NCBI RefSeq assembly: GCF_000204415.1
Contig: NC_015416.1
Coordinates: 1,178,001-1,242,000, forward strand
Origin: Methanothrix soehngenii GP6
Lineage (GTDB): Archaea; Halobacteriota; Methanosarcinia; Methanotrichales; Methanotrichaceae
DNA: 64,000 nt
Direction: 5' to 3'
Part shown: one piece after another, positions 1-64,000 of the stretch
Layout: every line of letters starts with the position of its first letter
Numbering within the stretch: position 1 is the first letter of the stretch
Made by a program: the position numbers and the translations under genes
Notes under the pieces: generated by a model
Told to the model about the DNA's origin: nothing
The model's database searches: none
What the model saw: only the letters and a program-made list of their open reading frames with translations

Positions 1-191
1 CACCGGTATTCCCATGATCTTCCCTAACTGCAATGAAGAGTTCATCATGTGCTAGTATCACCCAAACATTAATAGGTCTTTTGATAATTTATGGCGCAAA
101 TGGTGGGCACCACGCAGAAAGCAATTTTTATTAATTTATTAAGTGAGCGGGTAGGAGAGTGGGGGTTCAGTGTGGATTCTAAAAACTAGGA

Positions 192-797
192 TTACCCGCT
201 CGATTTAAAAGTGTGTTGGTTAAGATATAAATTTTTCCCCTGGGGGTAGCAATTCACCAGATATCTCACCAGAGAGCTATGCTCCACCATGCAGGCTGCG
301 GTATAGGCCTCCATCAGGGTCCCGCCTGCAGCAAATACGCCATGCCCGCGGGCGATGCAGGCCATATGGGACTTAAGGGCTAAAGATGCGGCCTTAGCGA
401 GCATATCGGTCCCCAGCTTGCCCTCGATTATAGGCACCTCTCCCAGAAAGAGAACGCCCTCGCTATCAATTGGCTCCACCTTCTCCATTTCCACCATAGA
501 CAGGACAACCGCATATGGAGAATGGGTATGGATGATGGCCATCTTCCCAGTATTCAGGTAAATCGCCCGGTGAACGCAGGTCTCTATGCTGGCAATCTTA
601 TCCATCTCACAGGGATTCTCTAAGCTGACCTCCACCACCGTGGACGAATCCAGCTCGTCGAGCATCGATCCCGTAGCGGTGATGAATATCCTGCCATCCT
701 GGCAGATGCTGATATTTCCGAATCGAGAGCTTGTGAGTCCTGAGGAGACGACCTTTCTGCCAAACCGCGCGATCTCCTGCCAGGCATCGCTCGTCAT
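192..797 (-). CDS. Class II aldolase/adducin family protein (fuculose-phosphate aldolase type)
   Basis: 201 aa, the usual length for a small zinc-dependent class II aldolase. Visible family residues are the candidate catalytic Glu72, the metal-binding HTH of HTHSPYA (His90, His92) and a third His152 in ARGHGVF. In methanogens such enzymes act on dihydroxyacetone phosphate plus an aldehyde and have been linked to lactaldehyde supply for coenzyme F420; the substrate here is inference. The ATG lies four bases after the stop of the subtilase gene, so it is probably the last gene of the minus-strand set that starts with the NosD-like protein. No signal peptide is visible, so it should be cytoplasmic, unlike its three upstream neighbours. 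Confidence 0.85.
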   Translation of the reverse strand: MTSDAWQEIARFGRKVVSSGLTSSRFGNISICQDGRIFITATGSMLDELDSSTVVEVSLENPCEMDKIASIETCVHRAIYLNTGKMAIIHTHSPYAVVLSMVEMEKVEPIDSEGVLFLGEVPIIEGKLGTDMLAKAASLALKSHMACIARGHGVFAAGGTLMEAYTAACMVEHSSLVRYLVNCYPQGKNLYLNQHTFKSSG

Positions 798-801
798 CTC
801 A

Positions 802-2691
802 TCACCTCTCCAGCAGACGGAAAGGGACGGCTATTGACTCCATCTCCCCAAATCCACCCACCAGATCGACGGATATCTTATAATCCCCGGCCGTCCAGAA
901 GCTCGTCTCCCAGCGGGCGGAGTATATGCCGTTGCCATCCAGGTCGTCCATGGGAATCTCCAGATTTCTGTCCGGCCCGATGATCTTGGTGTTTAAGGAC
1001 TTGATCTCTCCGGAGGCTTGGGCCTCTACCATCACCGGCTCGCCTTCTGTGGCCTCATCCCGGTTCAGCCTTACATCGACCAGATCCGGAGGATAAAGCT
1101 CCTCTTTCGGGGCGTTGATGCTCTTGAGGGCTCGGGTCAGGTTGAGAGCTCCATAGCCATAGAGGTTATCCTTTCCCTCCTGCCCCAGCTCATCTGCGGT
1201 CTTGAGCAGCAGCCTCTTGATATCTGCTGGTTGCAGTTCAGGATTCGCCTCCAGCAAAACAGCTGATGCTCCGGAGACTTGAGGAACAGCCATTGATGTA
1301 CCGCTCACTGAGCTCAGGCCATTCTTGGAGCCGGCCAGGGCGGAAGGGACATCAACTCCCAGGGTGACCAGGTCCGGCTTGATCTCTCCGGTCAGGGTCG
1401 GGCCGCGTGATGATTGTTCGAATATCAATCCGGTGCGATCAATGGCCCCAATGGTTATCACCTTCTCTGCGCCACCGGGCATGACAATGGAGGAGGGCGA
1501 AGGCCCGGAGTTTCCAGCGGCGACACACATGGTCAGCCCCTCCTCGACCATCCGGTCGCAGGCCTCGTCTAGCAGAGATGCTCCATCAGAAGGCCCTTCT
1601 CCGCCCACGCTAAACGATATGATCTTTATCCCGTAGCGATCCCGATTATCCAGGCACCAGTCCAGAGCTTTAAGAGCATCGGATAGATAGCATGCTCCAT
1701 CCCGGTCCATAACCTTGATCACCACAAGTTCCGCTCCCGGCGCTACCCCCATGCCCAGGTCGCCGGCGATCAGGCTGGCGCAGTGTGTGCCATGGCCGTT
1801 GTCGTCATAGGGTTCTGTCTGATTGTTCACGAAGTCCTGGAATGCGACGATCTTACGAGAAAGAGCCTCATGATCGGCATCTGCGCCGGTGTCGATCAGA
1901 GCCACAGTAACCCCCTCGCCTTTTGGGCCGGAGATCTCTCTGGGATCGTCTATGATCGAAGGCCCAGGATTCGGGCTGCTCATGCTGGCAGCAGAGAGCA
2001 CGGTGAGCTTCTGATCGGTGTACACCCCTCGGACGCCGTCGGTCTTGGCGATCTTTTCCAGGTTGTCCGAGGAGACGGTCATTGCGCTCCCGGGCAGGAC
2101 TTTGAACCTCTTCTCCAGAGAGGAGCCGACGCCGGTAAGGTTCCCTTTAAGGTCGTCCTCATGAAGCACAATGACCTTCAGGTCTTTGGCTTTCTGCTCC
2201 TCCAGGCTGTCTTCTATTCCATTGCCATTGAGATCCCTGGGATCGCGGATGGTGATCTTCTTGGACTCGTCCTTCGCCGCATTGCCGAACTTGTCTACGG
2301 CGATGATTGTCACATTGTAGGTTCCAGCAGGCATATTGGAGCCGCAATAGCCGGTGAAAGTGCCATCTCGGTCTAAATCTATCATGAGGTTCATCCGATT
2401 GCCTATATCAGCATAGACCATTCCCAGGCCGGAAGGATCATGGACCCGGGCATTTATCTCGCTCCTGGGATCGCCTGTCTTGAGAATGGAGGGGCTCACG
2501 CTCACCCCATAGATGACCGGAGCAGCGCCATCGTCGACGCTTGGTCTGAGGCGATTTTCGTACTCCTTCTGAAACCAGGCGGTTGCCTTATTGTTCTCCA
2601 GGGCATTTTGTATCGGAAAAGCGGATGCGTAGCTGACCAGGCTGAGCAGGAGAACAAAATGGAGGATATGGCTAGGATTCAATGGTCTCAC
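802..2691 (-). CDS. Secreted subtilisin-like serine protease (S8 family)
   Basis: 629 aa. An N-terminal hydrophobic signal is followed by an Ig-like region at about 55-150, a short EF-hand-like DLNGNG stretch near 153, an I9-type propeptide region at about 170-235 and the S8 catalytic domain at about 255-520. The triad is visible as Asp267 (ALIDTG), His300 (NGHGTH) and Ser466 (SGTSMA), with oxyanion Asn394 (AAGNSG). The last 100 residues look like another beta-sandwich. It is therefore probably an active exported protease that matures by self-cleavage. Its start overlaps the 3' end of the rhodanese gene by 20 bases, which suggests cotranscription and coupling. Confidence 0.93.
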   Translation of the reverse strand: MRPLNPSHILHFVLLLSLVSYASAFPIQNALENNKATAWFQKEYENRLRPSVDDGAAPVIYGVSVSPSILKTGDPRSEINARVHDPSGLGMVYADIGNRMNLMIDLDRDGTFTGYCGSNMPAGTYNVTIIAVDKFGNAAKDESKKITIRDPRDLNGNGIEDSLEEQKAKDLKVIVLHEDDLKGNLTGVGSSLEKRFKVLPGSAMTVSSDNLEKIAKTDGVRGVYTDQKLTVLSAASMSSPNPGPSIIDDPREISGPKGEGVTVALIDTGADADHEALSRKIVAFQDFVNNQTEPYDDNGHGTHCASLIAGDLGMGVAPGAELVVIKVMDRDGACYLSDALKALDWCLDNRDRYGIKIISFSVGGEGPSDGASLLDEACDRMVEEGLTMCVAAGNSGPSPSSIVMPGGAEKVITIGAIDRTGLIFEQSSRGPTLTGEIKPDLVTLGVDVPSALAGSKNGLSSVSGTSMAVPQVSGASAVLLEANPELQPADIKRLLLKTADELGQEGKDNLYGYGALNLTRALKSINAPKEELYPPDLVDVRLNRDEATEGEPVMVEAQASGEIKSLNTKIIGPDRNLEIPMDDLDGNGIYSARWETSFWTAGDYKISVDLVGGFGEMESIAVPFRLLER

Positions 2692-3820
2692 TCTTAACTC
2701 CAGCTATCCTTTTCGATATTCTTATATTTGCTGGTGTCATTTCACCACTGGAATGATCCGCCTTCCAGTCCTGCCAGGCGTAGACCTTGGCGTCGTAGCC
2801 AAGAAGGGAGAGGGGCAACCAGATCATGGAGGCCTTGACCCCGGTATTGGTGTAGACCACCACCGGCCTTTCTCTTTGCAGATCTGAGAATATCTCTTCC
2901 AGCTCTGACTGATCCTTTATCTTCTTGCCATCCAGAACGCTTGTATAAGGAATATTGATCGCTCCTGGTATCGACCCTGCCTCAAAATCCCTACCCGTTC
3001 GGGCATCGATTATCTGGGGGATGCCGCTGCAAACGAAATCATATGTTGCCAGAAGATCGGCATCTATAGCGGGAGTATAATTCCTGGGCGCAAGGCGTGC
3101 AGGCTCAGACCAGGTGGGATTCGACGCTGCCACCCAGTCGTCTATCCCCCCGTCCAGGAGCCTGACATCCTCATGCCCCAAGAACTTCAGCATCCAGAAG
3201 ACGTAGGTGGCTGCTGAGGGGCCGCCGCCGCAGGGCTGGCATTCACCATAAATGATGATCGAATCGTTCTCGGACACGCCTGCCTCCCCCAAAATCCGGG
3301 CCATCTCGCCGATCGGCTCGAGCCTTCCTGCAGGATCGATGAACCTGTCATAAGGAATGCTTATCGCTCCTGGAATGTACTCAGTCGATCTGGGGCTGAT
3401 ATCGATGATTATGTCGGAGCTATCTAGGATTTTGATCTCTTCTGGTGAAATCAAAATTGTGGAAAATCCCATCCCCCGGGCCATATCGGATCGATTGCCC
3501 TGATATTTCTGCAGACCGTCCTTGGGAGCAGAAAGGTTCAGATCCAATCCCCGCTCCCCATTCTCTCCCCACAGTGACGAGCAGTTGGATGAATCGGATT
3601 GTGCTCTGAGCAGGCCCGGATGGAATGGCATCTGAGACCATGCCCCCACCTCACCCAGGAACGAAGCCCACTGTTGATTGAGCGGATCCTGCTCTGCGCT
3701 CGAGCCAGCGGCTTTGCAGGATGCGCACTCCCCGGCCACAGGTGATGCATTCCATATGATCGCCATCATGAATAAGGCTGCCAGCAACAAGCTGCAGCCT
3801 GCGATTCTGATAACTCTCAT
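2672..3820 (-). CDS. Exported tandem rhodanese-domain protein
   Basis: 382 aa with an N-terminal signal sequence and two rhodanese domains, at about 120-235 and 250-370. Rhodaneses move sulfane sulfur through a cysteine in the active-site loop. The first domain has ECQPCGGGPS at the loop position, so a cysteine is available. The second domain reads YTNTGVKAS where CRxGxR-type loops normally sit, so its catalytic cysteine is missing. Tandem rhodaneses usually keep the active cysteine in the second domain; here it appears reversed. Two further cysteines near the mature N-terminus (CASC) could form a disulfide or bind metal. The neighbours are a protease and a beta-helix protein, which points to an envelope role. 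The substrate is unknown. Confidence 0.85.
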   Translation of the reverse strand: MRVIRIAGCSLLLAALFMMAIIWNASPVAGECASCKAAGSSAEQDPLNQQWASFLGEVGAWSQMPFHPGLLRAQSDSSNCSSLWGENGERGLDLNLSAPKDGLQKYQGNRSDMARGMGFSTILISPEEIKILDSSDIIIDISPRSTEYIPGAISIPYDRFIDPAGRLEPIGEMARILGEAGVSENDSIIIYGECQPCGGGPSAATYVFWMLKFLGHEDVRLLDGGIDDWVAASNPTWSEPARLAPRNYTPAIDADLLATYDFVCSGIPQIIDARTGRDFEAGSIPGAINIPYTSVLDGKKIKDQSELEEIFSDLQRERPVVVYTNTGVKASMIWLPLSLLGYDAKVYAWQDWKADHSSGEMTPANIRISKRIAGVKSETIES

Positions 3821-3874
3821 GGCAAGCCTCTTGAATTTCTCAAACTTCTCATCTCCATACTATGCAAGTGCTCA

Positions 3875-5404
3875 TCAGCTCCTGGGGGTGACGGAGAAAC
3901 TTCCTAACGTCTCCTCCAGTTCGAATCCACGAACATCATTTACCCTCAAGACCAGGTCGTACTCGCCCGGATCGAGCAGGGCGGTGGAGAAGGATCCCTG
4001 ATATGCATCCCCAGAGGCTACCAGGCGGCCGTAGCCCTTTGCCTCTTCTCCCGACTGATATGCTCTAACCGTCAGCTGGTTGAGGTCATAGAGAGCCTCC
4101 ATACGCACGGTGACCTTTATATCGTCTCCCACTCTGGCCTGGGTGGGATTAAGAGCCTTATCGATGATGGAGATCTGCCGGACCTGATCGCCCATAATGG
4201 GATAACGATCTAAGGAGGAACTGTCTATCTCATAGGGCAGGTCGCCAAATCCATCCGCACCCAGAACATTCTGTTCCGGTCCCTGGTAATCATCGCTCCC
4301 ATGGTAGTCGCTCCACAGGTTGCCCCCCAGCGGATAGCTGGCATTCCATGAGTTCTCTCCTCTATCCTCCGCCTGGATCACATTGTAACTGATCTTATTT
4401 CTGTAGATCAGGTTCTGGCTCGAATCCAGGAAGATGCCGGTCTGGCTGTCCGAGATTGTGTTATCGATGATGGTATTGCCGTTCGAATTGCTCTGGATCT
4501 GCAGGCCATAGCGCCCATTTGCCTCTATCAGATTGCCGGATATGCTGTTATATCCAGAGTCCAGGAGGGTCAGGCCGGCGACTACGTTCTCGATCATGCT
4601 GTTATTTCGGATCAGGTTATCAGTGCAGTCGAAGCGGAGGTCCAGGCCGGAGTTGGTGTTCCGGGAGAGGTCGTTGTATTCTATTATGTTATTGCTGCAA
4701 TCTGTGAACATGTACAGGCCGTACATATTTCCTTGAAGGACGTTGCCCCGGATGGTGTTATTGCTGCAGGAGGGGAAGAGGTTTATGCCGTAGGCGCCAT
4801 TGCCATAGGCCACATTATCAAGGATCAGATTGTCATTGGAGTTGGAGAGGTATATTCCATACCACCCCTCACCCCCCAGTCCGTTGAAGCTGGCGTTGTT
4901 TCCCTGGATGATATTGCCGTCGGAAAAAAGGAGGGCAATCCCTGGCTGGGTGCACCGGATGACGGTATTGTTGGCCACAGTGCAGCCCCGAACGTTGTTC
5001 AGCTTTATGCCATAAAACCCATTCCTGACGAGAAAGCCGGATATGCTGACATCGCTCGCTTCTATATTCACGCAGGCGTCCCTCTCTCCCGCCTGGATGA
5101 CTGCCCCATTGCCTATCAGGTTCAGGCTCTTTCCTATGGATATCTTCTCGTAAGTCCCCGGAGCCACCAGGAGGGTATCGCCAGGCTGGGCGGCGTTGAT
5201 TGCCGCTTGCAGATCGGAGCTGACGGTTATGGAAGCAGCGCTGGCAAGGGAGGCGATCAGCATAAAAGAATAAATAAGGGATACCGCCCAAATGGTCGAG
5301 CGACCTATGCCGCGCGAAGGATGATATGCATTCGATAAAGCCGGAGCATGGCATTTCCCCGTGGCACTGGGATGGGTTAATGATGGTTTCATTTTGAGGC
5401 TCAT
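3875..5404 (-). CDS. Secreted right-handed beta-helix (NosD-like) repeat protein
   Basis: 509 aa. After a long N-terminal segment there is a hydrophobic helix (about 38-57), then the typical opening of NosD/PbH1 proteins (DLQAAINAAQPGDTLLVAPGTYE) and at least ten beta-helix rungs rich in NNTI, GLYL and GNxI patterns up to about residue 390. A C-terminal beta-sandwich domain (about 405-505) follows. Family members are exported carbohydrate-binding or copper-site maturation proteins. No other nos gene is near, so a surface or cell-wall role is more likely than nitrous oxide reductase maturation. The start is uncertain because several in-frame ATGs lie upstream of the hydrophobic segment. It heads the minus-strand set with the rhodanese, subtilase and aldolase. 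Confidence 0.85.
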   Translation of the reverse strand: MSLKMKPSLTHPSATGKCHAPALSNAYHPSRGIGRSTIWAVSLIYSFMLIASLASAASITVSSDLQAAINAAQPGDTLLVAPGTYEKISIGKSLNLIGNGAVIQAGERDACVNIEASDVSISGFLVRNGFYGIKLNNVRGCTVANNTVIRCTQPGIALLFSDGNIIQGNNASFNGLGGEGWYGIYLSNSNDNLILDNVAYGNGAYGINLFPSCSNNTIRGNVLQGNMYGLYMFTDCSNNIIEYNDLSRNTNSGLDLRFDCTDNLIRNNSMIENVVAGLTLLDSGYNSISGNLIEANGRYGLQIQSNSNGNTIIDNTISDSQTGIFLDSSQNLIYRNKISYNVIQAEDRGENSWNASYPLGGNLWSDYHGSDDYQGPEQNVLGADGFGDLPYEIDSSSLDRYPIMGDQVRQISIIDKALNPTQARVGDDIKVTVRMEALYDLNQLTVRAYQSGEEAKGYGRLVASGDAYQGSFSTALLDPGEYDLVLRVNDVRGFELEETLGSFSVTPRS

Positions 5405-5564
5405 AGAGATCCATCTATTGATGATCGATCTATTTTATAAAGATTCATGGCTCATATGGGTTTAGGATAGGGGGTAAAAAGTCTTAGGATCTTCTAATAT
5501 AGGCTACATATGAAGGTAAGCTTTTTTATCAATTGAAAGGTATATGCAGTGTTGGTAAATTCAA

Positions 5565-5570
5565 TGGAGG
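5565..5570 (+). promoter_or_regulatory. Ribosome binding site deciding a TTG start
   Basis: A GGAGG core lies eight bases before the TTG at 5579. There is no in-frame ATG near the signal peptide, so this site supports the TTG start of the DNRLRE protein. Confidence 0.7.
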
Positions 5571-5578
5571 AATAGAGT

Positions 5579-6166
5579 TTGAGATACTGGCTTGCGATTA
5601 TTGGCGCACTTCTCCTGCTGGCGGCCGCCTGCAGCGCAGGGAGCTTTGAAGCGAAAATCGATGTGGATACCTACGTCAATTCTATTGAAGAGGAAGAAAG
5701 CTATGGCGATAGCGATCTACTGTGGGTGTCTTCCCAGGACGATGACGATGATGATGCTTCTATAAATGAGACCTACCTCAGCTATGTGAATCTCTTCGGA
5801 TCGCAGGGAATCTTCAATCCGGATCAGATCAAATCTGCTACTCTCACCCTTAACGTCGCCCGGGTGGATGACGAGGGCGAGATCAAGGCTTACTTCCTGG
5901 AGGGAGCGACATTAAACACCCTGACCTGGAAGGATAAGGCAGAATATGACCTTGATGTCTCATCAGATTCCGTTGAGATAGATGAGGCAGAGGATGTGAT
6001 TGAGCTGGATGTAACACCCATAATCAAAAAGGCGGTCGAGGTCTGTGCAGAAGGGTGCCCCTACAGCATAGTCCTGGTCGGTGAGGATGATGTCTCTGTG
6101 GCATTCGTGTCCAGTGAGGCATCAGATGAGGATATGCCTGTCCTTGAGTACGTAACTGAAGAGTAA
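5579..6166 (+). CDS. Secreted DNRLRE-domain protein
   Basis: 195 aa from a TTG start. Residues 1-21 form a signal peptide (hydrophobic stretch ending in ACSAGS). The rest is one DNRLRE domain: the AKIDVDTYVNS opening, a YLSYVNL strand, the SATLTLNV strand and the TLTWKDKAEYD loop typical of this family, then LDVTPIIKKAV. DNRLRE domains occur on archaeal surface proteins and disaggregatases of methanosarcinae and are thought to bind or cut cell-surface polysaccharide. This copy is a single domain with no catalytic partner and is very acidic (runs of Asp and Glu near 35-55 and 140), so it may bind calcium or be a structural envelope protein. It stands alone between divergent neighbours. Confidence 0.8.
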   Translation: MRYWLAIIGALLLLAAACSAGSFEAKIDVDTYVNSIEEEESYGDSDLLWVSSQDDDDDDASINETYLSYVNLFGSQGIFNPDQIKSATLTLNVARVDDEGEIKAYFLEGATLNTLTWKDKAEYDLDVSSDSVEIDEAEDVIELDVTPIIKKAVEVCAEGCPYSIVLVGEDDVSVAFVSSEASDEDMPVLEYVTEE

Positions 6167-6267
6167 ATGAATCTGGCAGATGGAGAGGGGATTTTCGCCC
6201 CCTTCCCGGCCAGACTCATCTGTTGAGGACCTATTTTTTATATCACTTCCATGCCATAAGGGGACTG

Positions 6268-7506
6268 ATGCCACCGATCCCTTCCAGAGGGCCTTTCTTT
6301 ATCATTCCTGCCGGGAGAATCATTGGAATTCTCTTATTTGTGGGCATTGCGATGGCCTCCCTCTTTGGCTGCATCCATGCGGCAGGCGGCGAGGGTGCGG
6401 ACGGCGGAATCGGTTCCTCCACCAGCCAATTGGCCCTCGTGGAAGGATATGCATCGGGCGCGGACCCGGTAGAGGTCATAATCATCATCTCGCCGGGATG
6501 TCCCAAATGCGCCGCTGCTGAGAGGACCCTGGAGAAGGTGGGCCAGACGGTGCCACTTAATGTCAGCAGCTATTACTATTATACCGATGAGGGCCACCGA
6601 ATAATCGATCAGCTTAACGCCCGGGATATTCCAGCCATAATCATCGGGACCGAGGTCATAGACTACAGGGACTATGGAGGAGACGCATCCATCCTCGAGA
6701 ATAAGGCTCTTCGGGCCCTGCACAATCAGAGCCAGAGATCTGAGACTGCTCCCTCTATAGGCTTTCCAGGCAACACTAGCCCCATCCAGCAGCGGGAGGA
6801 TGCTCTGCCCGGATACGATCTGCAGGACCTCTCCCTCTCCACTGCCCTGGCCGTCACTGCTGGTGGGTTTGTGGCCGGCTTCAATCCCTGCCTCTTCGGC
6901 ATTCTGGTCTTTCTGGCGGCATCCATCCTCTCAACCTCCGGAAAGAGGCGGGAGCTGATCATGATGGTGGTATTCTTCTCCTTTGGCATCTTCTCCATGT
7001 ACTTCCTCTTCGGCCTGGGAATGCAAAGGCTATTGCATTCTGAGGCTATAGCTGCCACATTCCGCTACGCTTTGACTGTGCTACTCCTGGCTGCGGGCTT
7101 ATCTCAGGTCATCGATGCCATCCTTTTAAAGCAGGGAAAGGCATCGCTCTTCCGGACGGACTGGGCGCTGCAGTATTTCCAGGCGGGAGTGGAAAAGGGA
7201 AGGTTTAGCTCCTACTTCCTGGCGGGGGCGCTCTTCTCATTGGTTAAGATCCCCTGTGTGGGCGGGCTTTATCTGGCCATACTGGATCTCATCTCCGCCA
7301 AAAGCTACTTTGTCGGCGCCGCCTACCTGATGTTCTTCAACCTGGGGGTGATACTGCCAATCATTGTGGTGGGGGGATTCCTCGCCCTGGGAATGAGCCC
7401 GGATAGGGTGGACCGCTTCCGTAAGGATCACCGGGTGGGAATGAGGCTTTTTACCGGGCTGATGCTCCTGGTGCTGGCTCCTCTCATCTACTGGCAGATA
7501 ATCTGA
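6268..7506 (+). CDS. Thioredoxin-like domain fused to CcdA/DsbD-type transmembrane electron carrier
   Basis: 412 aa if started at the ATG at 6268, which follows an AAGGGG sequence; a TTG at 6223 is also in frame. Order: an N-terminal hydrophobic helix (about 15-36), a thioredoxin/glutaredoxin-like domain (about 60-150) with Cys78-Pro-Lys-Cys81, a linker, then a CcdA-type membrane domain of about six helices from residue 190. The two cysteines expected to carry electrons in CcdA are visible in FNPCLFG (Cys208) and KIPCVGG. CcdA/DsbD proteins pass reducing power from cytoplasmic thioredoxin across the membrane. Having the outside acceptor thioredoxin on the same chain is a DsbD-like arrangement with the domains in a different order. 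Confidence 0.85.
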   Translation: MPPIPSRGPFFIIPAGRIIGILLFVGIAMASLFGCIHAAGGEGADGGIGSSTSQLALVEGYASGADPVEVIIIISPGCPKCAAAERTLEKVGQTVPLNVSSYYYYTDEGHRIIDQLNARDIPAIIIGTEVIDYRDYGGDASILENKALRALHNQSQRSETAPSIGFPGNTSPIQQREDALPGYDLQDLSLSTALAVTAGGFVAGFNPCLFGILVFLAASILSTSGKRRELIMMVVFFSFGIFSMYFLFGLGMQRLLHSEAIAATFRYALTVLLLAAGLSQVIDAILLKQGKASLFRTDWALQYFQAGVEKGRFSSYFLAGALFSLVKIPCVGGLYLAILDLISAKSYFVGAAYLMFFNLGVILPIIVVGGFLALGMSPDRVDRFRKDHRVGMRLFTGLMLLVLAPLIYWQII

Positions 7507-7529
7507 AACCTCCAAAACCGGCAAAAGGA

Positions 7530-8890
7530 GTGAACTACCGCGTCCTGAAGGGCGCGGCTTCCCACTTCATCGCCAAAACTTGCATCAATGATATGTGATG
7601 TAGCGGTTTTGGCTCTATGGGCGCTACGGGCTGTTCCATCCCTGAGATTAGTATGTTCCTGGAAGCATTGTAGTCTCGATCACATGAGAATCCGCAATAG
7701 GGGCACTCATGTACTCGTACCGACAGATCTTTTTCTGCGATGCTTCCACAAGCAGAACACCTTTGAGTGGTGTTCCTGGGATCTACTTTTATCAGCTTCC
7801 GACCAGCACTTTGAGCCTTATACGAAAGCATGAATACGAACTTAGACCAGGATGCATCATGGATGCTGCGATGCATACCATTATTATGGCCTTTCTCTTT
7901 CAGACCTTTGATATCAAGATCCTCAACGCAAATGATATCAAAGTTATTGACATAGGTCCGAGATAACTTATGCAGGAAATCATCTCGTTGGCAATTGATT
8001 CTCTTATGCAGCTTCGCGATTTTACCCTTGAGGGACTTATAATTATTCGATCCCCTCACCGCTCTGGCTAGCCTTCGTTGCAGTCTTGCCAGTTTATCAG
8101 CAGATTGCTTGGCACATCTTGGATTCTCTATCTCATTGCCAACGGAGTCAACCACGAAGGAAGTCAAACCGACATCCAAACCTACTGCTTCCTCGGTTTC
8201 TGGTAACGGCTGTGGTTCCTGATTGGCCTGGACTATGGCAAACCATCTCTCGCCTTCTCTCTTGACTATGACTGCTTTGATGCATCCTTCGATCTTTCGA
8301 TAGATCTTGATCCGCATGTCCCCGATCTTGGATAGATGCAATATGCCATGATCTTGATCGATTTTGAAGCCGGATTGGTTGTAATTCAGGGTGTCATACC
8401 ATCCATATCCTTTGAAGCGAATATGACCGATCTTCCGACCGTTCTTCTTTGATGCAAAGAGGCCTTTGATGTTAGACCAAAGAGTGTAATTCACCATCTG
8501 AAGAACCTTGGAATAGACTTGGTTGAGTTTTGGATTCTCAAGCTTCAGAGAAGGAATCATATTCTGAGTATCATAGGTCTTGAGCTTGATGCCTTTTTCT
8601 TTTGCTTCGTTCAGGTTTTGGAGAAGCCGATTATAGAGCCACCTACAAGCATCCAAATTCTCCGCTAACTTCCATTGAGTGATCTTGTTCGGGAATATGG
8701 GGTACTTGTAGCTGATCATCAAACGAATACAGTTATGGATACCTATACTTATATCAGCTGAGGGCGGCGTGAAAGTAATCATGGCAAAGGACTCCGCTTT
8801 CATCCTGTTGCGACTTCGTCGCAACTTCCCCGGACTCGCAGTCCGGGAGACCGCCCCAAAGGATGGGGACTTCCCGCTTCGTCCTTCGCA
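7530..8890 (-). mobile_element. TnpB-only element of the IS200/IS605 superfamily (copy 1)
   Basis: The element holds a single tnpB and no Y1 tnpA. On the minus strand the right end is GTAGTTCAC, outer base about 7530. It is preceded by an eight-pair hairpin with a TGAA loop at 7538-7557. The left end is less certain. It lies beyond three hairpins: a GTTGCGAC stem at 8807-8825, a CCCGGACT stem at 8829-8847 and a CCCC/GGGG stem at 8854-8868. Such elements have no inverted repeats and make no target duplication, so the left limit is an estimate. It ends about 50 bases before the fae-hps start and may carry or displace that gene's promoter. Confidence 0.7.
7535..8719 (-). CDS. tnpB: TnpB RNA-guided endonuclease (IS605 OrfB family)
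   Basis: 394 aa from the ATG at 8719, chosen because the typical TnpB opening (KYPIFPNKITQ) begins there; an upstream ATG at 8782 is in frame. The RuvC residues are intact: Asp in GLDVGLTS, Glu in CVEDLDIKG and Asp in DRDYNASRN. A four-cysteine zinc ribbon (CSACG and CPYCG) lies between the last two. TnpB proteins of this type are RNA-guided nucleases that use an omega RNA made from the element's 3' end. The stop codon lies inside the right-end motif, so the omega RNA must overlap the end of the coding sequence. It is only distantly similar to the other two TnpB proteins in this window. Confidence 0.9.
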   Translation of the reverse strand: MISYKYPIFPNKITQWKLAENLDACRWLYNRLLQNLNEAKEKGIKLKTYDTQNMIPSLKLENPKLNQVYSKVLQMVNYTLWSNIKGLFASKKNGRKIGHIRFKGYGWYDTLNYNQSGFKIDQDHGILHLSKIGDMRIKIYRKIEGCIKAVIVKREGERWFAIVQANQEPQPLPETEEAVGLDVGLTSFVVDSVGNEIENPRCAKQSADKLARLQRRLARAVRGSNNYKSLKGKIAKLHKRINCQRDDFLHKLSRTYVNNFDIICVEDLDIKGLKEKGHNNGMHRSIHDASWSKFVFMLSYKAQSAGRKLIKVDPRNTTQRCSACGSIAEKDLSVRVHECPYCGFSCDRDYNASRNILISGMEQPVAPIEPKPLHHISLMQVLAMKWEAAPFRTR

Positions 8891-8944
8891 ATCCCACAAG
8901 TTAAAATAGAGAGATTGCTCACTCGGTGGGCGAGGTGAATCTTT

Positions 8945-10132
8945 TTGTTTTTGGTCGGAGAGGCTCTCATAGGAAAGGGGCCTGAGGTAGCACATATCGA
9001 TCTGATTATAGGGGAGAAGGAGGGCCCGGTGGGAACGGCTTTCGCCTCCGGTCTCACCCAGCTTTCAGCGGGGCATACCCCTCTCCTGGGGGTCATCAGG
9101 CCGAACCTGCCGCCTAAGCCTTCTACCCTTATCGTTCCTAAAGTGACAGTGAAGAACATGGACCAGGCGGCTCAGATTTTTGGGCCGGCTCAGACGGCAG
9201 TAGCCAAGGCAGTGGCAGATTCAGTGGCAGAGGGTGTCATTCCCAAGGATCGAGCAGAAGAGCTGCTGGTCATTGTATCCGTTTACATCGATCCCAAGGC
9301 TACGGATTACGATGCCATCTATCGCTATAACTACGGGGCCACCAAGCTGGCGGTGGCTCGGGCCATGGCCGGGTTCCCGGATATCGATAAAGTCCTCTAT
9401 GAGAAGGAGCGCTCCACCCATCCCATCATGGGGTTCAGAGTCACCCGTCTCTGGGATCCGCCTTATCTGCAGGTGGCCTTCGACCTGGTGGATGTGGCCG
9501 AGGTGAGGCGCGTCCTCTCTGCCCTGCCGGATAGCGACCACATCTTAATCGAGGTGGGGACCCCCCTGGTCAAGATGCTGGGGATGAGCGTTGTGAAGGA
9601 GATTCGCGCCATCCGGCCGGGGGCTTTCATCATCCTGGACCTCAAAACGCTGGACACAGGCAACCTGGAGGTGCGCCTGGCTGCGGACTCCACTGCCGAC
9701 GCGGTGGTCATATCCGGGCTCGCTCCCAAGAAGACCATTGAGCTGTCCATCAATGAGGCCAGAAAGACGGGGATCTACTCGATAATCGATATGCTGAATG
9801 TGACTGACCCGCTGGCGGTGCTCAAGGGGCTGGATGTCCTGCCCGATGTGGTCGAGCTGCACCGGGCGATCGACATGGAGAAGAGCGCCCATGCCTGGCA
9901 GAACATCCCCGATATCAAGGCCCTGGCCGAGGAGGGAAGAAGGCTTCTGGTGGCGGTGGCAGGAGGAATTCGCACCGATACCGAGGGTGCTGCCCTGGCG
10001 GCGGGGGCGGACATCCTGGTGGTGGGCCGGGCGATCACCCGATCCCGGGACATTCGCGACATGGCCGAGCAATTCCTGACCGGCCTGAAGCAGACGGAGA
10101 TCGACCAGTACAGGGTCATGACCGACTTTTGA
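8945..10132 (+). CDS. fae-hps: Bifunctional formaldehyde-activating enzyme / 3-hexulose-6-phosphate synthase (Fae-Hps)
   Basis: 395 aa from a TTG start that gives the family N-terminus MFLVGEAL; a GAGGTGA site at 8932-8938 supports it. Residues 1-165 are Fae, which condenses formaldehyde with tetrahydromethanopterin, with catalytic His17 in VAHIDLIIG and the conserved [13 protein letters not shown] block. Residues about 170-395 are Hps, an orotidine-decarboxylase-fold enzyme with the DLKTLD motif. In methanogens lacking the oxidative pentose phosphate pathway, the fusion runs the ribulose monophosphate path in reverse, making ribulose-5-phosphate and capturing the released formaldehyde on H4MPT. 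It is a cytoplasmic single-gene unit. The TnpB element ends just upstream. Confidence 0.96.
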
Positions 10133-10135
10133 GAT

Positions 10136-10164
10136 CCTGGATTGGTGCGATCCAATTTTTTTTT
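10136..10164 (+). terminator. Likely terminator of fae-hps
   Basis: A short stem (TGGAT pairing with ATCCA) is followed directly by a run of nine T, a few bases after the fae-hps stop. T-runs are the main archaeal termination signal. Confidence 0.55.
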
Positions 10165-10310
10165 GCATGTCGTCACGATTAGGGCATCACAGCTCGGATA
10201 ATACAAAGAAATTCGAAATACAAGCATCCACGCATCAAATCCTAAACTCCGCCTTGTGCAATAACCATTTTTCTCGCTGAATCCTTCTGCCCGCGGATTG
10301 ACCGAAGGTT

Positions 10311-10320
10311 ATTTATACTA
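10311..10320 (+). promoter_or_regulatory. TATA box of the IS1634-like transposase
   Basis: A TTTATACTA sequence lies about 25-30 bases before the transposase ATG at 10342, inside the element. This spacing fits a leaderless or very short-leader archaeal transcript. Confidence 0.5.
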
Positions 10321-10341
10321 TTATGGTTATTACTCTTAGCT

Positions 10342-11907
10342 ATGACATATCTGGTCAAGCAGAAGATCCGCGGGCGGACATATGCTTACGAAGCCGAAAA
10401 TTATTGGGATCCAGAGAAGAAACAATCCCGGCAGAAACGGCGATATCTTGGCGTTTGGGATGAAGCAACAGGCCATATCATCCCGAAAACAGCAGAACGA
10501 GATGTCAAGACAACGAAATCGTTGGGCCCGGCATATCTTCTGGATTCGGTAAGTAGTGAGATTCAGCTCAGAAAGAAGCTTTCAGAATCGTTTGGCGAAG
10601 ATGGCGATATAATTTTGGCCATGGCAATGAGCAAGCTGCTTCATCAAACCTCTCTTAAGAATTTAAACACCGTTCTTGATGACTCGTTTCTGCCAGAGAT
10701 GTATTCACTGAAAGAATCCTTCAGTTCCCAATGGCTGTCTAATTTTCTGGAGCGATTGGCCACAAAAGAAAAGTCCATGAATTCGTTCTATAATTCTTTG
10801 ATCGCCGGCGAGGATGAGACGCTGATATTCGATATTACATCGCTCTCATCGGCTTCCCGAAATATCGATTGGCTGGAGTGGGGATACAATCGCGATGGTC
10901 TTGACCTGCCCCAAGTTAACCTCGGCCTGGTTCTCTCATTGCATCGGCATCTGCCCCTCTATTTCAAACTGTTTCCAGGCAGCATCAGCGATGTTGTGAC
11001 TCTGAAAAACCTTGTAGCTGAGGTCAAAGCGCTTGGAATATCGAAGAGTCTATTCATCTTGGATCGCGGATTCTACAGTGAGAATAATATAAAAGAAATG
11101 AACGACGCGAATATCGATTTCATCATTCCTCTTCCTTTTAGCGTCAATGTCGGCAAGGGCTTGATCAGTGAGACGAATAGGGAAATTGAGAGCCCAGCTA
11201 ATGCTAAAAGATTTGGTGGCGACATCTTCTATGTCCTGGAAAGTGAGATTCAAATTGGTTCTGTCGATGCCTATGGATATGTCCTGTTTAACAAGAAGCG
11301 GGAAGGATTAGAGACAAATTCGTTCTACAATCGATTAATCGATATCGAATGCGCCATTGACGGAAAAGAGTTCCGAAACCCTATCGACCAATTCAAGCGG
11401 ACAGCAGGAAATTTTGAAAGATATTTTGAGTACACTCTGGAAGGCAAGAAGATTCATCTTAGCAGACGAGTGAATGCAATATCGCAGGCTGTAAATCGAT
11501 TTGGAAAGACAATTCTACTTTCTTCATCAAGACGAAACTGGGATGAGGTTCTTTCTCTCTATCGAGAGAGAGACGAGGTCGAGAAGAAGTTCGATGATCT
11601 GAAGAATGAACTTGAGGTTATGCCTCTGAGAGTGCAGAAGGTCGAAACATTGCAGGGCTTGCTGTTCATCTTCTTCATATCGCTGATACTGAGAGCGATT
11701 TTGCTCCGGAGGGCCAGGGAGGCGAAGCTGCTCGATAAGAGTTCTATCGAGGAGATTCTGATGGAATTGTCAAAGTTGCGAGCAGTTAAAGTCGGTGGAA
11801 AGTGGAGGCTTACAGAAGTCTCTAAAAAACAGAGGATGATTTTGGAAAAGATGGAAATTAGCGTGCCTGTTGAGGCAAATATGGTTATTAAAAAGGGCGG
11901 AGTTTAG
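10342..11907 (+). CDS. IS1634-family DDE transposase
   Basis: 521 aa, full length for this family. The DDE residues are visible: the first Asp in IFDITSLS, the second Asp in FILDRGFYSE and the Glu in the C-terminal YRERDEVEKKF signature, a variant of the YxxRxxxE motif of IS4-superfamily enzymes. A large beta-rich insertion separates the second Asp from the Glu, as expected. No frameshift or internal stop is present. It is the only gene of the element and ends within the right inverted repeat. Confidence 0.93.
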   Translation: MTYLVKQKIRGRTYAYEAENYWDPEKKQSRQKRRYLGVWDEATGHIIPKTAERDVKTTKSLGPAYLLDSVSSEIQLRKKLSESFGEDGDIILAMAMSKLLHQTSLKNLNTVLDDSFLPEMYSLKESFSSQWLSNFLERLATKEKSMNSFYNSLIAGEDETLIFDITSLSSASRNIDWLEWGYNRDGLDLPQVNLGLVLSLHRHLPLYFKLFPGSISDVVTLKNLVAEVKALGISKSLFILDRGFYSENNIKEMNDANIDFIIPLPFSVNVGKGLISETNREIESPANAKRFGGDIFYVLESEIQIGSVDAYGYVLFNKKREGLETNSFYNRLIDIECAIDGKEFRNPIDQFKRTAGNFERYFEYTLEGKKIHLSRRVNAISQAVNRFGKTILLSSSRRNWDEVLSLYRERDEVEKKFDDLKNELEVMPLRVQKVETLQGLLFIFFISLILRAILLRRAREAKLLDKSSIEEILMELSKLRAVKVGGKWRLTEVSKKQRMILEKMEISVPVEANMVIKKGGV

Positions 11908-11908
11908 G

Positions 11909-11979
11909 TCAAATTCGACCATATATTTTGTGTGCTTGCTCAATAGTCATAATGTCCAAGATCTTGACAATTTTTTCAT
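11909..11979 (-). pseudogene. 3' fragment of a RelE-type toxin gene cut off by an IS5-like insertion
   Basis: Removing the IS5-like element and one copy of its CTTT duplication joins this fragment in frame to the toxin 5' part at 13268-13487. On the minus strand it then reads DEKIVKILDIMTIEQAHKIY and ends in a TGA inside the TCAAAT duplication of the neighbouring IS1634-like element. The KIVKILDI pattern is typical of RelE/ParE C-termini. The restored toxin would be about 96 aa. Confidence 0.85.
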
Positions 11980-11983
11980 CTTT

Positions 11984-13267
11984 GAGGGTTTCGATTTAGC
12001 ACCAATTAGAAGAGCTTTAAATTCCTGCGTTAATATTTTCAATCTTTATGGTTGTTTTTAGGTCAATTCATCCATTATGTAGCCTCTTTTTCTGCATTTT
12101 GCCTTGCTTTTTCTCTATTCTCTCGTGCACTTTCATAGCCTCCGCTATGTTGAAGGAACACGCCCTAAATATTTCAACTGCTCTATGTTGTAAACGATTG
12201 AATTCATCATGAATTTTATCCCTGCTCTGGCGATAGTCGTTACAGAAACATGACCTGCATTATGGGCTCGTTTCATAACCGCAAAACATCTTTCGATTTG
12301 CGATCGCTTTCTACTGATCCTTTTATTTCTCAGAATGTCTTTGATTCCCAGCTTATGACCTCTTGCAGCTTTTTTCATCGCAGCATCGTATCCTTGTGTC
12401 TTGGCACCGCTATATCCTTTATCGGCGTAACGTGGTAATCCATTGATTCCAAGGTCCACCTGACTATCATGAAGAGATGCTGTTGTTGTCTCGATTTTTC
12501 GGATAAGATGGTACTCGGTATCGATTAGAATATGGCCCTTATAACCGAAAAATGATTTGCTGCCCTTTTTTGCCCAAGTCCCCTCATTTATTGGACCATC
12601 ATCGAGTCTCTTTGGTTTGGCATTGCTGCTAACGATATTATTAGAAATATTGAGCAAGTCTTTATCAAAATCAGGAGTCGGTCTCGCCTTGATGGCTTCT
12701 AAATTGGGATCCTTTTTATCTTGGTCTTTCTGATCTTTTTTATTCCTCTTTTGCCCTGGATCAGATGTTATGAAAGTAGCATCCTGAATTGTGCCCTTCT
12801 TTACGGCAAATCCTTTCTCATCAAGCTGATTCTGGAGCTCTTTCCAAAGATCCTCGTATCTGCCACATTCGATCAGTCGCTCGCGAAATAGCCAAACTGT
12901 GCTGAAATCTGGAATCACTTCTGTGGTGCCAAGAAAAATTCGAAATGAGATTCTGTCCGTAACTTGGCGTTCCAGTTCTGGGTCTGATAAACCAAACCAA
13001 CTCTGAAGTACAAGTGCCTTCACCATAATTACAATATCAATGTTTGGACGACCTCCACGGCTAGTTTTATTCTTATAGATCAATGGTTCTAAAAATCTGA
13101 ATCGATCCCAATTGATTAAAGAGTTAATATCGGAGAGATCATCGCCGAGAGCTTTAACCCGAGAATATTCTTCTCGCATGGCAAAATCTATGAGCGTCCT
13201 CATACATCAAATATTATGATATTAATAGTATATAAACATTTCGATTGATTAGTTTTTCGAAACCCTC
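11984..13267 (-). mobile_element. IS5-like insertion sequence, complete, inside a toxin gene
   Basis: A 1284-bp element. Both ends begin GAGGGTTTCGA (11984-11994 and, inverted, 13257-13267). A 4-bp target duplication, CTTT, lies at 11980-11983 and 13268-13271. Four-base duplications are usual for the IS5 family. The target is codon 73-74 of a RelE-type toxin gene. It lies 75 bases from the IS1634-like element, so two unrelated elements hit one small gene. Confidence 0.92.
12145..13203 (-). CDS. IS5-family DDE transposase
   Basis: 352 aa in one frame. Features are the N-terminal WDRFRFLEPLIY block, RGGRPNIDIV and the FRIFLG block found in IS5 transposases. The DDE residues follow: Asp in IQDATFI, Asp in YADKGYSG and Glu in RSQIERCFAVMKR. 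A lysine-rich insertion (about 150-175) precedes the second half. No frameshift is visible, so the protein is probably functional. Confidence 0.92.
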   Translation of the reverse strand: MRTLIDFAMREEYSRVKALGDDLSDINSLINWDRFRFLEPLIYKNKTSRGGRPNIDIVIMVKALVLQSWFGLSDPELERQVTDRISFRIFLGTTEVIPDFSTVWLFRERLIECGRYEDLWKELQNQLDEKGFAVKKGTIQDATFITSDPGQKRNKKDQKDQDKKDPNLEAIKARPTPDFDKDLLNISNNIVSSNAKPKRLDDGPINEGTWAKKGSKSFFGYKGHILIDTEYHLIRKIETTTASLHDSQVDLGINGLPRYADKGYSGAKTQGYDAAMKKAARGHKLGIKDILRNKRISRKRSQIERCFAVMKRAHNAGHVSVTTIARAGIKFMMNSIVYNIEQLKYLGRVPST

Positions 13268-13487
13268 CTTTATATATTTTGTAAAAAGCGGTGTATGACC
13301 TTGAAATATGCAACCTATAAATATCTTCATGGTCCTTTCGCTGAATAATTTCTTTGTCTCCCTGGCCAGGAAATGGATTGAATGCAAGTGTTTTGCATTT
13401 TTCGACCACGATTCGGTGGCTCTTAGAGGGCAACGAGTTGATGAACTCCAAAGCATCCTTATCGATAACAATATGAAAGGCTACCAC
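13268..13487 (-). pseudogene. RelE/ParE-type toxin gene, 5' part, disrupted by IS5-like element
   Basis: The first 73 codons encode a RelE-fold toxin: VIDKDALEFINSLP near the start, then the NPFPGQGDKE and IYRLHISRSYTAFYKIY blocks that form the RNA-binding sheet. RelE toxins cut mRNA on the ribosome. At codon 73 the IS5-like element enters, and translation would run about 22 residues into the element before a stop. The true C-terminus survives at 11909-11979. The ATG overlaps the end of the antitoxin gene by seven bases. With the C-terminal strand replaced, the toxin is probably inactive, which would leave the antitoxin without a partner. Confidence 0.9.
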
Positions 13488-13666
13488 GGAAGCTCCACAA
13501 ACTCACCCTCTTTCTCAATCTTTTCCATATCTCTGAATAGTCTAGCCTTCTTTCTCTCTTCAATCATCTCTTCAAGGAGTTGAGAATAGGTCTGTCCTGC
13601 CGACTTGAGCTCTGACAGCTCAATCCATACGGCTTCAGTTACAGGGATTCTTTTTGTAGCAAGCAT
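13481..13666 (-). CDS. Small antitoxin-like protein paired with the broken RelE toxin
   Basis: 61 aa. The N-terminal half (KRIPVTEAVWIELSELKSAG) resembles the DNA-binding part of archaeal VapB/RelB-type antitoxins. The C-terminal half is a charged helix ending in EFVELPW, as expected of a toxin-wrapping tail. It overlaps the toxin start by seven bases, the usual antitoxin-first arrangement. In such modules the antitoxin represses its own promoter; this should still work without toxin, but with altered conditional cooperativity. The family assignment rests on size, pattern and position. Confidence 0.75.
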   Translation of the reverse strand: MLATKRIPVTEAVWIELSELKSAGQTYSQLLEEMIEERKKARLFRDMEKIEKEGEFVELPW

Positions 13667-13759
13667 GGATAATGTTGTAAGGATTGTAAGTAAATAGAGT
13701 TTTCCCTAAAAGCGATACATATGAAAGATTTTAATATTTAGCTGACTAAGCCCGGAGGG

Positions 13760-15064
13760 ATGATCCGCGCCCTCCTCCTCTTGCTGCTGTTGCTGCCCGG
13801 CGGCGCAGCCCGGGACATCCAGCTGGGGCCCATGGCTCAGCCCGCGGGCGCAGTTATACTGGTCATAGACGGCCTGGGTTCATCTTACGTCTATCCGGAG
13901 CACAATGCCTATGCTCTGGACGGCTCGCCTCTGGATAAGGCGGTGCTATTCAACCTCACCGGCGGTGGGGCGCGGGCGGTGGATGTGCGAGTGCCAGTCC
14001 CCGAGACCACAAAGAGCCATTCCGTTCTTGTCACCGGCAGATCGGAAGCGGACTGGGACCAGCTCGGCCACACCATCTTCGACCTCGCCCGGGAGGAGGG
14101 ATATTTATGCCTTGCCATTATGGAGCGGGGAGACTCTATGTCGATCATGGAGGATATGGATGCAGTCCTTTACCTGGAGGATAACGCCCTGCAGGGCGCT
14201 GAGCCCACACCGGGATTTCGGCCCGATGCTCCAGAGGGCCTGCGTACCCTCTTTCAGGAATGGCGGGACAGATTCGCTGGATATTCCAATCGTGAGGGCA
14301 TGGCAGGCTATGCCGGCTACAACGCCTGGGCACTGGATGCGGCGGCGGATACTGTAGAGCATCTCATAGGAAAGCCATTCATCATGCTGGTCAATGCCGG
14401 AGCGGTGGACAGCGCCGGCCATAATCTGAACGCCAGCGGCTACCTGGAGACGGTGCAGGCCCTGGACGGGCCACTGGGCCGGCTGGTTTGGGCCTGCAAG
14501 AAAAACAACGTCCTGCTGGTGGTCACCGCTGACCACGGCATGGTCTTTCCGGATAGGGAAGGAAAGGGCGGCCACTCGGCAGAGAAGTACGCCACCCGGC
14601 TGGAGGCATTGCGGGTCCCTCTGGTCTTTCAGGGACCGGGAATTGAGGAGCTGAACCTTGGCGGCCAGTGGTCGGAGATGGATGTTGCCCCCACAGTGCT
14701 TGCATTGCTGGATGTATCCTCGAATACATCCTCTGAGGGAGTGGCTCTTCCGGTCAGGAAGGGAGGCATTCTGCGAGTTGCTGGCGCGCCAGCAGGGGTA
14801 GAACTGTGGGGGCAAGGGACCTGTCTGGCCAATGCCTCTGGGGATAACGAGTATATCTTCCGGGGTCTTGAGTGGGGAGAGTACACTCTGAAGGCTGGAG
14901 GGCAGTCCTGGGATGTGCTGGTGGATGGGGATGATACCATAGACCTGGCAGGAAAGGCGACCATGCCAGTGGGTATGAGGCGAGCTTTTGGAGTGATCAT
15001 GATCCTGGTCATAAACCTGGGGGGAATGGCGACCATTTTGAGGATCTGGCGGCGCTCTGAATGA
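13760..15064 (+). CDS. Exported alkaline phosphatase-superfamily protein (phosphodiesterase/sulfatase fold)
   Basis: 434 aa. A signal peptide (1-18) is followed by an alkaline-phosphatase-fold domain. The first metal ligand lies in LVIDGLG, the possible nucleophile is a Thr/Ser in TTKSHS, and later ligands appear in DSAGH, TADHGM and GGHS. The order and spacing match type I phosphodiesterases and phosphoglycerate-mutase-like metalloenzymes. A small beta domain (about 335-400) and a C-terminal transmembrane helix (about 408-428) ending in RIWRRSE anchor it, so the enzyme should face outside. The substrate is not predictable. It is a single gene, divergent from the toxin-antitoxin locus. Confidence 0.82.
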   Translation: MIRALLLLLLLLPGGAARDIQLGPMAQPAGAVILVIDGLGSSYVYPEHNAYALDGSPLDKAVLFNLTGGGARAVDVRVPVPETTKSHSVLVTGRSEADWDQLGHTIFDLAREEGYLCLAIMERGDSMSIMEDMDAVLYLEDNALQGAEPTPGFRPDAPEGLRTLFQEWRDRFAGYSNREGMAGYAGYNAWALDAAADTVEHLIGKPFIMLVNAGAVDSAGHNLNASGYLETVQALDGPLGRLVWACKKNNVLLVVTADHGMVFPDREGKGGHSAEKYATRLEALRVPLVFQGPGIEELNLGGQWSEMDVAPTVLALLDVSSNTSSEGVALPVRKGGILRVAGAPAGVELWGQGTCLANASGDNEYIFRGLEWGEYTLKAGGQSWDVLVDGDDTIDLAGKATMPVGMRRAFGVIMILVINLGGMATILRIWRRSE

Positions 15065-15649
15065 ATAAGCCGCTCGCTTGAAGAATGATTCGCTATTCAA
15101 ATTGGTTAAGTAGTGAAAAGGAGAAGGCTAGGAGAGATTTAGAGAATACCATGGCATTGGGCCTGCAAAATCAGTACAGTCGATTCTCGGGCGGGTCAAC
15201 ACCGATCCACAATGTCCTATTTCCAGGAGCCAGTACCACCAGGGTGGCAGGCCTGACCTCGCCCAAGATCTCGACATGATGCTGCTTTTAAGGCGGTACA
15301 GCACTGGACTATCACGCAGCGTCCATCTCGCGGGAGCCCGATTCACCGAAGGATGCCGGGCCTGCAATTCGCCTCTTTATCAGCATCTGTCATGTCCTGG
15401 CGGGCATGAACTACGACCCAGCTTTTGGGCATGCCTCAACGCCCATCATGGCATGCATATTCGCATCTATTTGCAGGGATGCTCTTCTCGATCTATCTTC
15501 GGGCAAAAGAGCCCAGTCGGATTGCTGGATCTCTGGTTCTTGCAGCGCAAAACACGACTTGTTCCTATAGGCACGATTAATACATATAGTTTGTGCCTTG
15601 ATAGGTGAACTTCGAATCTCCGCTCCAGTCGTTCCTCCTATCATGCCCC
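15065..15649. other. 585-bp gap with possible degraded coding remnants
   Basis: No intact gene is seen. Short coherent stretches occur on the minus strand in three frames: one ending AMMGVEACPKAGS near 15411, one with ARQDMTDADKEANCRPG just below it, and one with EILGEVRPATLVVLAPGN ending near 15178. The plus strand also has an open stretch. This fits a gene broken by several frameshifts, but I do not recognise the family and antisense artefacts are possible. Confidence 0.3.
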
Positions 15650-16096
15650 TCAGGGCATCTTTGCGGTCATCTTTTTGATGTACTCCTCCTTAGAAAGACC
15701 GCGGTTCTCGTTCAGCCTATCTTTTATCATCTGGCCTTGATCTCTGAGCCACTCGAACTTGGTGCAGCCCTCCAATTCTTCGCAGGAGCTGCATAGGTCG
15801 TATCCTTTCTCTCGAGCGCAGATCCTTATGGTGCAATCAGGTGGACCTCCGCCGTTCTCGCATCCTGCGCAGCGGGCATAGGTCTCCATCCAGGCCAGGC
15901 CCAGATCCACTGCCGCCCAGTCGATCGCCTCTCCCCCAGGCACAAATGGAGCCCAGTTTGGAATATCGCATTCAGTGATGTGCTTTCTGGTCCGGCTTGC
16001 GGACTCGGCTACTATGCTGCCTCCCAAGGGGCATGAGCCGCATAATATTCCGCAGGGTCCGGCCTGATTTTCGGCGCTGTTCAGCCTTTCATCCAT
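15650..16096 (-). CDS. DUF3795 cysteine-rich protein
   Basis: 148 aa from the ATG at 16096 (MDERLNSAENQAG), chosen because the conserved part begins right after it; the frame is open further upstream. The DUF3795 pattern is visible: CGILCGSCPLGG, then CAGCENGGGPPDC, ICAREKGYDLCSSCEEL and C-terminal CTKFEWL. About ten cysteines in pairs suggest a metal site or Fe-S cluster. The family is common in methanogens and anaerobes and has no established function. It stands alone and is divergent from the DUF169 gene, with a shared upstream region of about 220 bp. Confidence 0.8.
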   Translation of the reverse strand: MDERLNSAENQAGPCGILCGSCPLGGSIVAESASRTRKHITECDIPNWAPFVPGGEAIDWAAVDLGLAWMETYARCAGCENGGGPPDCTIRICAREKGYDLCSSCEELEGCTKFEWLRDQGQMIKDRLNENRGLSKEEYIKKMTAKMP

Positions 16097-16320
16097 AAAA
16101 TGTACATTGCTTGAAATATTCTTATATTCTTCGGCCTGATGACATCCTCCAGGAATTCGCATTAAGGCGAAAAAGGGTGTTTGCGGGATAGAGGAAGTGC
16201 TGCCCAAGCGATCCAGGCGGATATCAATGCTCTCTTAAGGATGAAGAGCATTTGATGGGATGCATTCCAGAGCGCAAGCTCCAAATTCCATGCCCCCCAC
16301 TTAAATTCCGGTGTACTATG

Positions 16321-17022
16321 ATGAATCTTGAAGAGATGTCGGAAATATTGAAGTCCTCCCTGGGAATCCGGGATAATATCGTAGGCGTAAGGCTGTTCAA
16401 GAGTGAGGAGGAGATCCCACAGGACCTTAAAATCGTCGAGAGGCCCTTCCGCTACTGCTCAATGATCCAGGGAGCGAGGCGAGAGGGAGTTAGCTATCTC
16501 GCTCATGCCGACTATCACCAGTGCAAAGGCGGTGCCTCGGGCCTGGGCCTGCTGGAATGCCCGGAGAACATCCGCACCGGAGCCCTGTACTTTGACAAAC
16601 TGCACAAGTGCTCCACAAAAGAATCGGGAGCGATGATAGCAGCCAATATGCCCCGCATCCTTCCCGGCAGCACCGTGGCCAGCTATGTGGCCCCCCTGGA
16701 CAAGATGAGGGTGCGGCCTGATGTGGTCATATTCGTGGGAAATCCACTTCAGGCAAGGAGGATCGTTCAGGCGGCGATGTTCGAGAAGGGGGGCAGGATG
16801 AGCTTTAATACTGCAGGGATTCAGTCCTTTTGCGTCGATGCCACCAGCTCACCCTACCTGAAAGGAGAGGTGAATGTATCACTAGGCTGCGACGGCTCGG
16901 TGAGGAACGCCGGCCTGGAGGACGGGGAGCTCGTGGTGGGAATACCCTACGACATGATGGAGAAGATCTGCATCATCCTCAAGGAGAACTATCAGGGCTG
17001 GGACAAGTTCATGCGAGGATGA
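16321..17022 (+). CDS. DUF169 family protein
   Basis: 233 aa from the ATG at 16321 (another ATG directly precedes it; the frame is open to 16252). The DUF169 hallmarks are the N-terminal VGVRLF block, RYCSMIQGARREG, YHQCKGGASGLGLLECPE and, later, SFNTAGIQSFCVDATSSPYL and VSLGCDGSRN-type blocks. Conserved cysteines suggest Fe-S or metal binding. The family is widespread in methanogens and has no experimentally set function. No operon partner is visible. A T-run shortly after the stop (about 17040-17046) could end the transcript. Confidence 0.85.
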   Translation: MNLEEMSEILKSSLGIRDNIVGVRLFKSEEEIPQDLKIVERPFRYCSMIQGARREGVSYLAHADYHQCKGGASGLGLLECPENIRTGALYFDKLHKCSTKESGAMIAANMPRILPGSTVASYVAPLDKMRVRPDVVIFVGNPLQARRIVQAAMFEKGGRMSFNTAGIQSFCVDATSSPYLKGEVNVSLGCDGSVRNAGLEDGELVVGIPYDMMEKICIILKENYQGWDKFMRG

Positions 17023-17119
17023 GGATCGGATTTCGTCTCTTTTTTTCAGATAATTTTTAAATTTATATTTTTTAAATATTATTTAAAAAGAATGGTTTAA
17101 TTTAAAATTTAAATCCTGG

Positions 17120-18064
17120 CTACACATTGATTATCTTTTGCATTCCCCGAGGGAAGTAAATGGTATTCAGGTAACTGTACTGGCCATCGTAGACTCTTAT
17201 TTCATGGTTCCGATCGCCAGCCACCCCAAAGATGAACCTCCCATCCAGGGCGTCTCCTCCGGTGCCCTCTGTGCCGATAAATGTGCCGTCAACGAATACC
17301 TGATATCCGCGCATCTCCTCCGATATTATCGTCACCTCTACGTCGGCTGGAGATGGTTGCAACTCTGGAGGCTGAACCTGACTTCCGGGATAGGTGGATA
17401 GAAGAGGATGCTGATATGGTGGCTGGTAGTAGCCCGTAACATCGATGACGACCGAATTGCTGACCAGACCGTCAATTGTATAGAACAGGATGTGCTGGCC
17501 GATGGAATCGGCATAAAAGTCCATCTGATTGTACCCTGGATAGAAGTAGAATGAGTTCTTATTCAGATTTCCATCAGGATTTATCTCATACAGGACTCCC
17601 TGGCCGCCGGCGGATGATATGACAATCAAAGAGAGAGCGGATCCCCCTGGAGCTTTTGCATACTGAGTCCAGCTGGAGGAGCCCTGTATCCACAGCGAAT
17701 TGTCGCCGGTGTAGGTGGCATAAGACCGATATTGGTCAAATGGCATGGCATTCATCTGGTAGGTGAAATATACCGTGGCTGGGGTCAGATCCTTGATGTC
17801 GCTCTTTTTTGGAGCTTCAAGATGCTTTCTGGCAGAGGAGGCTTTAGCCATCGAGTAATACTGAGCGTATATGGAATCGGAATCTTTGGATGGTGGATCG
17901 CCACCGATCCATTTTTCACCGATCCCAATATTGAAAAGCATCTCTGCTCTTGCTTCGCCTGGCCTCAGCTCTACGCCCGGTCCATCCGCAGCCCAGGCAC
18001 TTCCCGCCAGCGATATGACGAGAATAAATAAGTAAACGAAGACTAATTCTCTAATCCGTTTCAT
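17120..18064 (-). CDS. Secreted protein of unknown function with PEGA-like C-terminus
   Basis: 314 aa from the ATG at 18064. The GGTGAT sequence nine bases upstream favours this start over the ATG at 18082. A signal peptide (hydrophobic stretch ending in GSAWAAD) is followed by a domain rich in aromatic residues (YFTYQMNAMPFDQYRSY, LWIQGSSSWTQYA), a proline-rich linker (about 225-245) and a C-terminal segment with VEVTIISEEMRGYQVFVDGTFIG, which resembles a PEGA-type beta-sandwich repeat. I do not recognise the central domain. It is probably a cell-surface or periplasmic-space protein, encoded by a single gene convergent with DUF169. Confidence 0.75.
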   Translation of the reverse strand: MKRIRELVFVYLFILVISLAGSAWAADGPGVELRPGEARAEMLFNIGIGEKWIGGDPPSKDSDSIYAQYYSMAKASSARKHLEAPKKSDIKDLTPATVYFTYQMNAMPFDQYRSYATYTGDNSLWIQGSSSWTQYAKAPGGSALSLIVISSAGGQGVLYEINPDGNLNKNSFYFYPGYNQMDFYADSIGQHILFYTIDGLVSNSVVIDVTGYYQPPYQHPLLSTYPGSQVQPPELQPSPADVEVTIISEEMRGYQVFVDGTFIGTEGTGGDALDGRFIFGVAGDRNHEIRVYDGQYSYLNTIYFPRGMQKIINV

Positions 18065-18422
18065 ATCAATCACCATATACAATGCTATCGAGAAGCTGCT
18101 GCTTTTGCCCGTAGCATATCATCAACACTTTTTCATCAGATCCAAGTGAGGGTTACTCATGGTACCTCTTCTGAATCCATGATGAAATGGCGGCCCAAAG
18201 ATAAAGCCTTATTCTTCACATTAGGCCTATATTGACAATCAATCCCAATCCGGAAAGAAAAACTGCCATGCTGGAATGGGAGATTAATTCTCAATGGCCT
18301 TCCCTTAATCTGCACGATCCAGCTTTCTTTGCCTATGAATGATGAAGAGAGGGTGGCAAAAGTCAAGTGTATGGAGGGAGAGAAAATAAATCGACTTTTG
18401 CCGTTACTATATACGGCAATTG
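18065..18422. other. Intergenic region between divergent genes
   Basis: About 360 bp between the secreted-protein gene and the thrS promoter. I see no convincing coding sequence; short open stretches on both strands lack ribosome sites and recognisable motifs. Confidence 0.5.
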
Positions 18423-18433
18423 TTTATATTTAA
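18423..18433 (+). promoter_or_regulatory. Candidate TATA box for thrS
   Basis: A TTTATATTTAA sequence matches the archaeal TATA consensus well. It lies about 185 bases before the thrS start, which implies a leader of roughly 160 nt that is not coding. Confidence 0.45.
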
Positions 18434-18617
18434 GGCTTTCTCTCCCGGAACGATCAAAGCTTCACCTCGGAAGCCTGGCGTTTGGCAGGGTGAGAGAGGA
18501 CCGCTTCAGACGCCCGATCCTTGGCAGCAGGAGGCTTTCTCCTCTGGAGCACCTGGAGCTAGATAGAAACATTGAATTACACCCACACTCATCCTTCAAG
18601 AGTTCAGGTGACCGATA

Positions 18618-20483
18618 TTGCAATTGCTCCTAATTCACTCGGATTTCATTGAGTTCGAGGCCAAGAGGCCCACGAAGCTGGCAGAAGAGGTCGAAGATTC
18701 GGCCAAGAAAGGCCGCCTCGATGAGGCGCTATGCGCTTTCATCGCCGTGGAGAAGTTCGACGAGGACGATACCGATGCTGTGATCGCCGAGGGCGCAAAG
18801 CAGGTAGCAGATGTGGCCGGCCAGGTCAAGGCCCACCGCATTATGATCTATCCCTATGCCCACTTGAGCTCCAGCCTCTCCACCCCGGCCACGGCAGTCA
18901 AGATACTCAAGGGAATGGCAGATGTCCTCTCCCAGAACTATGAGGTCATGCGTGCCCCCTTCGGCTGGTACAAAGCCTTCACCATCAGCTGCAAGGGCCA
19001 TCCGCTCTCCGAGCTCTCCCGATCCATAAGGCTGGGCGAGGGTGAGGTGGTATCCGAGGCCCTTAAGTCTGAGGCCAAAGCGGTATCCTACTGGAGGGTC
19101 TTAGATCTGGATGGAAAGCTGGTGGACGCAGACAAGTTCAATTTCGAGGGGCACACTAACCTGCAGAAGTTCGCCAACTACGAGATCTCCAAAGCGAGAG
19201 CAGTGGACAAGGTCCCGCCCCATGTGGAGCTGATGAGACGGCTGGAGCTGGTGGACTACGAGCCTGGCTCCGACTCGGGCAACATGCGCTACTACCCCAA
19301 AGGCAGGCTGGTCAAGTCCCTCCTGGAGACCCTGGTACTGGAGAAGGCGGCGGACATGGGCGCCATGGAGGTGGAGACCCCCATCATGTACGATATGGAG
19401 CATCCCACTCTGAAAAAGTATCTGGACCGCTTTCCCGCCCGGCAGTATCAGATCGACTCGGACAAGAGAAAGCTTTTCCTCCGTTTCGCCGCCTGTTTCG
19501 GCCAGTTCTTGATGGGCCATGACATGTCCATATCCTACAAGTCCCTGCCCCTGAAGATGATAGAGATGACCAGATACAGCTTCCGGCGCGAGCAGCGGGG
19601 GGAGCTGGTGGGCATCCGCCGCCTGCGGGCTTTCACCATGCCCGATATGCACACCATGAGCCGGGATATGCATTCCGCCATCGAGGAGTTCAGGAAGCAG
19701 TATCTCGCCAGCATCAGCGTCCTGAAGGAGGTGGGCCTGGAGGTTGAAGACTATGAGGTGGCCATCAGGTTCACTCGGGACTTTTATAAGGAGAATCAGG
19801 AGTTCATTGCTGGATTGGTGGATATCATCAAAAAGCCGGTCTTAATCGAGATGTGGGATGAGAGGTTCTTCTATTTCGTCCTCAAGTTCGAGTTCAACTT
19901 CGTGGATACCATGGACAAGGCCAGCGCCCTCTCCACCGTCCAGATCGATGTGGAGAATGCCGAGCGCTACGATATCAACTATATCGATGAGTCTGGTGCG
20001 AGAAGGCGGCCCATACTCTTGCATTGCTCTCCTTCCGGAGCGATAGAGAGGGTTATGTACGCCATACTGGAGAAGGCGGCCCGACTATCTCTTCAGGGCA
20101 AGCTGCCCATGCTCGAGACCTGGCTGTCTCCAACCCAGGTGAGAATCATACCGGTGGCTGAGCGCCACCAGGAGAGGGCTCTTGCCCTGGCCGGGATTCT
20201 CGGCTTCCGCACAGATATTGACGACAGGGACGAGACCGTGGGCAAGAAGATCCGCGATGCTGGAAGGGAATGGGTGCCATATGTGGCAGTGATCGGGGAC
20301 GAGGAGCTCCAGTCCGGTCGGCTGGCCGTCACCATTCGCAGCGAATCCACCCCCAAGTCGCCGGCAAAGAAGAGCATGACTGTGGATGAGCTCAAAGAGA
20401 GGCTCACTGGAGAGACAAAAGGAAAGCCCTGGCGCAGACTGCCTATGGCCATGAGGCTCTCGGAGAGGCCCAGGTTCATCTGA
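18618..20483 (+). CDS. thrS: Threonyl-tRNA synthetase, archaeal type with N-terminal editing domain
   Basis: 621 aa from a TTG start that yields the archaeal opening [14 protein letters not shown], with a GGTGA site at 18607-18611. Residues 1-140 are the archaeal editing domain (DTD-like fold) that removes serine from tRNA-Thr; residues about 200-500 are the class II catalytic core and the last 110 the anticodon-binding domain. Zinc ligands of the active site are visible as Cys in AACFGQF, His in PDMHTMS and His in [13 protein letters not shown]. Motif 2 arginine lies in SFRREQRGE. It charges tRNA-Thr in the cytoplasm. The single gene has a long untranslated leader. The bacterial TGS domain is absent, as is normal in archaea. 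Confidence 0.96.
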
Positions 20484-20660
20484 AGGATTCAAGAGCGAGA
20501 GCAAAGAGCACAGCCCTCCAGGTAAAAGGGCAGGATGGATCAGAAGAGTATGGTCCATCCCTCTTTTGCAAATATAACTTCATATCGCTTCGCTCCTCGG
20601 CGAGAAGTCAGAAAGAGGTTGAAGAGAAGCATGGGGAAGAGGATTTTTAGCAGGGAAATT

Positions 20661-22118
20661 CATGCGTCTTCGGTTAAGACCACAATCCCTCCCTGAATCG
20701 TTCTCTATTGACATGCGGATCAAGTGCCTCACTTGAACACACATTTAAGACTGTAGAGAAATCATGCTCTATTCCAAGGTAATCCAATATCGCAGACAAT
20801 AGATGCGAGGAATTTTGGACAAAGATGTTACTCCATCTCAATTGAGTAAAGCGAACCATTTTGGCACCGGGATTTAGTTTTCGCACTATCGAATACAATT
20901 TTCTGCTGACAAGAAGCGTCAAAATTGAGACCCAGATTAAGGCCTCAATCGCGTATGGGCTCTTTGTTGTTATCTGATCTAGCGCATATCTGCTCTTCAA
21001 TTCTTTGAAGATGAGTTCGACTTCCCATCTCCCAGAATAAACCGCTGCAACCTCTGAAGCATTTAATATATCTGATGAAATATTAGTTAGATAAAAGTGA
21101 TGTTCTTCTGCTTCGGTATTATAAATGGCGACTAATCTAAATATCTTATTATCTTTTTTGCTCTCGCCGCGATAGGATCTTCGGTCAAATGATACTTCCA
21201 CATTTACATCAAAAATATCATCGGATTTTTCTAGTTTAATATCTTTCAAATGTTTCCCGTTTAGATCAACGCCACGGGTATTGCGTACCTGATTTGTTCC
21301 TACTATTAAGGGATTTGCATTGCTCTTGAGGCGAGAGACAAAGGATCCGCCGTTTTCAACTATCCTGCTGAACAGTTGATATTTGTAAAATCCTAGATCT
21401 ATTAATAATATTATATCTTTTACCCAGGGACCTATTTTTAAGGTCTTTACATCGTTGGTATTCTCAGGCAGTATCGAAATGCTTTTTGGACTATTGGCTA
21501 TGGCACTTGTTAAAAATGCCACTTTTACTCCTGCAGCCACTTTTCGGGAACGAGTGGCTGGCCACTTATCAGCAAGGCTTTTATGAAGCCGAATAATAGT
21601 GCTATCTTGAATCATTACATCCCGAAAGCTAGCTAGACGGTCACCCAAAATCCTACTGGGTTCTTCAGAAATGTGCTCTATGCCGTGAATCACACATTCT
21701 CTGAGAAATTTTACCAGTTCTGGAGTGAAACGATCATGCCAACTGCTGTCTGAAATTGATACTTTCCCTCTGACTTCGTAAACGCGTTTCAACTCCACTA
21801 TAGTTCGATACAACTGTGAGCCATAGCCGATAGCGAGAGTCCAAAACATTATCACTGGATCAATCTTTCTTTCTCTTTCGATCAATCCGCTCTCTCTTGC
21901 TTTATCTCGAATCCACTTGGATTCAAACATCCTGGTTAGTTCTTGCTCGACTATATCTTTCTCAATTTGTGATACTCCTTTTCGCATGCTAATCCCTTGG
22001 ATTGAATATAGTATCACATATTCCATATAAATCTTATTAGATGAACTATTCCAGAAGATAAATTAATGTGCATTTATAACGATTGTGCTAGGAATGATCT
22101 GCTAACCGAAGACGCATG
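20661..22118 (-). mobile_element. IS4-family insertion sequence, complete, with 10-bp target duplication
   Basis: A 1458-bp element. Perfect 16-bp inverted repeats (CATGCGTCTTCGGTTA) lie at 20661-20676 and, inverted, 22103-22118. They are flanked by a perfect 10-bp direct repeat CAGGGAAATT at 20651-20660 and 22119-22128. Target duplications of 10-13 bp are typical of IS4-family subgroups. It sits between thrS and the second NosD-like gene and breaks no recognisable gene. Intact repeats and transposase point to recent arrival. Confidence 0.94.
20674..22026 (-). CDS. IS4-family DDE transposase
   Basis: 450 aa in one open frame. The DDE triad is visible: Asp in MIQDSTIIRL, Asp in LLIDLGFYKYQ and the Glu of the IS4 signature YSGRWEVELIFKELK (YxxRWxVExxFKxLK). 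The N-terminal SSWHDRFTPELV block is also typical. The stop codon lies inside the inverted repeat at 20674-20676. The gene looks intact and is the only one in the element. It is unrelated in detail to the IS1634-like transposase at 10342. Confidence 0.94.
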   Translation of the reverse strand: MEYVILYSIQGISMRKGVSQIEKDIVEQELTRMFESKWIRDKARESGLIERERKIDPVIMFWTLAIGYGSQLYRTIVELKRVYEVRGKVSISDSSWHDRFTPELVKFLRECVIHGIEHISEEPSRILGDRLASFRDVMIQDSTIIRLHKSLADKWPATRSRKVAAGVKVAFLTSAIANSPKSISILPENTNDVKTLKIGPWVKDIILLIDLGFYKYQLFSRIVENGGSFVSRLKSNANPLIVGTNQVRNTRGVDLNGKHLKDIKLEKSDDIFDVNVEVSFDRRSYRGESKKDNKIFRLVAIYNTEAEEHHFYLTNISSDILNASEVAAVYSGRWEVELIFKELKSRYALDQITTKSPYAIEALIWVSILTLLVSRKLYSIVRKLNPGAKMVRFTQLRWSNIFVQNSSHLLSAILDYLGIEHDFSTVLNVCSSEALDPHVNRERFREGLWS

Positions 22119-22133
22119 CAGGGAAATTGATCT

Positions 22134-23279
22134 TCAGCCGGTGGGCTCCGCCTGGGGGTGATTGTCAATCCCCGGTCCCCCGGGGATGTAGAACTTCCCT
22201 CCCAGATCGCTGTAATAGTTCCCCTGGCTTCCATTGTCCCAGCGATTGTTCTCCCCCCGGTCATAGGCATTGCAGCCGTTATTGATGAGATGATTGGCAT
22301 ATACCAGATCCCAGCGGGAGGAGAAGGTCAGGTAAATGCCATACCCATTATCCTGGGCGGTGTTGCCCAAAATGGTGTTATTGCTGGCATGATTTGCCAG
22401 ATAGAGCCCTTTCCCATTCTGGGAGAGATAATTCTCCTCAAGGATGTTGTCATTGCTGTCATAAGAGAGATAAATTCCCTTGCTGTTGTCCACGGCCCGG
22501 TTTCCCAGGAGGTGGTTGTTCCGGGAGCAGTCCAGGTATATGCCGGCATCGATATTGTTGCTGGCATTGTTGTATGCAATCCGGTTTCCGTTGCTGGATT
22601 CAGACAGAGAAATGCCATACCAATCATTCTCGATGACGGTATTGTTTATGATCGAATTGTTGCTGGCAGAGCGAAGCGAGATGGAGGTGTCGCCATTATT
22701 TCTCAGCTGATTATCCTGGATGACATTACCTGAGGAGTAGATGAGAAATATGCCGCAGTCGCTCTCCTCATTTATGTAGTTGTCCCGGATATCGCAATTT
22801 TGTATCCGATTTTCTTTTGAGCTGTAGAGGGTTATGCCGTTGGTGTTGTTGTTTATGCTGTTATTGGCAATGATGTTGGAATGGGCCCCTTCCAGGCGAA
22901 TGCCGTCCAGACAACCGGAGATGCTGTTGTTCTCTATGATATTCCCTCCAGAGAGGACATGGACCCCAGTTCGTCGAGTAGTTCTGATCTCAAAGCCGGA
23001 TACCTTTGCCCCATCCGCATTGATGGTTAATGCGTTGCCAATGGCGCTTCCGTCCAGCAGAGGCCGTCCCCTGCCCTCCAGGACAATCGGCCGAGTTATA
23101 TTCAGGCTCTCTCGATAGACCCCTTCCCGGACGATTATAGTGTCTCCGGAATCCGCCCGGTTTATGGCCCCCTGGAGGCTCTCTCCCTGGCGGACGATAT
23201 GAGTTGTCCCACCGGCTATTGATGCCAAAAGGATGATAGCGACTGCCAGCATAGCTGGATGCACTCGACTCTCCCTCAT
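22134..23279 (-). CDS. Secreted right-handed beta-helix (NosD-like) repeat protein
   Basis: 381 aa. The signal peptide covers about residues 1-24. Then come the NosD opening (HIVRQGESLQGAINRADSGDTIIV) and about a dozen PbH1 rungs with NNSI, GIYL, NNTI and GNxA patterns through residue 350, ending in a WDNGSQGNYYSD motif that recurs in this family. It resembles the protein at 3875-5404 but lacks its C-terminal sandwich. It is probably exported and may bind polysaccharide at the cell surface. Its 3' end is only 16 bases from the IS4 element. No transporter or reductase partner is adjacent, so a copper-enzyme role is not supported. Confidence 0.85.
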   Translation of the reverse strand: MRESRVHPAMLAVAIILLASIAGGTTHIVRQGESLQGAINRADSGDTIIVREGVYRESLNITRPIVLEGRGRPLLDGSAIGNALTINADGAKVSGFEIRTTRRTGVHVLSGGNIIENNSISGCLDGIRLEGAHSNIIANNSINNNTNGITLYSSKENRIQNCDIRDNYINEESDCGIFLIYSSGNVIQDNQLRNNGDTSISLRSASNNSIINNTVIENDWYGISLSESSNGNRIAYNNASNNIDAGIYLDCSRNNHLLGNRAVDNSKGIYLSYDSNDNILEENYLSQNGKGLYLANHASNNTILGNTAQDNGYGIYLTFSSRWDLVYANHLINNGCNAYDRGENNRWDNGSQGNYYSDLGGKFYIPGGPGIDNHPQAEPTG

Positions 23280-23691
23280 TGCCTTCCCCTCATAGCTTCT
23301 TGTATCCCTATTGGATTTAAATACTACGATGGTCTTTCTTGTCTTAAGACTTATCTCTGGTATAATTCTCGCACAGGACAGTTGAAGCTTAAAGCTTGCC
23401 TTTAGAGGATTTTAGGTGCCTATCGCCCAAATGGTTTCAGATCATAAGTGCGCAATGGCCTTCTTGCTGGCTCCTCAATACCGAATCGTCCTTAATGCAG
23501 AACTGGGAGTAATTCCGGCTGATTCCCTGCCCCTCGGATGCACCTGCGCAGCCGTCAGGCCAGGTTACGGAAAAATACGTTTCTCAAAAGCGAGGGGCTA
23601 TCGATTGTCAAAGATCTATCACAGTTGCCAGGCCCAGAGAACGTTATGAATTTCCCTTCTTGAGGATCTTTGCCTGAATTGGTCTTAGGGT
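23280..23691. other. 412-bp intergenic region, no gene seen
   Basis: It lies upstream of the NosD-like gene and downstream of the acylphosphatase-like gene. An AT-rich stretch near 23310-23330 could hold the NosD promoter. A 77-codon open frame on the plus strand (23416-23649) shows no recognisable motif or ribosome site. Confidence 0.4.
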
Positions 23692-24324
23692 CTATCTGAT
23701 GCCGATCTTGGCTTTTATCGCCTGGATATCGCTCTCTATCCTCGCCCTCCAGCCGGCATCGAAGGTCATCTCCCGGTGCAAGCCCCTGATCTCGTCGATG
23801 ATCACATCTTGCTTCTCTGCGATCTCCGGAATGGGACGGGTATTCTCCGCGATCTCCGGGATGAGTCGGGTATTCTCCGCGATCTCTGGGATGAGTCGGG
23901 TATTCTCCGCGATCTCTGGGATGAGTCGGGTATTCTCCGCGATCTCTGGGATGAGATTCGTATTCGTTTTAACCTCCCGGAGATCTTCCCTCATCTCCTG
24001 GAGTATAGGGACAGCCTTGTTTATCTGCACAAATGTCCCCAGGGTGGCCGACTGCCATAAAGGTTGTATCTCTTCATCGTAGGGCTCTGACCTTATATCG
24101 TCAATCCTGGCTAAAGGCGGGAGTTCGGCCTTGGCAAACTCGAAGAACTGGGTGGCACGTCTTTTGTCGCTATCCACCAGGGCCACGACTGACTGCAGAT
24201 CGCCCTCTGCGTCGTTGTAGACCTCAAAGCCCCTGAGGGCCAGATCAACAGCCTTCTCTGTGAGCCAGGGCCGGTATCCGACGTCGTGGACCTTAGGGCC
24301 TGTGATTGTGATCTTGAGCTTCAT
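23692..24324 (-). CDS. Acylphosphatase-like domain with decapeptide repeats
   Basis: 210 aa from the ATG at 24324; the frame is open upstream but the domain starts at MKLKITITGP. Residues 1-85 look like an acylphosphatase fold: GPKVHDVGYRPWL matches the GxVQGVGYR loop with its phosphate-binding Arg, and VYNDAEGDL fits the second active-site loop with Asn. Residues about 120-170 are five near-identical decapeptides (ENTRLIPEIA), probably a coiled or amphipathic rod, followed by a charged helix. Fusion of an acylphosphatase-like domain to such a rod is unusual. The function is unknown; acyl phosphate hydrolysis or ligand binding is possible. It stands alone. Confidence 0.65.
   Translation of the reverse strand: MKLKITITGPKVHDVGYRPWLTEKAVDLALRGFEVYNDAEGDLQSVVALVDSDKRRATQFFEFAKAELPPLARIDDIRSEPYDEEIQPLWQSATLGTFVQINKAVPILQEMREDLREVKTNTNLIPEIAENTRLIPEIAENTRLIPEIAENTRLIPEIAENTRPIPEIAEKQDVIIDEIRGLHREMTFDAGWRARIESDIQAIKAKIGIR
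23821..23970 (-). repeat. Five tandem 30-bp coding repeats
   Basis: Five 30-bp units starting at 23821, 23851, 23881, 23911 and 23941. The middle two are identical; the first and last are diverged. Each encodes one decapeptide of the acylphosphatase-like protein. The repeat length is a multiple of three, so copy number can change without frameshift. Confidence 0.92.
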
Positions 24325-24352
24325 CTGGAATGAAAGATTGTCCTCTTTTGTA

Positions 24353-24700
24353 TTATAATTTCTGCTCCTTCCCATCAGGCCGGACTGTGAAGAGCCCATC
24401 ATGAGCGCGGTGCACGGCATCGTTGATGTCGATCTGGATCTGCAGCACTGCGTTGCTGTCAAAGCTGCGGGAGACGAGGGCTTGGCATATACACTTGTCT
24501 TTATCTGCCAGCCATCTTCCTGCCAGCGGAAGCGGTCGTCCGCCTATACGCCCATCCACAGATTGCGGCTGGAGAGGTGGTTCTCCAGGCCTACGCGGGA
24601 TTTAGGAATAAGCATCTTCTCTGCAAAATACTCCAAACTCTCAGGCTCATCCTGATCGATTGTGTTAGATGCACATACTACGTAGCTAACTTTTATGGAT
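24353..24700 (-). pseudogene. Decayed fragment of a GH15-like (glucoamylase-type) N-terminal domain
   Basis: On the minus strand a coherent protein piece reads SLEYFAEKMLIPKSRVGLEN, then HLSSRNLWMGV, an in-frame TAG, ADDRFRWQEDGWQIKTSVYA, a frameshift, and SFDSNAVLQIQIDINDAVHR to a stop at 24353. The pattern ENH...GVxxDxRFxWxxDGW...INDAVH matches the N-terminal sandwich domain of GH15 glucan hydrolases. There is no start codon and no catalytic domain. It is best read as the remnant of a lost glycogen-related gene. The family call is from memory of motifs and moderately sure. Confidence 0.5.
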
Positions 24701-24879
24701 ATTTGAATAACTTACTTGCAGATGTGAAATCAGTCCTGATACCTCTTGCGTCACCCTGTGTTCCGTACAGGAATGGAATGATAATTAAATCCCATTAAAC
24801 TGCTTAAGCCAATTAAAATTGATAACTAAACCTGCCTTCGAAGGGTATATGTTGCCCCAAGGCCTTTCCATAAGCTGAC

Positions 24880-26685
24880 ATGATAAAGCAACCCTCTTTC
24901 CTGCCCATATCTATACAGGAGGCAAAAAACCTCGGCATCGAGCAGTTCGATATCATCCTCGTCAGCGGAGATGCCTATGTGGACCATCCCTCCTTCGGGT
25001 CGGGACTTTTGGGCCGGGTCCTCTGGGATGCGGGCTACGCCGTGGGAATTGTCGCCCAGCCCGATTGGAAAAAAGATGAGGACCTCCTCCGGCTGGGCCG
25101 GCCCCGCCTTTTCTTTGGCATAACCTCCGGCAACGTGGACTCCATGGTCAACAACTTCACCCCCAACCTCAAGCGCCGCCGCCGGGATGTCTACTCCCCT
25201 GGCGGCCGCCTGCTCCGGCCGGACCGGGCGGCGATCATCTATGCCAACCGGGTTCATTCCCTCTTTCCCAATGTTCCTGTCGTCCTGGGAGGAATCGAGG
25301 CCAGCCTGCGCCGGTTCGCTCATTACGACTACTGGTCGGACTCTGTCCGCCAGTCCATCCTGGCGGACGCCCCCGCCGACCTTCTGGTCTATGGCATGGG
25401 GGAGAAGCCCATCCTGGAGGTGGCCCGGCGCCTGAATGCCGGGGAAGAGATCGCCCAGATCGGAGATGTCCCCGGAACCGCGGTTAAAGAGGAGGTGCGG
25501 CGCTGGCGAGAGGCTGGGCGTCAGGACGCTGTTATCATCCCCGGCTTCGCAGAGGTCAAGGGGGATAAGAGAAAGTACGCCCAAGCCTTTGCCGCCCACT
25601 ATAAGGAGCAGGACCCCTATCACGCCCGGGCGGTGGTCCAGCCCCATCCCAAGACGGTGGTCATCCAGAATCCGCCCGCTCTTCCCCTCAGTACGGCAGA
25701 ACTCGACCAAATCTACGAACTTCCCTATAGCCGAAAGGCCCATCCCTCCTATCGGGAGCCCATTCCTGCATTAGAGCCGGTCCGCTTCTCCATCACCAGC
25801 CACCGGGGTTGCTTTGGATCCTGCTCATTTTGCGCCCTCACCCATCACCAGGGAAGGATTGTGCAGAGCAGAAGCATAAGCTCCATCGTCCGGGAAGCAG
25901 AGAGGCTGGCCCAGATGCCCGGATTCAAGGGGATCATTCAGGATGTGGGCGGTCCCACTGCCAATATGTACGGCCTGGTCTGCCCCCGCTGGAAGCAGGG
26001 GGCATGTCCGGACAGGCTCTGCAGCGCGGACTGCCCCACCCTAGAGAAAGACCACTCCCTCCAGGTGGAGCTGTTGCGCCGGCTTCGGGCCATTCCCGGG
26101 GTGAGGAGGGTCTTTGTCGGCTCGGGGATTAGGCATGATTTGGTGATGGCGGACCGGTCGGGCTATCTGGAGGACCTCTGCCGGCACCATGTCTCCGGCC
26201 ACCTGAAGATCGCCCCGGAGCATATCTCCAGAACGGTTACGGAGTGCATGCATAAGCCTCCCCGCCAGGTTCTGGACGACTTCAGGGAGAGGTTTCGCGC
26301 GGCTTCGCAGGCGGCGGGAAGGGAGCAGTATATTCTCCCCTATCTCATGTCAGGCCATCCTGGCTGCACCATTGCCGATATGGTCGAGCTGGCGGAGTAT
26401 TTGCGCGATAACAGCATGTACACCGAGCAGGTGCAGGACTTCACCCCCACACCCATGACCATCTCTACTGCCATGTATTACACCGGCCTGGATCCCTTCA
26501 CCCTCCAGCCGGTTCACATTCCCCGGGGGGAGGAGAAGAGGATCCAAAGAGCTATGCTGCAGTACAGAGATCCAGGGAATTACGATCTTGTCCGGGAGGG
26601 GCTGGAGAGGATAGGAAGGAAAGACCTCATAGGAGAGGGAGAGAAATGCCTCATTCCGTCCCGATATAGAGGAGCAAAGCATTAA
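24880..26685 (+). CDS. YgiQ-family radical SAM protein
   Basis: 601 aa, full length for the YgiQ family. An N-terminal cobalamin-binding-like region (about 20-190, with LVSGDAYVDHPSFG and GGIEASLRRFAHYDYW) precedes the radical SAM core, whose cluster motif is RGCFGSCSFCALTHHQGR (CX3CX2C). Downstream are FKGIIQDVGGPTANMYG and a cysteine-rich stretch (CPRWKQGACPDRLCSADCP) that may bind a second cluster, then SGHPGC. The reaction of YgiQ is not established. It is a single gene. The ribosome site before the ATG is weak, so a near-leaderless transcript is possible. Confidence 0.92.
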   Translation: MIKQPSFLPISIQEAKNLGIEQFDIILVSGDAYVDHPSFGSGLLGRVLWDAGYAVGIVAQPDWKKDEDLLRLGRPRLFFGITSGNVDSMVNNFTPNLKRRRRDVYSPGGRLLRPDRAAIIYANRVHSLFPNVPVVLGGIEASLRRFAHYDYWSDSVRQSILADAPADLLVYGMGEKPILEVARRLNAGEEIAQIGDVPGTAVKEEVRRWREAGRQDAVIIPGFAEVKGDKRKYAQAFAAHYKEQDPYHARAVVQPHPKTVVIQNPPALPLSTAELDQIYELPYSRKAHPSYREPIPALEPVRFSITSHRGCFGSCSFCALTHHQGRIVQSRSISSIVREAERLAQMPGFKGIIQDVGGPTANMYGLVCPRWKQGACPDRLCSADCPTLEKDHSLQVELLRRLRAIPGVRRVFVGSGIRHDLVMADRSGYLEDLCRHHVSGHLKIAPEHISRTVTECMHKPPRQVLDDFRERFRAASQAAGREQYILPYLMSGHPGCTIADMVELAEYLRDNSMYTEQVQDFTPTPMTISTAMYYTGLDPFTLQPVHIPRGEEKRIQRAMLQYRDPGNYDLVREGLERIGRKDLIGEGEKCLIPSRYRGAKH

Positions 26686-26716
26686 AACCAGTCTCGAACA
26701 GAATCCTGGATCAATC

Positions 26717-27661
26717 TCATTTCTCCTCTAAGATCTCCAATATCCTTCTCTGAGTCTCCTCGGGGGTGCCGGTGGTGTTCACCTCAATCACCCTTGAGTG
26801 GAGAAAGAGCGTCCGGAAAAAGCGGCTGCGCCGATTGGCCTTGAATTCGTTATGCACTAGAAGATGAGGATTATAGTAGCCATTCTCCTCCAGAATAGCC
26901 AGAGCCTGATCCCCCTCCAAGGGGAGTACGATCTCCTCCTGTTCAGGGTCTCGCTTGAGTAAGATCACCTTCTCAATGGTTGTCAGGGGCATTATGCGCC
27001 CCTTTCCTATGGCCTGGCGGAGGTCCACCACTGCTCGCCCCTTGGAATCAAAGGACGCCTTATCAACCAGACCGGCAAACTCCTTCCAGATCTCAGCCAG
27101 ATCAGCCCGGATATAGAAGTTCTTCTCTGAGCCATATGCTAAGACATCATCACCGAATATCCTTCCGAAGAACCAGTCGTCAGAGACCACTCGCATCCGC
27201 GGGTTGCGCAGCAGGCCGTAGGTATGGGTGGTCTTGCCCGCACCCGATCCACCTAATATGCATATCCCCTGACCCCTCATATCCAGGCAGGCTCCATGAA
27301 CAGAATAGATGTTGTGATAATCCTCCAGGATATCTCCCGCCACGCTCAGGGCCAGGGACTTGACCCAGCCGTAATAGTCCATGTTGATCAGAAATGCCGT
27401 TCTGGATTGGGGGTTGTACAGGACCTGATTCTCTCCCACATCCTGATCCCTGATCACATAAAGCCGGCCGTGGGAGCGAATGCTCTGCGATGCCGAATAG
27501 AAGCTCTCCTCCCAGGCGTCCTTGATCGATGGGATGCCGGTCAAAAGCTTGATGCAGCATCCATATATCTCCGATTTTATCTCATAGAGCACCTGGCTGG
27601 TGTATCGATCAACCAGCTCCTCCTTCATCTCCATGGATATGTGAATAACATCGTATGCCAT
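26717..27661 (-). CDS. HPr kinase-like P-loop protein
   Basis: 314 aa from the ATG at 27661, supported by GAGAGGG seven bases upstream. The C-terminal two thirds resemble HPr kinase/phosphorylase and PEP carboxykinase P-loop domains: VHGACL at about 121-126, Walker A GGSGAGKTTH at about 137-146 and VVSDDWFF near 160. No HPr or PTS genes are in the window, and archaea like this generally lack PTS, so the substrate is not HPr. Related archaeal proteins are uncharacterised, and some HprK-like proteins sit in peptide-modification loci, for which there is no evidence here. The gene is 15 bases upstream of nothing on its strand and convergent with ygiQ. Confidence 0.75.
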   Translation of the reverse strand: MAYDVIHISMEMKEELVDRYTSQVLYEIKSEIYGCCIKLLTGIPSIKDAWEESFYSASQSIRSHGRLYVIRDQDVGENQVLYNPQSRTAFLINMDYYGWVKSLALSVAGDILEDYHNIYSVHGACLDMRGQGICILGGSGAGKTTHTYGLLRNPRMRVVSDDWFFGRIFGDDVLAYGSEKNFYIRADLAEIWKEFAGLVDKASFDSKGRAVVDLRQAIGKGRIMPLTTIEKVILLKRDPEQEEIVLPLEGDQALAILEENGYYNPHLLVHNEFKANRRSRFFRTLFLHSRVIEVNTTGTPEETQRRILEILEEK

Positions 27662-27697
27662 CTGCAACCCTCTCGAATTCATGCCATTTCCGATATG

Positions 27698-28315
27698 CTA
27701 TAGATCGATGCGCTTCATGAGCTTCAGCCGGCCGTCAAGCTCATAGAGGATGGGGGAAGCGGTATGAACCTCCAGCTCTTCGATATTCTGGTCGGAGATC
27801 TCCTCAATATGCTTAACAAGGGCACGGATGGTGTTGCCATGGGAGACCACAAGAACGCCTCTCCCTTTTTTCAGATCGGCTGCGATCTGGCCCTGCCAGA
27901 GGGGCAGAAGACGCTCTTGTACATCCTTCAGGGATTCTGATGAAGGGGCAGGGAAACGATGGAGAAATCCTTTGCGCCATCTTCGCACCTGCTCAGCGCC
28001 ATACAGTTCTTCCGCCTCATCCAGGCTCCGACCCTCAAAATCCCCATAGGCGCGTTCGTTTAGCCTCCAGCTCTTGATGACGGGAATCCGCGTCAGGTCC
28101 ATCTCACCCAGGACTATCCACATGGTCCTGACGGCCCGCTTCAAAAGGGATGTATAGGCAACATCAATCGTTATGCCCGCTCCCTTCATGATCCGCCCGG
28201 CATCGCGGGCCTCCTCGATTCCCTGGAAAGAGAGATCGATGTCTGTCCAGCCGGTGAACCTTCTCTCCCGGTTCCAGAGGCTCTGGCCGTGCCTGAGCAA
28301 TACCAGCCTTGACAA
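27698..28315 (-). CDS. 2,3-bisphosphoglycerate-dependent-type phosphoglycerate mutase
   Basis: 205 aa. The histidine phosphatase signature LVLLRHGQS gives the phospho-accepting His9; RFTGWTDIDLS, LNERAYGDFEG with the acid Glu87 and VVSHGNTIRAL with His159 follow the dPGM order. It would interconvert 3- and 2-phosphoglycerate in glycolysis or gluconeogenesis. Two deviations are visible: the protein is about 25-45 residues shorter than typical GpmA, and the LNERHYG motif has Ala in place of His. It is upstream of the HprK-like gene with 36 bases between them, so the two may be cotranscribed. Most methanogens rely on the cofactor-independent enzyme, so this may be an extra or acquired gene. Confidence 0.85.
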   Translation of the reverse strand: MSRLVLLRHGQSLWNRERRFTGWTDIDLSFQGIEEARDAGRIMKGAGITIDVAYTSLLKRAVRTMWIVLGEMDLTRIPVIKSWRLNERAYGDFEGRSLDEAEELYGAEQVRRWRKGFLHRFPAPSSESLKDVQERLLPLWQGQIAADLKKGRGVLVVSHGNTIRALVKHIEEISDQNIEELEVHTASPILYELDGRLKLMKRIDL

Positions 28316-28470
28316 CGCAATAACCTAGCCTTGCTGCTTTATCCAGAGGCTTTTAATGGATATTTCTGGCGGTCTTGGAGAAGGGCCGAGCGGGGAATGG
28401 TGCATGAGATTGCAGCAGCAGATCTCTAGACCCCTATCTTTTTATCCCATCTCCCCATCAACTCCGTGCT

Positions 28471-28755
28471 ATGACGAAAGAAGTCCATGCCGCACATATC
28501 CTGTGCAAAACGGAGAAGAAGGCATTAGAGGTCAAAGAGTTGCTGGCATCCGGCCAGGAGAGCTTTGCTCAGATGGCCCGCAAATATTCCCAGTGCCCTT
28601 CCGGCAAGAGTGGCGGAGACTTGGGCTGGTTTGGCAAGGGCAGGATGGTCCCGGAGTTTGAAAAGGCCGCCTTCGAAGGGGAGAAAGGAAAGATCATCGG
28701 GCCGGTCAAATCTCAGTTTGGCTATCACCTCATCCGGGTCCTGGACAAGAAATAA
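28471..28755 (+). CDS. Parvulin-type peptidyl-prolyl isomerase
   Basis: 94 aa, a single stand-alone parvulin domain like E. coli PpiC. Family residues are in AAHILCKTE, FAQMARKYSQCPSGKSGGDLGWFGKGRMVPEF and the final QFGYHLIRVLDKK. No signal peptide is present, so it is cytoplasmic and should catalyse proline isomerisation in protein folding. Its TAA stop lies inside the 8-bp duplication made by the MITE-like repeat that follows. Confidence 0.93.
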   Translation: MTKEVHAAHILCKTEKKALEVKELLASGQESFAQMARKYSQCPSGKSGGDLGWFGKGRMVPEFEKAAFEGEKGKIIGPVKSQFGYHLIRVLDKK

Positions 28756-28759
28756 TGAT

Positions 28760-28921
28760 GGCTCCTCGCTATTTAGAATGGGTGAACTTGAATCGCAAAA
28801 ACTCTGTATCTTTTGTGCCTTCTGTGGTGAAACGCTATGCTCTGACCCAAACATAGAGACACAGAGGAACAAAAGGCCATATTCTCTGACTTAACTCACC
28901 CACATAATTCAGCGAAGAGCC
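28760..28921. repeat. MITE-like repeat, copy 1, with inverted ends and 8-bp target duplication
   Basis: A 162-bp unit flanked by perfect direct repeats ATAATGAT at 28752-28759 and 28922-28929. Its ends are imperfect inverted repeats of about 30 bp: the left begins GGCTCCTCGCT and, inverted, the right begins GGCTCTTCGCTG; both reach a TGGGTGA block. The interior is about 80-85% identical by eye to copy 2 at 49822-49980. It has no coding capacity. It looks like a non-autonomous transposable element. Confidence 0.85.
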
Positions 28922-28929
28922 ATAATGAT

Positions 28930-29075
28930 TGATCTCGCCGGAACTGCAGGGCTAAAGCAGCCGGTGCCGGCAAGAATGGATTGGTCCGGGAGAACATATC
29001 CATTCAGTGCATCTTTTTTTGGATGGCCACTGCAAGCATATCCTATTTTGAAGATGCCAATTGGCAGAAATATTT
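28930..29075. other. Upstream region of the cyclase gene
   Basis: No gene is seen. Together with the MITE-like repeat it makes up the 320-bp gap between the parvulin and cyclase genes. A short open frame from 28925 has no family resemblance. Confidence 0.4.
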
Positions 29076-29798
29076 ATGAACAGAGAGGCCAAAAAAGATT
29101 TGGGATGTCAATTGCCTCAGCCATCAGTGCCTGGCCTCTATGAAGCGCTGCTAAGCAAAGAGCAGTATGATATCAGCGCGCCGATAGAGATAGCTCCCAA
29201 TTATCCCGGAGACAGTCCCTTCTCCAGGCAGTGGATGGCGGGACTTGGGAAGGGATCCAACTATAGCCTCTCTGTTCTCTCTTTGGGCTCCCATACGGGA
29301 ACTCATATTGACTTCCCCTCTCATATACTGAGGGACGGCTTCCCTCTGGACAGCTATCCACCGGAAAGGTTCATCACTCCTGCCTGGGTGATCGCCGTCC
29401 GGGAAATCGATGCCGTCCCCGCCCAGGCGCTGCAGGATGTCAATATCCAGAGAGGTGAGGCCATCCTTTTTAAGACCAGCAATTCCTTCCAGGGGTTGAT
29501 GCATAACCCCACATTCCAGGATGAATACGTCTCCCTCTCTCCCCCTGCAGCAGAGTTATGCGTCAGTCTGGGAGCCAGCCTGGTGGGAATCGACTATATC
29601 TCAGTGGATCGATATGAGGATGAATCCCTCCCCGTTCACAATATCCTGCTGAAAAACGACGTTCTAATCCTGGAGGGGATCGATCTTATTGCCGTTTCCC
29701 CTGGCAGATACTGGCTGATCTGCCTTCCCCTGAAGATAAAAGATGCTGAGGCCGCTCCCGTCCGGGCGGTCCTGGTGGGGCGATCTCATGAATCCTGA
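29076..29798 (+). CDS. Cyclase family (kynurenine formamidase-like) metal hydrolase
   Basis: 240 aa from the ATG at 29076; a TTG at 29061 is also possible and neither has a strong ribosome site. The family motif HTGTHIDFPSH supplies metal ligands, with DISAPIEIAPNYPGD at the start and GIDYISVDRYED plus LPVHNILLKND later, as in arylformamidase-type cyclases. The family hydrolyses formyl or cyclic amides and esters; no substrate can be assigned. The last 11 bases overlap the histidine kinase start (ATG at 29788), so the two are probably translated together. This pairing may mean that the kinase senses something related to the enzyme's substrate, which is speculative. Confidence 0.85.
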   Translation: MNREAKKDLGCQLPQPSVPGLYEALLSKEQYDISAPIEIAPNYPGDSPFSRQWMAGLGKGSNYSLSVLSLGSHTGTHIDFPSHILRDGFPLDSYPPERFITPAWVIAVREIDAVPAQALQDVNIQRGEAILFKTSNSFQGLMHNPTFQDEYVSLSPPAAELCVSLGASLVGIDYISVDRYEDESLPVHNILLKNDVLILEGIDLIAVSPGRYWLICLPLKIKDAEAAPVRAVLVGRSHES

Positions 29799-32700
29799 GA
29801 GGATGTTTCAGTCCACCCTGGAGATACTGGAGGATGGGATATGCATCTGCGATCCATCCGGGGAGATACTCTATTCGAACCCTGCTGCAGAGAGGATGGC
29901 AAGATCTCTGGAAGAGCTGAATTGTGGCAAGGGCGGGGTCTTGAAGGACCTGTGCTCAGGCATCCTAAAGACCGCGAAGAGCGCTGATGGCCCGATCCAT
30001 CGAGGAGATGTCGATCTCCAGAGAAGGAGAATTGAGTACTCCATTGCTACTATGCAGGGGAAGGGCTATGAAGGCAGATCCATAATCACATTTAGAGAAG
30101 CGCATCCCTCTTCTGGGCAGGTGCATGATAATAATCCTCCCTCTGAAAATGCAATTTTTTGGATAGAGCATCAAGGCCGAAATGACGATCTGCGCGAGAG
30201 AGATAGGATCATGGCAGGAGCTGCCCTGGCTACAAACCAGCTCCTGATCTCTCGGGAGATGGATGTTGCCCTTAATCTGTCCCTGGAGATACTGGGCTGC
30301 TCGGCCAATGTGGACAGGGCCTGCATATTTGAGCATTATCTGGACGAGGAGGGAAGAGATCAGATCTCGCTTGGGTATGAATGGATATCCGGCAATGATG
30401 GAGATGCACGCTCGGCCAAGATTCGCCATCCAGATCTGAGCTACGAGGCATACAGCTCCATTCCCCAATGGTTCCAGATCCTCTCCGGAGGAATGCCCAT
30501 CTGGGGAAGAACCCGCGACCTGCCCCCGTCGGCGAGGGGACCGCTGGAGACGATGGGGGTGAGATCATTCATGATCGTCCCCATATTCACTACCGACCGA
30601 TTCTGGGGTTTCATCGGTTTCGAGGACTATAGGCTGGAGAGGGATTGGAGCTGGAGTGTGGCTTTCATACTGATGACCATGGCCAGCGCCATAGGAGGAT
30701 TCATCGGCCGATTCAAAGCGGAATCCGCCCTCAGGGAGAGCGAGGAGAAGTACAGGGAGCTGGTGGAGACCTCAAGCAGCGTCATCATCCGAGTGGATAC
30801 CAGCGGAGCTATCAGGTTCATCAACAAGTTCGGCCTGCATTTCTTCGGCTACAATGAGGAGGATATCCTGGGACGGAATGTAACCGAGACCATCTTTCCA
30901 CCAGGAGGCATAGGTTGCAACCTCAAGGCGATAATCGGGCATATAAGGGAGAATCCAGAAGAATGCTCCACTCATATAGCGGAGAACATAAGATCCAATG
31001 GAGAGCTGGTCTGGATTGCCTGGGCCCACCGGCTAGTCCAAAACGAGCGGGGAGAGGTTGTAGAGGTTCTGTGCATCGGCAACGACATAACTGAAAAAAA
31101 GCGCTCTTCCGAGGAGCTCAAGCGGGTGGCAGCCGACCTGCGGGAAACCAGGGATTATCTGGATAATCTCCTCAGCCATGCCAACGCCCCCATCATCGTC
31201 TGGGACCCCAACTTCTGCATCACCAGGTTCAACCATGCCTTCGAGAGGCTGACAGGCTGGCGGGCGGATGAGGTCTTGGGTCGATCGCTGGGAATCCTCT
31301 TTCCCGATGAGAGCCGGACGGAGTCTTTCGCTTATATCGAGAGGACCCTCTCCGGGGAAAGCTGGAACGCAGTGGAGATCCCCATATGCCACCAGAATGG
31401 AGAGGTAAGAACCGTCCTTTGGAACTCGGCCAATATATATGATGAGGCCGGGAGGCGTGTCATTGCCACCATTGCTCAGGGCCAGGATATCACCGAGAGG
31501 AAGATGGCAGAGGAAAGGGTGGCATTTCAGGCCTCATTGCTCGACCAGGTCAGAAATGCTGTTATTGCTACTGATTTCGATGGCAGGATCATATACTGGA
31601 ACCGGTTTGCCGAATCGCTCTACCAGTGGAAGGCGGAGGAGGTGCTGGGCGCGTCCATTAAAGATACCATCCTTCCTCCGGAGATGAAATATAACGTGGA
31701 GATGGTGACGAAAGAGATCCTGGCCAAAGGCTACCTGGAATGCGAGTACCTGGTTAAAAGAAAGGATGGCAGCCGGTTCCCTGCTTCGTATATCTTCAGC
31801 ACGATATGCGATAATAGGCAAAGGCGGATAGGAATAATCTCTGTGAGCACCGACCTCACTGAGCGAAAGAAGGTGGAGCAGGACCTGCGCGATGCCAAAG
31901 AAAGGGCGGAATCGGCGACGAAGGCCAAGTCAGAGTTCCTGGCCAATATGAGCCATGAGATCCGGACCCCTATGAATGCGGTGATAGGCTTCACCAGCCT
32001 GCTTCTCAATACCAACATCGACTCTGTGCAGAGGGACTACATTGAGACCATCCACAGCAGTGGTGACTCTCTGCTTAAGGTTATTAGCGATATCCTGGAC
32101 TTCTCCAAGATCGAGGGAGGGATGATGGAGCTGGAGAAGGAGCGCATTGACCTCATTGAATGCCTGGAGACCTCATTGAACCTGGTGGCAGAGGACGCTT
32201 CTCGCAAGGGCCTCTCCGTTAGCTATGAAGTCGAGCCGCAGGTTCCCAGATATCTGATGGGCGACATGACCAGGCTCAGACAGATACTGGTCAATCTCCT
32301 GGGAAATGCCGTTAAGTTCACCGATAAGGGTTTCGTCCGGTTGGATGTATCCGCTCTTCCAGTCGAGGACGGCCATGAGATCCAGTTCCGGGTGACGGAC
32401 TCAGGGATCGGCATATCCCAGGACCGAATGAGCCGGCTGTTCCAGTCCTTCAGCCAGGTAGACGCCTCCACCACCCGCAAGTATGGAGGCACGGGACTGG
32501 GACTTGCCATCTGCAAGCATCTGGCTGAGCTGATGGGAGGTGGAATCTGGGCGGAGAGCGTTCCTGGAGAGGGCTCAAGCTTCTATTTCACCATCCAGGC
32601 CGAGGCCTCCATCGAGCCTTATCCGAAGCTCCATGGGGATCGGCCTGACCTGACCCTCGATCTGTCCGATCAAGAGATCCAAAAAGGCCTGCGAATACTG

Positions 32701-33060
32701 CTTGCCGAGGACAATTTGGTCAATCAGAAGGTCGCTATAAGAATGCTGGAGCGGCTGGGATATACGGCTGATATCGCTGCTGATGGCCAGGAGGTTCTGG
32801 CAGCACTTGAGAGCAGGCCTTATGATGTGGTGCTGATGGATGTGCAGATGCCGGAGATGGACGGCCTGGAGGCCACGAGGAGCATACGCAGCACCGCATG
32901 CCATCAGCCCTACATCATCGCCATGACCGCTCATGCCATGAAAGGGGATCGAGAGGTGTGTCTCGATGCGGGGATGAATGACTACATAGCCAAACCGGTG
33001 AGAATTGAGGAGCTGAAAGCGGCTCTTATGCATAGCAGAATGCCGGTTTTCAATGGCTGA
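29788..33060 (+). CDS. Hybrid sensor histidine kinase with PAS, GAF and receiver domains
   Basis: 1090 aa from the ATG at 29788, preceded by GGTGGGG. Domain order: a divergent PAS (about 5-105), a GAF-like domain (about 150-310), three PAS domains (about 317-440, 455-570 and 580-700), HisKA with His723 in NMSHEIRTPMN, HATPase (about 830-945, with LGNAVKFTDKG, DSGIGIS and GGTGLGLAI) and a C-terminal receiver with Asp1018 in VLMDVQMPEMDG. No transmembrane helix is evident, so it should be a soluble sensor of redox state or a small ligand. The phosphoryl group would move from His723 to Asp1018; no separate output regulator is adjacent. The start overlaps the cyclase gene. Confidence 0.93.
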   Translation: MNPERMFQSTLEILEDGICICDPSGEILYSNPAAERMARSLEELNCGKGGVLKDLCSGILKTAKSADGPIHRGDVDLQRRRIEYSIATMQGKGYEGRSIITFREAHPSSGQVHDNNPPSENAIFWIEHQGRNDDLRERDRIMAGAALATNQLLISREMDVALNLSLEILGCSANVDRACIFEHYLDEEGRDQISLGYEWISGNDGDARSAKIRHPDLSYEAYSSIPQWFQILSGGMPIWGRTRDLPPSARGPLETMGVRSFMIVPIFTTDRFWGFIGFEDYRLERDWSWSVAFILMTMASAIGGFIGRFKAESALRESEEKYRELVETSSSVIIRVDTSGAIRFINKFGLHFFGYNEEDILGRNVTETIFPPGGIGCNLKAIIGHIRENPEECSTHIAENIRSNGELVWIAWAHRLVQNERGEVVEVLCIGNDITEKKRSSEELKRVAADLRETRDYLDNLLSHANAPIIVWDPNFCITRFNHAFERLTGWRADEVLGRSLGILFPDESRTESFAYIERTLSGESWNAVEIPICHQNGEVRTVLWNSANIYDEAGRRVIATIAQGQDITERKMAEERVAFQASLLDQVRNAVIATDFDGRIIYWNRFAESLYQWKAEEVLGASIKDTILPPEMKYNVEMVTKEILAKGYLECEYLVKRKDGSRFPASYIFSTICDNRQRRIGIISVSTDLTERKKVEQDLRDAKERAESATKAKSEFLANMSHEIRTPMNAVIGFTSLLLNTNIDSVQRDYIETIHSSGDSLLKVISDILDFSKIEGGMMELEKERIDLIECLETSLNLVAEDASRKGLSVSYEVEPQVPRYLMGDMTRLRQILVNLLGNAVKFTDKGFVRLDVSALPVEDGHEIQFRVTDSGIGISQDRMSRLFQSFSQVDASTTRKYGGTGLGLAICKHLAELMGGGIWAESVPGEGSSFYFTIQAEASIEPYPKLHGDRPDLTLDLSDQEIQKGLRILLAEDNLVNQKVAIRMLERLGYTADIAADGQEVLAALESRPYDVVLMDVQMPEMDGLEATRSIRSTACHQPYIIAMTAHAMKGDREVCLDAGMNDYIAKPVRIEELKAALMHSRMPVFNG

Positions 33061-33105
33061 GCCCCCTGACTGGTTCAATATGCTACAGAATTATAATTCA
33101 GCTGC

Positions 33106-34077
33106 TCATCTCTGCTCTGAAGCCATCAGGGCGAAGTAGGCCAGGAGAGCCTCGAGCTGAATTCTCTCGTTTGCTCCTTCAGTCATGCGAAAATCGATCT
33201 CTCCGATACGGTCGATGAGCTTTACCCGATCCCTGTCTGCGATATCATCCAGGTCCAGCATAGCCCGGTGGATTTGGATCACCACATCCTGGCCGGAGAG
33301 CCCTTTGGATAGCAGGAGATCATCCAGTATTGCGCGCGCTCCCACAAAATCTCCAGATATTGCGGTCTTGATGAAGCTCTTGATCTCCTCCGGTTTGGCG
33401 GTGGATGTGATCTGGTAGATCGTCTCCTCGTCCACCTCGTCGCCCAAGAGAGCTGCCGCCTGCAGGGCGTTGATTGCCTTTCTCATGTCTCCGCCGGCGA
33501 CATACTCTATAGCGGACAGACCTCCATCTGAAACCCGCAGTCCCTCCTCACTGGCAATGAACTTGATCCTCTTGGTCACCGCTTCAGGAGAGAGGGGCTT
33601 GAAGCGGTAAACCGCACAGCGGGACTGAATGGGCTCGATGATCTTGGAGGAGTAGTTGCAGGAGAGTATGAACCTGGTGGTAGCGGAGTATCTCTCCATA
33701 GTCCGGCGCAGAGCGCTCTGGGCATCGTTGGTCAGGGCATCGGCCTCATCCAGAAATATAACCTTGAAATCCGCCTCTCCCAGGGGCGCCATCCGGGCGA
33801 AGTCCTTGACTTTGTGGCGGATGATATCTATGCCCCGCTCATCGCTGGCATTCAATTCGATGAAGTTGTTCCTCCAGGTCTCGCCGAAGATCTCTTTGAC
33901 AATGGAGATGGATGCAGCGGTCTTGCCCACCCCTGGCGGCCCGGAGAATAGAAGATGGGGCAGGTTTCGCGTCTTCACATAGGACTTCAGACGGCGGACA
34001 ATCTCGTCCTGGCCCACAATATCGTCCAGCCTCTCCGGCCGGTACTTCTCTATCCAGATCTCCTCTTTGATATACAA
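33106..34077 (-). CDS. rfcS: Replication factor C small subunit
   Basis: 323 aa, standard archaeal RFC-S length, with no intein. The AAA+ features are the N-terminal [16 protein letters not shown], Walker [10 protein letters not shown] (about 46-54), Walker B with DEAD-like FLDEADAL, sensor SCNYSSKI and the SRC arginine finger in [11 protein letters not shown]. With the large subunit it loads the PCNA clamp at primer ends. It is divergent from ileS, with about 130 bp of shared upstream DNA. Confidence 0.97.
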
Positions 34078-34194
34078 CCCCTCAATTATTGGTTTTGGCT
34101 ATCTGTATATCAATATTCCTCCCTAAATCTCCTCTCTATAATGGGACAACGAAGGCTAAATATAGAGGTGCTACATGCATGCAAATCGTTTTTC

Positions 34195-34200
34195 GGAGGA
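34195..34200 (+). promoter_or_regulatory. Ribosome binding site deciding a GTG start for ileS
   Basis: GGAGGA seven bases before the GTG at 34207. The frame is open about 250 bases further upstream, but that part overlaps rfcS and has no family similarity, so this site settles the start. Confidence 0.75.
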
Positions 34201-34206
34201 TTGCAA

Positions 34207-37200
34207 GTGATCTCTGAGGTGGCTGGACAGTATAATGCGCAAGATCTTGAGAATGAAGTCAGATCGCTGTGGGAGCGAGCGGATAGCTACCGCAAAGTTC
34301 GGGAATTGAGATTGGGCGGCAAGAAGTTCTTCTTTGTGGATGGGCCGCCCTATACCACAGGCCGCATTCATCTGGGAACCGCCTGGAACAAGGTGATCAA
34401 GGACGCCGTGCTCCGCTACCGGTCTATGAACGGCTTTGAGGTCAAGGACCGGGCGGGCTGGGATATGCACGGCCTGCCCATTGAGGTTAAGGTAGAGGAG
34501 TCCTTCGGCTTCCGCAACAAAAAGGATATCGAGGCTTATGGGGTGGACAAGTTCATCCAGAGATGCAAAGAGTTCGCCCTCCGCCAGAAAGATGACATGA
34601 CAGCCCAGTTCAAGATTCTAGGGGCCTGGATGGACTGGGACGACCCCTACATGACGCTGAAGAACGAGTATCTGGAGGCTGCCTGGTGGACGCTGAAGAA
34701 GGCGCACGAGCATAACCTTCTTGAAAGGGGCTCAAGGGTGGTCAACTGGTGCCCCCGCTGCCAGACGGCCATCGCTGACTCCGAGGTGGAATACTGGGAT
34801 GAGACCGACTACTCGATCTACGTCAAGTTCCCGGTGATCGGGGAGGAGAACACCTACATAGTGATCTGGACCACCACCCCCTGGACCATTCCCGCCAATG
34901 TGGCGGTGGCAGTCAATCCCTCCTTCCAGTACTCTCGGGTCAGGGCCTGGAAGGATGGCAAATCCGAGATCCTGATCATGGCCTCAGAATTGGTCGATTC
35001 AGTCCTCAGGACGGGCCGCTACCAGGACTACGAGCTTTTGCAGGGCCTTTCAGCCAAGGATATGCAGAAACTGAAGTACGAGCATCCTCTGCTCGATCTG
35101 GTGCCCAGACAGAAGGAGATAGAGCATGGCGTTTATGCCGCAGACTTCGTCACCGCTGAGAACACAGGATGCGTTCACATCGCTCCCGGGCACGGCCTTG
35201 AGGATTATGAGCTCGGGCTGGACCACCATCTGGAGATATTCTGCCCGGTAGGCGGGGACGGACGGTACACTGCCGAGGCGGGAGAGAAGTACCTGGGCCA
35301 GTATGTCAAGGAGGCGGACAGCAACGTCATCGCAGATCTCGAAGAGAGGGATAAGCTGCTGGCTCAGGGGAGGCTCGCCCACCGCTATGGCCACTGCTGG
35401 CGCTGCAAGACCCCCATAATATTCATCGCCACCAGCCAGTGGTTCCTCCGGATATCCGATCTTCGAGATAAGATGCTCGATGAGATCTCCCGGGTGAAAT
35501 GGTATCCGGAGTGGGCGGGCTCGGCGAGGTTTGCCGACTGGATAAGCAATGCCAGAGACTGGTGCATCTCCAGGCAGAGGTACTGGGGCATTCCCCTGCC
35601 CATCTGGACCTGTCCTGACTGCGGCCATATGGAAGTTATAGGAACCGCCTCGGAGCTGGAGGAGAGGTCAGGCAAAAAGATAGCTGATCTGCACCGGCCG
35701 GATGTGGATGCTATTGTCTTGGACTGTCCCTGCGGGGGGAAGATGTTGCGCTCACCAGATGTCTTCGATGTATGGTTTGACAGCGCAGTGGCCTCCTGGG
35801 CCACCCTCCGTTTCCCCAGCCACGAGGAGGAGTTTGGCGAATGGTGGCCGGCGGATTTCATCACCGAGGGGCACGACCAGACACGCGGCTGGTTTTACTC
35901 CCAGCTGGGGGCTTCAATGGTATCATTTGGCAGGGCGCCCTACAAGAGCGTTCTCATGCATGGCTTCACCTTAGATGACCAGGGTCGGAAGATGTCTAAG
36001 AGCATTGGGAACATCGTCCAGCCGGAGGAGGTGGTGGAGCGGTTCGGTGCCGATATTCTGCGTTTCTATGTCCTGGGAGCCAATGCCCCCTGGGAGGATC
36101 TGCACTTCTCCTGGGAGGCGGTGGAGAACACCAGCCGGATGATCAATATCTTCTGGAATGCCTATCGCTTTGCCCTGCCTTATATGGTTCTGGACGATTT
36201 CGACTTGAAACGGGCGGATCTGGACCTTTACAAGAGCAGCCTGCGTCCCGAGGATCGCTGGATCCTCTCCCGGGTAAACAGCCTGGCGGAAGAGATCACC
36301 GCGGAGATGGAGGGCTATCAGCTTCACCGCATCGTCCGCTCCATATCCGACTTCATCTTAGAGGACCTGAGTCGCTGGTACATCCAGCTGGTCCGGCCCC
36401 GCACCTGGATTGAGCAGGATGATCCGGATAAGCTTGCTGCATATGCTACCATCTATGAGGTGCTGACGAAGCTGGCTAGGCTTATGGCTCCGTTCACCCC
36501 CTTCATCGCCGAGTCCATCTACCAGAACCTTGTGCGGGGTCTGGACGAGAATGCCAGGCCTTCAGTTCATATGTGCGACTGGCTAGAGGGCGATAAGGGA
36601 CTGATAGACGTACGCCTGGAGGAGAGCATGGATCTGGTGAGGGAGGTGTCTATGGCCGCCTCCAATGCCCGGCAGAAGGGCGGGAGAAAGCTACGCTGGC
36701 CGGTTTCTGAGATTGTAATCGCCCCCTCCAAAGAGGCTTTGGACCTGGGGGGCCTGGAGGATGTCCTCCGGGGGCAGACCAACTCCAAAAAGATTACTGT
36801 GCTCTCTCCAGGAGAGAAGCCCAGGATGGATCTGGAGATGGCTCCCGTTCATAAGAAGATCGGGCCAGTGTACAAGGGAGAGGCCAAGCTGGTGGTAGAG
36901 GCCATAGCAGCCGCTGAGCCCTTTGGGGTTAAAGCCGATCTGGACGGCAGCGGCCAGGCGACCTTAAGGCATCAGGGCCGGGAGTTTGCGATCACCTCAG
37001 AGATGGTGCAATTCCGGGAGCTTCCTCCGAAGAACCTGCCGGCCGCGGAGTTCTCCCGGGGATTTGTATATGTGGACATTGCCCTCACCCCGGAGCTTGA
37101 GGCAGAGGCCTATGCCCGGGAGATCATCCGGCGCATTCAGGATATGAGAAAGGAGCTGGATCTGAGAGTAGAGGATCAGATCCGAGCGGTGGTGGATATC

Positions 37201-37368
37201 GAGAGCAAGACCATACTCGATCTGGTTGTTTCAGGGAAAGAGCACATCGCGGGAGAGGTTAGGGCGGCAGAACTGGAGATGGGTCTGGGACTGCAGATAC
37301 GGGGCTCTTTGATTAAGGACTGGGATGTCGAGGGCGTATGCATGCACATAGGCATAGACAGGGCGTGA
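34207..37368 (+). CDS. ileS: Isoleucyl-tRNA synthetase
   Basis: 1053 aa from GTG at 34207. Class I signatures are RIHLGTAWN (the HIGH motif in its archaeal/eukaryotic form) and GRKMSKSIGN (KMSKS). The editing domain (CP1) lies between, with VIWTTTPWTIPAN and HIAPGHGLEDYELG. Zinc-type cysteines occur in WCPRCQT and WTCPDCGH. The C-terminal anticodon-binding region and an archaeal extension follow. It charges tRNA-Ile in the cytoplasm. The DUF151 gene lies 28 bases downstream on the same strand and may be cotranscribed. Confidence 0.97.
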   Translation: MISEVAGQYNAQDLENEVRSLWERADSYRKVRELRLGGKKFFFVDGPPYTTGRIHLGTAWNKVIKDAVLRYRSMNGFEVKDRAGWDMHGLPIEVKVEESFGFRNKKDIEAYGVDKFIQRCKEFALRQKDDMTAQFKILGAWMDWDDPYMTLKNEYLEAAWWTLKKAHEHNLLERGSRVVNWCPRCQTAIADSEVEYWDETDYSIYVKFPVIGEENTYIVIWTTTPWTIPANVAVAVNPSFQYSRVRAWKDGKSEILIMASELVDSVLRTGRYQDYELLQGLSAKDMQKLKYEHPLLDLVPRQKEIEHGVYAADFVTAENTGCVHIAPGHGLEDYELGLDHHLEIFCPVGGDGRYTAEAGEKYLGQYVKEADSNVIADLEERDKLLAQGRLAHRYGHCWRCKTPIIFIATSQWFLRISDLRDKMLDEISRVKWYPEWAGSARFADWISNARDWCISRQRYWGIPLPIWTCPDCGHMEVIGTASELEERSGKKIADLHRPDVDAIVLDCPCGGKMLRSPDVFDVWFDSAVASWATLRFPSHEEEFGEWWPADFITEGHDQTRGWFYSQLGASMVSFGRAPYKSVLMHGFTLDDQGRKMSKSIGNIVQPEEVVERFGADILRFYVLGANAPWEDLHFSWEAVENTSRMINIFWNAYRFALPYMVLDDFDLKRADLDLYKSSLRPEDRWILSRVNSLAEEITAEMEGYQLHRIVRSISDFILEDLSRWYIQLVRPRTWIEQDDPDKLAAYATIYEVLTKLARLMAPFTPFIAESIYQNLVRGLDENARPSVHMCDWLEGDKGLIDVRLEESMDLVREVSMAASNARQKGGRKLRWPVSEIVIAPSKEALDLGGLEDVLRGQTNSKKITVLSPGEKPRMDLEMAPVHKKIGPVYKGEAKLVVEAIAAAEPFGVKADLDGSGQATLRHQGREFAITSEMVQFRELPPKNLPAAEFSRGFVYVDIALTPELEAEAYAREIIRRIQDMRKELDLRVEDQIRAVVDIESKTILDLVVSGKEHIAGEVRAAELEMGLGLQIRGSLIKDWDVEGVCMHIGIDRA

Positions 37369-37396
37369 TGGATATTGATCGTCGGAGTTTTATAAG

Positions 37397-37873
37397 ATGA
37401 ACGATCATGAGGATCTCATGGAAACGCCAGTCCCGGTCAGGGTCAAAGGGGTTTACATAGCGGAATCGGATGAGAGCAATCCCGCGCCAGTGGTTTTGCT
37501 GGAGGATGAGAAGGGACGGATAGTGCCCATATTCGTGGGGCTGTCCGAGGCCATCTCCATCCATCATGCCCTGTCTGGAGAGCTGGCCCCCAGGCCTATG
37601 ACTCACGATCTGTTCATCTCCACCCTGGAGAGCCTGTCCGCCAGCATCACCAATGCGCTGATCGACGACCTGGACGGGGGAATCTACTATGCACGGCTGA
37701 CCATCAAGAGCGACTCTAAAAAAAATGAGATAGATGCCCGGCCCAGCGACTGCCTGGCCCTGGCCTTACGGGCAAAGGCATCGATCGAGGTTCGGGAGAG
37801 GGTGGTGGCGGATGCGAGCATCAGCAAAAGCGATGCTGAGAAGCTGATTAGCATCGAGAACTATTTGCAGTAA
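37397..37873 (+). CDS. Bifunctional nuclease domain protein (DUF151)
   Basis: 158 aa. The DUF151 pattern is clear: VPVRVKGVYIAES, VVLLEDEKGRIVPIFVGLSEA, RPMTHDLFISTLESL, YYARLTI and ARPSDCLALALRAKASIEV. Plant and bacterial members have been reported to cut DNA and RNA; the role in archaea is unknown. The TAA stop at 37871-37873 lies inside the right-end motif (GTAGTTTAC on the other strand) of the neighbouring TnpB element, so the insertion may have set the present C-terminus. It follows ileS closely. Confidence 0.9.
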   Translation: MNDHEDLMETPVPVRVKGVYIAESDESNPAPVVLLEDEKGRIVPIFVGLSEAISIHHALSGELAPRPMTHDLFISTLESLSASITNALIDDLDGGIYYARLTIKSDSKKNEIDARPSDCLALALRAKASIEVRERVVADASISKSDAEKLISIENYLQ

Positions 37874-39140
37874 ACTACTCCGGCCTAAAGACCGGAGCTT
37901 TCAGTAGCCCTGAAAGGACAGCCTTGATGCTTGGAAGTCCTTCCGAGCCTCCAGGCCGGTCTACATAGCGGCCCAAGAAAGCTATATTCTTAGCACCATT
38001 GAAATCAGCATCGCCAGACCAACCACACACAGGACACTTGAAGCTCTTGCCATTCCTGATTCCATGCTCACCGCACTGATGGCACGTCTGGCTGGAGTAT
38101 GCGGGGTCCACCAGAACCAGAGGAACACCCGCCGCGAGAGCCTTATAGCTAAGGAACTCCTTAAGCTGGTATAAGGCCCAACCACTGACTTTTCGTCTAT
38201 GGTTTTTTCCTGCTTTCTGGTTGACGCCTTCTCTAATTCCGGTTAGATCTTCCAGAGCAATTTTGGCAGGAATCTCCTGGGCTCTGGTCACAATGGCTTT
38301 GCTGATTTCGTGGTTGATCTGCCGTTGGTAACGCGCTTCTTTGCCTGATAGTCGTTGCTGAAGCTCTCGGCATCTTCGCCTTGAACTCCTTGTACCTTTC
38401 ACGGCTTTCTGTTGAAGAACAGCACGCATAGACGCATAATGATTCTTGATTAGCTTGATAGTCTTTCCGCCAAACTTCTGGCCTTCGGAGGTCACAGCTA
38501 TATCAGTTATACCAAGATCGACACCTAGAACTGTATCAACATGTATCTGCTCCGGTGCTTCGCTTTTAACCTGGATGCTGATATAGTATTCAGATCCTTT
38601 CTTACAAAGCGTTGCGCTTGTCGGTTTAGAATCCTTGAGTCTGGTTCTCTGATAGTCGCCTAGAACCAACTTGATTCGTTGTCTCGATCTAAGAAGAGTC
38701 ACGCTGACTTCTTCGTCTTTCTCTCTTAAAGCAAAGATCCTAGTATCATAATCTATACTGGTTGGTTCAAAGTTCTTAACTGATGAATGATCCTTCATGG
38801 CAGTCTTACGGTTAGATGCAACGCGATTGATAGCCCTGATTGCCAGATTGGCAGAAAGACCAAACTTAGCTCGAACATCTTGGTATACAATGCCCTGAAT
38901 ACGGACCTTATTTCTGAGCTTAGCAGGCGTATTCTGGTTTATCCAATTGCAGGCATCCGCAAAGGCTTTCAGAGTATCCTCCATCTCTTCGGCCTGGGAG
39001 TCTGTTGGACTTAACTTGCATTGGACGGTTAACACCTGCTCAGTCATCAGTAGGCAGTATATTCACTAAGTGATATAAAGGTTTTGGTGGGCTACTTGCG
39101 GCTTTCCTCCCCGCCCTGAAGAGCGGGGCTTCCAGCCTGT
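37870..39140 (-). mobile_element. TnpB-only element of the IS200/IS605 superfamily (copy 2)
   Basis: On the minus strand the right end is GTAGTTTAC, outer base about 37870, preceded by a CTCCGG/CCGGAG hairpin at about 37877-37896. The left end carries the hairpin CCCCGC/GCGGGG at 39109-39128 inside a GGAAGCCCCGCTCTTCAGGG-type block that closely matches the left end of copy 3. There is no tnpA. The left limit is estimated from the hairpin. Confidence 0.72.
37875..39047 (-). CDS. tnpB: TnpB RNA-guided endonuclease (IS605 OrfB family)
   Basis: 390 aa. The RuvC residues are intact: Asp in GVDLGITDIAV, Glu in ALEDLTGIRE and Asp in DADFNGAKNI. A four-cysteine zinc ribbon (CHQCG, CPVCG) is present. 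Compact proteins of this type are RNA-guided nucleases that help the element persist at its site. It is clearly closer to the TnpB at 47517 (shared LSGKEAR, DPAYxSQ and LEDLxGIRE blocks) than to the one at 7535. The stop codon overlaps the right-end motif. It is convergent with the ileS-DUF151 unit. Confidence 0.92.
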   Translation of the reverse strand: MTEQVLTVQCKLSPTDSQAEEMEDTLKAFADACNWINQNTPAKLRNKVRIQGIVYQDVRAKFGLSANLAIRAINRVASNRKTAMKDHSSVKNFEPTSIDYDTRIFALREKDEEVSVTLLRSRQRIKLVLGDYQRTRLKDSKPTSATLCKKGSEYYISIQVKSEAPEQIHVDTVLGVDLGITDIAVTSEGQKFGGKTIKLIKNHYASMRAVLQQKAVKGTRSSRRRCRELQQRLSGKEARYQRQINHEISKAIVTRAQEIPAKIALEDLTGIREGVNQKAGKNHRRKVSGWALYQLKEFLSYKALAAGVPLVLVDPAYSSQTCHQCGEHGIRNGKSFKCPVCGWSGDADFNGAKNIAFLGRYVDRPGGSEGLPSIKAVLSGLLKAPVFRPE

Positions 39141-39197
39141 GTTTATGTGAGTGCCATTGAATTCATACTAAAATAAATATAAACAAAACCCCAAAAA

Positions 39198-40953
39198 AAA
39201 AATTTCAGCCCGCTAACGGGCCGAAGGGTATGTAGAAGATCCACACGAAGTAGACCAGCATCAGTACTAATCCCACAGGCACTCCCAGGCGAGCCCACTC
39301 CTTTGATGTTATTCCCAGCTTGTTCGCGGCGATGATATTGGGTATGTTTCCTGGAACCAGCATGCCCCCAGCGATCAATAGCCCCATCAGCGCCGCGGTG
39401 ATCTGACCTATGGTCAGGCTGGGAGCAATCTCCGCCGCAGTCAATGTGGCGTTATCAAGGATCGCCGATAACATGTTCACCCAATAGAGAACCTCGGACG
39501 GTATGGCTGTGAAGTACTTATCGATGATGATCTTCATGCCGGCGCCTAATAGGAGGAGGGCCATCACGAATACGTAAACCTTGGCAGCCCTCGCGCCCAC
39601 ATCTCTCAGAGTCTCAGTGTCCTCCACCATTGTAACGCACTCCTGCTTGGTCGCCTTACCGGTGAATAATACGCCCAGCACTCCCAGGGCCAGAACCCCC
39701 GGAATTACGTATAAAGCCAGCTTCTCGAAGAGGAAGAAGAATCCGGCGTTATATGGTGGCCCCTGCAGCTTGGATATGGCAATGGTTGAGAGCGGCTCGC
39801 CCAGCGGTGTGAGCACAGCTCCCAGTCCTATGGCGAAACAGGTGATGATCACCAGGTTGATCTTGTCCTTGCGCTCCAGAGGCATGCAATTGACCAGCTC
39901 CACCAGCAGAAGGGCAGCGATGATAGCGGTGATGACGCTGGACACTAATCCCAGGCCGACGATCATCACAAAGGCGACTGCTTTAATGGATACATTATCC
40001 AGGACATAGCTCATTGCGCTCTGAGCTCGGCTACGGCCGTAGTGGAAGGCCATCCCTGCCACCAGCACCGCAGGCACGATGCCCTTTACCACCGGCTCCA
40101 TAACCGCCTCTTCCACCAGCCTCATCTCCCAGACGCCGGCTATGGTGACGGAGAGCACTCCCATCACAAATAAGAATGCCTCGAGGTTATGCTCGATCTT
40201 CTTCACGGTAAAGGGTCCAATCAGCACTGCCAGGGCTACCAATCCCAAACCAATATCGACCGCTGTTATGCCATAGCCCAGATTGACCGTTGCAGTCTGG
40301 AGCATCGAGATTCTGCTTGCTGCGGCGGCAGACGCTATGGCCACAGCCAGACTCGCCGCAGCCGATAGGAGCATATAAAATCCATTGTCAGCTTGGGTAG
40401 AATGCGATCTCAAGTGCCTGGTTATGGCCACGAATGACACGGCCCAGGTCGCAACTATTGCCACGGCCAAAGCGATGTTAGTCGTTGTCATCAAACCAAT
40501 GGTGGAAGGAGAGTTCAGCATCTTCAATATCTCGCTTCCGGCTGCGGCAGACGCTATCGCTACAGCCAGACTCGTCGCAGTGGAGAAGAGTATATAAAAA
40601 CCATTGTCAGCTTGAGTGGAATGCGATTTCAAGTGCCTGGTTATGGCTACAAAGGATATGCCCCAGATTAATACCACCGCTATTGCCAAAATGATATCTG
40701 CCGTTGTCACCAAACGCATGCCGGTGGGAGCAGTCTGTACCATTAACAGCTTACTTCCGGCTGCAACTGCTATTGCCACTGCGAGACTTGCAAATATGGA
40801 GAAGAGCATGTAAAACCCATTGTCGTCATGGGTGGCGTGCGATCTAAGGTATTTATTGATCGCCGCGAAAGATAAGCCCCAGCTCGTCAATGCTGCAATC
40901 GAGGCTATTATGCTTGCGGTTTCTATGCCTGCATACATCTTCGTTCACCTTTG
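39198..40953. repeat. Long direct repeat, copy A (paired with 45681-47436)
   Basis: About 1.75 kb, offset by 6483 bp from copy B, with no length change. Most of it is nearly identical at the DNA level, but two patches differ clearly (about 39965-40005 and 40457-40640). The mosaic pattern fits gene conversion between paralogues. Recombination between copies would delete about 6.5 kb holding four genes. Confidence 0.9.
39205..40938 (-). CDS. DUF1646 transporter-like protein with triplicated two-helix N-terminal module (long form 1)
   Basis: 577 aa. Residues 1-222 hold three tandem modules of about 73 aa, each with two membrane helices and a SHxTxxDNGFY loop (starting at 33, 105 and 179). Residues about 224-577 are a full DUF1646 domain: VKKIEHNLEAFLFVMGVL, FHYGRSRAQSAM, the LTPLGEPLS motif, LQGPPYNAGFFF, ILDNATLTAAE and LVPGNIPNIIAANKLGI. 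DUF1646 belongs to the ion-transporter fold group. The GEPLS and DNAT motifs resemble substrate-site loops of NhaD/ArsB-type carriers, so it is likely a cation or anion carrier. An AGGTGAACG ribosome site is shared with its paralogues. It lies downstream of half-length form 1. Confidence 0.85.
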   Translation of the reverse strand: MYAGIETASIIASIAALTSWGLSFAAINKYLRSHATHDDNGFYMLFSIFASLAVAIAVAAGSKLLMVQTAPTGMRLVTTADIILAIAVVLIWGISFVAITRHLKSHSTQADNGFYILFSTATSLAVAIASAAAGSEILKMLNSPSTIGLMTTTNIALAVAIVATWAVSFVAITRHLRSHSTQADNGFYMLLSAAASLAVAIASAAAASRISMLQTATVNLGYGITAVDIGLGLVALAVLIGPFTVKKIEHNLEAFLFVMGVLSVTIAGVWEMRLVEEAVMEPVVKGIVPAVLVAGMAFHYGRSRAQSAMSYVLDNVSIKAVAFVMIVGLGLVSSVITAIIAALLLVELVNCMPLERKDKINLVIITCFAIGLGAVLTPLGEPLSTIAISKLQGPPYNAGFFFLFEKLALYVIPGVLALGVLGVLFTGKATKQECVTMVEDTETLRDVGARAAKVYVFVMALLLLGAGMKIIIDKYFTAIPSEVLYWVNMLSAILDNATLTAAEIAPSLTIGQITAALMGLLIAGGMLVPGNIPNIIAANKLGITSKEWARLGVPVGLVLMLVYFVWIFYIPFGPLAG

Positions 40954-41016
40954 ATTTTTTAATTCTCCCGTCCATTCTCCTCAGATGTTGACTCCAAACG
41001 CTACACCAGTGAAACG

Positions 41017-41066
41017 GCGGCGACGCACCCCGCTGCAAGCAGACGGGGCATCCGAGGCGTCGCCGC
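41017..41066. repeat. Strong two-tier hairpin in the insert downstream of half-form 1
   Basis: Outer stem GCGGCGACGC (41017-41026) pairs perfectly with 41057-41066; inner stem CCCCG (41028-41032) pairs with CGGGG (41044-41048). It belongs to an inserted stretch of about 150 bp (41011-41165) absent from the equivalent place in half-form 2. Confidence 0.8.
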
Positions 41067-41100
41067 ATAAAGATAGTACTACTCGGATCTGATCAAATCC

Positions 41101-41889
41101 CTAAGTTGGACACGGATGCCCTTTATCCCCGATGCAAGCATCGGGGTATTGCGGCAAAAAAATAATAAGAAGGAGGGCTCCTGCAAACATGCATACCCTT
41201 GCACTCCAAATTGCTATTCTTTTATGAGCGGACGCTCTTCCATGAGCCTGCTTCCTTATCGAGTTCATATTCTCCTCGGCGAAGAACATAGATATCAAGC
41301 CAAGGGCCAATATGCTCAGGAATATGTACAGGCTTTGCAGTTCCGGCGGCAAGAAGCCTGCTGAAGGAAGCTCACCTTGCATTCTTGTAATAGCTATTGC
41401 CGAGGATGATCCATCTACCAGAGCCAGAGCGGCTCCTAGAGAAATGGAAAGACATCCCAATATGGTAATTTTTGCCCTCGTCTTCCGCATGAGTGGCAGA
41501 TGATTCACTGCTTCCACTAGCATAAAGAATGAGAGTATTGGTGTAATAATAGCAGCCAATAGTCCCAGCACAATGACAATCTCCAGGAAGATCACTTTCA
41601 TTGTGATCCTATCTAAGAGGATGGCGTTTATGTTGTGCAAGAAGTCGGGCCTGATATAGTGTGCTATCAATCCAGCCAGCAATACAGTTAGCACTATGCC
41701 GACTACTAATGGTTCTTGGATCGCTTCTTCAACTATGCCTATATGCCAGGATCTTGAGATAGCAACGGCGCATATGCTCATTAGTAATAAGAACATCTCA
41801 AGGTTTTGTTCAATCCTTTTGATCAATAGAGGACCCAAGAGCACGGCCAAAAATATGGGAATCAACCCTATTTCGACTCCTGCATACAT
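41101..41889 (-). CDS. Half-length DUF1646 paralogue (half form 1), C-terminus altered by insertion
   Basis: 262 aa. It aligns with the first two thirds of DUF1646 (IGLIPIFLAVLLGPLLIKRIEQNLE, the membrane segments around IVIVLGLLAAIITPI, LQSLYIFL) but stops where the last three or so helices should begin, so the ILDNAT region is absent. The conserved GEPLS is replaced by DGSSS (ALVDGSSSAIAITRMQGELP), so transport by the usual mechanism is doubtful. About eight membrane helices are expected. The last 22 residues (after GALLLI) come from an inserted hairpin-rich segment; the old ending VGVAFGVNI is still readable at 40981-41010. It could be a regulatory partner of the full-length proteins; this is inference. 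Confidence 0.75.
   Translation of the reverse strand: MYAGVEIGLIPIFLAVLLGPLLIKRIEQNLEMFLLLMSICAVAISRSWHIGIVEEAIQEPLVVGIVLTVLLAGLIAHYIRPDFLHNINAILLDRITMKVIFLEIVIVLGLLAAIITPILSFFMLVEAVNHLPLMRKTRAKITILGCLSISLGAALALVDGSSSAIAITRMQGELPSAGFLPPELQSLYIFLSILALGLISMFFAEENMNSIRKQAHGRASAHKRIAIWSARVCMFAGALLLIIFLPQYPDACIGDKGHPCPT
41127..41146. repeat. Perfect inverted repeat with GATGC/GCATC core
   Basis: CCCCGATGC and GCATCGGGG separated by AA, inside the inserted segment at the end of half-form 1. The core matches the hairpins at 41975 and 51986. Confidence 0.85.
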
Positions 41890-41974
41890 TTTCGTTCACC
41901 TTTCTAATCCATAATTCATATTTCTGATTCTTTTCCAGAAGTTGACTCAGTACGCCGCCTTAACTATTGAAAAC

Positions 41975-41998
41975 AGAGGTGATGCAAGCATCACCTCT
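41975..41998 (-). terminator. Hairpin at the stop codon of DUF1646 canonical copy 1
   Basis: AGAGGTGATGC pairs perfectly with GCATCACCTCT (11 pairs, 2-base loop). It begins at the TAG stop and is followed on the minus strand by a short T stretch. The form is that of an intrinsic terminator or 3'-end stabiliser. Confidence 0.65.
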
Positions 41999-43133
41999 AA
42001 AGGGCAAACTCAATGTGGAAAGGTATGTAGAATACCCACACATAGTAGACCAGCATCATCACCAGTCCCAGGGGGACGCCAAGCTTTGCCCAATCTTTAC
42101 TGCTGATGTTCAGCTTCTGGGCGGATATGATGTTGGGGATGTTTCCTGGGATCAGCATACCACCGGCGATGAGAAGCCCCATGAGAACCGCCTGAATCTG
42201 GGTTATCTCCATGGCTGGGCTGAGTTCAGCTGCAGTCATAGTAGCGTTGTCCAATATGGCCGAGATCGAGTTCACCCAGTAAAGGATCTGAGGCGGCACA
42301 GTCAAAAGATACTTGTCGATCGCGATCTTCATGCCGCCACCCAGGAGCAACAGGGCTGCCACGAAGAGATAAACCTTGGCGCCTCTTATGACCACATCTC
42401 TGAGAGTCTCCGTCTCCTCAGCGGCGACGTGGCAGGCCTCTTGGCTCTTCTTGCCCGTGAAGGCCACGGCCAATGCGCCCATGGCCAGTACGCCGGGGAT
42501 GATATAGATGGCAAGTTGATTGAAGAGGAAGAAGAATCCGGCATTATAGGGCGCTCCCTGCAGCTTTGTAACGGCGATGGTGGACAGTGGCTCGCCTACC
42601 GGAGTAAGGACTGCACCCAGGCCGATAGAGAAGCAGGCGATGATGACCAGATTGATCTTGGTCTGGCGGTCGATGGGCATACAGTTTACAAGCTCTACCA
42701 GCAGCAGGGCAGAGATTATGGCCGTGATGACGCTGGATGCCAGTCCCAGGATGACTACCATTAGGAACACGACGAGCTTGATGGAGACTTTGTCCAGGAT
42801 AGCGGCCATGGCGTTCTGAGCGTAAGAGCGGCCATAGTGGAAGAGCAGACCGGCAACCAGAACCGCAGGCACGATGCCCTTTACCACTGGCTCCATAGCA
42901 GCTTCCATTATCAGCTTCATGTTCCAGCCGACTTCGGCTATCTGTTCATGATTGTAGCCTATGGCCTCCAGAACTGCCCTGCTTTCAAAACCGGCTATCG
43001 TAACCGCCAATACACCCATAACAAATAGGAATGCCTCCAAATTGTGCTCGATCTTCTTAACCATAAAGGGTCCTACCAGCACAACCAGAACTATGGCAAA
43101 CAACCCAATATCTACCAGTGTAGGTGAAACCAC
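41997..43133 (-). CDS. DUF1646 family membrane protein (canonical copy 1)
   Basis: 378 aa from a GTG start with GGAGGT seven bases upstream. It is a full-length DUF1646 with about eleven membrane helices. Conserved blocks are VKKIEHNLEAFLFVMGVLAVT, FHYGRSYAQNAM, LTPVGEPLSTIAVTKLQGAPYNAGFFF, ILDNATMTAAELSPAM and the C-terminal MLIPGNIPNIISAQKL. All motifs lost in the half forms are kept, so this is a likely working carrier in the cytoplasmic membrane. The substrate is unknown; Na+ or a small anion is plausible from the fold group. A strong hairpin follows the stop. An AT-rich region of about 690 bp lies upstream. Confidence 0.88.
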   Translation of the reverse strand: MVSPTLVDIGLFAIVLVVLVGPFMVKKIEHNLEAFLFVMGVLAVTIAGFESRAVLEAIGYNHEQIAEVGWNMKLIMEAAMEPVVKGIVPAVLVAGLLFHYGRSYAQNAMAAILDKVSIKLVVFLMVVILGLASSVITAIISALLLVELVNCMPIDRQTKINLVIIACFSIGLGAVLTPVGEPLSTIAVTKLQGAPYNAGFFFLFNQLAIYIIPGVLAMGALAVAFTGKKSQEACHVAAEETETLRDVVIRGAKVYLFVAALLLLGGGMKIAIDKYLLTVPPQILYWVNSISAILDNATMTAAELSPAMEITQIQAVLMGLLIAGGMLIPGNIPNIISAQKLNISSKDWAKLGVPLGLVMMLVYYVWVFYIPFHIEFAL

Positions 43134-43821
43134 CTTAATACCTCCAAATCACAATTCATTCTCAAATCTTTCCGATTTCTATTAATCGAGAATTCATATT
43201 TACCCATATTTAACATTTTTGGGGCACAAATACCAATGTTTGCAAATTATTATTCATGATATTATTAATGAAAATAGGCTCATCCTTTCTAGAAAAGCTC
43301 AATTATTATTGGCTATTATTGGCGCCTCGATTCGCATAAATCGATGGCATAAAGCCTATTAAAATATATAACGAAAATTAGTGCTAATTTTATTAACTAA
43401 TGTTAACGATTTTTTGAGTTTATAAACAATTTTACAAATAATCATAATAATTAACCATTAACTGGATCTATTCGTTTTTTTCTGCAACTGTTCGATAGAT
43501 TTTAATAAATCATCATAAAAAAATTTGATGCCGCTAAAAATTGAATCTTTTTCCAATGATAATCCCATTTGAAATGCTTTTGCTAAAGATCTTCACTCCG
43601 AATTTTTTTCTTGATATCGTCGCGAATTCCATGAATACAGGATGGAGCAGCAGGAGATTGGCCCCGGCTTTATCTGGGACGGAAGGGACTGCTATCGCAC
43701 TCAAACAACGCTTACAGCTAACTTCAATATGGAGCCGCCCAAAACACGACGGCAGAAAGCGTTAAGCTTTAATATGATTTCCACCAGGGCTTCGAAACCC
43801 AACGAGGGTGGTCTTTTTTAT
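43134..43821. other. 690-bp AT-rich upstream region
   Basis: 43140-43540 is strikingly AT-rich and probably holds the promoter of DUF1646 canonical copy 1. 43620-43765 has a more GC-rich, coherent-looking open stretch (HEYRMEQQEIGPGFIWDGRD) without a start or family resemblance, perhaps a gene remnant. Confidence 0.4.
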
Positions 43822-43989
43822 CTACTCTATCTTATCACTCATCGAAGGCAGACCTTTGCGATTCATATCAAAGAAAATCACCGTTGCAACAATTGCTCCT
43901 GCGATCATCCCAATAATTCCGGGGGTGCCCAAAAAGTATCCCACAGCGGCTCCAATAAATAACACTATTATATATGTAAGTGTATTCAT
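43822..43989 (-). CDS. Small two-helix membrane protein
   Basis: 55 aa beginning MNTLTYIIVLFIGAAVGYFL. Two hydrophobic helices (about 4-20 and 24-40) are joined by a GTPGIIG turn, with a charged tail (DMNRKGLPSMSDKIE). A GAGGAG ribosome site lies three bases before the ATG. It resembles short GlsB/YeaQ-like glycine-rich helical hairpins in style only. It sits within the DUF1646 cluster, upstream of canonical copy 1, and may be a small accessory subunit. Confidence 0.65.
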   Translation of the reverse strand: MNTLTYIIVLFIGAAVGYFLGTPGIIGMIAGAIVATVIFFDMNRKGLPSMSDKIE

Positions 43990-44060
43990 TCTCCTCAGAA
44001 CTCCTGCACGGATGTATTAGATGTAATAAATGAAAAAGTTTGTGTTCATTGCTTACCTGA

Positions 44061-44219
44061 ATGATGTTTCGAAAAGGCTTCCATGCCCGGCCGGGCAAGG
44101 CGGATCAGGTGATCCAGGGCCGGGCCAAGATCTTCGAGAGCGTGAAGATGGATTCCAGAGATATCTTTGAGCGATGGACCATATCTGGCTTGTTTAAGAA
44201 TATGCTCAGGAGAATATGA
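44061..44219 (+). CDS. Short ORF or remnant, 52 aa
   Basis: Begins MMFRKGFHARPGKADQVIQG and ends KNMLRRI, just before the convergent HTH-CBS fusion gene. The ARPGKADQVIQ stretch recalls the start of antibiotic-monooxygenase-like (ABM) domains, but the protein is too short for one and has no ribosome site. Probably a remnant. Confidence 0.3.
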   Translation: MMFRKGFHARPGKADQVIQGRAKIFESVKMDSRDIFERWTISGLFKNMLRRI

Positions 44220-44225
44220 TGGCAC

Positions 44226-45584
44226 TTAGGCGTGTGCTAGGGATTCCATCAGATCTCTGGGCGTGATAATTCCCCACAGCGCGCCATTATCCGAGACTAC
44301 GAGCTGCCTTGCACCCGTTTTTCCCATCATCCTTACCGCCTCGAAGATGGGCGCATCGGAGTTGATTGTAAGGAAGCCCGGAGTCATGATTTCGCGCACC
44401 TCTCTATCAGTTCTGCCTTCTGCTACCGCCTTGGCTATATCTACCATGTTCACAAGACCGGGGGATCTATCTTCCACTAAAGCCTCCTGGGCCCCGTTGA
44501 TGACCAATATCCTCGATGCTTCTCTCAGAGTGGTGTTAGGACTGATGCGGACTGCACGCCGGGCAACCGTCTTGACTGAGCGTCTGGGAATCGAGATCAT
44601 TTCAGTGAGATCCAGGACAATCCTGCTCGCGGTGATGTCTAATGCCGCAACCTTGCCGCGAATATATAGCTCGCTAATAGGAGTAGGTCCAACCTCAACC
44701 TCATCCCCTACGCTGAAGTCTTTGATATTGCCGCTTACGCGAATGGATATGCAGCTTTGGCAGGGTGGGCGCATGGCATTATTGAAGACAATTTCGGTTG
44801 CGCTCGCGCCCTCGACCACAATGCCATTCTTAACTATGTGCACTGCAACTTCGTCTCCGTCCCCATTGTGGCCCCTGCTCAATGCGTCGTACGCTGTGGC
44901 CGTGGCCGTATACCCACCCCTGGGGCCAGTGACGCTCTCTACAAGGTTTAAGGCCTTAAGAGATCGCATTTGGATCCTTATCGTTTCTGGATTGCGGTCC
45001 ATCAACTCTCCGATCTCCTTGGCCTTGACTGCCCGGCTATCTGTACGGTGGAGGTTAACCAAAGTGGATAGAGTATCTCTCTGAACTGGTGTTAAATCTA
45101 TTTGGAGCCCTAGGCTAAGTATTCCGATAGCTGCAATGACGAATATCGTGTATGGGTCTAGATTTGTCAAGAAATTCGTAGCAGATGCCGATCCCTCAAG
45201 TCTTAGGGACGTTATTGGGGAGGGAGGCAAACCAACAGTGGTTAATGCTCCAAAGCCTGTCGAGAGCCCTCCCATCACGACAAACCTTGCTGTAGCCTTG
45301 CGATTGAAGGAAAGCATGAATGCTACCACACAAAGCACCAAGAGCGGAAGTATCGGCGTGATGAAGATAGCTAATAGCCCCAGCATGACTATGATCGTGG
45401 CAAGTAATACATTCAAAGGGATTTCCTGCAATGCAGAGCCCAATTTGCCATCGAACCATAATTCCCTGCGGCGAGCTAATGCATCTACTAAAGGCTTAGC
45501 TGGTGCCATAATCTTCATTGCAGCCGAATATAGCTCAGATAAATACTGCCGTAGCATTTTTGTTGTCCCACTAGGAATGACCAT
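44226..45584 (-). CDS. DUF1646-derived membrane segment fused to an HTH-CBS transcription regulator
   Basis: 452 aa. Residues about 56-160 are the middle of a DUF1646 protein (LATIIVMLGLLAIFITPI, GFGALTTVGLPPSPITSLRL) with GEPLS changed to GLPPS, about four helices in all. Residues about 164-235 are a winged helix (LTPVQRDTL, AKEIGELMDRNPETIRIQMR, TGPRGGYTATATAYDAL). About 245-335 is a beta domain and 340-452 a CBS pair. The part from 164 on matches a soluble HTH-CBS regulator common in methanogens. The fusion would tether a DNA-binding, nucleotide-sensing protein to the membrane through a transporter fragment. It lies inside the DUF1646 cluster. Confidence 0.82.
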   Translation of the reverse strand: MVIPSGTTKMLRQYLSELYSAAMKIMAPAKPLVDALARRRELWFDGKLGSALQEIPLNVLLATIIVMLGLLAIFITPILPLLVLCVVAFMLSFNRKATARFVVMGGLSTGFGALTTVGLPPSPITSLRLEGSASATNFLTNLDPYTIFVIAAIGILSLGLQIDLTPVQRDTLSTLVNLHRTDSRAVKAKEIGELMDRNPETIRIQMRSLKALNLVESVTGPRGGYTATATAYDALSRGHNGDGDEVAVHIVKNGIVVEGASATEIVFNNAMRPPCQSCISIRVSGNIKDFSVGDEVEVGPTPISELYIRGKVAALDITASRIVLDLTEMISIPRRSVKTVARRAVRISPNTTLREASRILVINGAQEALVEDRSPGLVNMVDIAKAVAEGRTDREVREIMTPGFLTINSDAPIFEAVRMMGKTGARQLVVSDNGALWGIITPRDLMESLAHA

Positions 45585-45680
45585 TGGCTTTTCCTGGATT
45601 TAGCCATTGCGGTTATCAAAGTCGTTCATCGATCGTCTCCCATAAGACTCGTGGATATGCATTAAAGACATAAATGTACG

Positions 45681-47436
45681 AAAAATTTCAGCCCGCTAAC
45701 GGGCCGAAGGGTATGTAGAAGATCCACACGAAGTAGACCAGCATCAGTACTAATCCCACAGGCACTCCCAGGCGAGCCCACTCCTTTGATGTTATTCCCA
45801 GCTTGTTCGCGGCGATGATATTGGGTATGTTTCCTGGAACCAGCATGCCCCCAGCGATCAATAGCCCCATCAGCGCCGCGGTGATCTGACCTATGGTCAG
45901 GCTGGGAGCAATCTCCGCTGCAGTCAATGTGGCGTTATCAAGGATCGCCGATAACATGTTCACCCAATAGAGAACCTCGGACGGTATGGCTGTGAAGTAC
46001 TTATCGATGATGATCTTCATGCCGGCGCCTAATAGGAGGAGGGCCATCACGAATACGTAAACCTTGGCAGCCCTCGCGCCCACATCTCTCAGAGTCTCAG
46101 TGTCCTCCACCATTGTAACGCACTTCTGCTTGGTCGCCTTACCGGTGAATAATACGCCCAGCACTCCCAGGGCCAGAACCCCCGGAATTACGTATAAAGC
46201 CAGCTTCTCGAAGAGGAAGAAGAATCCGGCGTTATATGGTGGCCCCTGCAGCTTGGATATGGCAATGGTTGAGAGCGGCTCGCCCAGCGGTGTGAGCACA
46301 GCTCCCAGTCCTATGGCGAAACAGGTGATGATCACCAGGTTGATCTTGTCCTTGCGCTCCAGAGGCATGCAATTGACCAGCTCCACCAGCAGAAGGGCAG
46401 CGATGATAGCCGTGATGACGCTGGATATCAATCCCAGGCCGACGATCATCACAAAGGCCACCGCTTTGATTGAGGTATTATCCAATACATAGCTCATTGC
46501 GCTCTGAGCTCGGCTACGGCCGTAGTGGAAGGCCATCCCTGCCACCAGCACCGCAGGCACGATGCCCTTTACCACCGGTTCCATAACCGCCTCTTCCACC
46601 AGCCTCATCTCCCAGACGCCGGCTATGGTGACGGAGAGCACTCCCATCACAAATAAGAATGCCTCGAGGTTATGCTCGATCTTCTTCACGGTGAAGGGTC
46701 CAATCAGCACTGCCAGGGCTACCAATCCCAAACCAATATCGACCGCTGTTATGCCATAGCCCAGATTGACCGTTGCAGTCTGGAGCATCGAGATTCTGCT
46801 TGCTGCGGCGGCAGACGCTATGGCCACAGCCAGACTCGCCGCAGCCGATAGGAGCATATAAAATCCATTGTCAGCTTGGGTAGAATGCGATCTCAAGTGC
46901 CTGGTTATGGCCACGAATGACACGGCCCAGGTCGCAACTATTGCCATGGCTACAGCGATATTCGTCGTTGTCATCAAATCCATGGCACGGGGAGTGGTCT
47001 GCATCTTCAATAGCTCCCTTCCGGCTGCGGCAGACGCTATCGCTACAGCCAGACTCGTCGCAGTGGAGAGGAGCATTATAAACCCATTGTCAGCTTGAGT
47101 GGAATGCAATTTCAAGTGCCTGGTTATGCCTACAAAGGATATGCCCCAGATTAACACCACCGCTATTGCCAAAATGATGTCTGCCGTTGTCATCAAACGC
47201 ATGCCGGAGGGAGCAGTCTGTACCATTAACAGCTTACTTCCGGCTGCAACTGCTATTGCCACTGCGAGACTTGCAAATATGGAGAAGAGCATGTAAAACC
47301 CATTGTCGTCATGGGTGGCGTGCGATCTAAGGTATTTATTGATCGCCGCGAAAGATAAGCCCCAGCTCGTCAATGCTGCAATCGAGGCTATTATGCTTGC
47401 GGTTTCTATCCCTGCATACATATTCGTTCACCTCAA
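45681..47436. repeat. Long direct repeat, copy B (paired with 39198-40953)
   Basis: Matches copy A with a constant offset of 6483 bp. Differences concentrate in the second N-terminal module (about 46940-47123) and near 46450-46490. It ends about 5-15 bases before the left end of TnpB element 3. Confidence 0.9.
45688..47421 (-). CDS. DUF1646 transporter-like protein with triplicated N-terminal module (long form 2)
   Basis: 577 aa, the same length and architecture as long form 1: three modules of two helices (1-222), then a complete DUF1646 domain with LTPLGEPLS and ILDNATLTAAE intact. The two proteins differ by only about 20 residues, most of them in module 2 (for example GRELLKMQTTPRAMD here). 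All transport motifs are kept. The AGGTGAACG ribosome site survives, but TnpB element 3 begins within about 20 bases of the start codon, so the native promoter and the link to half form 2 have been separated. The gene may be silent or driven by the element. Confidence 0.85.
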   Translation of the reverse strand: MYAGIETASIIASIAALTSWGLSFAAINKYLRSHATHDDNGFYMLFSIFASLAVAIAVAAGSKLLMVQTAPSGMRLMTTADIILAIAVVLIWGISFVGITRHLKLHSTQADNGFIMLLSTATSLAVAIASAAAGRELLKMQTTPRAMDLMTTTNIAVAMAIVATWAVSFVAITRHLRSHSTQADNGFYMLLSAAASLAVAIASAAAASRISMLQTATVNLGYGITAVDIGLGLVALAVLIGPFTVKKIEHNLEAFLFVMGVLSVTIAGVWEMRLVEEAVMEPVVKGIVPAVLVAGMAFHYGRSRAQSAMSYVLDNTSIKAVAFVMIVGLGLISSVITAIIAALLLVELVNCMPLERKDKINLVIITCFAIGLGAVLTPLGEPLSTIAISKLQGPPYNAGFFFLFEKLALYVIPGVLALGVLGVLFTGKATKQKCVTMVEDTETLRDVGARAAKVYVFVMALLLLGAGMKIIIDKYFTAIPSEVLYWVNMLSAILDNATLTAAEIAPSLTIGQITAALMGLLIAGGMLVPGNIPNIIAANKLGITSKEWARLGVPVGLVLMLVYFVWIFYIPFGPLAG

Positions 47437-47439
47437 TTC

Positions 47440-48631
47440 GGCAGGAGGCCCCGTCCTTCAGGGTGGGGAGGAATGCCGAAAGTTCTATATGTATATGGAT
47501 CGTTATTATCTATGCAATGATGCAAACCCTCAAAGTCAAACTGGATACCTCGGCTGAAGATAACCGTGCGCTCCTTGAGACTATGCATCAGTTCAACGCC
47601 GCCTGCAATTACGTGGGGGAAAAGGCTTTTGAACTCCATACAGCCAACAAAATCGAATTGCAGAAGATTGTTTATCGTGATATTCGGGAAATGTTTGGCA
47701 TCTCTGCTCAGATGGCTGTTAGGGCCATATCCAAGTCCTGCGAAGCCTACAAGAGAGATAAGTCCATTAAGCCCAAATTTGATCCCAATGGAGCTGTTAT
47801 CTATGATCAGAGAATCATGTCCTGGAAGGGACTCGATAGGGTATCCTTGCTGACGCTCGATGGCAGAATTAAGCTGCCTGTCGTGATCTGTGATTACCAT
47901 GCTCCAAGGCTTGATAGAATCCGAGGTCAGGCGGATCTCATCTTCCAGAATGGGACATTCTATCTTTGTGTTGTGGTCGATGTTCCCGAGCCAAAGAAGT
48001 CTGTTCCTCAAAATGTTCTTGGTGTTGATCATGGAATCAAGAATATTGCAGTAGATTCTTCGGGTGAAGAGTTCTCTGGTGAGAAGATTGAAAAGGTTAG
48101 ATCCAAAATCGATAACCTCAAAGCCGATCTTCAGAGCTGTGGAACAGATAGCGCAAAACGTCATCTGAAGAAGCTTTCCGGTAAAGAAGCTAGGTTCCAT
48201 AGAGACGTTAATCATTGCATCTCTAAGAAGCTGGTTGCGAAGGCCATAGACACCTCGTCTGCTATCGTGTTGGAAGATCTTTCTGGCATAAGAGAGAGGA
48301 TAACGGTTCCAAAGGCTCAGAGGCGCAAACAGCATAACTGGAGCTTCTATCAACTCAGGCAGTATATCGACTACAAGGCCGCCATAGCTGGTGTGCCCTT
48401 GATCTGCATTGATCCTGCTTATACTTCCCAGGAATGCCCTATCTGTCATCTTATATCTCGATCCAACCGTCCTACAAGGGACGAATTTTCGTGTGTCTGC
48501 TGCGGCTTCTCTGGTCCGGCTGACACAATCGCAGCACGGAATATTGCTGCAAGGGTATCAGTCAATATGCCCATCGTGGCCCGACTTTTTGCGGAGCTAC
48601 AAGCCCATCCCTTCAGGGAGGGGTAGTTGAC
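47440..48631 (+). mobile_element. TnpB-only element of the IS200/IS605 superfamily (copy 3)
   Basis: Left end with the hairpin CCCCGTCC-TTCA-GGGTGGGG at 47449-47468; right end GTAGTTGAC at 48623-48631, preceded by a CCC-TTCA-GGG-type hairpin. No tnpA. It separates half form 2 from long form 2, which are neighbours in the other copy of the pair. Its left end is very like that of element 2. Confidence 0.75.
47517..48626 (+). CDS. tnpB: TnpB RNA-guided endonuclease (IS605 OrfB family)
   Basis: 369 aa from the ATG at 47517 (MMQTLKVKLDTS); the frame extends upstream but only through the left-end hairpin. The RuvC residues are intact: Asp in GVDHGIKNIAV, Glu in VLEDLSGIRE and Asp in PADTIAARNI. 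The zinc ribbon is CPIC(H)...CVCCG, so the first pair is slightly unusual. It is related to the TnpB at 37875. The TAG stop lies inside the right-end motif. It is on the opposite strand to the surrounding DUF1646 genes. Confidence 0.9.
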   Translation: MMQTLKVKLDTSAEDNRALLETMHQFNAACNYVGEKAFELHTANKIELQKIVYRDIREMFGISAQMAVRAISKSCEAYKRDKSIKPKFDPNGAVIYDQRIMSWKGLDRVSLLTLDGRIKLPVVICDYHAPRLDRIRGQADLIFQNGTFYLCVVVDVPEPKKSVPQNVLGVDHGIKNIAVDSSGEEFSGEKIEKVRSKIDNLKADLQSCGTDSAKRHLKKLSGKEARFHRDVNHCISKKLVAKAIDTSSAIVLEDLSGIRERITVPKAQRRKQHNWSFYQLRQYIDYKAAIAGVPLICIDPAYTSQECPICHLISRSNRPTRDEFSCVCCGFSGPADTIAARNIAARVSVNMPIVARLFAELQAHPFREG

Positions 48632-48668
48632 CCTTGCTTTCTTGAACTCGCTGCCCATGTTGTTATCC

Positions 48669-49424
48669 TTAGATATCGACTCCGAATGCCACACCAACAA
48701 GAAGAAGGGCTCCTGCAAACATGAATAATCTAACACCCCAAATTGCCATTTTCTCATGAGCTGCTATTCCTTCAAAAGCCTGCATCTCCATGGCTTTTAC
48801 CTTCTCCTCCGAGAAGAATATGCTTATCAAGCCAAGTACTAGAATAATCAGTAGTATGTATAGGCTTTGCAGCTCCAATGGCAAGATGCCTGCTGAAGGA
48901 AGTTCTCCCTGCATTTTCGTAACAGCAATCTCCGATGAAAGCCCTTCTACATAAGGCAGAGCAGCCCCTAGAATGATGGAAATGCATCCCAATGCCGTGA
49001 TGATCGCTCTTGACCCGCGTGGGAGGGACAGACAGTTCACCGCTTCCACGAGCACGAAGAATGGAATTATCGGTGTGATAATGGCCGCGGATAGTCCCAA
49101 CACAACTACAATCTCCAGGAATATCACTTTCATGGTGATCCCATCCAGGAGAATGTCGTTTATGCCCTGCAAAAAGCGCGGCCTTCGGTAGTGCACTATC
49201 AATCCAGCCACTAAGACAGAAAGCAGTATGCCAATTACTACTGGTTCCTGGACCGCTTCCTCAACCAGGTCTATGTGCCAGGATCTTGACAATACAATGG
49301 CGCAGGCACCTATCAGAAACAAGAATGCTTCAAGATTGCGTTCGATCCTCTTGATCAACAGGGGACCTAAGAGCACAGCCAAAAATATCGCAATCAATCC
49401 TGTTTCAACTGGGATTAACACCAT
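48669..49424 (-). CDS. Half-length DUF1646 paralogue (half form 2)
   Basis: 251 aa. It aligns with the first two thirds of DUF1646 (LIAIFLAVLLGPLLIKRIERNLEAF, IIVVVLGLSAAIITPIIPFF-like segments, LQGELPSAG-type block) and lacks the C-terminal helices with ILDNAT. GEPLS is changed to EGLSS (PYVEGLSSEIAVTKMQGELP). The intact ending GALLLVGVAFGVDI shows the natural C-terminus of this form and proves that half form 1 was altered by an insertion. A conserved length in two copies argues that the half size is a stable form rather than decay. An AGGTGAT ribosome site lies before the ATG. Confidence 0.78.
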   Translation of the reverse strand: MVLIPVETGLIAIFLAVLLGPLLIKRIERNLEAFLFLIGACAIVLSRSWHIDLVEEAVQEPVVIGILLSVLVAGLIVHYRRPRFLQGINDILLDGITMKVIFLEIVVVLGLSAAIITPIIPFFVLVEAVNCLSLPRGSRAIITALGCISIILGAALPYVEGLSSEIAVTKMQGELPSAGILPLELQSLYILLIILVLGLISIFFSEEKVKAMEMQAFEGIAAHEKMAIWGVRLFMFAGALLLVGVAFGVDI

Positions 49425-49821
49425 CTTGAGATCACCTGTTGACGAATACGTCTTTTAGCTTCAATTCAAACTATAATTGAAATTAGTGATATTCTCATAT
49501 TAAAGCATTTTGATACCCTGTGTGGGATCAATTGCTAATTATTATTCATGATGCTTATCTTATATAGGATATCCGGAAATAAGGATTGTCTAGTTTGATG
49601 GTTTCTATCTTAGTTTCTCGCAAAAGTCATATTGGTCTCCTGATCATATTTAATGTTTTGGTCTTTATTCTGGCAATACATGATAATTATTAATAGTTAA
49701 GTAAATCTAGCCGATCTTGATCCACTTTTTCGTCCTCATTTTTCCGTCTCCACACAGGGAGTCCTTGTTCTGGAAATTTGTGGAACAAAAGAGGGTTTCA
49801 GCTCATCTTAGACAAATAATG
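49425..49821. other. AT-rich intergenic region
   Basis: About 400 bp between half form 2 and the MITE-like repeat. 49460-49700 is AT-rich and likely holds promoter sequence for the half form 2 gene. No coding sequence is seen. Confidence 0.4.
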
Positions 49822-49980
49822 GGCTCCTCGCTATTTGGTATGGGAGAACTTGGATCGCAAATTCTCTGTATCTTTTTGCCTCTGTGGTGAACCGCTATGC
49901 TCCAACTCAACCACAGAGGCGCAGAGGAACAGAGGCCATATTCTCTGCCTGAACTCACCCACATAATTCAGCAACGAGTC
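49822..49980. repeat. MITE-like repeat, copy 2, with 8-bp target duplication
   Basis: 159 bp, flanked by AAATAATG at 49814-49821 and 49981-49988. Imperfect inverted ends (GGCTCCTCGCT on the left; inverted right end GACTCGTTGCTG). It is the same family as 28760-28921. Located downstream of the four-helix membrane protein gene. Confidence 0.85.
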
Positions 49981-50060
49981 AAATAATGGACTGAGCGCCT
50001 GAGATGTTTCAGCAATGCATAAGAATCCAAGACTCGGGCTGGGGGTGGCAGGAAGAGACA

Positions 50061-50450
50061 TCAAGATCGGACACCATAAATGGCTAGTTTCAATATGTAA
50101 AGCCCCCAACCAAATGGCAGAAGGCCGATTAGCACGAAGTAGATCCCTGCAAAGTCATAAAAGATCAAAATATCTCTAATACCGCTTGTTGAGCTGATGA
50201 ATCCGCTGGCCACCATTATCAATCCAATGGCAACTGCCGAGATCCTGCAGAATTTCTCTGGCCATCCCGCCCCTATGAATTGCTTGGAAGCTGGTTTGAC
50301 CAAGCTTAGCACATATACACCACTAAATACGATCAGCAAACCCGCAGTGATCACTGTAATATCACCCTTGCCAGTGATCAATGCCATCGCTCCACCAAGC
50401 ATCAACAAGAGCCACCCCGTGGCTGTAGCTGCAGATCTTCCTCTTATCAT
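50061..50450 (-). CDS. Small four-helix membrane protein of unknown function
   Basis: 129 aa with four predicted membrane helices (about 10-25, 31-50, 68-86 and 98-120) and a short positively charged N-terminus (MIRGRS). Glycine-rich helices (LLLMLGGAMALITGKG) suggest tight packing. I do not recognise the family. It lies in the DUF1646 cluster between a universal stress protein and half form 2, on the same strand, and could be an accessory membrane subunit. Confidence 0.6.
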   Translation of the reverse strand: MIRGRSAATATGWLLLMLGGAMALITGKGDITVITAGLLIVFSGVYVLSLVKPASKQFIGAGWPEKFCRISAVAIGLIMVASGFISSTSGIRDILIFYDFAGIYFVLIGLLPFGWGLYILKLAIYGVRS

Positions 50451-50682
50451 CGGCGCTCCGAATTGACTTGGCTAATTACGCAGAAAAAGCATGCCTCGTC
50501 GAGGGATTCTCTGGAGATATCCTCGAAGCCACGAAGGAGGGGGTATTGCAGTCCTAATCCTGGGCAAATGGCTTGCTAGGTGCTCAACTCGACATACTTA
50601 TGAAACGCATTGCATTAGTTATATTAGATAAATTTCTGCTGAGTTTTTGAATAATCTCGGGTCGGAAGCTTCGTATTGAAGC

Positions 50683-50781
50683 CTAAGGCAGTCCAGGCAA
50701 ATCTGGAAACATTATGGTAACTAGAATTGCCAGGCACAGCGTTGCAACGAGGAAGGCTATTGCAGGTATTTTATCGCTCAT
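50683..50781 (-). CDS. 32-aa single-helix membrane peptide
   Basis: Begins MSDKIPAIAFLVATLCLAIL and ends MFPDLPGLP. One hydrophobic helix fills most of the peptide. A GGAGATGAA ribosome site immediately precedes the ATG. In style it recalls small regulatory subunits of ion pumps such as KdpF. Position between the stress protein and membrane genes of the DUF1646 cluster suggests a small transporter-associated peptide; this is inference. Confidence 0.6.
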   Translation of the reverse strand: MSDKIPAIAFLVATLCLAILVTIMFPDLPGLP

Positions 50782-50894
50782 TTCATCTCCTATCCAGACC
50801 AAATTAACCATTAATAAACATTAACAATTTTAGTATTTATGCTTTTCTTATTGCATTGTCGAATCCTGCACAGATTCTTATAATAGAATCTTTT

Positions 50895-51770
50895 CTAGGT
50901 CGTGCATTCAGCTCTTGCTCTGATCACTAAGACCGGCCGATCGCCAATCTTCGCCACATCGTAGGTCGTGCTCCCCACACCCAACTGCTTCAACCAGCCC
51001 GTTCCATGGGAGCTCATCGCAATCAGCGACACATTCTCCTTCTCGGCCAGGGAGATTATCTCCTCAGCGGGATTTCCCACGCTTGTGTGGATTTTGACCT
51101 TTATTCTGGCCTCCTCAAGCTCATCCCGGATGACATTGAGCTTCCTGGTTGTCTCCTCTGTTTGGGCTTCGATCTCTCTCCAGGTCTCTCCCCGATAGAC
51201 TACATGCTGGAGCAATATCTCTCCTACCCCTTTAGTCCTCTTGATGAAAGCAATCGCCTCTTCGGCCGGCTTCGATAAGTCGGTGGGACAGAGTATTCTT
51301 GAAAAGGGATGCGAGCAGAATTGCTCTAAGCTTGGGCCGCTCCTGCCTTCCAGGATCTTGTAGCGCATAAGAAGAATATTTGTGTTCCCATAGCGAAGAA
51401 CGTTCTTGGCGACGTTTCCCAAAAATATGCCCTCCACGACACCCTTGCCTCTCGCGCCCATGACGATAACGGAACTCTCTTCTTCATCCGCTACCTTCTG
51501 GATCACTCTGGAGATATCCCCCTCCATTATGGCCTCTGTTCTCGTCTTGACGCTGAGGCCTCGGCTGCTCAGAATCTTGCTCTGTTCCGTTAGGTTTGCT
51601 TTAGATTCATCGATCCGCCCTCCTGGGTTCCATACCTTGGCGAGAGGATCTGCAGGGCCGATCACATGCAGGAGCACCACTTCGTTCACGCCCGGAAGCT
51701 CTTTTACGCACTCCAGGACCTTCTGGGAGTACTTGGAAAAATCCGTGGGGAATAAAACCTTTTCAAACAT
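50895..51770 (-). CDS. Tandem universal stress protein (two UspA domains)
   Basis: 291 aa from the ATG at 51770 (MFEKVLFPTDFSKYSQ); the frame is open upstream, but the Usp fold starts here and a GGAGAT sequence precedes it. Two UspA domains (1-150 and 155-285). The first has the nucleotide-loop pattern GARGKGVVEGIFLGN, with Asn in place of the usual Ser/Thr; the second has SSHGTGWLKQLGVGST. Such proteins bind ATP or other nucleotides and often regulate transporters. It sits directly downstream of DUF1646 canonical copy 2, with another tandem Usp upstream of that gene. Confidence 0.88.
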   Translation of the reverse strand: MFEKVLFPTDFSKYSQKVLECVKELPGVNEVVLLHVIGPADPLAKVWNPGGRIDESKANLTEQSKILSSRGLSVKTRTEAIMEGDISRVIQKVADEEESSVIVMGARGKGVVEGIFLGNVAKNVLRYGNTNILLMRYKILEGRSGPSLEQFCSHPFSRILCPTDLSKPAEEAIAFIKRTKGVGEILLQHVVYRGETWREIEAQTEETTRKLNVIRDELEEARIKVKIHTSVGNPAEEIISLAEKENVSLIAMSSHGTGWLKQLGVGSTTYDVAKIGDRPVLVIRARAECTT

Positions 51771-51978
51771 ATCAACCATCTCCGGAATTAATTCATCATT
51801 ATGATATTTCAATTCATCGACTATAACAATTAATAATGAACTAGTTAAATGCTTGCCTTCAAGAGGGCGCATTAGAAGGGGAGATATCTGGATCAGATGA
51901 AACTCGAAAATGCAATCCACTGGCAATTTGCCAAACGTTTTCAAGGGAGACTTTCTGGAGCAATCACATGCTCCTCAC

Positions 51979-52009
51979 AAAAAAAAGAAGTGATGCTAGC
52001 ATCACTTCT
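51979..52009 (-). terminator. Hairpin plus T-run terminator of DUF1646 canonical copy 2
   Basis: AGAAGTGATGC pairs perfectly with GCATCACTTCT (11 pairs, TA loop). It starts at the stop codon and is followed on the minus strand by eight T. It has the classic intrinsic terminator form and shares its core with the hairpins at 41127 and 41975. Confidence 0.8.
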
Positions 52010-53144
52010 AAAGGGCAAACTCAACGTGGAAAGGTATGTAGAAGATCCACACGAAGTAGATCAGCATGGCGATTAGGCCCAGAGGCACACCAAGCTTCGC
52101 CCACTCCTTGCTGGTGATTCCCAGCTTTCCTGCAGAGATGATGTTGGGGATGTTGCCGGGAATCAGCATGCCGCCTGATACGAGAAGGCCCATCAGAACC
52201 GCCTGGATTTGGACCATGTCCATGGCCGGGCTGAGCTCAGCCGCAGTCAGTGTGGCATTGTCCAATATGGCCGAGATCATGTTGACCCAGTAGATGATCT
52301 GTGGGGATATGCCGAGTAGGTACTTATCTATCACTACCTTCATTCCCGAGCCGAGGAGCAGGAGGGCCATGACGAAGATGTAGACCTTGCCTGCTCTGAC
52401 CACTACCTCTCTTAAGCCGCCGTCCTCCTCCTCAGCGACCATGCACTCAGAGAGCTTGGCTTTGCCGGTGAAGAACATGGCCAGAAGGCCGAAGGCCAGG
52501 CAGCCCGGTATGATATATACGGCCAGCTGATTGAACAGGAAGAAGAATCCGGCGTTATAGGGCTCACCCTGCAGCTTGGTGATGGCGATGGTGGAAAGGG
52601 GCTCGCCAACTGGCGTGAGAACTGCTCCCAAGCCGATGGAGAAGCAGGCGATGATGACCAGATTGATCTTGGTCTGGCGGTCAAATGGCATGCAGTTCAA
52701 GAGCTCCACCAGGAGGAGCGAGGCTATGATTGCGGTTATTATGCTGGAGGACAATCCCAGAATGACTACGATCAGAAATACGATAATCTTTATTGGGATC
52801 ACCTTAGTGATCTTACTCATCGCCATCTGAGCATAGGAACGACCATAGTGGAAGAGAATGCCGGCCACGAGAACTGCGGGAACTATTCCCTTTATTATGG
52901 GCTCTTCGAGGGCTTCCATCACAATCTCCATATTCCAGCCAATGAGCTCAACCTGATGCTCTGTGTATCCCAGCGTCGCCATGAGATCGGGCTTGCTGTA
53001 GAAGCTTGATATGGTTACTGCCAGTACGCCCATGACGAACAGAAAGGCTTCCAGATTATGTTCTATCTTCTTGACCAGGAAAGGTCCGAGAAGAACAATT
53101 AGTACAATGACAAATAGGCCAATGTCCAGCGGGTCAAATTGCAC
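52008..53144 (-). CDS. DUF1646 family membrane protein (canonical copy 2)
   Basis: 378 aa from the GTG at 53144, which follows GGAGGGA at good spacing; a TTG at 53159 lies inside that site and is less likely. Full-length DUF1646 with all motifs: VKKIEHNLEAFLFVMGVLAVT, FHYGRSYAQMAM, LTPVGEPLSTIAITKLQGEPYNAGFFF, ILDNATLTAAELSPAM and IPGNIPNIISAGKLGI. Clearly closest to canonical copy 1. Likely an ion carrier in the cytoplasmic membrane. It is flanked on both sides by tandem universal stress proteins in the same orientation, a pairing that suggests nucleotide-dependent control. Confidence 0.9.
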   Translation of the reverse strand: MQFDPLDIGLFVIVLIVLLGPFLVKKIEHNLEAFLFVMGVLAVTISSFYSKPDLMATLGYTEHQVELIGWNMEIVMEALEEPIIKGIVPAVLVAGILFHYGRSYAQMAMSKITKVIPIKIIVFLIVVILGLSSSIITAIIASLLLVELLNCMPFDRQTKINLVIIACFSIGLGAVLTPVGEPLSTIAITKLQGEPYNAGFFFLFNQLAVYIIPGCLAFGLLAMFFTGKAKLSECMVAEEEDGGLREVVVRAGKVYIFVMALLLLGSGMKVVIDKYLLGISPQIIYWVNMISAILDNATLTAAELSPAMDMVQIQAVLMGLLVSGGMLIPGNIPNIISAGKLGITSKEWAKLGVPLGLIAMLIYFVWIFYIPFHVEFAL

Positions 53145-53159
53145 AAATATTCCCTCCAA

Positions 53160-53544
53160 TATTTATAAAATCTTCAGCATCAATGGTCTCTGTCTCTGCA
53201 GGCCAGAGGCTGTCAATGGGGCTCATGGCTCCGGTGGTATGGCAATGTGTATCCATTTGCCCCAACTCCACTCAAGCTCACTATATAGCGAAACCATACG
53301 ACCACTCCTTCTATCCCTGCATAGACAGGCTCCCTCATTCGGAGAGTCTCTTATTTGGATGCTCAACCCAATATTAAATGCTTTTGGTTTTTTGTTTTGG
53401 GAGCTCAAACGGATCTGACACCCAAAAAAAGCCTGGATCGAGTTATATATCTGAAAAATAAAGCATCTAGAAAATGTGGTAATTGATACAAGAATTCAAA
53501 AAGCTGAATTGGACCAATAAAAATTTGATAAAAAAGAAAAATGG
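53160..53544. other. 385-bp intergenic region, no gene seen
   Basis: Between the upstream stress protein gene and DUF1646 canonical copy 2. AT-rich stretches near 53440-53540 could be the stress protein terminator. The DUF1646 promoter probably lies in the part nearest 53160-53300. Confidence 0.4.
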
Positions 53545-54408
53545 CTAATAAGCAGCCATCTTCTCCTGCCTCAATATCAGGACCGGCCTGGAAGCGGAGT
53601 TGGCCACGTCATAAGCGGTGCTTCCTATTCTGCCCTTCTTTATGGCCGAGGCTCCCTGAGAGCTGATGGCAATCAAGGAGACATCCTCTTTCTCAGCCTC
53701 CGATCTGATAACCTCGGTAGGCTGGCCCACAACCACCTTGGATGATACCTGCATGCCTGCCATCTTCAGATTCTGGGCGATCTCCTCGATCCTTTCTTTG
53801 GCCAATGCGACATTGGCCTCGATCTCCTCGTCGGTCTCCCCCTTGGAGACGACATTGAGCAGCACTATCTCTCCAATTCCCTTCAGGCTTTTCAGGAAGG
53901 ACAGGGCGACCTCAGAAGTCTGGGAGAGGTCGGTTGGGAAGAGAATTCTGGCAAAGACTCGGGCGCAATACTTCTCCATGGTATTATCATCCAGGGTCTT
54001 GTAGCGCATGATCAAGAGGTGCGTCCTGCCGAAGCGAAGCACATTACGTGAAGAGCTTCCCAGCAGAGTGCTCATGATCAGGCTCCTTCCCCGCGCTCCC
54101 ATGGCCACCAGGGAGACGTTCTCTTCCATTGCCACTTTATTGATGGCGCTTGCCACCTCGCCCTCTAAAACGGATACCGCCTTTACATTAACCGTTACCC
54201 CGGGGGATTTAATGGCGTTCTTCTCCTCTTCCAGCTTCTTCTCGATATCCTTTATCTCCGATACCGGATCCCAGACACGGGCGAGCGGATCTCTAGAAAT
54301 GACATTGAGAAGTAGTACCTCTTTCAATCCCGGCATTTCGCCGATGCATTCGATCACTTTCTTGGCATGTTTGGAGAAATCTGTGGCGATCAACACCTTT
54401 TCAAACAT
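53545..54408 (-). CDS. Tandem universal stress protein (two UspA domains)
   Basis: 287 aa starting MFEKVLIATDFSKHAKKV, with an AAGGTGAGC site upstream. The first domain has the full ATP-binding pattern G2XG9XGS in MGARGRSLIMSTLLGSS, so nucleotide binding is likely. In the second domain (SSQGASAIKKGRIGST) the second glycine is Ala. It is a clear paralogue of the protein at 50895 and lies upstream of DUF1646 canonical copy 2 on the same strand. It is probably a cytoplasmic regulator that may act on the transporter. Confidence 0.88.
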   Translation of the reverse strand: MFEKVLIATDFSKHAKKVIECIGEMPGLKEVLLLNVISRDPLARVWDPVSEIKDIEKKLEEEKNAIKSPGVTVNVKAVSVLEGEVASAINKVAMEENVSLVAMGARGRSLIMSTLLGSSSRNVLRFGRTHLLIMRYKTLDDNTMEKYCARVFARILFPTDLSQTSEVALSFLKSLKGIGEIVLLNVVSKGETDEEIEANVALAKERIEEIAQNLKMAGMQVSSKVVVGQPTEVIRSEAEKEDVSLIAISSQGASAIKKGRIGSTAYDVANSASRPVLILRQEKMAAY

Positions 54409-54459
54409 TTCTAGCTCACCTTAATGAATTAGTTCCATTTCCTGATATTTCAATCTATT

Positions 54460-55419
54460 TCAGCAGAGTGGGGTGCCGAAGGATTGCTCTTCCAGCTCCA
54501 TCAGCTTCTGCCATGCTTCCTTGCACTGGCAGTGCAGATCATCGAAGGGCCTCGCATCCTGGGTAAGATCGTGCTTCCTGATCGCCTCCGCCAGGGCGGC
54601 ATCGCACTGGCCGCAGTTATGGGGCCCCCGCCTGGTGCCTGCACCCACCGGATCGCAGATGATGGGGCCTGGGGAGCTTTTCAGCACCTCAAGGGCGGAC
54701 CAGAGCCATGGTGGCCGATACTCGCCCTTCTCCCACATCCTCTCCACCACTGTATTGCGCTGCACATTGCACAGGTTCAGGGAGATGATGTCTGCATAAG
54801 GGCGTGCTGCCCGGGCGGAGGATATGGCATCACGCATAGCCTGCCCTTCGGTGAGAAAGGGCGGCTTCAGGAGCAGATAGGCCTTAACCCCTCCTCCCTG
54901 GCCGTGCACCATCTCCGAGGCGCGGACGAAGTCCTGGAAGAGAAAACCCTTGCGGATGAGGTGCTCTCTGATCAGGTCGTTTGCACTCTCAAGGCCCATG
55001 GCGAACTCGGTCTGCAGGTGGGAGAGGCACTCCTCCACCGCATCAGGGTTCACGTACTCCGGCCGGGTCTCAATGATCAGCTTCTCGATCCCCGCATTCT
55101 CCAAGCGGCGCAGTATCTCGATCCTGGCCCCCGCGGGCATCTCCTCAGAGTCCAGGAAGCTGCCGCTGGTGTAGATCTTGACCACTGTCACCTCTGGAGA
55201 GCACTTTTCCATGGCGCTCTCGAACTGGATTATCAGGTCGTCTGCCGAAGCGGGTGCGCCCTCGCCGGCATAGCCACACATGGTGCAGCGGTTCCACCTG
55301 CATCCCACCGTGCGCAGGATCATGGTCAGAGCCTGGGCAGGGCGTCCATCCACCAGATCCTGGGATCGCCATACGCTGACCGGCCTTCTTGGGTCCCTTC
55401 TTTCCTCAGATCTTGTCAT
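54460..55419 (-). CDS. raSEA: Archaeosine biosynthesis radical SAM protein RaSEA
   Basis: 319 aa. The radical SAM cluster motif is GCRWNRCTMCGY (Cys40, Cys45, Cys48; CX4CX2C), preceded by LTMILRTV. Downstream blocks IYTSGSFLDSEEMP, IIETRPEYV, FAMGLESANDLIREHLIRKGF and the C-terminal CGQCDAALAEAI match the RaSEA/TIGR01210 family. With ArcS it converts a lysine adduct on tRNA preQ0 to archaeosine at position 15. The gene starts three bases after the TrxB stop and is likely cotranscribed with it; a reductase neighbour could supply electrons, which is speculative. Confidence 0.93.
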   Translation of the reverse strand: MTRSEERRDPRRPVSVWRSQDLVDGRPAQALTMILRTVGCRWNRCTMCGYAGEGAPASADDLIIQFESAMEKCSPEVTVVKIYTSGSFLDSEEMPAGARIEILRRLENAGIEKLIIETRPEYVNPDAVEECLSHLQTEFAMGLESANDLIREHLIRKGFLFQDFVRASEMVHGQGGGVKAYLLLKPPFLTEGQAMRDAISSARAARPYADIISLNLCNVQRNTVVERMWEKGEYRPPWLWSALEVLKSSPGPIICDPVGAGTRRGPHNCGQCDAALAEAIRKHDLTQDARPFDDLHCQCKEAWQKLMELEEQSFGTPLC

Positions 55420-55422
55420 CGT

Positions 55423-56322
55423 CTACCCGAGATACTGCAGTGCGCTGATGCCGGCGGAGGCGCCCGCACCCACAGCAGTTGCCGCCTGCATCCGTCCGCC
55501 GGTCATGTCCCCGGCGGCGAAGACACCGGGCATGCTCGTCTCCTGGTTGAGCCGGTTGATCTTCACAAAGCCTCCAGAGGTCATATCCAGGCCAAGGTTC
55601 TCTGCCAATTCCACATTGGGCTTCATGCCCATCTCCACGAAGACCCCTTCCACCTTCAGGGAACGGGGGGTTCCCCCCACATTGAACTCCACGCTTTCCA
55701 CGAACTCTTCCCCTCGGATCTCGGCAATCTGCGCGCCAAAGGTGGCGGCATAGTTGGTGAGCGACTTGATCCTTTCCAGATACACCGGCTCTGCAACCAG
55801 CTTCTCTTTGGGTGATATGAGGTGGACTCGGCTCGCGATATTGGCCAGATAGAGAATTGCTCTGGCTGCGCCATTGCCGTAGCCTACCAACGCTACTGAT
55901 TTGTTCCGGAATAAGGCACCATCGCAATGGACGCAATAGGAGACCCCTCTGGCTGTCAGCTCCTTTTCGCCTGGAACCCCTATCGGGCGATGGCTGGCCC
56001 CCATGGCCAGGATGATCGTCTTGGACTCGTACTGCCAGTTCTCAGTCTTCAGGCGGAAGAAGTCTCCCAGGTTCACGATCTTCTCCACCAGTTCCGTCTG
56101 GTTCTCCGCTCCAAACCTCTGGGCCTGGGCCAGCATCCTTTCCGAGAGCTCAATGCCGTTAATGCCCTCCGGAAAGCCGGGATAGTTCTCATAGAGGCCA
56201 CCCATGGCGGTCTGAGAGCCGTAAATGCTCCCCAAAACCAGAGTCTTCTTCCCTCCTCTGGCGCAGTACATGGCAGCGGTCAGCCCTGCCGGGCCTGCTC
56301 CTACTATGACCACATCATACAA
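55423..56322 (-). CDS. trxB: Thioredoxin reductase-like FAD/disulfide oxidoreductase
   Basis: 299 aa. FAD-binding GAGPAGLTAA at 8-17 and GVFAAGDMTGGRM near the C-terminus; the redox-active pair is Cys130-Val-His-Cys133. The second nucleotide-binding loop reads GYGNGAARA instead of GGGDSA, and the HRRxxxR sequence that holds the NADPH phosphate is replaced by HLISPKEKL. This suggests a different electron donor such as NADH, ferredoxin or F420H2; a deazaflavin-dependent thioredoxin reductase is known from methanogens. It precedes raSEA in a probable two-gene operon. Confidence 0.88.
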   Translation of the reverse strand: MYDVVIVGAGPAGLTAAMYCARGGKKTLVLGSIYGSQTAMGGLYENYPGFPEGINGIELSERMLAQAQRFGAENQTELVEKIVNLGDFFRLKTENWQYESKTIILAMGASHRPIGVPGEKELTARGVSYCVHCDGALFRNKSVALVGYGNGAARAILYLANIASRVHLISPKEKLVAEPVYLERIKSLTNYAATFGAQIAEIRGEEFVESVEFNVGGTPRSLKVEGVFVEMGMKPNVELAENLGLDMTSGGFVKINRLNQETSMPGVFAAGDMTGGRMQAATAVGAGASAGISALQYLG

Positions 56323-56456
56323 GCGAATTCACCATAAATCAGCACCCCTTCAAGGTAGATAAAGTGTTCAGTAATGTGGTAGGCTTTCGGGGTTCTATCT
56401 GCCCGCAATGTTTTTAGACTAGAAGGTTGTTGATGGGGATGCTTCCAGCAAGCGCC

Positions 56457-56528
56457 GCGCCGATAGTGTAGCGGTTATCACTAGGCGTTGCCAACGCCTA
56501 AACTCGGGTTCGAATCCCGATCGGCGCA
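56457..56528 (+). tRNA. tRNA-Gly (anticodon GCC)
   Basis: 72-nt cloverleaf. The acceptor stem GCGCCGA/TCGGCGC pairs fully with discriminator A. The anticodon arm is AGGCG-TTGCCAA-CGCCT, giving GCC. The T arm has TCGGG-TTCGAAT-CCCGA. No intron is seen. The terminal CCA is not encoded. Confidence 0.95.
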
Positions 56529-56592
56529 TATAAAGGCAAGTCATATCCTGGCGACAGGGTCCGTCTGGCAGGTTTGCTTGACAATTTTTTTT

Positions 56593-56697
56593 GCTCTTCT
56601 CTGAATTATATAGATGAAGTCCTGCAGAGATAATCGCCTCTGCTACTCGGCGTCTCTGTGGTTGTGTCTGAGCATATCGGTTCACCAATCTTGCGAC
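56593..56697. repeat. Degenerate partial copy of the MITE-like repeat
   Basis: Matches the inverted orientation of the repeat at 28760 and 49822: GCTCTTCTCTGAATTATA at its start, then a CTCTGTGGTTG block and GAGCATATCGGTTCACC. The second half is missing. It lies between tRNA-Gly and the surface-protein gene, within a 300-bp stretch that otherwise has no gene. Confidence 0.6.
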
Positions 56698-56833
56698 TAA
56701 CATAATTCTTCAGATCCCATCGGTCCGCCCGGGGGATTGGTGAGATAAATAAAATTGCATTATTCTGCCCACAAATCCTTACAATTGGTAGGTATGCTCT
56801 TTTATTCTGAGAGATGATATCCGAGCATGAATT

Positions 56834-59179
56834 ATGAGGCTCATGTATATTTTGATCCTGCTGGCTCTGAATGCATGCTCTTTTGCCTCTGCTTCTGGAT
56901 CCGTAGTGATAAACGAGGTGGAGCTGGATTATATCGAGGATGATGCTGAGATCCAGTGGGTTGAAATATATAATAATGGCGAGGAGGAGGTTGATGTGAG
57001 CGGCTGGGCGATCATGTCCAGTGATGATCGATCCAGAAAGGAGTTCATTGATGAGGGAACTATACTTTCTCCTGGAGATTTTTATCTGATGTACTTTGGG
57101 GAGAAATGGCTGAGCAACTATGGTGCAGTCATAATCCTGGAGGACGATTTTGATCATGGGGTTGATCGCACTATCAGCATATATGATAGCCAGGAGGATG
57201 GCTGCGCCTGGGGCAAATATCCAGATGGCGCTTCTGAATGGATGTTCATGGAATCCACACCAGGCGCTCCCAATTCCGGCGTTCAATGCGATGTGACGGC
57301 GAGCAAGGCGGTCATATTCAATATGGATGGCAGCGTATCCGGCAGAGGCTATTTGAACCTGCAGAACCGAGGCGGCGATCCGGTTGGCGGCAGTTTTATC
57401 TCTCATGAGCATGGATCAGGCGATTACAGTGCCGATTCCTCTTTCCGGATGGATATAAACGATGTCATAAATGTCAGCAGAATTGATCTGAAAAAGGATG
57501 CCCTTTCCATGCGCTACAACCGCACCTTCAATGGTCTGCCTGGCAATAGGACTGTATATTATGACTCTTTATGGGCAGAATCGTCCTCGATCAAGAGCAT
57601 GAATGAGGGGGGCGAAGATGGATCAATGGCATCTCAGTCCACCACTTATGGAAACTCGATATCAAAGGACGTTGCGGTCCAATCCAAATATGGATCTCTT
57701 AAGATGAAACTCAGCTCAGACTCGGTCGGCAGGACCAATGTAGAATACTGCTCAGATAAGCTTAAGCTCTCCGAGGAGTACTTGGGCGGATTCCATATTG
57801 AGGAAACCATCACCAAGGGTGAATATCAGAGGGCAGTGAACTCCACAGACGAATCGGGCTATGTGGATGTATACAAGAAGGTGGGTGAGGACTATTCCAG
57901 CTATGAGAGGGGAAGCGGACTCTATCAGGCGGAGGAAATCATCGAGGCGGGAGATTATGCCCGAAAGAATGTCATCTTAGACTACATGCCAGCCGGCTAT
58001 TCATACTCTAATGACTCAGTGGCAAATCGATCTCATATGTGGGAAGAGGGGTTCGGGCTGAATGCCACCAATGGCCTCTATGCAGAGGAGCACTATACCA
58101 ACCTGGCGAAATTGGAGAAAGAGGTCGAGGTCAAATGGCCCAATGAGGTGAGGACATCCTCCAGCTTCATAGGCCAAGCCAGCTTGAAGTCCGTCTTCAG
58201 ACGAGGGAACAACAGCACCGATCTTGCCCTGCTGGAGGATGATTATATTGGTGACTACAAGATCGACAGGACGATCTTCATCCTTCCCAAGTATGACTCG
58301 CCCCATATGTCTGTGTACAAGCAGGGTTATGTCGATCCAGATCGCTGTGATGTCCTCAGATTCGCCGTCACTGTGGTCAATGACGGGAATCGGACGTTTG
58401 CGCCTATATATGTCCGTGATACATTTCCCTCGGGAACCCGCTTCATAGGCTCCTCTGTTGAGCCGATGGAGCTCGCCCGGACCTATGGCAACTGGTCGAT
58501 ACCAGCCCTAGGCTCGGGGGATTCGTTCACGATCGATATGCAGTTCAAGGTTATCACCAGAAAAGAGAACTATACGAATCGGGCGAGGGCTAACACTATC
58601 TATGTCTATTCCTCTCGGGGAACGCCCAGAGAGCGCAAGCTCAGGGTGAGCAACAGCACCACCCTGGATTTGGATTGGAGCGGCTGTCCTGCCGAATTGC
58701 TGCCCTTGGACTTCACTGCTACTCTCTCCCCAGTAGACGAGAAGATTGTAAGCTACCGGTTGATATTGAATAACACCGCTGATTATACTATGAGCGCGAA
58801 CATCACTGCTCTATTGCCTGAGGGCATGAGCTTCATCAACTCCACCACTGCTACCCTGGAGAATGATTCTGGTGTGGTCAAATGGAGCATTCGAAGGATC
58901 GACGCCGGACGAAGAAGGACGGTGAGCTTCATGGCAGGGGCGGAAAGGGAGGGCCTTTTCGAGGTCAAAGCACTGGTATCTGGTAGCTCCACCGAGGGCA
59001 ACGAAAGCATATCTACCAGTTCCTCCGCCCTTGTTGTAGTAGGCAAGCCTCCCCGGGCATCAAATATAGAATCGTTGCAGTCTATGCAATGGCTGCCATG
59101 CGGTGATAGCGCTCTGTATCAATCCCTGGCAAAAGTAGATGCCGGAAGCAGGTCGGAGATCAAATGCTGTTCCTGGTGA
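56834..59179 (+). CDS. Large secreted surface protein with lamin-tail and DUF11 domains
   Basis: 781 aa. A signal peptide (1-20) is followed by a lamin-tail domain (about 22-150; VVINEVELDY, WVEIYNNGEEEVDVSGW, GDFYLMYFG, TPGAPNSG). A long beta-rich region of unknown type (about 150-490) comes next, then at least two DUF11-like repeats (VVNDGNRTFAPIYVRDTFPS; LNNTADYTMSANITALLPEG). Many NxS/T sites point to glycosylation. No C-terminal membrane anchor is visible; the protein ends EIKCCSW, so the terminal cysteines might crosslink. It is probably part of the sheath or cell envelope. It stands alone. Confidence 0.82.
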   Translation: MRLMYILILLALNACSFASASGSVVINEVELDYIEDDAEIQWVEIYNNGEEEVDVSGWAIMSSDDRSRKEFIDEGTILSPGDFYLMYFGEKWLSNYGAVIILEDDFDHGVDRTISIYDSQEDGCAWGKYPDGASEWMFMESTPGAPNSGVQCDVTASKAVIFNMDGSVSGRGYLNLQNRGGDPVGGSFISHEHGSGDYSADSSFRMDINDVINVSRIDLKKDALSMRYNRTFNGLPGNRTVYYDSLWAESSSIKSMNEGGEDGSMASQSTTYGNSISKDVAVQSKYGSLKMKLSSDSVGRTNVEYCSDKLKLSEEYLGGFHIEETITKGEYQRAVNSTDESGYVDVYKKVGEDYSSYERGSGLYQAEEIIEAGDYARKNVILDYMPAGYSYSNDSVANRSHMWEEGFGLNATNGLYAEEHYTNLAKLEKEVEVKWPNEVRTSSSFIGQASLKSVFRRGNNSTDLALLEDDYIGDYKIDRTIFILPKYDSPHMSVYKQGYVDPDRCDVLRFAVTVVNDGNRTFAPIYVRDTFPSGTRFIGSSVEPMELARTYGNWSIPALGSGDSFTIDMQFKVITRKENYTNRARANTIYVYSSRGTPRERKLRVSNSTTLDLDWSGCPAELLPLDFTATLSPVDEKIVSYRLILNNTADYTMSANITALLPEGMSFINSTTATLENDSGVVKWSIRRIDAGRRRTVSFMAGAEREGLFEVKALVSGSSTEGNESISTSSSALVVVGKPPRASNIESLQSMQWLPCGDSALYQSLAKVDAGSRSEIKCCSW

Positions 59180-59303
59180 TAACGAGAGATTCTCTGAAGG
59201 ATAATGATAAATTGAACTCCCTCTCCAATTATCCGAACTTGATTAAGTCATTGGGAAATGGTTAGCGCTTTTCCGCCGCATTCCTCTGCCATCCATGGCA
59301 CAG

Positions 59304-59573
59304 CTAAACTTTGTCCTCTGTCATGTGCTCCTCAATGTTCAGTATGCTGCAGATCTCTTTGAGGCCCAGCAGCATCTCCTTGCCTGCGGGTGTGATTTTA
59401 TACATTTTACCCTCCTTAACCAGATAGCCCTTATCGGTCAGCCATTTCAGATAAACTCCTGCATTCTTAAAATTGAGGTTTATTTGATAGACTATCCTGG
59501 TCTTACTCGCTCCTTCTCCACTGCATATTTCCAGAATGCTGCTCAGTACCTCCAGCCTGGTTCTCCTTGCCAT
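59304..59573 (-). CDS. Winged-helix DNA-binding protein (HTH_45 type)
   Basis: 89 aa from the ATG at 59573, with GAGGG five bases upstream; an earlier in-frame ATG is unlikely. The fold is one winged helix: RLEVLSSILEICSGEGASKTRIVYQ, then NAGVYLKWLTDKGYLVKEGKMYKITPAGKEML. It is like small archaeal regulators of the HTH_45 family that bind DNA as dimers. No target can be inferred. It is convergent with the surface protein gene. Confidence 0.85.
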   Translation of the reverse strand: MARRTRLEVLSSILEICSGEGASKTRIVYQINLNFKNAGVYLKWLTDKGYLVKEGKMYKITPAGKEMLLGLKEICSILNIEEHMTEDKV

Positions 59574-59754
59574 CTTTTTCCCTCTAAAAAAATATCCTAC
59601 TATAGCTGGATTTGAATACTGATAAACCTTTTGTACTTTTGTTACTGAATACTGAATCGATATCAATAGGTTCTGTAATATAGCTGGATAGAAAACTGGC
59701 TATGAACGAGGTCACATGAAAACAAAAAAACAGATTTAAATCACCCGAAGATAG

Positions 59755-60243
59755 TCATCGGGACAGGATAGCGAGGATCTTGCGGTCAAGCTCTTCTGCC
59801 CCCTGTCGCAGCTTAGGGTCCTCAAGGGTCATCAGCTTTGCCAGATCTCTGCGCAGGGGCCCCAGGATGAGATAATCCTTTGACCCATCGGCAGAAGATG
59901 CCAGCTCTTTTAGCCTCTCCAATCTTTGCATCATAGCATCCGGTTTATGCAATAGATCGGACAGTTCCCTCAATGCTCCTGCCACCTGCCTTCCCCGGTC
60001 GGTCAGCACCAGGAATCTGACCCTACCCTCTGGCCGGGAGATTATAAGCCCTTGCTCCTCCAGCTCGCCCAGGATGCTGGAGGTATGGGGAAAGGTGGAG
60101 TCTATGTGCTTGGCAATCTGGGCGGCATAGGCCGGCTCCATCTCGCTTAAGGCCAGGACGGCGAGGGAGGGCTTTTCCCTGAGGAAAAGCCGCTGCAATG
60201 GATCCTTCATATTGGATGCTATCGGTCTATCGGCCCTTCTCAC
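59755..60243 (-). CDS. MarR-like winged-helix regulator
   Basis: 162 aa. A winged helix spans about 25-95 (LAVLALSEMEPAYAAQIAKHIDSTFPHTSSILGELEEQGLI, then GRVRFLVLTDRGRQVAG), followed by two long helices that probably dimerise. Its ATG overlaps the stop of the lipoprotein gene in an ATGA junction, so the two are translated together. That coupling supports the ATG at 60243 and suggests that the regulator and lipoprotein act in one process. Ligand and targets are unknown. Confidence 0.85.
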   Translation of the reverse strand: MRRADRPIASNMKDPLQRLFLREKPSLAVLALSEMEPAYAAQIAKHIDSTFPHTSSILGELEEQGLIISRPEGRVRFLVLTDRGRQVAGALRELSDLLHKPDAMMQRLERLKELASSADGSKDYLILGPLRRDLAKLMTLEDPKLRQGAEELDRKILAILSR

Positions 60244-61205
60244 TCTGCCTGCTGGCTATCCTCTGGCCGAATCGAAACCGGACGAACAATGACCGCCTCT
60301 AGAGCTTCAGTCGGTGGGGCTATGGTCCCTGGCTTGTCGAAGTCATAATACATGTCGCTCGACTCCATGCTGACCTCGACTGTTCCCAGCTCAATCGATT
60401 CGTTGAACATGGTCATCTGGCTGGTGTTCATGTCAAGGCCAGCTACGATTATTGGAGTCATTTTAAAGCTCGTCTTGCTCTCGTACTTGACGGGGATATA
60501 GGTGTTCTTTGAGATCCAGATGGTCTTCTCCATCCTGCCTGTCTCGTTCAACTCCGTTCGGTTGACCGAGGGCATGAACATGGGGTAGGAGACCAGATTG
60601 GCGGCCATGCTAAAAGCGGTTTCATATAGGGCATCGCTCTCAGCCGCACCGTTTATGATTCGCAGCTTATAGGCGTCGGTGCCGTTTATGTTCTCCGAGC
60701 CAGCCAATTCCGCCTGAGAGATATTGAAGGTCTCGGCCATGGCCTTTATCTGGTTATTTCTGCCATCTTTCCAGATCTCCTCTGCTGTCATCGGATCCTG
60801 GAGATGGGTCCAGTTGCCGTTATCCCTAATGTAGGTCGAGTTGCCCATTTGGTAGAGATCTGCTTCATTGGTGGTGGTGTTCCTCTCCGATCCACGATGC
60901 TCCACCTCAATAGTGGTTGAGCCTCTGGCATGGGCCTGCTTGCCGGCAAGGTTTACAGTGGCCGTGGTTTCCGCACTCTCTTTTATTATGGTTGCGTTCT
61001 CTGCAGTGGCATTTTCCCCTCTGTCATTGAGCGTTCTGATGTTGGATATTGTGCTCTTGAGACTGTAGCTGGTCAGGTTCTCTGCCGCGGACAGGGATAA
61101 AGCCTTTAAGTCTTCCACGCTCTTTTCCGGCGTATCCTGGTTCTCGGTACAACCGGATATAGCCAGGGCAGCAAGTATCAGAATTACCAATAGCACTCTC
61201 TTCAT
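60240..61205 (-). CDS. Lipoprotein with LolA/DUF6612-like beta domain
   Basis: 321 aa from the ATG at 61205, with AAGGGATGAT upstream; a TTG at 61268 is less likely. The signal ends in a lipobox (LAISGC), so it should be lipid-anchored outside the cell. The rest alternates strands in a pattern like LolA/LppX-type half-barrels (SLKSTISN, KQAHARGSTTIEV, YIRDNGNWTHLQDP, MEKTIWISKNTYIPVKYES). Many NxT/S sequons occur. Such proteins bind lipids or hydrophobic ligands; the exact role is unknown. The gene is coupled to the MarR-like regulator by an ATGA overlap and lies 59 bases after purC. Confidence 0.75.
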   Translation of the reverse strand: MKRVLLVILILAALAISGCTENQDTPEKSVEDLKALSLSAAENLTSYSLKSTISNIRTLNDRGENATAENATIIKESAETTATVNLAGKQAHARGSTTIEVEHRGSERNTTTNEADLYQMGNSTYIRDNGNWTHLQDPMTAEEIWKDGRNNQIKAMAETFNISQAELAGSENINGTDAYKLRIINGAAESDALYETAFSMAANLVSYPMFMPSVNRTELNETGRMEKTIWISKNTYIPVKYESKTSFKMTPIIVAGLDMNTSQMTMFNESIELGTVEVSMESSDMYYDFDKPGTIAPPTEALEAVIVRPVSIRPEDSQQAE

Positions 61206-61264
61206 ATCATCATCCCTTGATAGATTTCCTTTAAATTTTCGCTTATTCAAAATTAGCCTTAACC

Positions 61265-62179
61265 TCATCCCTTAGCCTTGAACTTTTCCCCTGTGATCAT
61301 CTCGAACAGCTTGATGTAGATCCGGCTTGTCTCCCCAACCACATCATTCGGAAGGGCGGGTATAGCAGGTTCCGCTTTTCCCTCTTCTCGGGCCTGGTAT
61401 AGCCGGTCCTTGTAGCCCGTCTGACGGTAGTACTGGCGCACATACTCCTTGGAGAGATCAACGAGCTCTCCCTCATCGTAGCGCTTCCTATCCCAGAAAC
61501 GGTCCTCGTCTGCGGTTCCATAGACATCGACGATCATTATCTGTCGATCCATATCGAAGGCCAGCTCTTTTTTGCCGTCTGCGTGGATCAAGCCACGACT
61601 GGCGACGCTGCGGTTGATATCCTCATCGATCTTGAGAACAATATCCCGGGCATCCTCGTACTCCTGAGGGGAGAGGCCGGATATCTGCAGTGCCTCTTCC
61701 TTTGCAATAAGTCGGTCGGTCTTCTCCAGCTTCGTGGAGACCTCCAGGAATGGTTCGGGCAGCTCTTCTCCAGGTTTCACCACATGCCCTGATGCAAAGC
61801 CTAGATCTTGAGCTGCTATCTCACCGGCTTTTACCCGGTCGAAGAGGGATCCAGCCACATACCAGCGGCATATCCATTCCAGGGGAATCAGATAGTTTCT
61901 GGATTGGGGTGTGATCCTATTCGTGGGAAGGATATCCACCTTTTTGCAGAGCATACCGGCCGGCGGCAGATACTGCAAAAAGTGTGTCCTGATGCCCATT
62001 TCATCTGCCCTTTCAAACCAGTAGACCCCCTCCCGGCTGAGGGTCTCGCCTTTAAAGGGAATGGTGCTCGGAATTACCTTGTCGAAGACGGAGATATTGT
62101 CAGTGAATTGAAACTCCAGTCGGTCTCCCAGGTCGTATGCCTCTTTAACCTTGCCTTTCAATAGAAGCGTGCGTTCCAT
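61265..62179 (-). CDS. purC: Phosphoribosylaminoimidazole-succinocarboxamide synthase
   Basis: 304 aa from the ATG at 62179, where the family opening (LLLKGKVKEAYDLGD) begins. SAICAR synthase blocks are FQFTDNISVFDKVIPSTIPFKG, PLEWICRWYVAGSLFDR, STKLEKTDRLI and LIHADGKKELAFD, followed by VDVYGTADEDRFW. It joins aspartate to CAIR using ATP in de novo purine synthesis. No other pur gene is adjacent. The lipoprotein gene follows on the same strand. Confidence 0.95.
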   Translation of the reverse strand: MERTLLLKGKVKEAYDLGDRLEFQFTDNISVFDKVIPSTIPFKGETLSREGVYWFERADEMGIRTHFLQYLPPAGMLCKKVDILPTNRITPQSRNYLIPLEWICRWYVAGSLFDRVKAGEIAAQDLGFASGHVVKPGEELPEPFLEVSTKLEKTDRLIAKEEALQISGLSPQEYEDARDIVLKIDEDINRSVASRGLIHADGKKELAFDMDRQIMIVDVYGTADEDRFWDRKRYDEGELVDLSKEYVRQYYRQTGYKDRLYQAREEGKAEPAIPALPNDVVGETSRIYIKLFEMITGEKFKAKG

Positions 62180-62261
62180 TGCCGGAGATGAACCTGGCAA
62201 GAAGATAACACTTTTGCTATTATGTCTCGCAGACTTAAAAAAAGGGGATGATCGGAGAGGT

Positions 62262-63899
62262 TTATTCGAAGTCCTCTCCACCCATGCCGCCGGGCATTCC
62301 GCCTGGTCCGCCCGCAGGCCCGCCTGCCTTGGAGGCGATGACATCGTCGATCCTGAGTATCATGACTGCTGCCTCGGCAGCTGAGTTGATGGCCTGGGTC
62401 TTGACCCGCAGGGGCTCGACCACACCCAGCTTCATCATGTCTACAGGAACGCCGGTATCCATGTCCAGGCCGGAGCTCTTGATACCCTTCTCATGCTGGC
62501 TGCGCAGGGCAACCAGAGAGTCGATCTGGTCCAGACCGGCGTTCTCGGCCAGGGTCTTGGGTATGACCTCCATGGAGTCGGCGAAGGCCTCGATGGCCAG
62601 CTGCTCCCTGCCACCGACGGTTGCTGCATACTCTCTGAGACGAAGCGCCAGCTCTACCTCTGGAGCGCCGCCGCCGGGAACGAGCATCTTGTCCTCCACT
62701 ACGACCCCCACCACTCGCAGGGCATCCTCCATCGCTCTGTTCAGCTCATCCACTACGTGCTCAGTGCCTCCTCTCAGGATGATAGAGACCGACTTGGGAT
62801 TCTCGCATTCCTCGACAAAGGTCATCTTCTCGTCGCCGATCTTTCTCTCCTCGACCAGGCCTGCTCTTCCCAGATCCTTCTCCGTCAGGTCATGGATGCT
62901 GGTGACAACCCTGCCGCCAGTGGCGCGAGCCAGCTTCTCCATGTCGCTCTTCTTGACCCGGCGCACAGTGTAGATCCCTTCTTTGGCCAGGAAGTGCTGG
63001 GCCAGATCATCGATGCCCTTCTGGCAGAATACCACATTGGCCCCGGTCTTGATTACGTTGTCCACCATGCCCTTGAGCATGCTCTCTTCCTGATCCAGGA
63101 AGGCCTGAAGCTGATCTGGGGATGTGATCTCTATTTTGGCATCGACCTCGGTCTTCTCGATCTCGATGGCAGCATTGAGCAGGGCGATCTTGGCCCCGGT
63201 TACCTTCTTTGGCATATTGGGGTGGAGCCTATCCTTGTCGATGACCATGCCGTGAACCAGCTCGGAGTCAGTTATCCCTCCTCCTACCTTCTTCTCCACG
63301 GTGATGTTATCGGTGTCCACAGAGCCGTCCTCATCCACCACGGCCTTAACTGCCTCCACGGCCAGCGCGGCAAGCTCCTCTCTGGCGGTCCCTGATCCCT
63401 TGCCCGTCATGGAGGTGATGGCAATCTTCTTGAGAAAATCGGCATCATTGACAGTGACGCTGACGGCAATCTTATTTAGGATCTCCATGGCTTTGTCTGC
63501 TGCTGCCCTGTAGCCCGCGGCGATGACTGTGGGATGAATCTCCTGGTCCAGCAGTCCTTCTGCCTGCTTGAGGAGCTCTCCTGCCAGGACTACGGCAGTG
63601 GTTGTGCCGTCTCCGACCTCAGCATCCTGGGTCTTGGCGATCTCTACCATCATTTTGGCTGCCGGATGCTCGATGTCCATCTCCTTTAGAATGGTGACGC
63701 CGTCATTGGTTATTACCACATCTCCCAAGTTGTCGACCATCATCTTGTCCATGCCCTTGGGGCCGAGTGTGGTTCTCACGGCACCTGCGACTGCCTTTGC
63801 AGCCATGATGTTTGACTTCTGTGCCTCACGACCTGCAGTTCTCTGGCTTCCTTCTTTAAGAATAATTATGGGCTGTCCGCCCAGTTGTCCTGCTGCCAT
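62262..63899 (-). CDS. Thermosome subunit (group II chaperonin)
   Basis: 545 aa. Hallmarks are the N-terminal [30 protein letters not shown], the ATP-site VTNDGVTIL and [15 protein letters not shown], the central [12 protein letters not shown] and a GGM-rich tail ([12 protein letters not shown]). It forms double-ring ATP-driven folding chambers in the cytoplasm. The ribosome site is GGAGGAGATTA directly before the ATG. It is a single gene, as is usual; methanogens often have two to five paralogues. Confidence 0.97.
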
Positions 63900-63950
63900 T
63901 TAATCTCCTCCGTTGAATTAGTTCAAAGCGTGATATCCGGTGTTTAAACT

Positions 63951-63959
63951 TCTATATGA
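63951..63959 (-). promoter_or_regulatory. Candidate TATA box of the thermosome gene
   Basis: On the minus strand TTCATATAG lies about 55 bases before the ATG, which would place the transcription start about 25-30 bases before the ribosome site. Confidence 0.4.
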
Positions 63960-64000
63960 ATATTGCGATAGGTGAGCAACTCATTCCAGCTGCGAGCTTA

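Follow-up and report, generated by a model that had tools for sequence, protein, structure and literature searches.

A DUF1646-derived membrane segment joined to an HTH-CBS regulator: a conserved gene fusion in Methanothrix and a putative membrane-anchored transcription regulator

Has a DNA-binding regulator of Methanothrix soehngenii GP6 been joined to a piece of the transporter family whose genes surround it, and could such a protein act at the membrane? The gene in question lies in a stretch of 64,000 nucleotides (contig NC_015416.1, positions 1,178,001 to 1,242,000; hereafter the window) of a 3.03-Mb genome assembled in two contigs. A first-pass annotation had read it as a DUF1646 fragment (residues about 56-160) with an altered GEPLS motif, followed at about residues 164-452 by a regulator of a soluble type that begins at its usual LTPVQRD. 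It had proposed a membrane-tethered one-component regulator built from the neighboring transporter family. It had also named topology prediction and a search for the same fusion elsewhere as checks, and an artefact joining two separate genes as the main danger.

The layout of the gene and its surroundings is summarized in Table 1. The gene reads from 45584 to 44226 on the minus strand and encodes 452 amino acids. A plus-strand reading was rejected because of 21 in-frame stops. Since the other fusions described below align from M10 (MLRQYLSEL) of the window protein, the true translation start is probably at about 45557, not at 45584. The Pfam matches to DUF1646, HrcA_DNA-bdg, and CBS are far above chance. 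DUF1646 (PF07854) matches residues 48-157 with 40.2 bits against a curated cut-off of 21.4 bits (E 3.6e-10, profile positions 90-198 of 347), HrcA_DNA-bdg (PF03444) matches residues 163-237 with 92.7 bits (E 1.1e-26), and the two CBS domains score 63.8 bits (E 1.8e-17). Residues 163-452 form an archaeal regulator with an HrcA-type winged helix-turn-helix (wHTH), a middle domain, and a CBS pair; a PF03444 wHTH ahead of a CBS pair is the arrangement of the archaeal HrcA_DNA-bdg + CBS regulators. The C-terminal domain of HrcA (PF01628) had no Pfam match in the fusion at E values up to 1, so that the protein is not an HrcA repressor proper, and HTH_11 scored 13.8 bits, below its cut-off of 25. A fold search with the fusion model returned only CBS pairs, a result that barely probes the membrane and middle parts; the CBS pair of CcpN reached Z 15.6, level with many other CBS pairs. 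Both the DUF1646 alignment and the regulator from LTPVQRD, where the soluble relatives start, were thus borne out.

Table 1. Coordinates in the window of the fusion gene, its parts, and the neighboring DUF1646 genes.
Feature	Coordinates	Strand	Basis
Fusion gene, 452 aa including the N-terminal stretch before M10	44226..45584	minus	ORF list, Pfam, orthologs
N-terminal segment, residues 1-57; basic, long helix in model	45414..45584	minus	
Membrane part, residues 58-162, DUF1646-derived	45099..45413	minus	Pfam, alignment, model, hydropathy
GLPPS, residues 118-122, degenerate GEPLS of DUF1646 transporters	45219..45233	minus	alignment
Winged helix-turn-helix, residues 163-237, PF03444	44874..45098	minus	Pfam E 1.1e-26; model pLDDT ~90
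Predicted recognition helix, residues 199-211	44952..44990	minus	model and comparison with soluble paralogs
Middle beta domain, residues 238-335, without Pfam family	44580..44873	minus	Pfam, model
CBS-domain pair, residues 336-452, and stop	44226..44579	minus	Pfam; fold match Z 17 to CBS pairs
DUF1646 protein of 577 aa, next gene upstream, 103 bp away	45688..47421	minus	ORF list, Pfam; order matched in G001 contig 50
251-aa half-size DUF1646, C-terminal repeat missing, upstream in array	48669..49424	minus	Pfam, alignment, hydropathy
Second DUF1646 array, lacking the fusion; proteins of 378, 262 (half-size), and 577 aa	39205..43133	minus	

Is the fusion real? The search for the same fusion elsewhere found the full-length architecture in two more Methanothrix assemblies, G015 (CABMDX010000084), with 73% identity over residues 7-450, and G001 (JAPKYA010000093), with 76-82% identity. 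The orthologs lie at 4531-5784 (L038/L071) and 1295-2668 (L039/L009), have DUF1646 scores of 33.9 and 36.8 bits (cut-off 21.4), and one of them derives from a Methanothrix sp. MAG. No additional fusion was found among 50 genomes of the family or in 235 other genomes of the class (238 searched). PF03444 regulators as such are present in 240 of the 295 genomes sampled from the phylum. Unusually long frames with PF03444 in other members of the phylum were considered as further fusions and rejected; the six cases fetched read as soluble because their upstream frames are poorly hydrophobic and a methionine lies a few residues from the wHTH.

At the join, the codons pass directly from the last membrane helix into the regulator (...LSLGL-Q/K/N-I-D/E/G-LTPVQRD). 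Soluble relatives begin with M-E/D-LTPVQRD, and the fused regulator starts at exactly that LTPVQRD. None of the three fusion genes has an ATG, GTG, or TTG within the 17 codons that precede LTPVQRD; of start-type codons, the join itself contains just one, the TTG for the L of LTPVQRD in G015. With no usable start codon upstream of the join, the fusion frame is unlikely to yield a separate soluble protein. The feared artefact of assembly, frameshift, or gene calling draws on the fact that the two halves are indeed separate genes in relatives. It has a negligible chance of being right in view of the identical in-frame join without stops in three separate assemblies, the missing start codons, and purifying selection on either side of the join. 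The gene is a true, conserved gene fusion in three Methanothrix genomes.

Where did the two halves come from? The soluble ancestral regulator is also kept in the window genome (C1:1674977-1675867) and in G001 (L076); no soluble copy was found in G015, which is an incomplete assembly. In most of the Methanotrichaceae loci examined, the soluble gene stands between a radical SAM gene and a UMP-kinase-like gene. The regulator tree unites the three fusions in a single clade (100/100), whose long stem joins near the base of the genus-level soluble group; therefore, one duplication and one fusion suffice. As for the membrane half, stand-alone mini-DUF1646 genes encoding 98, 105, and 147 amino acids are present in G001, in the genome that contains the window (105 aa; L005 1507-1824, about C1:1357782-1358099), and in G034, which belongs to another genus. 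The mini gene sits after half-size and long (577-713 aa) DUF1646 genes in G001 contig 121 and in G034, and in G001 contig 50 the fusion holds the position of the mini behind the same half-size and 577-aa genes. Fusions and minis cluster together (96/96), apart from the half-size and full-length proteins, in an 84-column tree whose long branches make attraction possible. Taken together, trees and gene order show a single origin in Methanothrix, from a mini-DUF1646 gene that stood behind a DUF1646 transporter gene and a second copy of the family's soluble HTH-CBS regulator. The idea that the fusion was built from the neighboring transporter family holds in that the membrane part is DUF1646; its nearest relatives, however, are the stand-alone minis and not the full transporters.

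The 105-aa mini gene of the window genome (L005/L073) adjoins a tnpB-like copy nearly identical to window positions 37875-39047 and also neighbors a gene similar to those for Mrp/NuoL-type antiporter subunits. It may have split from the second array via an IS-linked rearrangement.

What is left of the transporter in the membrane part? A model of the 378-aa standard DUF1646 protein of the window (pTM 0.73) matches the IT superfamily end to end (NaDC3 Z 20.6, NaS1 20.1, ArsB 19.6, VcINDY about 15). By the known IT topology, I take the fused segment to comprise three elements of the first repeat: the re-entrant hairpin, helix 5, which is broken and bears the signature loop, and helix 6. In the fusion model, the elements before the wHTH at residue 166 are a hairpin (57-71 and 78-90), helix 5 (95-115 and 123-129), and helix 6 (144-158). 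The reliability of the modeled membrane part is moderate to low, with pLDDT about 75 for the hairpin and helix 5, about 50-55 for helix 6, and a pTM of 0.44. Basic residues are clustered at 38-47 and 95-100; therefore, by the positive-inside rule, the start and the hairpin exit would be cytoplasmic, as would the regulator that follows helices 5 and 6. In this topology check, hydropathy, charge pattern, and model concur, by prediction alone, on a membrane-spanning part with the DNA-binding side in the cytoplasm. The wHTH-CBS part is thus predicted to be cytoplasmic, with almost no linker to the membrane.

The full DUF1646 signature (GLxSSxIT, GEPLS, LDNAT, and GNIPN in both repeats) was not found in the fusion, whose first-repeat motifs are altered and whose second repeat is absent. 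The altered motif noted in the first pass is indeed GLPPS at residues 118-122 in place of GEPLS, and it is likewise degenerate in both orthologs (GLPSS and GSPIS). In the alignment, the GLxSSxIT serines and the GEPLS glutamate are missing from fusions, minis, and half-size proteins alike and are conserved in the full-length proteins. Transport by the fused segment is improbable because these motif residues are lost. No assay of DUF1646 itself was found in the literature.

How is the fusion maintained? All of its parts are under purifying selection, the membrane part less so. Pooled over the three fusions, omega (dN/dS) is 0.17 for the wHTH, 0.20 for the CBS pair, 0.34 for the middle domain, and 0.46 for the N-terminal segment; for comparison, it is 0.12 for the soluble regulator, 0.11 for the 577-aa protein, 0.20-0.24 for the half-size proteins, and 0.32 for the mini. 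Among 85 positions that are near-invariant (at least 95% conserved among 36 soluble regulators), 17 are altered in all three fusions. They include G200E, N204I/V, and Q207R in the recognition helix, positions that are invariant or nearly so in the soluble paralogs, and three further positions in the preceding helix. Among themselves the fusions show close agreement, and their recognition helices hardly differ. Such changes could reflect a new DNA target and would be equally consistent with a loss of DNA binding. A signal specific to the wHTH was considered and rejected: the changes number 10/46 in the wHTH and 7/30 in the middle domain, where those at 276 and 278 rest on an ambiguous gap, versus 0/9 in the CBS pair (P 0.19, not significant). 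CBS pairs of the same fold carry AMP, ATP, or SAM in several solved structures.

DUF1646 neighbors stand beside the fusion in all three species. The order in the window is a 129-aa gene, the 251-aa half-size gene, a tnpB-like gene, the 577-aa gene, and the fusion, and the order in G001 contig 50 is identical except for the tnpB-like insertion. By eye, promoter-like boxes were seen upstream of the 383-aa, half-size, and 378-aa genes. No clear box was seen upstream of the fusion, which suggests that it is co-transcribed, and the 577-aa gene is its probable co-transcribed partner. No single partner is fixed, because the gene directly upstream in G015 is a different, standard DUF1646 gene. The counterpart of the second array in G001 terminates in a stand-alone mini-DUF1646 gene. 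In the region from 37 to 57 kb of the window, a search for a Na+ riboswitch or other RNA control found only a tRNA.

Several further features of these arrays were observed. The tnpB-like gene (47373-48626, plus strand) between the half-size and 577-aa genes is not there in G001. The long DUF1646 proteins (39205-40938 and 45688-47421, minus strand) have tandem two-helix repeats of about 73 amino acids (219-bp period) before the transporter domain. A homolog from another genus (L075 2652-4793) is 713 aa long versus 577 aa; the number of two-helix repeats seems to vary, since this homolog apparently has more of them. The half-size proteins of 262 aa (41101-41889) and 251 aa (48669-49424), both on the minus strand, are without the second repeat and the GEPLS glutamate. 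They represent a truncated, selected, and probably non-transporting family conserved across species. Two universal-stress-protein genes lie within the DUF1646 array (50895-51944 and 53545-54408, minus strand), and a relative is found with DUF1646 genes of other genera (L074, L075). A 55-aa ORF (43822-43989, minus strand) located between the fusion and the second array encodes two probable membrane helices (MNTLTYIIVLFIGAAVGYFLG...).

What might the fusion do? My preferred reading, held with slightly better than even confidence, is that it is a polytopic, membrane-anchored one-component transcription regulator that docks on a co-encoded DUF1646 protein and controls a promoter of the array. From one IT-fold repeat, the membrane part would retain the hairpin and helices 5 and 6 as a non-transporting anchor, with the hairpin entering and leaving on the inside, helix 5 running outward, helix 6 running inward, and the regulator emerging a few residues from the membrane. 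Its docking partners would most likely be the DUF1646 proteins encoded alongside it, whether full-length or half-size. The wHTH would bind a promoter of the array, DUF1646 expression would become coupled to the state of the transporter, and the CBS pair may add an adenylate signal. Several points count against the proposal: the modeled membrane part has modest confidence, the recognition-helix changes would fit a loss of DNA binding equally well, the upstream neighbor differs in G015, and, since the linker is nearly absent, the DNA duplex would have to press against the membrane. Of the membrane-tethered one-component regulator proposed at the first pass, the true fusion, the predicted cytoplasmic DNA-binding and CBS part, and the similar array in three species stand, while regulation in cells is a prediction. 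A more specific version is doubtful: the degenerate half-repeat, taken from a transporter of the elevator type, may be a docking sensor that occupies or mimics the transport-domain interface of a co-encoded DUF1646 protein and passes its conformational or occupancy state to the wHTH-CBS part. If true, this would be an archaeal case of one protein carrying the transporter's state straight to a promoter.

The main rival places the HTH-CBS part off DNA, as a module that regulates or dimerises a DUF1646 transporter complex from the cytoplasm. CBS pairs act as regulatory modules in other transporters, and this role would suit the alteration of recognition-helix positions invariant in soluble paralogs, the near lack of a linker to the membrane, the conserved CBS pair, and the encoding together with transporters. 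It is nevertheless rather unlikely: the wHTH is the most constrained domain and scores 92.7 bits against its family, and its recognition helix is near-identical across the three fusions. One may also ask whether the membrane part does no more than anchor, or is a remnant in decay, so that the fusion merely restrains a surplus copy of the regulator without sensing or docking. It evolves faster than the regulator (omega 0.42, 95% 0.30-0.58), the upper bounds for the hairpin and helix 6 taken singly reach 1.0, the G001 ortholog has lost part of the N-terminal segment, and the motif residues are gone. Yet omega for the whole membrane part is clearly below 1 and falls to 0.26 in helix 5, the frame is preserved in three species, and the minis are preserved too (omega 0.32), so that this explanation appears unlikely.

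Could the membrane part bind Na+, or the transported ion, in a leftover half-site and switch the regulator directly? It derives from the repeat bearing the DUF1646 signature motif in an IT-fold transporter, and DUF1646 genes of bacteria are Na+-linked, their products being predicted Na+/H+ antiporters and some of them lying under Na+ riboswitches (PMC9337991). Direct Na+ sensing is disfavored, however, because none of the three fusions has the GLxSSxIT serines or the GEPLS glutamate; the opposite repeat, which is required for a full site, is missing as well. A direct ion switch is thus very improbable.

Bacterial membrane-anchored transcription regulators, namely TfoS, ChiS, and likewise CadC/ToxR, use simple anchors and often periplasmic sensors, whereas the anchor of the fusion is a fragment of a transporter fold. 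The transmembrane regulators TfoS and ChiS are proposed to control promoters while anchored in the membrane (PMC11856585), as the fusion is by prediction. Like the fusion as predicted, ArnR/ArnR1 of Sulfolobus is archaeal and combines an HTH with transmembrane parts in a single polypeptide. In ArnR, an HTH at the N-terminus is combined with a HAMP-like domain, a sensing domain, and two membrane helices at the C-terminus (PMC6396743), whereas the membrane part of the fusion is N-terminal and transporter-derived, and a CBS pair is present. The SLC5-histidine kinases CbrA/CrbS also use a membrane part of a transporter family as regulator input (PMC7096432, PMC5715377). They join an SLC5 symporter domain to a histidine kinase with a separate response regulator, while the fusion, in which neither an SLC5 nor a histidine kinase domain was matched, has a partial IT-fold repeat directly on a DNA-binding domain. 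The soluble archaeal HTH-CBS regulator (PF03444 + CBS), to which bacterial CcpN is similar in plan, has the same domains in the same order with 56-62% identity within the family; it differs from the fusion in the lack of a membrane part, in its place beside radical-SAM and UMP-kinase-like genes, and in its recognition-helix residues. With DUF1646 (PF07854) and the IT superfamily (VcINDY, NaDC3, ArsB), the fusion shares a homologous hairpin, helix 5, and helix 6; it holds about one-third of the family model and has lost the signature. By these comparisons, it would function most like a membrane-integrated one-component regulator. A DUF1646-HTH fusion is not described in the titles and abstracts of the literature found on DUF1646 and on transporter-regulator fusions.

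Archaeal membrane-anchored transcription regulators are little studied; the authors of the work on ArnR/ArnR1 call it the first biochemical analysis (PMC6396743). Protein sensors linked to Na+ biology are rare (PMC9337991). An anchor taken from a co-encoded transporter family would show sensing evolving out of transport via partial duplication and fusion. The fusion would also hint at what the expanded DUF1646 arrays respond to in Methanothrix, a major acetate-using methanogen.
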